This document shows positions 1-28,942 of a stretch of 28,942 nt of DNA, piece by piece. The stretch's first letter is position 1. The number at the start of each line of letters is the position of its first letter. The stretch covers positions 1-28,942 of the forward strand of contig JAJZQR010000031.1 in the NCBI GenBank assembly GCA_021806765.1. The letters are read 5' to 3'. This stretch comes from Chloroflexota bacterium (lineage in GTDB: Bacteria > Chloroflexota > UBA6077). The notes under the pieces are model-generated. The model was not told the origin of the DNA. It made no database searches and saw nothing but the letters and a program-made list of their open reading frames with translations. A program made the translations under genes and the position numbers.

Positions 1-391
1 CCGATCTGACGCCCAGCCCAACTCTATGTACACCGAGTTGCCCGAATGCGATCCTCAATGCTGCCCGAATGGCCTGAGGGCCGATCCCGTGACCACGCAA
101 CTCCTTGGGCCCTACCAGGACTCGAGCGAGCATGGCTGTTCTATTGACCTTGTCGATCCCTGCCAACTCTAAATATCCGACCATCGCCTGGCTGGCAGTA
201 TCGACCATCTTGAATGCCATCAGCTTGGGATCAGGCCCCTCGGTTTGCAGGAGGTGCTCGCGAAACTGGCCTTCATCCAAAGGGAAAGAGAAGCCAGGGC
301 CGGCCCACTGCACCAAGAATCTGGGAGAGTCGATCCACCCTAGAAGTCGGTAAACGTCCTGCTCATGGAAGGGTTGGAGTTCTATCACCAT
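1..391 (-). CDS. GNAT-family N-acetyltransferase (RimJ/RimL-like), 3' end cut by window edge
   Basis: The reading frame runs from ATG at 391 off the left edge of the window (about 130 residues visible). It starts MVIELQPFHEQDVYRLLGWI, typical of RimJ/RimL-like acetyltransferases. Around residues 100-115 there is a V-L-V-G-P-x-x-L-R-G-x-G-I-G segment, the acetyl-CoA pyrophosphate-binding motif A (R/Q-x-x-G-x-G/A), followed by an alpha helix and 'LGVHRVGLGV', which resembles motif B. A GGGAG ribosome binding site lies about nine bases before the ATG. The substrate cannot be told from the sequence; family members acetylate protein N-termini, amino acids, polyamines or drugs. A broken fragment of a related gene lies just upstream on the same strand. 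The family call is firm; the function is unknown. Confidence 0.85.
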   Translation of the reverse strand, partial: MVIELQPFHEQDVYRLLGWIDSPRFLVQWAGPGFSFPLDEGQFREHLLQTEGPDPKLMAFKMVDTASQAMVGYLELAGIDKVNRTAMLARVLVGPKELRGHGIGPQAIRAALRIAFGQLGVHRVGLGVRS

Positions 392-449
392 CTTCAGTCT
401 CCCGGGGTCGTGGATGGCCGAATCGCGTCCAGATCGAACAGCGCGTGCT

Positions 450-656
450 CTATCCCGAGCTTGGAGACGACGCCGGCGTCCGAACAACCACGGCCTCTCG
501 CATGAATCCCTTCCCCTCTGCTGATGTCCGCAGTCAGTAGCCGATCTCGAAGGAGCGAACGTCCCAGTTCAACCTGGGGAAGCCGGCGTTTCCCAGGAAC
601 TGGCTCGTCTCCCGGTCGAAGATCATCATATCGAGGTTCTCTCGTAGTGCATTACC
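450..656 (-). pseudogene. Remnant of a second GNAT (RimL-like) acetyltransferase gene, interrupted by TGA
   Basis: On the minus strand an open stretch from about 656 reads RGNALRENLDMMIFDRETSQ, then a segment ending NWDVRSFEIGY, and meets TGA at 536-534. Past the stop the same frame continues LRTSAEGKGFMREAV before losing similarity and stopping at 452-450. In RimJ/RimL proteins this region normally reads IGYWLR..GKGYM.EA, so the TGA occupies the position of a conserved Trp and the acetyl-CoA loop (E-G-K-G) follows it. The N-terminal third and everything after motif A are missing, which favours a decayed copy of the neighbouring acetyltransferase over a recoded gene. Confidence 0.6.
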
Positions 657-699
657 TCGTCATGTCGCGGCGGCACCACCACCCCGGCGTAGGTGGCCT

Positions 700-2076
700 C
701 TATCCGGCCGTTCTTCTGGAGGGCGGACCGAGCCACCAGTCGTACATCTGCCCCCAGTCGAGGTAGCCATAGTACCCGAACCACCGGGCGACCGGGTCCG
801 GGAGGGGGCTCACCTCCTCCACCACCTGCTTCAGATCTAAGCCGTCGGGTCGGATCAGCCAGAGCTGCATCTGGTCGTCGAGCATGCGCCCGAAGAGGAT
901 GAAGGCGCCGTCCCTCGACCAGACGGGACGCTCGTCTCGATACGTGGGGTCGCTGGTGAGCTGGCGCTTGCCCGAGCCGTCCGGCGCCATCACCCAGATG
1001 CGTCGCTCCCAGGACGCCTGCTTCGCGTCGTTGCCGCCGTCGGTCTGGACGGCCGGGGCGCTGGTGTAGGTGATGCTGCGCCCGTCGGGAGACCACGACG
1101 GGAAGAGGTCCGAGTTGGAGGGCTCGGAGAGGGGTCGTACTTGGCCCAAGAGGTCCGAGACCGCTATCTGCTTCCTGTACCAGCTGCTGCGATACGAGCC
1201 GTCCACCAAGACCAGCTCCCGGCCGGAGGGAGACCAGCTCAGGAAGTCGCGGTGAAGCAGCATGCCCTTGACCAGTTCCCTTGGCTGGCCGCCGTCGACG
1301 GGAACCGACATCAGCGCCCCACCGTCGGCCGCAAAGGAGCCCGAGAAGTAGGGATTGGTCCAGTAGAGCAGGTTGGAGCCGTCCGGCGTCCAGCACGCCA
1401 CGAGGAAGCCCGCTAGCGATGGACTTCCCCCGTCCAGTATCTCTCTGGCATCACTACCGTCGGCCCGAACGCGCCAGATACTACCTCGGAGGGCCGGGCC
1501 CTTCATGCCCTCAGTGGGAGTGAGCGTGTCTATTCTGCCGAATGACAGCCACAACCCATCCGGGCTCCAGACCGGGTCGCCCTGAACCCTTGCCGAGACC
1601 CCCCGTCGGTTGGAACCGTCGGCGTCCTCCATGGCCAAGCCGTTCTGTGTGACGCAAGCGAACCGGTCGGCTACCGGGGACCAGAAGGCGCGGGCTCGTG
1701 GAGCAGAGCCAACAAGACGAGGCTCGCCACCGGATAGGCGAATGACCCACAGCTGCGACCCGTCGATTCCCGCGTCCTTCACGAAGGTGAGCCACTCGCC
1801 CGATGGGGACCATCTCGGCTCTCCGTTGCGTCCGTCGTGAGTGAGCTGGTGGGCCTGTCCATCGGGCAGATCCTTCACCCAGATGTCTCCACCCTTCACG
1901 AAGGCGAGCCTGCCCAGCTGGAGCTTGGGGATGGGAGTTGCCTGGACCGGTTGGGCAGCAGTCGGACGGACCGGCATCGCCGTCGGTGTTGAGTTCTTCT
2001 GGGCCAGAGAGGAGCTACAGGCCGCCGTGAGAGACACCGCGACCAGGGTCAACCACAGCGAAGATTGGAGTCTCAT
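700..2076 (-). CDS. TolB-like beta-propeller lipoprotein (PD40/WD40-like repeats)
   Basis: This 458-residue secreted protein starts at ATG 2076, with GGAGGT nine bases upstream. Residues 1-20 form a lipoprotein signal (hydrophobic LWLTLVAVSL, lipobox T-A-A-C with Cys20), followed by a Thr/Pro/Ala-rich linker. The rest holds about seven copies of the PD40 motif W-S-P-D/S-G plus a short strand, for example 'RWSPSGEWLTFV', 'VWSPDGLWLSFG', 'CWTPDGSNLLYW', 'SWSPSGRELVLV' and 'SWSPDGRSITYT', each pairing with 'IWVxxxDGS..R' strands. This is the TolB C-terminal propeller pattern. It is probably anchored outside the membrane and binds a protein or peptide partner. There is no TolB N-terminal domain and no catalytic domain. 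It lies 4 bases after a small membrane-protein gene and is probably co-transcribed with it. Confidence 0.85.
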   Translation of the reverse strand: MRLQSSLWLTLVAVSLTAACSSSLAQKNSTPTAMPVRPTAAQPVQATPIPKLQLGRLAFVKGGDIWVKDLPDGQAHQLTHDGRNGEPRWSPSGEWLTFVKDAGIDGSQLWVIRLSGGEPRLVGSAPRARAFWSPVADRFACVTQNGLAMEDADGSNRRGVSARVQGDPVWSPDGLWLSFGRIDTLTPTEGMKGPALRGSIWRVRADGSDAREILDGGSPSLAGFLVACWTPDGSNLLYWTNPYFSGSFAADGGALMSVPVDGGQPRELVKGMLLHRDFLSWSPSGRELVLVDGSYRSSWYRKQIAVSDLLGQVRPLSEPSNSDLFPSWSPDGRSITYTSAPAVQTDGGNDAKQASWERRIWVMAPDGSGKRQLTSDPTYRDERPVWSRDGAFILFGRMLDDQMQLWLIRPDGLDLKQVVEEVSPLPDPVARWFGYYGYLDWGQMYDWWLGPPSRRTAG

Positions 2077-2080
2077 CCTG

Positions 2081-2395
2081 TTACGACCTCCAGAGGAGGC
2101 TGACTCCTGCCCCCAGTTGCAGCAGGCCTCCAAGCAGGACAGTGAGAAGTTCTCCCCAGTCTACTCTCGAACCGTTGAGAATGAACTGTACACCGGCCAA
2201 CAGGCAGGTCCCGATGCCGCTGGCTATCAGGACGTACCCGAACTTGTTCGGCCGCCTGCCAAGCAAGATTGGCGGGATCCTGCCCCCGACCCAGTATCCC
2301 GGCAGGTACTGGTGGTCCTGCCAGTCCTTCCACTCTCGCAGAGGATCGGCCTCATCCATGTTCCGAGTGCGCTTTGCCCTTCTCTTCTTGCTCAT
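2081..2395 (-). CDS. Small two-helix membrane protein of unknown function
   Basis: A 104-residue protein beginning MSKKRRAKRTRNMDEADPLR. The first ~50 residues are polar and Trp/Tyr-rich. Two hydrophobic segments follow: residues ~53-73 (YVLIASGIGTCLLAGVQFIL) and ~83-101 (LLTVLLGGLLQLGAGVSLLW). The N-terminus is strongly basic, suggesting a cytoplasmic N-terminus and a hairpin topology. The ATG at 2395 overlaps the TGA of the preceding frame (ATGA), and the gene ends 4 bases before the start of the propeller lipoprotein, so the three look co-transcribed. A longer in-frame extension upstream is Arg/Ala-rich and looks like a frame shadow. I do not recognise the family. Confidence 0.6.
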   Translation of the reverse strand: MSKKRRAKRTRNMDEADPLREWKDWQDHQYLPGYWVGGRIPPILLGRRPNKFGYVLIASGIGTCLLAGVQFILNGSRVDWGELLTVLLGGLLQLGAGVSLLWRS

Positions 2396-2855
2396 CCAGC
2401 ATCGGCCTCCGGCCATTGATGGTGCAGCGGCAGCAGGTACCCTTGGAGTCGGCGTCTCGGATCGATCATGCGGCCGGCGACCACGGCTGCGAGCAGCAGC
2501 GTCCACACCGCCAGCGCCGCGACGAAGAGCCACTGGGCTGCCCCCATAGGAGTTCGCCGTTGTCCCACATGGCGATCCTGCTCTGCCAGCTCTCTGGCGT
2601 GGCCCAGCCGGTCTGGACAACGAGGAGGCTGAGGGTCAGCGTCACGGGCGCCAGAAGCACCACAGCCAGCGGGTCACTGATCTTCTTGACAGGGTTGGCA
2701 TGTAGCCACAGCCGCCTTCAGATAACGAGGCAGATGGCACTCGGCCAGTACCAGGCGAGGGGCAGCAGTAGGAACGCGGGGGGATTCTGGGGCGTCGTTC
2801 CGAACAGAAGCAGCACACCGGCTCCAACCACGGCTGCAGTCCCCCAGATCGTCAC
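2392..2855 (-). pseudogene. Disrupted gene for a ~4-helix membrane protein (one TGA, one frame change)
   Basis: Minus-strand translation from about GTG 2855 gives a hydrophobic segment (TIWGTAAVVGAGVLLLF), then PPAFLLLPLAWYWPSAICLV and a TGA at 2720-2718. The same frame resumes with RRLWLHANPVKKISDPLAVV, a third hydrophobic stretch and '..MWDNGELLWG'. At the C5 tract 2541-2545 (G5 on the coding strand) the sensible frame moves by one base into GAAQWLFVAALAVWTLLLAA, which ends at TGA 2394-2392. One extra G in the tract would join the frames. Read together this is a membrane protein with four helices; read literally it is three tiny hydrophobic frames, the last a 51-residue ORF from ATG 2547. 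Pseudogene decay or sequence error are both possible. There is no match to a family I know. Confidence 0.45.
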
Positions 2856-2922
2856 TGCATCGGGCAGGACTCTGCGCGAAGTTAGAGCCCCTTACCGAGG
2901 TTCTACCTTTCATGTCGTTCGG

Positions 2923-2993
2923 CTGCCGGGCCAGGATTCGAACCTGGGTAACGGGATCCAAAGTCCCGAGTCCTACCGCTAGACGACCCGGCA
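2923..2993 (-). tRNA. tRNA-Gln (anticodon TTG)
   Basis: The minus strand folds into a standard cloverleaf. The acceptor stem is TGCCGGG paired with CCCGGCA, discriminator G. The D arm is GTCT-AGCGGTA-GGAC. The anticodon stem is CGGGA/TCCCG with loop CTTTGGA, giving anticodon TTG. The T arm is CCAGG-TTCGAAT-CCTGG. The 3' CCA is not encoded. The gene stands between the disrupted membrane-protein gene and the M24 peptidase-like gene, both on the same strand. Confidence 0.95.
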
Positions 2994-3072
2994 GTGCGGG
3001 GGGATACACGGGAGAACGCCGGCGTGGCGGCGCTCTCCGTACATCTAATTGTACCACGTGCAGCAGGGAGCT

Positions 3073-4296
3073 TCACGCCGCCCGCAGCGTCTTGCCGCGC
3101 CGCCCGCAGATGGCCCAGTCCAACTCCTTCTCCAGGGGGGTGAGCTGCTCCGGTGCCCCAGCCGTCACCAGCAGGTCGTCGTTGATACGCAGACCGAAAT
3201 CTCTCATGTACACGGCCGGTTCCGCATTGTGGACCATCCCCGCCCGCAGGAGATCGGTCGAGGCAGGGTGAAGGCGCGGAGAGCGGTTGTGAGAGGTAGC
3301 CTGGAAGCCCACTCCGTGTCCCAGGCCGTGGCGGAAGGCATCGCCGTATCCGTGCCGGGTGAGCACGGTCCGGGCAGCTATGTCCACCCCGGCGGCCTGA
3401 ACCCCGGCCCTCTCCACCTGCCTGGCCCGATCCATGGCCTCGAGGCAGGCATCGTACGCAGCCCGCTGCTCGCTGCTGGGCTCCCCCACGAAGAAGGTGC
3501 GGGTTATTTCGGCCCAGAAGCCGTCCAGATACACCTCCAGCTGCACCAGCACCTGGTCCCCCCTGGAGATCCTCCGGCCAGAGCTGTAGCTGAAGGGCCG
3601 GCAGGCCGTCTCGGTCCTGGGCCCGGAAAGCACGTGGGGGAAAGGCATCACCCTCCGCACCGGTTCCATCCGCAGCCCCGCCGCCAGCACTGTCTTGCTC
3701 ACGGCGCCGGCCACGTCGCATTCCCGAACGCCGGACCGAATCGCTTCCCTGGCCGCTGTGACCCCCTGAGCCGCTACCAGGTTGGCCAGCCGTACCAGGT
3801 CCACCTCCCGATTGGTGAGCACCGCCTCCAACTCCTCCAACTCCCGATCGGCTGCCCTCCACTCGGTGTCGCCAAAGGCCTCCTGAAATAGCTGGAGAGT
3901 GCCCGGCGAGGTTACGGCAAACTGGGTGTAGCTGGCGGGGACGGTTCCGAAGTCGTTCTCGTACCCGATGACTCGACCCGCCATTTCCCGGTCGCGGGCC
4001 AGCTGGGCCAGGACCGGCTCGACCACCTCACCCACGGTGGAAAGGCGGTGAAGGGTCTCGGCGGTAAAGGCACGGACGTCCTTCACCCACCCCTGACGAG
4101 CCATCTCCTCCTCGGCCTCGGGCACCACAAGGGCCGGCTCTCCCTCCAATGGAAAGAGGGCAAAGGAGTTGCCAACCACCGGTGCGTAGCCGGTGAGCAT
4201 CAAGACGTTGTGGGGGAGACGGCACAGGAGGGCGTCCAGGCCGGCGGTGCGCATCTGGTGCACCACCCGATCCACCCGCTGCTGATCGACTTGCAT
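3073..4296 (-). CDS. M24 family 'pita-bread' protein (Xaa-Pro aminopeptidase/creatinase-like)
   Basis: A 407-residue protein from ATG 4296 (GAGGTG eight bases upstream; longer in-frame extensions would cross a perfect palindrome). Residues ~1-140 resemble the creatinase N-terminal domain and ~165-395 the M24 catalytic fold. The fold hallmarks are visible: HGLGHGVGF at 323-331, AGMVHNAEPAVY at 352-363 and GLRINDDLLVT. Of the five metal ligands of aminopeptidase P, His327 and Glu359 are kept. The first Asp is Gln252 (VLVQLEV where V-D-L-G is usual), the second Asp is Glu263 (AEITRTF for SDITRTF) and the last Glu is Asn372 (RINDD for R-x-E-D). The protein may therefore be a metal-free, creatinase-like enzyme or a lyase, not a peptidase. 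It lies downstream of hsp20 on the same strand. Confidence 0.85.
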   Translation of the reverse strand: MQVDQQRVDRVVHQMRTAGLDALLCRLPHNVLMLTGYAPVVGNSFALFPLEGEPALVVPEAEEEMARQGWVKDVRAFTAETLHRLSTVGEVVEPVLAQLARDREMAGRVIGYENDFGTVPASYTQFAVTSPGTLQLFQEAFGDTEWRAADRELEELEAVLTNREVDLVRLANLVAAQGVTAAREAIRSGVRECDVAGAVSKTVLAAGLRMEPVRRVMPFPHVLSGPRTETACRPFSYSSGRRISRGDQVLVQLEVYLDGFWAEITRTFFVGEPSSEQRAAYDACLEAMDRARQVERAGVQAAGVDIAARTVLTRHGYGDAFRHGLGHGVGFQATSHNRSPRLHPASTDLLRAGMVHNAEPAVYMRDFGLRINDDLLVTAGAPEQLTPLEKELDWAICGRRGKTLRAA

Positions 4297-4316
4297 GGAC
4301 TGCACCTCGAAGGTTG

Positions 4317-4340
4317 GAGCATGCACGTACGTGCATGCTC
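4317..4340. repeat. 24-bp perfect palindrome between hsp20 and the M24 gene
   Basis: The sequence 4317-4340 equals its own reverse complement, with half-site GAGCATGCACGT and no spacer. It lies 14 bases after the hsp20 stop codon and 20 bases before the M24 start. No T-run follows on either strand, so it does not look like an intrinsic terminator. A dimeric regulator operator or an mRNA-processing hairpin are both possible. Confidence 0.7.
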
Positions 4341-4354
4341 TAACCCTTGGATCG

Positions 4355-4858
4355 TTATCGGGGCTGCTGGCCGCCCTGCTGCCGGCCGACCCCAATCTGC
4401 TGGGATTGCCCGGCACCCGCCTGGACCTTGATCCGCTTGGGCATGGCCTCGGCGGACTTCGGCAATCTCAAATAGAGCATCCCGTTTTCAAACCGAGCAT
4501 CGGCCTGATCTGCCGAGACCGAGAAGGGCAGCGAGACGGTGCGGGTGAACTGGCCGTATTCCAACTCGTGAAAGTACCAGTTCCATTTGGAGGATTCCTC
4601 CTTCTCCGCCTCGCTGTGGATCGTCGCCCGAATGGTCAGGCTGTCGCTGGTTACGGTGATCTCCACGTCCTCCGGCTTGGCGCCGGGCACCGCAGCCATC
4701 ACCACCAGCTCGTCCTGCCGCTCGAACATGTCGATTGGGAGGGCGGTAGCCGCCATCCGGGCCATGCCGGTTCGACCGAAGGCCTCGTCGAACATCCTGT
4801 CCATGGCATCCCGCAGCGTCATCAACCGGGTGAAGGGCTCGTACCTGCTGATCGCCAT
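4355..4858 (-). CDS. Small heat-shock protein Hsp20 (alpha-crystallin family)
   Basis: A 167-residue ATP-independent holdase from ATG 4858, with GGAGGT eight bases upstream. Residues 1-40 form the short variable N-arm (MAISRYEPFTRLMTLRDAMD). The alpha-crystallin domain spans about 45-145: it begins 'PIDMFERQDELVVMAAVPGA' and ends with the diagnostic A-R-F-E-N-G-M-L-Y-L-R-L-P-K (the A-x-x-x-N-G-x-L motif). A C-terminal I-K-V (I-x-I/V) anchor is followed by a Gln/Gly-rich tail ending GRQQGGQQPR. This is the usual size for bacterial Hsp20. It prevents aggregation of unfolded proteins, and it fits with the BON and HPF stress genes a few kilobases away. No CIRCE element was seen upstream. Confidence 0.95.
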   Translation of the reverse strand: MAISRYEPFTRLMTLRDAMDRMFDEAFGRTGMARMAATALPIDMFERQDELVVMAAVPGAKPEDVEITVTSDSLTIRATIHSEAEKEESSKWNWYFHELEYGQFTRTVSLPFSVSADQADARFENGMLYLRLPKSAEAMPKRIKVQAGAGQSQQIGVGRQQGGQQPR

Positions 4859-5164
4859 GTCTCTCCACCTCCAGATCTGTATGGAATGAGGGTACGACCG
4901 AAGCCGCTCAGGCAGACTCCAACCCAGGGGCCGCACAGCCCCGGCATCCTTGATCCCCTGCAAGATCGATACCGACTATCACTTTTCTTGCTTGTTTCTT
5001 GTTGTCTTTGCGTGGCGCTAGCTGTTACGGCAAGATCGCCTGCGAGAGCTAGAGCCAGGCACGGCCCTTGCGGTACAACCACCTTGGTCGCGCTGCCAGC
5101 AACAGCCCTCCCACTTATCGGTAACACCTCAGTCCGCCCATACACCAGGATGTGGAGGATCCCG
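4859..5164. other. Divergent intergenic region hsp20 / unknown gene
   Basis: About 300 bases between two divergently transcribed genes. It holds a T-rich stretch near 4980-5010 and must carry promoters for both directions, but I could not pick out convincing -35/-10 pairs. No CIRCE palindrome and no coding frame with family similarity were seen. Confidence 0.5.
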
Positions 5165-5575
5165 ATGTCACACATCGAAATCGACCGAACCCTGCAGATG
5201 ATGACGTCCAACCTGACCGAGCAGCTGAACGCCCACGGTTTCCAGATCGTCACCGAGGACAAGGCGCTGTTCCCCTACCTCACCCCCGCCCTCGCAGCGC
5301 TGAACGCGGGGCGGCTCCTGGTCTTTGGACTCTGGGTTTTCCCGAAGGTAGGGGAGTTCCAACCGGAGATCGGCGCCATTCAGAGTTACTTTAGAGACGC
5401 CGTCGAGAATAACACCCCTGAGTCCGATCCGCGGGTCCAGTTCATCGAGAAGGTGGCCCTGGTGCTGGCTCCCGAGTCCATCGAGGACATGGCTCCGGCC
5501 GGCGACATCCACTGGATCGGGCTGGGAAATCCCTCGGAACTATCAGAGAAAGTGCGCCGCGAGCTGGCGCTGTAG
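5165..5575 (+). CDS. Hypothetical protein upstream of the dehydrogenase operon
   Basis: A 136-residue protein from ATG 5165, with GGAGG six bases upstream. It starts MSHIEIDRTLQMMTSNLTEQ and has the feel of a compact alpha/beta protein: an amphipathic N-terminal helix, a 'HGFQIVTEDKALFPYLTPAL' segment, a hydrophobic strand RLLVFGLWVFPKVG and an acidic C-terminal half. There is no signal peptide or convincing membrane span. The GF-x-V-x-T-E-D segment recalls DUF302-like domains, but too weakly to assign. It stops 12 bases before the E1 alpha start and is probably the first gene of that transcript. Confidence 0.65.
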   Translation: MSHIEIDRTLQMMTSNLTEQLNAHGFQIVTEDKALFPYLTPALAALNAGRLLVFGLWVFPKVGEFQPEIGAIQSYFRDAVENNTPESDPRVQFIEKVALVLAPESIEDMAPAGDIHWIGLGNPSELSEKVRRELAL

Positions 5576-5587
5576 CTTGGACCGAAT

Positions 5588-6592
5588 ATGAATCAAGATG
5601 AACTGGTTAACCTTTACCACCAGATGCTGTTGATTCGCCACTTCGAAGAGAAGGCGGCGGAGGAGTACGCCCTGGGAAAGATCGGCGGTTTCCTGCACCT
5701 CTATATAGGTGAGGAGGCAGTCGCCGTGGGCGCAGTGTCGGCCATGAGCAAGGAGGACCACCTGGTCACCCACTACCGGGACCACGGATACGCCCTGGCC
5801 AAGGGGGTCGATCCCAAGAAGGCCATGGCGGAACTGTTCGGAAAGGCGACCGGCCTCTCCGGCGGCAAGGGAGGGTCGATGCACATGGCCGACGTGAGCC
5901 GCCACTTCTGGGGCGGATACGCCATCGTGGGAGGCCACCTTCCCCTGGCCACCGGCATTGCCCTCGCCTGCCAGTACCAGGAGAACCACCAGGTGGTGCT
6001 GTGCGTCATGGGCGAGGGCGCCACCAACATCGGCGAGTTTCACGAGTCTTTGAACCTGGCCGCGCTGTGGCGGTTGCCCGTGGTCTACCTGGTGGAGAAC
6101 AACGCTTACGGGATGGGCACCCACCTGGCTCGAGCCTCGGCCCTCAAGGCGATCCACTCCAAGGGATGCGCATACGGGATGCCCAGCCGGCAGGTGGATG
6201 GAATGGACGTGTTGCTGGTGCGCGATGCGATCTCCAGCGCCCTGGAGTATGCCCGGGACGGGCTGGGGCCCAGCATCATCGAGGCGATGACCTACCGCTA
6301 TCGAGGTCACTCCATGGCCGACCCTGAGCTGTACCGGCACCGGGAGGAGGTGGAGACCTGGAAGTTGCGGGATCCGGTTCGCCACTTCGAGACCAGCCTG
6401 GAGCTGGGAGGCTTCTTGACGGCCGAGCAGGTGGAAGCGATCTCCCGCCAGGTAGACCAGGAGGTGGCGGAAGCGGTGGAGTTCGCCGAGAAGAGCCCGG
6501 AGCCGGAGCCGGCGGCCATCTGCGAGAATGTCTACGCGGGCACCCAGGAGAGGGAAGTGGGTACCCCAGTGACGGCCGGGGCGGGGAGGTAG
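5588..6592 (+). CDS. Pyruvate/2-oxoacid dehydrogenase E1 component, alpha subunit
   Basis: A 334-residue thiamine-diphosphate enzyme subunit that decarboxylates the 2-oxoacid and, with E1 beta, acetylates the lipoyl group of E2. It starts MNQDELVNLYHQMLLIRHFE, the usual E1 alpha opening. The TPP motif reads GEGATNIGEFHESLNLAALW at 142-161 and ends with the NN pair at 171-172. The acidic Mg ligand is Glu143 where most family members have Asp (GDG). HYRDHG (62-67) and GGSMHM (96-101) are also typical. Pyruvate is the likeliest substrate, but acetoin or branched-chain acids cannot be excluded from sequence alone. The start has only a weak GGA ribosome binding site, which may mean coupling to the preceding gene. 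E1 beta follows after two bases. Confidence 0.93.
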   Translation: MNQDELVNLYHQMLLIRHFEEKAAEEYALGKIGGFLHLYIGEEAVAVGAVSAMSKEDHLVTHYRDHGYALAKGVDPKKAMAELFGKATGLSGGKGGSMHMADVSRHFWGGYAIVGGHLPLATGIALACQYQENHQVVLCVMGEGATNIGEFHESLNLAALWRLPVVYLVENNAYGMGTHLARASALKAIHSKGCAYGMPSRQVDGMDVLLVRDAISSALEYARDGLGPSIIEAMTYRYRGHSMADPELYRHREEVETWKLRDPVRHFETSLELGGFLTAEQVEAISRQVDQEVAEAVEFAEKSPEPEPAAICENVYAGTQEREVGTPVTAGAGR

Positions 6593-6594
6593 CC

Positions 6595-7569
6595 ATGCCA
6601 GATCTCACCTACCGCGAGGCACTACGCCAGGCGCTCCGAGAGGAGATGCGCCGCGACGAACGAGTCTTCGTCATGGGGGAGGACGTGGCTGCCTACGGGG
6701 GCACCTATGCGGTCACCAAAGGGCTGGTGGACGAGTTCGGAGAAAAGCGCGTGAAGGACACCCCCATCGCCGAATCCGTCATCGTGGGCTCCGCGCTCGG
6801 CGCGGCCATGGCCGGACTCCATCCCGTTGCCGAACTGATGACCGTCAACTTCTCCCTGCTGGCCCTCGATCAGATCGTCAACCATGCGGCCAAGATACAC
6901 TATATGTTCGGGGGACAGATCGACGCGCCGCTGGTGATCCGCACGGCCTCGGGTTGGGGCCAGTTAGGGCCAACCCACTCCCAGACCTTCGACAACTACT
7001 TCGCCTACGTCCCCGGGCTGCTGGTGGTAGCGCCCTCCACTCCGCGAGACGCGAAGGGGCTGCTGAAAGCGGCCATCCGGGATCCAAACCCGGTGATGTT
7101 CCTGGAGCACAGCCTCCTGTACAGCATGCGGGGCGAGGTCCCCGAGGACGACTTCGTCGAGGAGTTGGGGAAGTCCCGATTGCTTCGTCCCGGGACGGAC
7201 GTGACCATCGTCTCCTACTCCCGCATGGCAGTGGCCTCCATGCTGGCGGCCGAGCAGCTGTCCAGGGAAGGGATCGAGGCGGAGGTCATCGACCTGCGCT
7301 CCCTGCGGCCGCTGGACCTGGACCCGGTGCTGGAGTCGGTCCGCAAGACCAACCGGGTAGTGGTAGCCGAAGAGGGATGGCGCAGCTTCGGGATAGGGTC
7401 GGAGATAGCCACCCGCATCTACGAGAATGCCTTCGACTACCTGGACGCCCCCGTCGCCAGGGTCGCCGCCTACGAGGTCCCGGTAGCCTACAACAAGACC
7501 CTGGAGAGGGAGACGCTCCCCGACGAGAAGGACGTCATCGAAGCAGTCAAGAAGCTGGTGAAAAGATAG
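6595..7569 (+). CDS. Pyruvate/2-oxoacid dehydrogenase E1 component, beta subunit
   Basis: A 324-residue partner of E1 alpha (alpha2-beta2 heterotetramer). Its ribosome binding site GGGAGG overlaps the end of the E1 alpha gene, so the two are translationally linked. Family marks in order: the start LTYREALRQALREEMRRDER, GEDVAAYGG at 28-36, the 'DTPIAESVIVGSALGAAMAG' TPP/Glu region, 'QLGPTHSQTFDNYFAYVPGL', and a C-terminal transketolase domain with VVVAEEGWRSFGIGSEIA. The length is normal for bacterial E1 beta. It is followed by a hairpin-forming repeat and then E2. Confidence 0.95.
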   Translation: MPDLTYREALRQALREEMRRDERVFVMGEDVAAYGGTYAVTKGLVDEFGEKRVKDTPIAESVIVGSALGAAMAGLHPVAELMTVNFSLLALDQIVNHAAKIHYMFGGQIDAPLVIRTASGWGQLGPTHSQTFDNYFAYVPGLLVVAPSTPRDAKGLLKAAIRDPNPVMFLEHSLLYSMRGEVPEDDFVEELGKSRLLRPGTDVTIVSYSRMAVASMLAAEQLSREGIEAEVIDLRSLRPLDLDPVLESVRKTNRVVVAEEGWRSFGIGSEIATRIYENAFDYLDAPVARVAAYEVPVAYNKTLERETLPDEKDVIEAVKKLVKR

Positions 7570-7574
7570 CTGTC

Positions 7575-7646
7575 AGCGATCAGCAGTCAGCTATCAGCAG
7601 TCAGCAAGTCTCGGAGTCGAAAGCTGATGGCTGACTGCTGATCGCT
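7575..7646. repeat. Word-like repeat forming a hairpin between E1 beta and E2
   Basis: Arms AGCGATCAGCAGTCAG (7575-7590) and CTGACTGCTGATCGCT (7631-7646) are exact reverse complements. The loop repeats the same 'cagtcag/tatcagcag' words. It sits inside an operon, just before the E2 ribosome binding site, so it could affect message stability or E2 expression. Similar word-repeat hairpins occur elsewhere in this window. Confidence 0.85.
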
Positions 7647-7661
7647 CGCGAGGAGGTTCCT

Positions 7662-9029
7662 GTGCCCGCCACTACCGTAGTCATGCCCAAGATGGGCTAC
7701 GACATGACCCAGGGAAGGATCATCCATTGGCTCAAGCGCGAGGGTGATCAGGTTCAGAAGGGCGAGCCCATCGCCGAGATCGAGACGGAGAAGGTGAACA
7801 TCCAGATAGAAGCCTTCGCCTCGGGGACCCTGCTGAAGATCCTGGTTCCCGAGGGCGAGACGGTACCGGTGGGCCAACCAATCGCTAACATCGGGGAGCC
7901 CGGCGAACAGCCGGCGGAGGTCTCACCGGCCGAGGCGTTGCCCGCCCACGGGGTCGGAGCGGGCGAGGGAAGCGAGGCCCCTCCCATAGAAGTCACCGCC
8001 AGGGAGCCCAAGGCGGTGGTCCCGCCGGCAGAAGCTGTTCCGGGTCCGGAGGAAGAGCGGATCAAAGCCTCCCCCGTGGCCCGCCGCCTGGCCCAGGAGC
8101 AGGGGATAGAGTTAGGCCAGGTATCGGGCAGCGGCCCCGGGGGTCGCATCACCAAGGAGGACGTGGAGCGGTTCCTGACCGAGGCAGTCCGCCGGCAGCG
8201 AGCGCCCGAAAAGGCGGCTCCGGCTAGACCGGCCGCCGAACGGCCGGCGCCACCCCCTCCGCCGGCTCCCCAGGAGCGGCCGGCTCCGGCAGCGCCCGCG
8301 CCAGCCGCCGCTGCGGAGGCTGCGGTCGCGCCGCCCGAGGGCGTGCCCATCCGAACCGAAGAGTTTTCCAGGATGGGCCAGGCCATCGCACGGCACATGG
8401 CCGAGAGCAAGCGCACCATCCCTCACTTCTACACGACGGTTGAGATCGACATGGATCGGGTCGCCGCCCTGCGAGAAGAGTTGAACGAGACGCTGTCCGA
8501 GGAGGAGCGTATCTCCTTCAACGACTTCGTCATGAAGGCGACCGCCATAGCCCTCACCGAGTTCCCGCGCCTGAACGGTTACTACAGCGAGGGGAAGCGG
8601 ATCCTCTACCAGCAGATCAACCTGGGGATGGCCGTAGCCGTGGAAGACGGCTTGATCGCCCCCGTGATTCGGGAGTGCGACCGCAAGACGCTCTTCCAGA
8701 TCGCCAGGGAGTCTCGAGAGCTGGTGGCCCGAACCCGCAAAGGCTCCCTCCGCCAGGAGGACTACAGCGGCGGCACCTTCACCGTGACCAACATGGGGAT
8801 GCTGGGGGTGGAGGAGTTCGGCGCCATCATCAACCCACCCCAGGCGGGCATCCTGGCCGTGGGGACGGTGGCACCCCGGCCGGTGGTTCAGGACGGCCTG
8901 CTAACGGTGGCCAACACCGTGAAGGCCACCCTCTCGGCCGACCATCGCCTGGTCAACGGCGCCGACGCCGCCCGCTTCCTGGGGGAGCTTCGAAAGCTGC
9001 TGGAAAGCCCAGCCCGACTCTTGCTTTAG
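7662..9029 (+). CDS. Dihydrolipoamide acyltransferase (E2) of the 2-oxoacid dehydrogenase complex
   Basis: A 455-residue core protein starting at GTG 7662, with AGGAGG seven bases upstream. Domains in order: a lipoyl domain, residues 2-78, with lipoyl Lys44 in IETEKVNI; a Pro/Ala/Glu-rich linker; a peripheral subunit-binding domain ~135-172 (SPVARRLAQEQGIE, then GPGGRITKEDVERFL); a long Ala/Pro hinge; and the acyltransferase domain ~220-455. The catalytic segment reads SADHRLVNGADAARFL, so the His of H-x-x-x-D-G is present (His428) but the Asp is Asn432. The protein transfers the acyl group from the lipoyl arm to CoA. No E3 gene is present in the window. The family call is firm; the Asn is a point to check. 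Confidence 0.93.
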   Translation: MPATTVVMPKMGYDMTQGRIIHWLKREGDQVQKGEPIAEIETEKVNIQIEAFASGTLLKILVPEGETVPVGQPIANIGEPGEQPAEVSPAEALPAHGVGAGEGSEAPPIEVTAREPKAVVPPAEAVPGPEEERIKASPVARRLAQEQGIELGQVSGSGPGGRITKEDVERFLTEAVRRQRAPEKAAPARPAAERPAPPPPPAPQERPAPAAPAPAAAAEAAVAPPEGVPIRTEEFSRMGQAIARHMAESKRTIPHFYTTVEIDMDRVAALREELNETLSEEERISFNDFVMKATAIALTEFPRLNGYYSEGKRILYQQINLGMAVAVEDGLIAPVIRECDRKTLFQIARESRELVARTRKGSLRQEDYSGGTFTVTNMGMLGVEEFGAIINPPQAGILAVGTVAPRPVVQDGLLTVANTVKATLSADHRLVNGADAARFLGELRKLLESPARLLL

Positions 9030-9588
9030 GAGGGGCATAACAATCCGGGGCGCCCCGGTTTCCATATTGTCCGTGCGGGGCGGGTTCTCAGAACCCGCCC
9101 CTACTTGATATGGGCGGCAGGGGACAAGGGCGCATCGCGGTAATGGGTGATCCACTTGCCTGTAGTAGGCGGGGTTGTCTCAGCCCCGCCATCACCACGG
9201 GCGGCTTAGGGACAAGCCGCCCTACTGTAAGCTGGACTGACAGGCCGGTTTCACACTTCTCCGCGATGCGTCGGGACAAGCCCCTGCCTTTGTGCCGCCA
9301 CGGTTCACGAGGGCGGGTAGATAGAGTTACAGTCTGATGCCAACGTCACCCCCAGCCTCTCCTTCGTCACCCCCGCGAAGGCGGGGGTCCAGGCATCCCA
9401 TCTCCTCGTGAGGCCACTCCTCCACATCGCCGTGGGCCTCTGGATGCCCGATCAGGTCGGGCATGACGATCAAGGTAGGCTGCCTTCTCCAGACTGTTAC
9501 GCTGTCTATGAACCGCGCCTTGTGCCCGCGCACCCGGTACAGATCTTGCCCGAACCGGTGAATCCGCTTGTGGCAAGGAGGCCCGAAG
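9030..9588. repeat. Repeat-filled gap between E2 and the BON gene
   Basis: No believable gene in 559 bases. Three compact palindromes: 9077-9101 (GGGGCGGGTTC arms), 9168-9190 (GGCGGGGTT arms) and 9199-9222 (GGGCGGCTT arms). The first and last are followed by CTAC and the second preceded by GTAG. Then comes a larger inverted-repeat element at 9365-9468: it opens CGTCACCCCCGCGAAGGCGG, closes with GGTCGGGCATGACG, and each end is itself a small hairpin. The same element design recurs at 24517-24588. Confidence 0.8.
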
Positions 9589-10428
9589 ATGGATCCATCG
9601 GAAGAACATGCCAAGGATAAGCTGGCCCAGGAGCCCTTCCCTCCCACTGACACTACTTTGAAAGAGCCCGGGCTGCGGGCCTCGCTGGACGACGCCCGCC
9701 TGGCCAACCGCCAGGTAGGAAGCAGCCTCCGCGATCAGGAGATCGCCGGCCATGCCCTTTTTGCCCTGTCCGAGGATGGTCGCATCGACCTGGGAGACGG
9801 GCTGAATAACCGAATCGCGGTCAAGATCGAGGGCCGCATCGCCACCCTCACAGGCGTGGTGGACTCCGCCGAGGAGCGGATGGTCGCTGAGGAGGTGGTG
9901 GAAGCGATTCCGGGCGTTGCCCTGGTGCAGAACGCCCTGACCGTCTCGACGGACAGCTACCTGGACGACGAGGACCTCAGCCGCCGGGTACGACAGAGAC
10001 TCGACGACTCCGGCTTCGCCGGGGTGGGCTCGAGGGTCTCCCACGGCATCGCGCGACTGGTGGGAACCGTGGAGAGACTGGCCGACGAGGACCTGGCCGT
10101 CCGGACGGCGGCCGGCGTCAAGGGGCTACGGGACGTGCTCAGCAACCTCAAGGTGCGCACGCCGGAGTATACCGACGATATCGATCTAAAGAGCCTGGCC
10201 AACCAGGCACTGGCGATCAACGATCTGGTGATGCTGGACCGCCGGGTCCGCGTCAGCAACGGAGTCGTCGAGATCGCGGGTAGGGTCAAGTCGCTGGCAG
10301 ATGTCCTCCGAATTCGCCGGGTTCTCAGCGAGATCGCTGGAGTCAGGGGCATCAAGACCCACATCCAGGTGGACCACACCCTCTTCCGCGATTTCCAGGC
10401 TCGGACCCATCTCTCCACCGGGAGGTAA
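9589..10428 (+). CDS. Protein with three BON domains
   Basis: A 279-residue protein from ATG 9589, with AAGGAGG seven bases upstream. After a polar N-terminal ~55 residues it carries three BON (OsmY/nodulation) modules at about 70-120, 130-185 and 198-268. Each shows the pattern of a helix, a strand with V/I-x-x-G-x-V/A-x-L-x-G-x-V (KIEGRIATLTGVVDS; GIARLVGTVER; VSNGVVEIAGRVKS), and a second helix ending in G-V/L-x-x-V. There is no signal peptide, so it is probably cytoplasmic, unlike OsmY. BON proteins bind phospholipid or other macromolecules and are often induced by stress. Its stop is 2 bases before the next gene. Confidence 0.88.
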   Translation: MDPSEEHAKDKLAQEPFPPTDTTLKEPGLRASLDDARLANRQVGSSLRDQEIAGHALFALSEDGRIDLGDGLNNRIAVKIEGRIATLTGVVDSAEERMVAEEVVEAIPGVALVQNALTVSTDSYLDDEDLSRRVRQRLDDSGFAGVGSRVSHGIARLVGTVERLADEDLAVRTAAGVKGLRDVLSNLKVRTPEYTDDIDLKSLANQALAINDLVMLDRRVRVSNGVVEIAGRVKSLADVLRIRRVLSEIAGVRGIKTHIQVDHTLFRDFQARTHLSTGR

Positions 10429-10430
10429 CC

Positions 10431-11012
10431 ATGCGCAGAGTACGCACCCCTGTAGTCAAGCCGGGGACCCGGCCGATCCTGCCGGGTCGGGTGGAGCCCA
10501 CCTGGCGCCAGTCGCAGTGGCCGATAGAGGCGGACAGCATAAGGGGGAACTACCCCCGCAAGGATTTCGAGGGGCCTGAGGCCGTCCAGGGCCAGGTCAT
10601 CTGTCCCGTCTGCCACGCCATCTCCGACGGCAAACACTGGCTCCTGGACGAGGAGGAATACCGGAGGCTCCGCCAGGACCCCAACGTGAGGGTGGAACTG
10701 TGCCCAGCCGACGAGCGGATCCGCCGCCAGATGTTCGACGGCGAGGTGATGCTGCGTGGCGAGTGGCTGCAGACTCACAAGGAGGAGGTGCTGAACTGGG
10801 TGCGCAACGAGGAGAAGCGCGCCCGCAGCACCAACCCCATGGCGCGCCTGGCGACGGTCCAGGAGAGGGAGGGCGGCATCTACATCTTGACCACCAGCCA
10901 GGCCCTAGCACGGCGGATAGGGAGTGGGCTCAAGAGCGCCTTCAAGGGCCGCCTCACCATCCAGCGATTGCCCTACGAGACCTTTACCCGGGTGCGATGG
11001 GCTCGCGATTGA
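10431..11012 (+). CDS. BCAM0308/NMD3-like putative zinc-binding protein
   Basis: A 193-residue protein from ATG 10431 whose GGAGGTAA ribosome binding site overlaps the end of the BON gene. A basic N-terminus (~50 residues) leads to C-P-V-C at 58-61, then 'DGKHWLLDEEEYRRL', a second knuckle LCPADER at 90-96, and 'EVLNWVRNEEKRARSTNPMA' followed by 'GGIYILTTSQALARRIG'. This layout is what I recall for the bacterial BCAM0308 family, which resembles the archaeal NMD3 region that contacts the large ribosomal subunit. The second zinc knuckle has only one Cys (C91; Asp94 where a Cys is expected). It sits between BON and HPF genes, so a stress or ribosome-related role is plausible. The assignment is from memory of the pattern. 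Confidence 0.6.
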   Translation: MRRVRTPVVKPGTRPILPGRVEPTWRQSQWPIEADSIRGNYPRKDFEGPEAVQGQVICPVCHAISDGKHWLLDEEEYRRLRQDPNVRVELCPADERIRRQMFDGEVMLRGEWLQTHKEEVLNWVRNEEKRARSTNPMARLATVQEREGGIYILTTSQALARRIGSGLKSAFKGRLTIQRLPYETFTRVRWARD

Positions 11013-11120
11013 GACACGGAGGCGCGGAGACATGGGGACGCGGGGACAAGGGGAGAAGACTCTCCGCGTCCCCGAGTCTCCCCTTCTCCGTGTCTCCCCA
11101 TCTCCGCGTCCCCGCGTCTC
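11011..11120. repeat. 'gagacgcgggg' word-repeat hairpin
   Basis: About 110 bases made of shuffled words such as GGAGACA, GGGGACG and CGCGG on the left, and their reverse complements (CTCCGCGTCCCCG, TCTCCCC, CCGTGTCTC) on the right. It forms a long imperfect stem-loop between two co-directional genes and ends just before the HPF ribosome binding site. It may serve as a transcript processing or pausing element. Confidence 0.8.
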
Positions 11121-11140
11121 ACTACTAGAAGGGGGTCGCC

Positions 11141-11602
11141 ATGTACTACGAGATCCGGACCAAAGGGCTGGAACTCACCGAAGCGGTGCAGGCCCTGGTT
11201 CACGAGAAGTTGGGGTTGCTGGAGCACCTGATGCGGGACTACCCCTCGGATTCCGTCATGGCCTCGGTCAGGCTGCACCGGCTGCCGGTGACCGATGAGA
11301 TGTACGACCTCAGGGTGGTGCTGGAACTTCCCGGCGACCGGTTGTTCGCGACAGAAAAGTCCGAGACGCTGGATAACGGCCTGGTCAACGTGACCGCCGA
11401 ACTGGAGAAGCAGCTCAAGCACCTGCTGGCCAACAAGCGGAACGAGACCCACTGGAAACGGATCAGCCATACCAGTGAGACGGTCCGCCGGACCGTTCCC
11501 GTCAACGAGGATGAGCTGGCGGACATCCAGGAGGAGGTCCAGTACCGGACCGAGCAGCAAAGCCACCACGAAGGGCCGGCGGAGAAGAGGAAGGCCGCCT
11601 GA
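11141..11602 (+). CDS. Ribosome hibernation-promoting factor / S30AE family
   Basis: A 153-residue protein from ATG 11141, preceded by GGGGGT. It starts MYYEIRTKGLELTEAVQALV, the first strand and helix of the S30AE fold. It continues with a central strand pair (VRLHRLPVTDEMYDLRVVLE), 'LFATEKSETLDNGLVNVTAE' and the basic helix LEKQLKHLLANKRNETHWKR. These proteins sit in the decoding region of the 30S subunit and stop translation in resting cells. The ~50-residue C-terminal tail is acidic and lacks the usual long-HPF dimerisation domain, so this is a short type. Its neighbours are BON and NMD3-like genes upstream and an unusual rRNA operon 1.4 kb downstream. Confidence 0.88.
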   Translation: MYYEIRTKGLELTEAVQALVHEKLGLLEHLMRDYPSDSVMASVRLHRLPVTDEMYDLRVVLELPGDRLFATEKSETLDNGLVNVTAELEKQLKHLLANKRNETHWKRISHTSETVRRTVPVNEDELADIQEEVQYRTEQQSHHEGPAEKRKAA

Positions 11603-11645
11603 GGGTAGTCCCCGCCGGGGATCGACATCGGGAACAGTTCCGCGA

Positions 11646-11697
11646 CGAGGAGTCGAGGATAGTGCCGGAAGCCTCCGGCCAAAGCCTCGACTCCTCG
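11646..11697. repeat. Inverted repeat after the HPF gene
   Basis: Arms CGAGGAGTCGAGG (11646-11658) and CCTCGACTCCTCG (11685-11697) are exact reverse complements, with a nested GCCGGAAGCCTCCGGC hairpin between them. The stem could end the HPF transcript, although no clear T-run follows. Confidence 0.75.
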
Positions 11698-11762
11698 GAT
11701 TCTGGCCGAGATCGCGCTATTATTAGCTGGTCACTTACTTCAAGGTCGTCGAGGTGCAGAAC

Positions 11763-12929
11763 ATGACCGGGTTCAAGGGACGCGCCGACCGCCGGAGGGT
11801 GGTCGAGCTGCTAAGCCAGCTGGTAGCCATCGATAGCGTCAACCCCTCGGTGGAGGGCAGCGGCCGGGGCGAGGGCGAACTCGCCCGCCATCTGGCCGGC
11901 TTCCTACGAGGACTCGGCCTCGAGGTATCGATGCAGGAAGCCCTGCCGGGGCGCCCGAACGTCCTGGCCCGCTGGAGAGGCCCGAACTCCCATCGGACCA
12001 TACTCTTCCAGAGCCACCTGGACACGGTCACCGCCTCCAACATGACCGACGGCTTGCGCCCACGGTTGGAGGGTGGACGGCTCCATGGTCGAGGGGCCTG
12101 CGACGTCAAGGGGGCCACGGCGGCCTTCCTCCATTCCCTGGAACTGCTGGCACCTCATCGAGAACAACTCCCCGCCGATCTTCTCTACCTGGGAACCGTC
12201 GATGAGGAGTTGGGATACACGGGTGCCAGGGTATTCGTGGAGCAGGGCGGCATGGCCGACGCCGCCGTGGTGTTCGAGCCCACGGGGCTTCAGCCGGTCG
12301 TCGCCCACAAGGGGGCGCTCAGGGTCCGCATCGCCACTCACGGCCGGAGTGCGCACACGGCACGTCCGGAACTGGGCGACAACGCCATCTATCAGATGGT
12401 GGAGGTGATCCGAGCCCTGCGGGAGCAGGTAGAGACGAAGTTGCCGCAACGCCGCCATCCGCTGTGCGGCTCCGCCACCCTCAGTGTCAGCCGCATCTTC
12501 GGAGGGCTGCAGATCAACATCGTGCCCCCTGACTGTTTCGCGGACATAGATTGGCGAACCCTACCGGACGAGGATCCCATTGGAGAGGTGCTGGAGAGGC
12601 TCCGCAGCTTCCTGGACCAACTGAATCGCGATCAGCCATGGGTTCACGTCGAGGTGAATCAGATGCTGCGCTCCTACAGAGGGTTGGACACGCCGCAGGA
12701 CGCGCCCATCGCCAGAGTGGCGCTGGAGGCCTGCCGGGCCATCACGGGTCGTGCGGAGCCAGCGGGAGCGCCCTACGGCACCGACGCCAGCGAGATTGCG
12801 CCGGCCATCCCCTGCGTGGTGCTGGGACCCGGCGACATCGCCCAGGCCCACACTGAGGACGAGTGGGTGGACGTCGAGCAGGTGGCCCAGGCCGCCGAGG
12901 TCTACGCGGAGCTGGCGCTGCGCTTCTGA
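11763..12929 (+). CDS. M20 family zinc metallopeptidase/deacylase (ArgE/DapE-like)
   Basis: A 388-residue cytoplasmic hydrolase. ATG 11763 is chosen because GAGGTG lies six bases before it; GTG 11754 is part of that site. The two-metal M20 ligands are all visible: His in LFQSHLDTV, the bridging Asp in GRGACDVKGA, the catalytic Glu and metal Glu in GTVDEELG, an acidic ligand in VVFEPTG, and the C-terminal His in AQAHTEDEWV. A dimerisation domain (~residues 180-290, 'HKGALRVRIATHGRSAHTAR' onward) is inserted as usual. The motif set fits acetylornithine deacetylase, succinyl-diaminopimelate desuccinylase or related acyl-amino-acid hydrolases; the substrate cannot be settled. A strong terminator follows 10 bases after the stop. 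Confidence 0.92.
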   Translation: MTGFKGRADRRRVVELLSQLVAIDSVNPSVEGSGRGEGELARHLAGFLRGLGLEVSMQEALPGRPNVLARWRGPNSHRTILFQSHLDTVTASNMTDGLRPRLEGGRLHGRGACDVKGATAAFLHSLELLAPHREQLPADLLYLGTVDEELGYTGARVFVEQGGMADAAVVFEPTGLQPVVAHKGALRVRIATHGRSAHTARPELGDNAIYQMVEVIRALREQVETKLPQRRHPLCGSATLSVSRIFGGLQINIVPPDCFADIDWRTLPDEDPIGEVLERLRSFLDQLNRDQPWVHVEVNQMLRSYRGLDTPQDAPIARVALEACRAITGRAEPAGAPYGTDASEIAPAIPCVVLGPGDIAQAHTEDEWVDVEQVAQAAEVYAELALRF

Positions 12930-12938
12930 ACCGACGTC

Positions 12939-12972
12939 AAAGGGGGTTCAGTCCGCGGACTGAGCCCCCTTT
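12939..12972. terminator. Bidirectional intrinsic terminator between M20 gene and rRNA operon
   Basis: A 17-bp stem (AAAGGGGGTTCAGTCCG against CGGACTGAGCCCCCTTT, with one G-U-type mismatch), flanked by T4 on the plus strand and a T-run on the minus strand. It can end both the plus-strand M20 transcript and the minus-strand rRNA transcript. It follows the 23S processing stem at once, leaving no room for a 5S gene. Confidence 0.9.
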
Positions 12973-12973
12973 T

Positions 12974-13004
12974 GCACCTTTACAATCAGATAACTTCCAT
13001 TCCG
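12974..13004 (-). other. 3' arm of the pre-23S rRNA processing stem
   Basis: 31 bases (GCACCTTTACAATCAGATAA onward) are the reverse complement, with two differences, of 16085-16115 just upstream of the 23S 5' end. Such long flanking stems are the RNase III processing sites of precursor 23S rRNA. Here the stem is intact. Confidence 0.88.
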
Positions 13005-13014
13005 TCGAGCACCA

Positions 13015-16069
<3,055 letters not shown>

Positions 16070-16084
16070 CTGATGACTCGTGAG

Positions 16085-16115
16085 CGGAATGGAAGCTATC
16101 TGGTTGTAAAGGTGC
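16085..16115 (-). other. 5' arm of the pre-23S rRNA processing stem
   Basis: Partner of 12974-13004; 31 bases with one mismatch and one G-U pair. It lies about 15 bases upstream of the 23S 5' end. Confidence 0.88.
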
Positions 16116-16210
16116 GTCTTGCGCGACCCCTGGCCCCTGCCTCCTGTCTGGGTTCGGACCAGACCGGCCGCCGAGTGTATCCGGCAGTCGCAAGAGGTGG
16201 ACCAGCCAAC

Positions 16211-16248
16211 CGACAATGGTGAGAGGGCGGGGCGCCTCGAGAGAGGCG
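16211..16248 (-). other. 3' arm of the pre-16S rRNA processing stem
   Basis: This stretch contains TGGTGAGAGGGCG and GAGAGGCG, which are repeated in inverted orientation at 17851-17890 upstream of the 16S 5' end. Together they form the precursor 16S stem. Confidence 0.82.
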
Positions 16249-16304
16249 TGAGAGAACCACTGCAGATGTCCGGCAACACGAACGGGACTTGGCCCGTCGT
16301 GCCG

Positions 16305-17848
16305 GAAAGGCACTTGCGAGCCACACCTTCCGGTACGGCTACATTGCTACGCCAGTGTCCCTGGTCGCCAGCCCCGCCCTGGTCCAACCGTCCGCACGGT
16401 CCTCTCGGACAGTGGGGGCTAGCTGGGCTTCGGACGGGATGAACTCCCGGGACACGGCGGGCTAACTGTGCGAGACCTAGGAACACATTCACCGCCGTGT
16501 GGCTGACCGGCGGTTACTAGCGGCTCCACGTTCATGCAGGCGAGTTGCAGCCTGCAATCCCAACTAAGACCGGCTTTTTGGGTTTAGCTCCGCCTCGCGG
16601 CTTGGCATCCCTTTGTACCGGCCATTGTAGCACGTGTGAGGCCCAGGGCATGAGGGCCATGCCGACTGGTCGTCGTCCCCTCCTTCCTCCGAGTTGCCCG
16701 GCGGTCCCGCTAGAGGGTCCCCCCTTGGGGGGGACAACTAACAGCGAGGGTTTCGCTCGTTAGGGGGCTGAGCCCTACGTCTCACGACACGAGCTGACGG
16801 CAGCCATTCAGCCCCTGTGCCGGTGCCCGCCTTTACGGGTCGTTCCCGTTTCCGGGTTCTACTGCCGGCATCCAGCCTTGGTAAGGTTCTACGGTCACGT
16901 TCGGATTAATCCACGTGCTCCGCCGCTGGTGTAGGTCTTCGTCAATTCCTTTGGGTTTCAGCCTTGCGGCCGTAGTTCCCCAGGCGGGGCACTTATCGCG
17001 TTAGCTGCGACCCAGAGGGGGTCAATACCCTCCGGATCTAGTGCCCATCGTTTACTGCGTGGACTAACGGGGTTTCCTAATCCCGCTCGCTCCCCACGCC
17101 TTCGCGCCTCAGCGTCAGGAACAGTCTAGGAGGCTGCCTTCGCTATCGGGGTTCTTCCCGGTATCATCGCATTTCACCGCTACTCCGGGAGTTCCACCTC
17201 CTCCGGCTGCCCTCTCAGCGATACGGTATCGGCCGCCCTTCCCCGGTTGAGCCGGGGGCTTTCACGGCCGACGGGTACCACCGCCTACGCGCTCTTTACG
17301 CCCAATGAATCCGGACAACGCTCGCCCCCCACGTATTACCGCGAATGCTGACACGTAGTTGTTCGGGGCTTATTCGCCGGGTACCGTCAAGCCCCAGTGA
17401 GGCCTTCTTCCCCGGCAAAAGGGGTTTACGACCCGAAGGCCTTCCTCCCCCACGCGGCGTCGCTGCGTCAGGCTTTCGCCCATTGCGCAAGATCCCCTGC
17501 TGCTGCCTCCCGTAGGAGTCGGGGCCATGTCTCAGTCCCCGTCTGGCTGGCCGTCCTCCCAGACCAGCTACCCGTCATCGGCTTGGTGGGCCGTAACCCC
17601 ACCAACTACCTGATAGGGCGCGGGTCCCTCCCCAAACGCCTTCTGGGCTTTAGCCGCCGGGCCTAGTACCCGGAGGCCACATGGGGGATTTACCGGCCTT
17701 TCGGCCGAATGTCCCCCGCTTGGGGGCAGGTTACCCACGTGTTACTCAAACGTCTGCCACTGGCCGGCTTTCGCCAAGCCCGTCCGACTTGCATGCATGA
17801 GGCACGCCGCCAGCGTTCGTCCTGGGCCAGGATCGAACCCATCAGAAT
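16305..17848 (-). rRNA. 16S rRNA gene, structurally intact but lacking canonical decoding-site bases and anti-SD
   Basis: About 1544 nt on the minus strand, the normal length. Clear landmarks: GATCCTGGCCCAGG, GAACGCTGGCGGCGTGC, ACTCCTACGGGAGGCAGCAG, AAAGGAATTGACG, GTCAGCTCGTGTCGTGAG, CACGTGCTACAATGG and GTAGCCGTACCGGAAGG. By hand alignment the following near-universal sites are changed: the 530 loop (GTGTCAGCATTCGCGGTAA), an extra base in the 790 loop, G926 to A, G966/C967 to C/G, C1054 to A, 1397-1400 to GUUA, U1406 to C, A1408 to G, A1492/A1493 to C/U, G1504 to U. The 3' tail reads CGCAAGTGCCTTTC in place of GGATCACCTCCTTA. Many partner bases changed with them, keeping helices paired. Ends are estimated. 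Confidence 0.9.
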
Positions 17849-17850
17849 GA

Positions 17851-17890
17851 CGCCTCTCACCGAGATGCCACGCCCTCTCACCACTGTTCG
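17851..17890 (-). other. 5' arm of the pre-16S rRNA processing stem
   Basis: On the transcript strand it reads GTGGTGAGAGGGCGTGGC...GTGAGAGGCG and can pair with 16211-16248 across the whole 16S gene. It ends a few bases before the estimated 16S 5' end. Confidence 0.82.
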
Positions 17891-18221
17891 GCTGTTAAGG
17901 TTCGCGCCGGTCGCTCTCGCGACCCTCACGTCTTATGTCAAGAGCACATCCCGTGCCACCGGTTCCCTCTGCCGGCTCCCCCTTTCGGGGGATCTCGCCA
18001 CCCCCTTTCGGGGGCTCCTAACCACCGACCCGGTGGCGGGAATAACCACTGGGTCTCGCACATCACGTGCCACGACGGAGACCCGATGGCCGTACGAGAC
18101 TGTCCCGAAGCGGATCGAGACTCCACAGTGGCATGGTCGTTGCTCAGCAACTCCCAAGCCATCCGCGCCCAACTCGAACTGCGAGCTGACGGTTGATGGC
18201 TGATAGCTCGGAGCTTTGAAA
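17891..18221 (-). promoter_or_regulatory. rRNA leader/promoter region shared with a divergent BON gene
   Basis: About 330 bases without a gene. On the rRNA strand there is a TTGACA (17941-17936), a candidate -35, but no good -10 at the expected spacing. Downstream of it GGTCGC-GAGA-GCGACC (17909-17924) can form a tetraloop hairpin in the leader. Upstream are two identical hairpins of CCCCC-TTTC-GGGGG (17978-17991 and 18001-18014; GAAA tetraloops on the rRNA strand). At 18183-18210, next to the divergent BON gene, is another word-repeat hairpin (cgagct...agctcg). The promoter assignment is tentative; the hairpins are seen directly. Confidence 0.5.
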
Positions 18222-18917
18222 ATGCCCATGGCTGAAGGGTTTACGGACGACAGGATAGCCGGCGAGGTCCGAGAGGTTCTGGATCACGACTCACGCCTCC
18301 GGCCGGAGGGGATATCAATCCAGGTCCAGCGAGGCGTCGTCACCCTCACCGGGACGGTCGGCCGCCACCTGGACAAGATGGTGGCCGCCGAGGACACCTG
18401 GCGAATCAAGGGTGTGGTCGAGGTGAAGAACGGCCTCCAGGTGAAGCCCGACATCCTCCGCCCGTCCGAGCAGATCGCCGCGGACGTGGCGGCGGCTCTG
18501 ACCGCCAACCCGCGGGTGGACGATCGCAGCGTGGTGGTCAACGTGGCGGAGGGGATCGTACGACTGTCGGGAGCCGTCTCCAACGAGGCAGAGCGCAGGG
18601 CCGCCGAGGAGGAAGCGTGGCACACCGACGGGGTGGTGGACGTCTCCAACGAACTCACCATCTCCGTCGACCGGCGGCGTCCCGATCACGAGATCGAGCA
18701 GGACGTCAGGGCGGCCCTGGACAGCGACGCCCGCATATCCGACCCCACGCAGGTCAGCGCCAAGTCGGTGGCGGGCACGGTTCGACTGCAGGGCACCGTG
18801 GCCAGCGCCGAGGAGCGGCAGGCGGCGGAGAGAGACGCCTGGTACACGGCCGGCGTCGTCTACGTGGAGAACCTGCTGACCATCGCCGGACGGCGGCAGC
18901 GGCCGGCAGCGGCGTAA
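18222..18917 (+). CDS. Protein with three BON domains (second copy in window)
   Basis: A 231-residue protein. ATG 18222 is preferred over TTG 18216 and ATG 18228 because GGAG lies eight bases before it. It is almost entirely three BON modules at about 8-75, 85-150 and 160-225. Each contains the strand V-x-L-x-G-x-V (RGVVTLTGTVGR; EGIVRLSGAVSN; AGTVRLQGTVAS), then an E-x-x-A-A-E/R-x-x-A-W helix and G-V-V-x-V-x-N/E-x-L. The Trp in each repeat helix (TW, AW, AW) is well kept, suggesting recent internal duplication. It is unlike the three-BON protein at 9.6 kb, which has a long N-terminus. No signal peptide. It is transcribed divergently from the rRNA operon. Confidence 0.88.
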   Translation: MPMAEGFTDDRIAGEVREVLDHDSRLRPEGISIQVQRGVVTLTGTVGRHLDKMVAAEDTWRIKGVVEVKNGLQVKPDILRPSEQIAADVAAALTANPRVDDRSVVVNVAEGIVRLSGAVSNEAERRAAEEEAWHTDGVVDVSNELTISVDRRRPDHEIEQDVRAALDSDARISDPTQVSAKSVAGTVRLQGTVASAEERQAAERDAWYTAGVVYVENLLTIAGRRQRPAAA

Positions 18918-18944
18918 CGCTGGAAGGAACTCAGAGAAATGCAG

Positions 18945-19013
18945 GGCAGGGGCTCGTCCCCTGCCGCCCGACGGGGACAGACAACGGTGTAGGGCAGGGG
19001 CTTGTCCCCTGCC
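18945..19013. repeat. Tandem pair of GGCAGGGGCT-type palindromes
   Basis: Two near-identical hairpins, 18945-18965 and 18993-19013, each with arms GGCAGGGGC/T and G/ACCCCTGCC, separated by 27 bases; the second is preceded by GTAG. They lie between the BON gene and dCTP deaminase and belong to the same style of compact palindromes seen at 9.08-9.22 kb. Confidence 0.85.
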
Positions 19014-19077
19014 GCCGCTACCACACAAGGCCCTGCCCTACCCTCCCCGGAACCGGCGACAAGCAAAGGAACCAGAG

Positions 19078-19590
19078 ATGGCAGTGCTAACCCACGACGA
19101 GATCCTGAGGCTGATCCGGGAGGGGACCATCCAGATAGAGCCCTTCTTCGAGGATCAGGTGGGCCCGGCCTCCGTGGATCTCCACCTGAACAACAAGTTC
19201 CGGGTCTTCCGGGCCCTGCCCCACATCCACCCGGTCACTGAAGACGCCAGCTTCGAGGACGTCACGGAGCTGATCGAGGTGGACGACCACCTGCTGCTGA
19301 TGCCGGGGCAGGCCGTCCACGGGATCACTGTGGAGCGGATAACCCTTCCGGACAACCTGTGCGGGTGGCTGGAGGGGCGGAGCCGCTTCGCGCGGGTGGG
19401 ATTGATGGTCCACATGACGGCCAGCTTCATGCAGCCGGGCATCTCCAACAAGCAGGTGCTGGAGATGATCAACGTGGGGCCGGTCCCCCTGGCCATCTAC
19501 CCCGGCACCGCCATCTGCCAGTTCATCTTCGAGGAGTGTAAGGGGCGCGCCCACTACCACGGCCGCTTCGAGAACCAGGTGATGCCCTGA
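19078..19590 (+). CDS. dcd: dCTP deaminase (Dcd/dUTPase-fold)
   Basis: A 170-residue enzyme that deaminates dCTP to dUTP in thymidylate synthesis (some homologues go on to dUMP). Family marks: the start MAVLTHDEILRLIREGTIQI, a VGPASVDLHL strand at 28-37, the substrate loop EGRSRFARVGLMVHMTASFM at 99-118, the catalytic Glu129 in KQVLEMIN, and the C-terminal 'YPGTAICQFIFEE' strand. The usual G-R-S-S loop reads G-R-S-R here and the common D-P-G is Q-P-G at 119-121, so the enzyme is a divergent member. Length is near the archaeal/bacterial norm. It lies 160 bases after the BON gene and convergent to tctA. Confidence 0.88.
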   Translation: MAVLTHDEILRLIREGTIQIEPFFEDQVGPASVDLHLNNKFRVFRALPHIHPVTEDASFEDVTELIEVDDHLLLMPGQAVHGITVERITLPDNLCGWLEGRSRFARVGLMVHMTASFMQPGISNKQVLEMINVGPVPLAIYPGTAICQFIFEECKGRAHYHGRFENQVMP

Positions 19591-19595
19591 CTGGA

Positions 19596-19725
19596 CGGGG
19601 AGACGGGGAGACACGGGGAGGAGAAACAGGATAGACAGGACATTCAGAATAAGAACCGGTTCCTATCCTGTCTATCCTGTCCATCCTGTTTGGTCCATCT
19701 CCGTGTCGCCGTGTCCCCGCGTCTG
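19596..19725. repeat. Word-repeat hairpin between convergent dcd and tctA
   Basis: The left half has GGGGAGACACGGGGAGG and ACAGGATAGACAGGACA. The right half has TCCTGTCTATCCTGTCCATC and CCGTGTCGCCGTGTCCCCG. The halves pair into a long imperfect stem that could act as a terminator region for both genes. Confidence 0.8.
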
Positions 19726-19728
19726 CGG

Positions 19729-21228
19729 CTATACCGTCGCGGCCTTCTTCCGGCCCCTGCTCATCAGCTTCGGGAATAGCGGCGACAGCCAGATGGCTAT
19801 GGTGATCAGCCCCAGCACCGCCGCGACCGGCCGGCTGAAGAAGAGGGTCATGTCCCAGTTAGTCTTGATCATGCTGAACATGAAGTTCTTCTCTAGAATG
19901 GGCCCCAGCACCAGCCCCAACACCACCGGCGCCACCGGCACCCCATTGACCTCCAGGTAATACCCCACCACCCCCATGGCCAGCATCACCCCCACGTCGA
20001 AGAGGGAGTTGTTGATGGCGAAGGCGCCCACGATGCAGAACATCACGATGGCAGGGAGCAGGACGTTCCGCGGCACCTTCAGGATGTAGGTCGACCCCTT
20101 GATGGCCAGGTAGCCGAATATGACCATCAGGATGTTCGCCAGGATGAAGGAGAAGTAGACCGCGTAGATGATATCCGGGTGCTCGTCGAAGATGGACGGT
20201 CCGGGTCGCAGCCCCTTCATGAACAGCACGCCGATGACTATAGCCGTGATGGAGTCGCCGGGGATGCCGAACACCAGGGCAGGCACCCAGGCGCCGCCGA
20301 GAGCCGAGTTATTCGCGGTTCCGGCATCCACGATGGGCTCGATATGTCCGGTGCCGAACTTCTCCGGCTCCTTGGTTCGCTGGCGAGAGATAGCAGTGGC
20401 CAGCCACGCGGCGATGTCGGCGCCTGCCCCAGGCATGATGCCGACAATCACCCCGAGGATACCCGAGCGCAGCATGTTGCCCCTGTATCGCCATAGCGTC
20501 CTGGAAACCCCATGGAAGATGTTCTCAGCCTTAACCTTGACCGGCTTGAAGGTCACATCCCCGTCCAGCACGTTGCGGATGACCTCCGCCACCCCGAAGA
20601 GACCGATCATGGCGGGAATGAAGTCGATGCCGTTCAGCAGTTCGATCTCACCGAAGGTGAAACGGGGATAACCCAGGGTGATGTCGAGCCCGACCGTGGA
20701 AAACAGCAGCCCCAGCAGCACAGCAATCCCGGCCTTGGCCTGGGACTCCGAGGCCACCATGATGGTGGCGGACAGACCCATGGCAGCCATCCAGAAGTAC
20801 TCGAAGGAGGTGAACTGCAGCGCCACCTCCGCCAGCAGTGAGGCCGCCACCATCAGGCAGATGGCCCCGCCGAGGCCGCCGATGGCCGAGCTGACCATGT
20901 CGACCCCCAGGACCAGTTCCCCCTGGCCCCTCTGGGTCATCTTGTAGGACTCGTCCGTGTAGGCCGCGGAGGCAGGCGTGCCCGGTATGCGTACCAGGGC
21001 GGCCGGGATATCCCCCGCGAAGATCGCCATGGCCGACACCGTAACCATAGCGACCAGGGCTGGAATGGGGTCCATGAAGAAGGTAAAGGGCACCAGGAGG
21101 GCGACCGCCATAGTGGCAGTGAGACCGGGGATGGCGCCGAAGAGCAAGCCCAGTACCGACGCTAGAATGATGGTGATGATTATGGTGGGATCCGCCAGAT
21201 GGCTGATCCCGCTCAGGGCAGCCTCCAT
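19729..21228 (-). CDS. tctA: Tripartite tricarboxylate transporter, large permease subunit TctA
   Basis: A 499-residue polytopic membrane protein from ATG 21228 (GGGAGG nine bases upstream), one base after the tctB stop. It has about 11-12 hydrophobic segments. Typical TctA blocks are visible: 'FGAIPGLTATMAVALLVPFT' near the N-terminus, 'GDIPAALVRIPGTPASAAYT', 'GIMPGAGADIAAWLATAISR', and 'GIPGDSITAIVIGVLFMKGL'. The paired G-x-x-P-G loops are the duplicated half-site signature of this family. It carries out cation-coupled uptake of citrate-like or other carboxylates delivered by TctC-type binding proteins. Substrate is not predictable. It ends in a basic RGRKKAA tail. Confidence 0.95.
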   Translation of the reverse strand: MEAALSGISHLADPTIIITIILASVLGLLFGAIPGLTATMAVALLVPFTFFMDPIPALVAMVTVSAMAIFAGDIPAALVRIPGTPASAAYTDESYKMTQRGQGELVLGVDMVSSAIGGLGGAICLMVAASLLAEVALQFTSFEYFWMAAMGLSATIMVASESQAKAGIAVLLGLLFSTVGLDITLGYPRFTFGEIELLNGIDFIPAMIGLFGVAEVIRNVLDGDVTFKPVKVKAENIFHGVSRTLWRYRGNMLRSGILGVIVGIMPGAGADIAAWLATAISRQRTKEPEKFGTGHIEPIVDAGTANNSALGGAWVPALVFGIPGDSITAIVIGVLFMKGLRPGPSIFDEHPDIIYAVYFSFILANILMVIFGYLAIKGSTYILKVPRNVLLPAIVMFCIVGAFAINNSLFDVGVMLAMGVVGYYLEVNGVPVAPVVLGLVLGPILEKNFMFSMIKTNWDMTLFFSRPVAAVLGLITIAIWLSPLFPKLMSRGRKKAATV

Positions 21229-21229
21229 G

Positions 21230-21676
21230 TCACCCTCCCAGGATACCAGGCGGTAGTGGAACTCGAAGCACCTTCTCGAAGAGCGCCATGCTGAACAGAG
21301 CTACGGCCACGGCGGCCGGCAATGCGACCCGAAGGCGGGCCTTCAGCATCAGCATCAAGCCGAGGAGGATGAGAGTAGCCGTGATCAAGAAGCCCAACGT
21401 ATGCGCGAAGGCCACATATAGGGCGATGCCCACCAGCACCCCGCCGGCCTTGAGGATCGCTACCGATTCGTAGTGATTCTCCTCTCCCCCATGAGGTCGC
21501 GCGGATTGCACGATAACGATGATCCCAAAGATGACCAGCAGCACCCCAAGGATCTGGGGAAAGAGGGCCGGCCCAGGCGATCCATCGGCCATCTTCGGGA
21601 AGCTCAGGGTATCCAGGAAAGCGGCCGCGCCCAAGATAGCGGCCCCGCCCCCCAGAACTGTGTCAGAAAGCTTCAT
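21230..21676 (-). CDS. tctB: Tripartite tricarboxylate transporter, small permease subunit TctB
   Basis: A 148-residue membrane protein from ATG 21676 (GGGAG eight bases upstream; an upstream in-frame Met lies within a palindrome and is rejected). It shows the four-helix pattern of TctB: 'VLGGGAAILGAAAFLDTLSF', 'FPQILGVLLVIFGIIVIVQS', 'GVLVGIALYVAFAHTLGFLI' and 'ALPAAVAVALFSMALFEKVL'. The P-G-P-A-L-F-P segment between helices 1 and 2 is characteristic. It pairs with TctA, whose start is one base past its stop. Confidence 0.92.
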   Translation of the reverse strand: MKLSDTVLGGGAAILGAAAFLDTLSFPKMADGSPGPALFPQILGVLLVIFGIIVIVQSARPHGGEENHYESVAILKAGGVLVGIALYVAFAHTLGFLITATLILLGLMLMLKARLRVALPAAVAVALFSMALFEKVLRVPLPPGILGG

Positions 21677-21740
21677 CCTAGTTCTCCCAGCCGACCAGTC
21701 CGAATATCTAAGAAACACTCCAGCGAAACCGTGGTCCTCT

Positions 21741-21780
21741 CGCCGGGCCGTGGCAAGGAGTTCCTTGCCACGGCCCGGCG
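21741..21780. repeat. Perfect 19-bp-arm palindrome between tctC and tctB
   Basis: CGCCGGGCCGTGGCAAGGA (21741-21759) and its exact reverse complement (21762-21780) are separated by two bases. The hairpin lies between a highly expressed-type binding-protein gene and the membrane genes, a usual place for differential-stability stems. Confidence 0.9.
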
Positions 21781-21802
21781 ACACGAAGGCGAGCCTCTCG
21801 CC

Positions 21803-22900
21803 TTAGCTGGCCAGCCCGACGTCCTTCATCGTCTGGCCGAGGGTCTTGTCCGTGTCGGTCATCAACTGGCCGAAATCCTTGGCGTTTCGATACTGAACCC
21901 CGAAGCCGTTCTTGCTCATAAAGTCCTTGAACTCGGCCGAATCGACCGCCCTCTTCAGGGCCGACTCGTAGGTGGCCACGATCTCGGGCTTGGTGTTCAG
22001 GGGCAAGCCGAATCCGCGCCAAACGCCCATCACGTAGTTGATCCCCTGCTCCTTCAGAGTCGGGACCTCGGAGAAGCGCGGATCGCGATTCTCTCCCATG
22101 ATGGCGAGGGCCTTCACCTTCTTGGAGTCGATCAACGACACCCCTTCTGGCAGGCTGGCGGGAACGACCTGAACGCCGCCGGCCAGCAACTCCTGGAGGC
22201 CTGGAGCCGCACCATCGGAAGGCACGAAGGCGATGGCATCGGGAGCCAGGCCAACGCTCTTCAGCATTCCGGCCAGCGCCAGGTGCCAGATGCCGCCCTT
22301 GCCGGTGCCGGAAGCCTTCAGCTTGCCGGGGTTCGCCTTGGCCTCGTCGAGCAGATCCTTCACCTTCTGCCACTTGGCGTCGGCTTTCACCTGGACACCG
22401 GCCGGGTCGAAGTTGACCTGCCCGATCGGCACGAAGTCCTTGGGGGCCACCTGGGCGAGCCCCTGCCAGTGCATCATAGCGATCTCGATGGTTATGATGG
22501 TGAAGGTGTAGCCATCCGGCTCGGCGGTGGCGCCGGCGGTGTGTCCCACAGCCCCCGACCCGCCGGTGCGGTTGACCACGTTGACCGGCTGGCCAAAGTC
22601 CTTCTCCAGAAGAGTTCCCACGATGCGGGCTATGCGATCGGTACCTCCGCCAGCGGCCCAGGCGCAGATCATGGTCACAGGGCGGGTAGGCTTCCAGGCC
22701 GCAGCGGCGGCGGGAGCAGCGGTTGCCGCTGCAGCGGGCGCAGCGGCGGCGGGTGCCGCGGTGGCGGCCGGCGCGGCGGCCTTTGCCGCGGTTGGCTGGG
22801 CAGCGGGTTGAGAGGCTTGGCCGCAACCGGCCAGAATGACTCCCCCGCTCCCCAGGGCTAGTAGCCGCATGAAATCGCGACGTGTCAACGAACGCTTCAC
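21803..22900 (-). CDS. tctC: Tripartite tricarboxylate transporter binding protein TctC (copy 1), Tat lipoprotein
   Basis: A 365-residue extracytoplasmic solute receptor. GTG 22900 is chosen because GGAGG lies six bases upstream; TTG 22903 would be only three bases away. The N-terminus has a twin-arginine motif (LTRRDFMRLLALG, Arg7-Arg8) and a lipobox LAGC (Cys26), then a ~45-residue Ala/Pro/Thr linker. The mature domain starts 'KPTRPVTMICAWAAGGGTDR', the family's ligand-binding opening, and contains VVNRTGGSGAVGHTAGA and ASGTGKGG. Anchored outside the membrane, it delivers ligand to TctBA. It is closely similar along its length to the next gene, evidence of tandem duplication. Confidence 0.94.
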   Translation of the reverse strand: MKRSLTRRDFMRLLALGSGGVILAGCGQASQPAAQPTAAKAAAPAATAAPAAAAPAAAATAAPAAAAAWKPTRPVTMICAWAAGGGTDRIARIVGTLLEKDFGQPVNVVNRTGGSGAVGHTAGATAEPDGYTFTIITIEIAMMHWQGLAQVAPKDFVPIGQVNFDPAGVQVKADAKWQKVKDLLDEAKANPGKLKASGTGKGGIWHLALAGMLKSVGLAPDAIAFVPSDGAAPGLQELLAGGVQVVPASLPEGVSLIDSKKVKALAIMGENRDPRFSEVPTLKEQGINYVMGVWRGFGLPLNTKPEIVATYESALKRAVDSAEFKDFMSKNGFGVQYRNAKDFGQLMTDTDKTLGQTMKDVGLAS

Positions 22901-22942
22901 CAATAACCTCCGAAATCTCGATCCACGAAGATTTATGCCTCG

Positions 22943-22976
22943 GGGCGGATCTCGCGGGTACCCGCGAGATCCGCCC
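22943..22976. repeat. Perfect 34-bp palindrome between the two tctC copies
   Basis: Half-site GGGCGGATCTCGCGGGT (22943-22959) is followed directly by its reverse complement. It lies 42 bases upstream of the copy-1 start, so it could set relative expression of the two receptors. Confidence 0.9.
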
Positions 22977-22985
22977 TGGGTGCCG

Positions 22986-24080
22986 TTACTTGATGAGCCC
23001 GGTCTCCTTCATGATCTTGCCCATGGTATCGTCGTTCTCGTCCATGAACTGACCGAACTCCTTGGAGCCGCGCCACTTCATGCCGAAGCTGCCCTTGTTC
23101 ATGAAATCCTTGAACTCGGTCGAGTCGAACACCTTCTTGACCGCGCTCTCGTAGAAAGCCGCGATCTCGGACTTGGTGTTCTTCGGGAGACCGAAGCCTC
23201 GCCAGGCGCCCATCACCCAGTTGATGCCCTGCTCCTTGATGGTCGGGACGTCGGCGAAGTTGGGCAGCCTGTCATCCGCCATGATGCCCAGCGCCTTGAC
23301 CTTCTTGGCCTCGATCAGAGATCGCCCTTCGGGCAGGCTGGCGGTGACCACCTGGATGCCGCCGGAGATCAACTCCTGCAGGGCAGGTGCTGCCCCTTCG
23401 GAAGGCACCCACGGAATGGCATCTACCGAAATGCCGGCGGTCTTCAACATTCCTGCCCGGGCCAGGTCCCAGATGCCGCCCTTACCCGTGCCGGATGCCT
23501 TCAGCTTGCCGGGATTAGCCTTGGCGTCGTCCAGCAGCTCCTTCACCGTCTTCCAGGTGGCGTCGGCCTTCACCTGAACGCCCGCAGCGTCGAAGTTAAC
23601 CTGGCCGATGGGAGTGAAATCCTTGGGTCCCACCTGGGCCAGACCCATCCAGTGCATCATGGCGATCTCGACGGTGACGATGGTGAAGGTGTATCCATCG
23701 GGATCGGCCGTCGCACCCGCCGTGTGGCCCACTGCACCTCCGCCGCCGGTACGGTTCACCACGTTGACCGGCTGGCCGAATTCCTTCTCCAGCAGAGTCC
23801 CCACCATGCGAGCCACCTGGTCGGTACCTCCACCCGCCGCCCAGGGGCAGATGAGGGTCACGGGCCGGGTCGGCTTGAAGGTAGCTGCTGCGGCCGCCGG
23901 CGCGGAAGTAGCAGCGGGCGCCGCGGCAGCAGGGGCGGAGGTGGCCGCGGGAGCTGCCGCTTTGGCAGCGGTAGGCTGGGCCGCCGGTTGAGAGGCCTGG
24001 CTGCAGCCTGCCAGCAAGATGCCTCCTGATCCCAGGGCCAGCAGACGCATGAAGTCGCGACGTGTCATCGAGTCCTTCAT
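22986..24080 (-). CDS. tctC: Tripartite tricarboxylate transporter binding protein TctC (copy 2), Tat lipoprotein
   Basis: A 364-residue paralogue of the next gene in the operon. ATG 24080 has AGGAGG six bases upstream. The signal region is almost identical (MTRRDFMRLLALGSGGILLA, lipobox LAGC, Cys26). It is followed by an Ala-Pro-Ala linker with a Ser variant, then FKPTRPVTLICPWAAGGGTD and the rest of the Bug/TctC fold. Differences between copies cluster in the middle (for example 'SEGAAPALQELISGGIQVVT' here against SDGAAPGLQELLAGGVQVVP), so the two may bind related but distinct carboxylates. It is first in the operon; the order is tctC2-tctC1-tctB-tctA. Confidence 0.94.
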   Translation of the reverse strand: MKDSMTRRDFMRLLALGSGGILLAGCSQASQPAAQPTAAKAAAPAATSAPAAAAPAATSAPAAAAATFKPTRPVTLICPWAAGGGTDQVARMVGTLLEKEFGQPVNVVNRTGGGGAVGHTAGATADPDGYTFTIVTVEIAMMHWMGLAQVGPKDFTPIGQVNFDAAGVQVKADATWKTVKELLDDAKANPGKLKASGTGKGGIWDLARAGMLKTAGISVDAIPWVPSEGAAPALQELISGGIQVVTASLPEGRSLIEAKKVKALGIMADDRLPNFADVPTIKEQGINWVMGAWRGFGLPKNTKSEIAAFYESAVKKVFDSTEFKDFMNKGSFGMKWRGSKEFGQFMDENDDTMGKIMKETGLIK

Positions 24081-24907
24081 CGGTAACCTCCTCATGGGAT
24101 ATCGGCATAATCCGACTGTAACGCGGCAATGACTACCAAGGCTGGCTTACCAGGGACGAGACCGAGACCAAGCCGAGAAACCACTTCGGCACCAAATCGG
24201 GGGGGAGCGAGGGGGGCAAAACCCTTCCATGTCCCTCATCTCGTCAGATACCTGGACCATCCGCCGTCGGGACCTCCCAAGGGAAATGGATACACAAGAG
24301 AGGTACGGCTGACTCCCAGCTAGGGAAAGAAGAGATGTGCGGCCCTGCGGGAACGATGACGGCTTCGTCTCGATCGGGATGTAGGTTGCCCAGATGACTC
24401 TAGCAGGTTCGCCTGCGGCGGTCAACCGAGACATTCAGGGACTGAAATTACACCATAAGGGAGCGTCTTGGCGACGGCCGCAGGAAGGAATCCTTTGTAG
24501 GGGTGGGGCACCCCATCGTCATTCCCGCGAAAGCGGGAATCCATTAACCACGCCGGGAGGCTGGATCCCCGCTTCCGCGGGAATGACGGTTTCCAGGCAG
24601 CCGTCCCCAAGTTGCTGACACATCCCTTCACCCTTATCAAGCCCGCTTCCCCTTATGGTGCAATCTCAGTTCAGGGAGATCATCCCCCTCAGAGGGATGG
24701 TTACATCGCCCTTCCCGGCCTCCATCCGGCTATCCAGATGGACAGGCCGGAACTCAGCCGGTACAATCGCCTCGGAAGCCTTTCCCCGTCGAGCCCCGCG
24801 ACGAAACCCCGCGCTCCCCAGGCCCGGAATGGGAATGAACACCCGTTGGTGACTCAAAGGCCGGTCCCTTGCGAGCCGGCACATCTCGAACAAGAGAGGA
24901 GTTGAGG
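24081..24907. other. Long intergenic region between tctC2 and the RraA-like gene, with a repeat element
   Basis: About 830 bases with no convincing gene. Short frames here lack start signals and family similarity. It must contain the promoters for the tct operon (minus) and the RraA-like gene (plus). A repeat element lies at 24517-24588: CGTCATTCCCGCGAAAGCGG... opens it and ...GCTTCCGCGGGAATGACG closes it, as inverted 27-base ends, each a hairpin. Immediately left is a small GGGTGGGGCACCCC palindrome with GTAG in front. Confidence 0.7.
24517..24588. repeat. CGTCATTCCCGC-type inverted-repeat element
   Basis: The outer inverted repeats 24517-24543 and 24562-24588 match with few differences, and each contains an inner hairpin (ATTCCCGC-GAAA-GCGGGAAT on the left). 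The 18-base centre is unrelated. The same architecture, with CGTCACCCCCGC ends, occurs at 9365-9468. ATTCCCGC/GCGGGAAT repeats are a known widespread intergenic type in bacteria. Confidence 0.85.
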
Positions 24908-25570
24908 GTGGACAAGTTCGACCAAGCGTACTACGACCAGATCGGCGAGAAATTGTACACGGCTGTCCTGGCCGACGTCATGGATGGGCTGGGCTACCGC
25001 AACCAGGTGATGCGCTACGACATCCGCCCCCTGTATCCAGAAGCCAGGGTGGTGGGCAGAGCCGCCACCATGCTGGGGGTCCAGGCCTACACGGTCCCCG
25101 AAGAGCCTTACATGCTGGAGCTAGAGCTACTGGACAGCCTGAAAGCCGGCGAGGTGGTGGTGTGCACCATCCAGGGCGCGCCCACCTCCTCCGTCTGGGG
25201 CGAGCTACTCAGCACCCACACTCGGGCCCGAGGGGGCCGAGGCGCGATCCTCGACGGGATGACCCGGGACGCCTGGGGCATCATCGAGATGAAGTTCCCC
25301 GTCTTCGCCACGGGTCTGACGCCGGCCGACTCCAAGGGCCGGTGCGAGATCGTCGCCATCCGAAAGCCCATCGAGGTGGGAGGCGTGCTGGTTCAGGACG
25401 GGGACCTGGTGGTAGCCGACCAGGACGGCTGCCTGGCCGTGCCTCAAGCGGTCGAGGACGAAGCCATCCGGCTGGCCATGCAGAAGGTGTCCGACGAGAA
25501 CCAGGTGCGCGATCTGTTGAGCCGGGGGGCCAGCATTCGCCAGGTGTTCCGGGACTACGGGATCCTGTAG
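24908..25570 (+). CDS. RraA-like / 4-hydroxy-4-methyl-2-oxoglutarate aldolase family protein
   Basis: A 220-residue protein from GTG 24908 (AGGAG eight bases upstream). It has the RraA fold marks: an N-terminal helix 'YTAVLADVMDGLGYRNQVMR', 'ARVVGRAATMLGVQAYTV', the substrate/metal loop 'GELLSTHTRARGGRGAILDG' and M-T-R-D with Arg120-Asp121, then 'GVLVQDGDLVVADQDGCLAV'. Members with the G-x20-R-D motif are divalent-metal aldolases/decarboxylases (HMG aldolase, oxaloacetate decarboxylase); true RraA inhibits RNase E. The R-D pair favours an enzyme here. A carboxylate-uptake operon (tct) lies across the intergenic region and would fit a carboxylate substrate, but that is context only. Confidence 0.85.
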   Translation: MDKFDQAYYDQIGEKLYTAVLADVMDGLGYRNQVMRYDIRPLYPEARVVGRAATMLGVQAYTVPEEPYMLELELLDSLKAGEVVVCTIQGAPTSSVWGELLSTHTRARGGRGAILDGMTRDAWGIIEMKFPVFATGLTPADSKGRCEIVAIRKPIEVGGVLVQDGDLVVADQDGCLAVPQAVEDEAIRLAMQKVSDENQVRDLLSRGASIRQVFRDYGIL

Positions 25571-25626
25571 TCCTCAAGCCCCTCATCACGGCAAAGAAAC
25601 GGAAAGAAGAGCAGGATAGACGGGAA

Positions 25627-27234
25627 TCAGCTTCTGCCAAGCGCCAGGGTCTCGGATAGCAGGGTGGCGGCTCGCTGCTCCAGGGATGCCACCTCAGACT
25701 CCAGGGCCTCCGGCTGCTGCTCTGGTCCCAGAGAAGGGAGGTTCACCCGAACGTTCAGGGCCGCCCCCAGGACCGCCGCGTGGCCGGCCAGGGCCGCGAC
25801 GCAGGCATCGGTTCGGGCTACAGGGTTCCCCAGCCGCGCTGCCTCCAGGGCCAGCTCCATGGCCGCAAGGGATGTGCGGGCGCTCTCCATCGGCACCTGG
25901 GCAGCCCGCAGGGAAGCCTCCTGCAGCCGCGCGGCCCCATCCGGACCACCGCCTCTTGCCTGGCGGGCTGCCTCCATGTAGGCCAGATAGGCAGCCGAAT
26001 CCGCATCGACCAGATCCAGAAGCCGAGCGCGCAGCGCCTCCGCCCGCCCCTCCAGATCCTTCATCTTGCCTTCCACTGTGGCGAACCTCTTGCGGCCGAG
26101 GGTCAGCCGGGTGACCATGGTCACCAACGCCGCGGATAGAGCACCCATCAGTGCGGAGACACTGCCACCACCTGGGACCGCTTCCGATGAGGCCACCCGC
26201 GAGGAGAATCCCGCGGCGGTCTCCTCCACCAGAGGGTGCAGAGACGCGACATGTCGCGTCTCTACGAGCGGGGTTTGCGGTGTCCCCAAACTGCCTTCTT
26301 CCTTCTTCTCCCCCGATAGGGTGGGGGAGGACATCTCCTCCAGCAAGCGATACTCCAGCACCTGGGAACGAGAGAAGGAGTTGAGCTGCAGGTAGTGCTC
26401 CGCCGCGTCCAGCAGGGCGTCGGCCGAGACCAGCCCGACCACCTCGCTCTCCACGGTGGTGACCCCGTAGCGGGCCGCCTCCGAGCGGATCATCTCCACC
26501 ACTCGATGGACGGGGGTACCCGCGGTGTTGACCAGGTTCATAGAGACGTGGACCCGACCGGCCTCATTGGCGGCGATTCCCAACGCCTTCACGTAGCGAA
26601 GGCCGCCGGCCTGGTGGCGCACCGCTTTGGCAATCGCCTTGGCAATCAACTGGTCCGACGTGTTCAGGTAGACGTTGTAGGCCACCAGCAGGTGGCGGGC
26701 GCCGACGGCCACGGACCCGGCCGAGGGGTGCAGGGCGTTGGGGCCGAAGTCGGGCGTCCGAGCGGGATCTCTGCCCACCAGCTTCAGAAGCCCCTCGAAC
26801 TGGGGTCCCCTTATGTCCGCCAGATTCTTCCGGTCGGGGCGGGTCGCGGCCTCCTCGTACAGGTAGACGGGGATAGAGAGTTCGCGACCGATGCGCTCGC
26901 CCACCTGGCGAGCCAGGGCGACGCAGCCGGCCATATCGACGCCCCGGATAGGGATGAAGGGGACGACATCCGCCGCGCCCATGCGAGGATGCTCCCCCCG
27001 ATGGTGGCGCAGGTCGATCAGTTTCGCCGCCTCCGCCACCCCCCGGAAGGCGGCCTCGCCGACCGCCTCGGGGTTCCCGATGATGGTCACCACCGACCGG
27101 TTGTGGCCGGCGTCCATGCTCTTATCCAGCAGCCGGACCCCCGGCACCGCCGTCATGGCGGCGACGATCCGGTCGACGACAGCATCGTCCCTACCCTCGC
27201 TGAAGTTGGGTACGCACTCTACCAGGCCAGGCAT
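25627..27234 (-). CDS. Bifunctional formiminotransferase-cyclodeaminase (FTCD)
   Basis: A 535-residue fusion from ATG 27234 (GGAGG eight bases upstream). Residues 1-~300 are glutamate formiminotransferase: 'MPGLVECVPNFSEGRDDAVV', then LRHHRGEHPRMGAADVVPFI with the catalytic His of HPRMGA, and 'PNALHPSAGSVAVGARHLLV'. Residues ~345-535 are formimidoyltetrahydrofolate cyclodeaminase (EAVPGGGSVSALMGALSAAL). The enzyme moves the formimino group from N-formimino-glutamate to tetrahydrofolate, then releases ammonia to give methenyl-THF, the last steps of histidine breakdown. This vertebrate-like fusion is less common than separate genes. The linker (~305-345) is encoded by repeat DNA. The gene lies downstream of hutI on the same strand. 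Confidence 0.93.
   Translation of the reverse strand: MPGLVECVPNFSEGRDDAVVDRIVAAMTAVPGVRLLDKSMDAGHNRSVVTIIGNPEAVGEAAFRGVAEAAKLIDLRHHRGEHPRMGAADVVPFIPIRGVDMAGCVALARQVGERIGRELSIPVYLYEEAATRPDRKNLADIRGPQFEGLLKLVGRDPARTPDFGPNALHPSAGSVAVGARHLLVAYNVYLNTSDQLIAKAIAKAVRHQAGGLRYVKALGIAANEAGRVHVSMNLVNTAGTPVHRVVEMIRSEAARYGVTTVESEVVGLVSADALLDAAEHYLQLNSFSRSQVLEYRLLEEMSSPTLSGEKKEEGSLGTPQTPLVETRHVASLHPLVEETAAGFSSRVASSEAVPGGGSVSALMGALSAALVTMVTRLTLGRKRFATVEGKMKDLEGRAEALRARLLDLVDADSAAYLAYMEAARQARGGGPDGAARLQEASLRAAQVPMESARTSLAAMELALEAARLGNPVARTDACVAALAGHAAVLGAALNVRVNLPSLGPEQQPEALESEVASLEQRAATLLSETLALGRS
26240..26263. repeat. 24-bp palindrome inside the FTCD linker
   Basis: Half-site AGAGACGCGACA followed by its reverse complement. 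On the coding strand it translates to about LVETRHVASLH, between the two enzyme domains. About 40 bases further along the plus strand, a CCCCCGATAGGGTGGGGG stretch (26309-26326) is another palindromic word. The repeat keeps the frame open. Confidence 0.88.
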
Positions 27235-27269
27235 ACAGTCCGCCTCCAACACGCTCAACGCAACTACCT

Positions 27270-27338
27270 GTAGTAACGACTTCAGTCGTTCATTACCTGG
27301 TTACGAGAAAGAGAACGAACGACTAAAGTCGTTACTAC
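27270..27338. repeat. GTAGTAACGACT inverted repeat between FTCD and hutI
   Basis: Arms 27270-27291 (GTAGTAACGACTTCAGTCGT, then TC) and 27317-27338 (GAACGACTAAAGTCGTTACT, then AC) are near-perfect reverse complements, and each arm is itself a small hairpin. The right arm contains the hutI stop codon (TAG on the minus strand, 27337-27335). Confidence 0.88.
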
Positions 27339-28600
27339 GAGTCCCACACCACGCGGCCGTCCTTCAGGACGGTGCGGACCAGGTTCCGGCCGAACCAGTA
27401 GGCCAGGTGGACGTGGGAGGGCGCCTCCAGGATCACCACGTCGGCCCGCTTCCCGGGCTCCAGACTGCCGACCTCATCGCCCAGCCCCACGGCGCAGGCC
27501 GCGTTCAACGTCCCCGCCACGATGGCCTCCGCGGGGGTGAGCAGCCGTCGGAGGCAGGCCAGACTCAGGATCAGGGGCATCGACAGGATCGGACAGCTAC
27601 CGGGGTTGAAGTCGGTAGCCAGGGCCACCGGCACGCCCGCCTCGATCATCCGCCGGGCCGGCGCCCAGGTGGTCTCCATCAGCATCAGCGCCGCCCCCGG
27701 CAGCAGCACCGCGATGGTCCCCGCCCCCGCCAGGGCCGCGATGTCCTCCTCCGTCGCGTGCTCCAGGTGGTCGGCAGAGACAGCACCCAACTCCGCCGCC
27801 AGCCTGGCTCCCCCCAGGGAGGACTTCTGCTCCGCGTGGATCTTGGGGACGAGGCCGTGGGCGAGCCCGGCCTCCAGCACCCGCCGGCTCTGCTCCACCG
27901 AGAAGGCCCCTCGCTCGCAGAAGACGTCGCAGTAGCGGGCCAGTCCGCCGGCGGCGACCAGGGGGATCATCTCCCGGACCACCAGATCCACGTACTCCTC
28001 GGGCTTCTCCCGGTACTCGGGCGGGACTGCGTGAGCCCCGAGGAAGGTGCCCACCACCCGCTGCGGCCCCTGCCGGCCCAAGGCGGCCGCGACCCTCAGC
28101 ATCTTCAATTCGCCCTCGGTGGAGAGACCGTAGCCGCTCTTGATCTCCACCGTGGTGGTGCCGTGGCGCAGCATCTCCCGCAGATAGCCCCGCGCCCGCT
28201 CCTCCAACTGCTCCGCAGAGGCAGCCCGCGTCGCCCGCACGGTGCTCAGGATCCCGCCACCGGCGGCCAGGATCGCCAGGTAGTCGGCCCCCTCCAGGCG
28301 ACGGGCGAACTCGTCGGCCCGGTCCCCCGCGAAGACGGCGTGGGTGTGGGGGTCCACGAAGCCGGGGAGCACCGTCCGGCCTGAGGCGTCGATCACCCGA
28401 GCACCGGGCGCCAGATCCACAGAGTCGCGCACCCGGGCGGTGGCGTCCACCATCAGGATCCGGCCGTCCTCCCCCGCAGCCAGGGCGCCGTCGTGGATCA
28501 GGCCCAACTCGCCCTGGGCGGCTCCTTTCCGCGGACCGGCCGGCCCGGCCAGGGTGACCAGCTCCGCAGCATGTTCTACTAGGAGGATTGCCCGGCTCAT
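27335..28600 (-). CDS. hutI: Imidazolonepropionase
   Basis: A 421-residue amidohydrolase from ATG 28600 (GAGGGTGAG just upstream; an upstream in-frame Met lies in repeat DNA). It hydrolyses 4-imidazolone-5-propionate to N-formimino-L-glutamate, third step of histidine degradation, in the cytoplasm. Marks: VLPGFVDPHTHAVFAGDRAD with the metal HTH pair and AGDR loop, 'GTTTVEIKSGYGLSTEGELK', IHAEQ with metal/substrate His, SADHLEH, and ALATDFNPGSCP with the metal Asp. Its product is the substrate of the FTCD encoded next on the strand. hutH and hutU are not in the window. The stop codon is supplied by the following repeat. Confidence 0.95.
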   Translation of the reverse strand: MSRAILLVEHAAELVTLAGPAGPRKGAAQGELGLIHDGALAAGEDGRILMVDATARVRDSVDLAPGARVIDASGRTVLPGFVDPHTHAVFAGDRADEFARRLEGADYLAILAAGGGILSTVRATRAASAEQLEERARGYLREMLRHGTTTVEIKSGYGLSTEGELKMLRVAAALGRQGPQRVVGTFLGAHAVPPEYREKPEEYVDLVVREMIPLVAAGGLARYCDVFCERGAFSVEQSRRVLEAGLAHGLVPKIHAEQKSSLGGARLAAELGAVSADHLEHATEEDIAALAGAGTIAVLLPGAALMLMETTWAPARRMIEAGVPVALATDFNPGSCPILSMPLILSLACLRRLLTPAEAIVAGTLNAACAVGLGDEVGSLEPGKRADVVILEAPSHVHLAYWFGRNLVRTVLKDGRVVWDS

Positions 28601-28762
28601 CTCACCCTCACCCCGTGACGCGACCTGGCGCAGCGTCTCGCCTCTCCCAGAGGAAGAGGGAGAGGGAAAGCACTCAGCACTCAGCACTCAGCACCCAGAA
28701 CCCAGAACTCAGAACCCAGAACTCAGAACTCAGAACCCAGAACCCAGAACTCAGAACCCAGC
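28601..28762. repeat. Repeat tract upstream of hutI with tandem 'actcag/acccag' units
   Basis: 28640-28667 has a CCTCTCCCAGAGGAAGAGGG-type palindromic word. From about 28669 to 28762 there is a tandem run of seven-base-like units (cactcag, then cccagaa/ctcagaa), all on one strand. This is the single-armed form of the word repeats that make hairpins elsewhere in the window. It lies between livF and hutI. Confidence 0.85.
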
Positions 28763-28768
28763 GCCCCC

Positions 28769-28942
28769 TCAGGCTCCCATCCCGAGGTAGGCTCGGCGCA
28801 CCTCGGGGTTGCCGGCCAGTTCGGCGGCCGGGGCGTGGAAGGTGAGGAGACCAGCCTCCAGGACGTAGCCGCGATCCGCCACCTGCAGCGCCTTTCGAGC
28901 GTTCTGCTCCACCAGCAGGATGGTCACCCCCTGCCGCTTCAA
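28769..28942 (-). CDS. livF: Branched-chain amino acid ABC transporter ATPase LivF, C-terminal part
   Basis: The last 57 codons of a minus-strand gene entering from the right edge. It reads 'LKRQGVTILLVEQNARKALQ', then VADRGYVLEAG and ends NPEVRRAYLGMGA. The VTILLVEQN segment is the strand preceding the H/Q-loop of LivF-type ATPases, and the E-V-R-x-A-Y-L-G ending is the LivF signature tail. LivF pairs with LivG to power high-affinity uptake of leucine-type or other amino acids. Being upstream of hutI on the same strand, it may belong to an amino-acid uptake and breakdown cluster. Confidence 0.92.
   Translation of the reverse strand: MKRQGVTILLVEQNARKALQVADRGYVLEAGLLTFHAPAAELAGNPEVRRAYLGMGA

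What the first reader, a model, noticed from the sequence alone, without database searches (positions are those of the whole stretch)
16350..16473. 16S decoding site (h44 A-site) rebuilt: A1492/A1493 and A1408 are gone
The transcript 3' strand reads GGGACACTGGCGTAGCAATG where GGGGTGAAGTCGTAACAAGG is expected, so A1492/A1493 become C/U (16355-16354). The 5' strand reads CACAGTTAGCCCGCCGTGTC for CACACACCGCCCGTCACACC, so 1397-1400 become GUUA and A1408 becomes G. The new sequences pair with each other (GCC/GGC, one bulged U, GUGUCCC/GGGACAC), including U1409-A1491 and C1406-G1495. The open A-site loop is thus replaced by a nearly continuous helix. A1492/A1493 monitor codon-anticodon pairing in known ribosomes, so this rRNA should not decode in the normal way, yet the helix is maintained. 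Numbering is from hand alignment to E. coli.
Basis: partly seen in the sequence, partly recalled or inferred. Interest (0 to 1): 0.95.

Follow-up and report, generated by a model that had tools for sequence, protein, structure and literature searches.

The report
A second, non-reading ribosome RNA set
A little-known group of Chloroflexota bacteria carries a deviant pair of ribosomal RNA genes, found in two relatives' genome bins alongside a normal pair, whose fold is conserved while its code-reading and bond-forming sites are rewritten, so it likely builds a ribosome-like particle that would not translate in the normal way.

Summary
A covariance-model alignment of the window's 16S shows no register shift: C1492, U1493, G1408, G1397-U-U-A1400, and a nearly continuous h44 helix with one bulged U. 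It is not an isolated oddity. The adjoining 23S is rewritten too (P-loop, PTC 2452/2453, H69). The same kind of 16S occurs in five of 29 genomes held of the class-level group of Chloroflexota bacterium UBA6077 (three full-length, two fragments); two of these bins also hold a full-length canonical 16S. The window and the deviant relatives form one clade in 16S and 23S trees (100% bootstrap). Base pairing is kept by compensatory change, so this is not decay. But sites that touch tRNA, mRNA or factors (list recalled) vary among three deviant copies (16 of 61 in 16S, 26 of 97 in 23S) and almost not among three canonical copies (2 of 61, 2 of 100). The anti-Shine-Dalgarno is absent. HPF, BCAM0308/NMD3-like and BON genes adjoin the operon. 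Most likely it makes a conserved ribosome-like particle that does not decode normally, perhaps for hibernation or stress. Expression and function are untested.

The parts
16306..17848 (-). Divergent 16S rRNA gene
   Evidence: RF00177, 1245.8 bits, model 1-1533; 67% identical to E. coli rrsB; 89 of 789 canonical-invariant columns changed
13013..16069 (-). Divergent 23S rRNA gene
   Evidence: RF02541, 2238.6 bits, model 1-2925; 110 of 1174 canonical-invariant columns changed
16451..16470 (-). h44 5' strand of the decoding site: 1397-1400 GUUA, C1406, G1408
   Evidence: sequence; CM alignment
16342..16361 (-). h44 3' strand of the decoding site: C1492, U1493, G1495, G1500, U1504
   Evidence: sequence; CM alignment
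16306..16322 (-). 16S 3' end without the anti-Shine-Dalgarno GGATCACCTCC
17336..17354 (-). 530 loop: U518, U524, U525 in place of C, G, C
16885..16945 (-). 926 and 966 P-site regions (G926A, G966C, C967G)
13992..14010 (-). 23S H69 loop, A1913C and neighbours
13657..13669 (-). 23S P-loop, G2251-G2253 to UUU
13454..13472 (-). 23S peptidyl-transferase strand, U2449C, C2452A, A2453G (A2451 kept)
13352..13364 (-). 23S A-loop, one base shorter, U2555A (G2553 kept)
17850..17894 (-). 5' arm of the pre-16S processing stem (predicted)
   Evidence: 37 WC + 4 GU pairs with 16207-16249; score 82 against at most 55 in 60 shuffles; coordinates
16207..16249 (-). 3' arm of the pre-16S processing stem (predicted)
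16085..16115 (-). 5' arm of the pre-23S processing stem (predicted), containing a boxA-like ACCTTTACA
   Evidence: 29 WC + 1 GU pairs; score 68 against at most 45 in 60 shuffles; coordinates
12974..13004 (-). 3' arm of the pre-23S processing stem (predicted)
17893..17901 (-). boxA-like element before the 16S
   Evidence: similar element in 10 of 10 16S and 23S leaders examined, canonical ones included; regex written after seeing them
11141..11602 (+). HPF-like ribosome hibernation factor (S30AE)
   Evidence: PF02482, 34 bits, cut-off 23.7; below the TIGR00741 cut-off
10431..11012 (+). BCAM0308-family protein with an NMD3-family domain
   Evidence: NF040826, 111.9 bits, cut-off 100; PF04981 E 7.8e-07
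9568..10428 (+). BON-domain protein
   Evidence: PF04972
18216..18917 (+). second BON-domain protein, divergent from the 16S
   Evidence: PF04972

Best explanation
The window holds one member of a conserved family of divergent 16S-23S rRNA operons in Chloroflexota, which likely assembles into a ribosome-like particle that would not decode mRNA in the normal way. Shown: both rRNAs match the full bacterial models, and the 16S keeps its pairs through compensatory change. The window operon has long leader-trailer stems around both rRNAs. The anti-Shine-Dalgarno is absent. Decoding, P-site and peptidyl-transferase contacts are rewritten, and those sites vary within the family. In two bins the family occurs together with full-length canonical rRNA. 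HPF, BCAM0308/NMD3-like and BON genes adjoin the operon. Inferred: the family arose once, long ago. The A-site switch is closed by pairing (G1408-C1492 with bulged U1493 in the window; A1408-U1493 in relatives; 1402-1500 becomes C-G or U-G), so monitoring of the codon-anticodon helix would fail. The particle likely shares the cell's ribosomal proteins, since each genome with deviant 16S has one S12 gene. The neighbouring HPF likely binds it, in a stress or dormancy role such as a permanently idle ribosome that stores ribosomal proteins or factors.
For: Fold kept: 359 of 391 Rfam pairs are standard in the window, 335-340 of 381-382 in three relatives, 336-353 of 365-384 in 11 full-length canonical 16S. 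From C_G003 to the window 46 of 54 two-sided pair changes keep pairing (null mean 8.0, max 16 of 300). Among the three deviant relatives 18 of 19, 10 of 13 and 21 of 21 do (null max 8, 6, 10). Functional constraint lost: recalled tRNA/mRNA/factor sites vary in 16 of 61 (16S) and 26 of 97 (23S) among three deviant copies, against 2 of 61 and 2 of 100 among three canonical copies, though the deviant copies vary less overall (19% against 25% and 35%). In the window such sites are changed at 19 of 55 invariant columns in 16S (others 61 of 725) and 26 of 91 in 23S (others 84 of 1083). Ancestry: window and relatives form a clade, bootstrap 100, in 16S, 23S and combined trees; at invariant columns changed in the window and in all three relatives, the window's base recurs in at least one relative in 19 of 29 (16S) and 27 of 38 (23S). 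Coexistence: G002 and G003 each hold a canonical and a deviant full-length 16S; G008 holds a deviant and a canonical-like fragment. Linkage: BON-BCAM0308 directly upstream of the deviant 16S on 4 of 5 relative contigs, HPF next in 3 of these 4. All four genomes with a deviant 16S in the CM search have a BCAM0308-family match; the four with only a canonical one have none.
Against: No RNA, reads or protein data. The functional-site list is from memory, and the two sets of three copies are not from the same three genomes. The deviant copies may be young relative to their hosts (transfer). Many changes are not shared: at invariant columns, all three relatives changed with the window canonical in 26 (16S) and 34 (23S), the window alone changed in 41 and 45. 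Key residues stay: A2451 and G2553 in all four, the sarcin-ricin loop in the window, A1492 and A1408 in the relatives, G2251/G2252 in G002. In the short-oligo folding only one of three relatives (G003) shows the closed A1408-U1493 form as its best structure. Stems of the G003 and G004 copies do not exceed shuffles. Five of the eight BCAM0308 matches are below that family's curated cut-off. G003 has the gene module on another contig, and UBA6077, the syntenic relative, has the module without adjacent rRNA. Coexistence rests on metagenome bins.
Confidence: 0.55

Rival explanations
1. A specialised translating ribosome: the operon makes a working ribosome with a rebuilt decoding and peptidyl-transferase centre, used under stress, perhaps tolerant of ribosome-targeting drugs or toxins, initiating without Shine-Dalgarno pairing on leaderless mRNA.
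For: Both rRNAs are kept, the 16S with full pairing; A2451 and G2553 are kept in all four, and the window keeps the sarcin-ricin loop. Several changed positions (1408, 2058, 2059, 2452) are drug-contact sites by recall. C2452A and A2453G are shared by all four.
Against: P-loop, sarcin-ricin loop, 966, 1503 and 1913 differ among the copies themselves, which suggests lost constraint rather than a new fixed function. A-to-G changes at 1492/1493 have been reported dominant lethal (PMC5270523, passage). No S12 paralogue.
Confidence: 0.25
2. The rRNA is the only rRNA of a fast-evolving lineage and does all its translation.
For: No canonical rRNA lies on the window contig, and in G004 only the deviant 16S and 23S were found.
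Against: G002 and G003 bins hold both kinds; syntenic UBA6077 has a canonical 23S, only 71.5% identical to the window's, while its PDH E1 proteins are 81-83% identical. Bases that canonical rRNAs share at the functional centres are missing.
Confidence: 0.08
3. A decaying relic of an rRNA operon.
For: Functional sites have lost constraint; G029 keeps only a short 23S remnant beside the gene module, so loss may happen.
Against: Compensatory pairing; identity among the deviant copies within the canonical range for 16S and at its top for 23S; strong processing stems in the window and G002.
Confidence: 0.08
4. Chimeric assembly, sequencing error or contamination.
Against: Deviant 16S in five relatives' genomes besides the window, with conserved neighbours in four and shared derived bases; the window's flank is syntenic with UBA6077.
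Confidence: 0.04

Closest known systems
Divergent rRNA operons with conditional use (Haloarcula, Vibrio vulnificus rrnI, Streptomyces coelicolor, Plasmodium)
   Same: Two kinds of rRNA operon in one genome (PMC9586635, passages)
   Different: Haloarcula hispanica copies differ by 5.4% (PMC5368182, abstract in a search listing). Here deviant and canonical 16S of the same bin differ by about 25-26% (G002, G003) and bases that are universal in canonical rRNAs are replaced.
A-site mutants (1408, 1492, 1493)
   Same: Pairing of the A-site loop and loss of A1492/A1493 (PMC6983231, abstract and passages; PMC5270523, one passage)
   Different: Those are laboratory or resistance changes at one or two positions, some lethal; here the change is natural, kept in a clade and joined by many others.
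Ribosome hibernation by HPF/YfiA
   Same: An S30AE protein adjoins the operon
   Different: Known hibernation uses ordinary ribosomes (recalled); here a dedicated rRNA pair would be involved.
lxa locus of Burkholderia cenocepacia
   Same: A gene of the family that NCBI names lxa_BCAM0308 beside BON, Hsp20 and HPF genes; lxa is induced by low oxygen (PMC9733578, passages)
   Different: No lxa-locus DNA was examined, so whether any rRNA adjoins it was not tested.

Membership tests
Bacterial SSU rRNA (RF00177) | Score above gathering over the full model | tested here: met
   1245.8 bits, model 1-1533
Bacterial LSU rRNA (RF02541) | Score above gathering over the full model | tested here: met
   2238.6 bits, model 1-2925
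Decoding-competent 16S rRNA | A1492 and A1493 | tested here: not met
   C and U in the window; A and U in three relatives
Decoding-competent 16S rRNA | Anti-Shine-Dalgarno CCUCC at the 3' end | tested here: not met
   absent in the window and the three relatives with a 3' end
Decoding-competent 16S rRNA | h45 with GGAA loop | tested here: met
   kept in all four
Peptidyl-transferase-competent 23S rRNA | G2251/G2252, C2452, U2585, A2602 | tested here: not met
   window UU, A, C, G; A2451 and G2553 kept
rRNA pseudogene | Loss of pairing constraint | tested here: not met
   compensatory changes far above null
HPF/YfiA (S30AE) | PF02482 above gathering | tested here: met
   34 bits, cut-off 23.7
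HPF/YfiA (S30AE) | TIGR00741 equivalog cut-off | tested here: not met
   27.9 bits, cut-off 40.9
BCAM0308 family (NF040826) | Curated cut-off | tested here: met
   window protein 111.9 bits, cut-off 100; among relatives 3 of 8 matches pass it
NMD3 family (PF04981) | Pfam gathering score | tested here: met
   29.3 bits, cut-off 24.9
NMD3 family (PF04981) | NMD3 fold | tested here: inconclusive
   AlphaFold2 pLDDT 68; Nmd3 at Foldseek rank 18, E 0.063; common ferredoxin-like matches lead
Ribosome active in translation | Presence in polysomes | not testable with these tools
   no expression or protein data

The most novel reading that the evidence does not exclude
A lineage of bacteria keeps two kinds of ribosome RNA: one that translates, and a second, about a quarter diverged, that has given up decoding and peptide-bond chemistry but is kept by selection as a whole two-subunit particle with its own hibernation-type partners: a non-translating 'para-ribosome'.
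Probability: 0.45. Interest if true: 0.98.

Novelty: categorically new. Interest (0 to 1): 0.93.

Why it matters
The bases of the decoding site and peptidyl-transferase centre are treated as nearly invariant in life. A natural rRNA pair that keeps the whole fold but has lost constraint at those bases would be a ribosome used for something else, or a ribosome that decodes by other contacts. Either makes it testable which parts of the ribosome are needed for what. Primer-based 16S surveys would likely miss these genes, since regions used for common primers (515, 926, 1392, 1492; recalled, primers not tested here) are changed, and rRNA-based trees could be misled by them.

Tried and rejected
Exact pattern of the window's h44 (two arms, gap 88-118): 0 in viral contigs and 0 in genome contigs; relatives were reached instead through the neighbouring BCAM0308 gene. 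A looser h44/h45 signature (A1500G type): 3 of 400 Chloroflexota genomes, all three already found. Dedicated S12 paralogue: none, one match in each of the five genomes with deviant 16S. 5S or tRNA in the operon: none found in 12500-18800 at Rfam gathering or E up to 5, none by ARAGORN there. NMD3 fold of BCAM0308: not settled (no PDB sequence match at E up to 0.1). Duplexfold of whole leaders was uninformative and was replaced by local stem scoring. Papers on a natural rRNA paralogue with changed decoding bases: none seen in the listings of searches (top rows only; the library lacks most subscription journals and all preprints). Rows dropped: the truncated Geobacillus 23S from then on; partial 16S copies (G012, G020, G005) from the trees and the pair comparisons; G008 and G029 fragments were used only for presence and linkage.

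Full report
What is there. The window (no whole genome held) carries a 16S (17848-16306, minus strand, RF00177 1245.8 bits) and a 23S (16069-13013, RF02541 2238.6 bits), both over the full model. No 5S or tRNA was found between or near them. They are 67% and 66% identical to E. coli rrsB and rrlB.

The finding. By pairing, 1406-1495 becomes C-G, 1402-1500 C-G, and G1408 pairs with C1492 leaving U1493 bulged. So the A-site loop is predicted to be closed.

It goes beyond h44. At 789 columns invariant in 13 canonical 16S (two partial) the window deviates at 89; full-length canonical sequences left out in turn deviate at 1-32 of about 800. In 23S the window deviates at 110 of 1174 columns invariant in 12 canonical copies, canonical ones left out in turn at 11-80. 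The changes include the 530 loop, 926, 966/967, 1054, 1196, H69, the P-loop (GGG to UUU at 2251-2253), C2452A, A2453G, U2585C and A2602G; A2451, G2553 and the sarcin-ricin tetraloop are kept. The anti-Shine-Dalgarno is absent.

Relatives. An exact two-arm h44 pattern found nothing in two collections. A neighbouring gene, of the BCAM0308 family, led to Chloroflexota bacterium UBA6077, whose locus is syntenic with the window: Hsp20, a small ORF, PDH E1 alpha and beta, E2, BON, BCAM0308 and HPF, at 56-83% protein identity, but without rRNA in the 20.6 kb fetched. UBA6077 is named among the basal Dehalococcoidia lineages (PMC10608941, one passage). Of 29 genomes held in its class, 8 gave a 16S match. 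G002 and G003 each gave two: canonical (1464.5 and 1466.7 bits) and deviant (1178.6 and 1193.5). G004 gave a deviant one, G005 a partial deviant one, G006 and G028 a canonical one, G012 and G020 partial canonical ones. A fragment at the end of G008:C139 is 83% identical to the G002 deviant 16S and 71% to a canonical one over the same stretch, and G008 has a canonical-like fragment elsewhere (74% to the deviant query). The three full-length deviant 16S of relatives are 84-87% identical to each other and 70.5-74.9% to the four full-length canonical copies of the class; the window is 73-75% to the deviant and 73-77% to those canonical copies. The four full-length deviant 16S, the window included, share U1493, G1500 and U1399 and lack the anti-Shine-Dalgarno; a CM alignment of the G004 copy agrees. 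A loose signature of this type is in 3 of 400 Chloroflexota genomes: G002, G003, G004.

One family. In maximum-likelihood trees of 16S, 23S and both combined, the window and the deviant copies form a clade with 100% ultrafast bootstrap beside canonical Chloroflexota. Long-branch attraction cannot be excluded by trees alone. At invariant columns changed in the window and in all three relatives, the window's base recurs in at least one relative in 19 of 29 cases in 16S and 27 of 38 in 23S. Many changes are private: all three relatives changed with the window canonical in 26 and 34, the window alone changed in 41 and 45.

Not decay. With 391 base pairs taken from the Rfam structure, 46 of 54 two-sided changes between C_G003 and the window keep pairing (null mean 8.0, max 16 in 300 trials). 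Among three deviant relatives 18 of 19, 10 of 13 and 21 of 21 do. Only the 16S was tested so. The window's pre-16S and pre-23S stems score 82 and 68 against at most 55 and 45 in 60 shuffles. The G002 deviant stems and the canonical G002 stems also exceed shuffles; the four stems of the G003 and G004 copies do not. A boxA-like CACCTTACCAA or near variant precedes each 16S and 23S examined, canonical or deviant (10 of 10; pattern written after seeing them).

Not ordinary translation. I listed sites that contact tRNA, mRNA or factors (from memory of ribosome structures). Among three canonical copies (G002, G003, G006) 2 of 61 such 16S sites and 2 of 100 23S sites vary, although 24.8% and 34.7% of all sites do. 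Among three deviant copies (G002, G003, G004) 16 of 61 and 26 of 97 vary, although only 19.4% and 19.3% of all sites do. For canonical copies these sites are strongly depleted of change (p 6e-06 and 2e-16); for deviant ones they are not (p 0.18 and 0.07, towards excess). The P-loop is UUU, AGU, GUU and GGU in the window, G004, G003 and G002, and the sarcin-ricin tetraloop GAGA of the window is GGAA, GCAA and GGAA in these three, still GNRA. So the fold stays under selection while the sites needed for translation do not. This is the main reason to prefer a non-translating particle over a specialised ribosome; it is an inference.

Neighbours. Divergently from the deviant 16S lie BON and BCAM0308 genes in G002, G004, G005 and G008, followed by an S30AE (HPF) gene in G002, G005 and G008. 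In G003 the three genes lie on another, 5.3-kb contig. In the window they lie beyond the 23S end, past an M20 peptidase gene, and a second BON gene faces the 16S. In G029 the same kinds of genes adjoin a 23S remnant made of its two ends only. BCAM0308 matches are in 8 of 29 genomes, 3 of them over the curated cut-off: the four with a deviant 16S, G008, G029, UBA6077 and G009. The four genomes with only canonical 16S lack it (4 of 4 against 0 of 4; one-sided chance 0.014). In G002, G003 and G008 the linked HPF is the only S30AE protein found. The window's BCAM0308 protein passes Pfam's NMD3 model, but its predicted fold was not decisive. Each genome with deviant 16S has one S12 match, so ribosomal proteins are probably shared.

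Mechanism. A-to-G changes at 1492 and 1493 are reported to be dominant lethal (PMC5270523, passage), and in the lethal A1408U mutant a Watson-Crick A1492-U1408 pair is proposed to hold the switch 'off', while A1408G alone is tolerated (PMC6983231, abstract and passages). The window (G1408-C1492) and the relatives (A1408-U1493) can close the same loop by different pairs; in short-oligo folding the window and G003 show it as the best structure, G004 and G002 do not. I therefore read this rRNA as an idle or stress particle, likely bound by the adjoining HPF. Binding, expression and role are untested.

Limits. No reads, RNA or protein data. Coexistence with canonical rRNA rests on metagenome bins and could not be tested for the window's own organism. 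The searched paper library is partial, and only listings were seen for the novelty searches; they showed no description of such an rRNA.

Noticed in passing
L062 (G029:C288) 10282-10570: A 23S remnant of about 290 bases: the first ~85 bases joined to the 3' part, beside HPF-BCAM0308-BON genes; a lost deviant operon or an assembly shortcut.
   Followed up: partly
G002:C233, G010:C37/C51, G015:C187 (L043, L044, L049, L057): 23S pieces matched in separate blocks, some with long extra stretches, as if interrupted by introns or insertions.
   Followed up: no
L037 (G003:C100): A second canonical-scoring 23S in bin G003 besides the one at C20: another operon or bin contamination.
   Followed up: no
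L019 (G002:C42 17765-18322): The HPF-like protein next to the deviant operon carries a C-terminal part that looks helix-hairpin-helix-like rather than like the usual dimerisation domain (impression, not searched).
   Followed up: no
window 28588-28790: Tandem repeat of a short unit, visible in ORF translations.
   Followed up: no
L002 20237-20307: Group II intron match near the UBA6077 locus.
   Followed up: no
L018 10611-16012: The G002 deviant 16S and 23S are long (1761 and 3403 bases) with insertions and a divergent GTPase-centre region.
   Followed up: no
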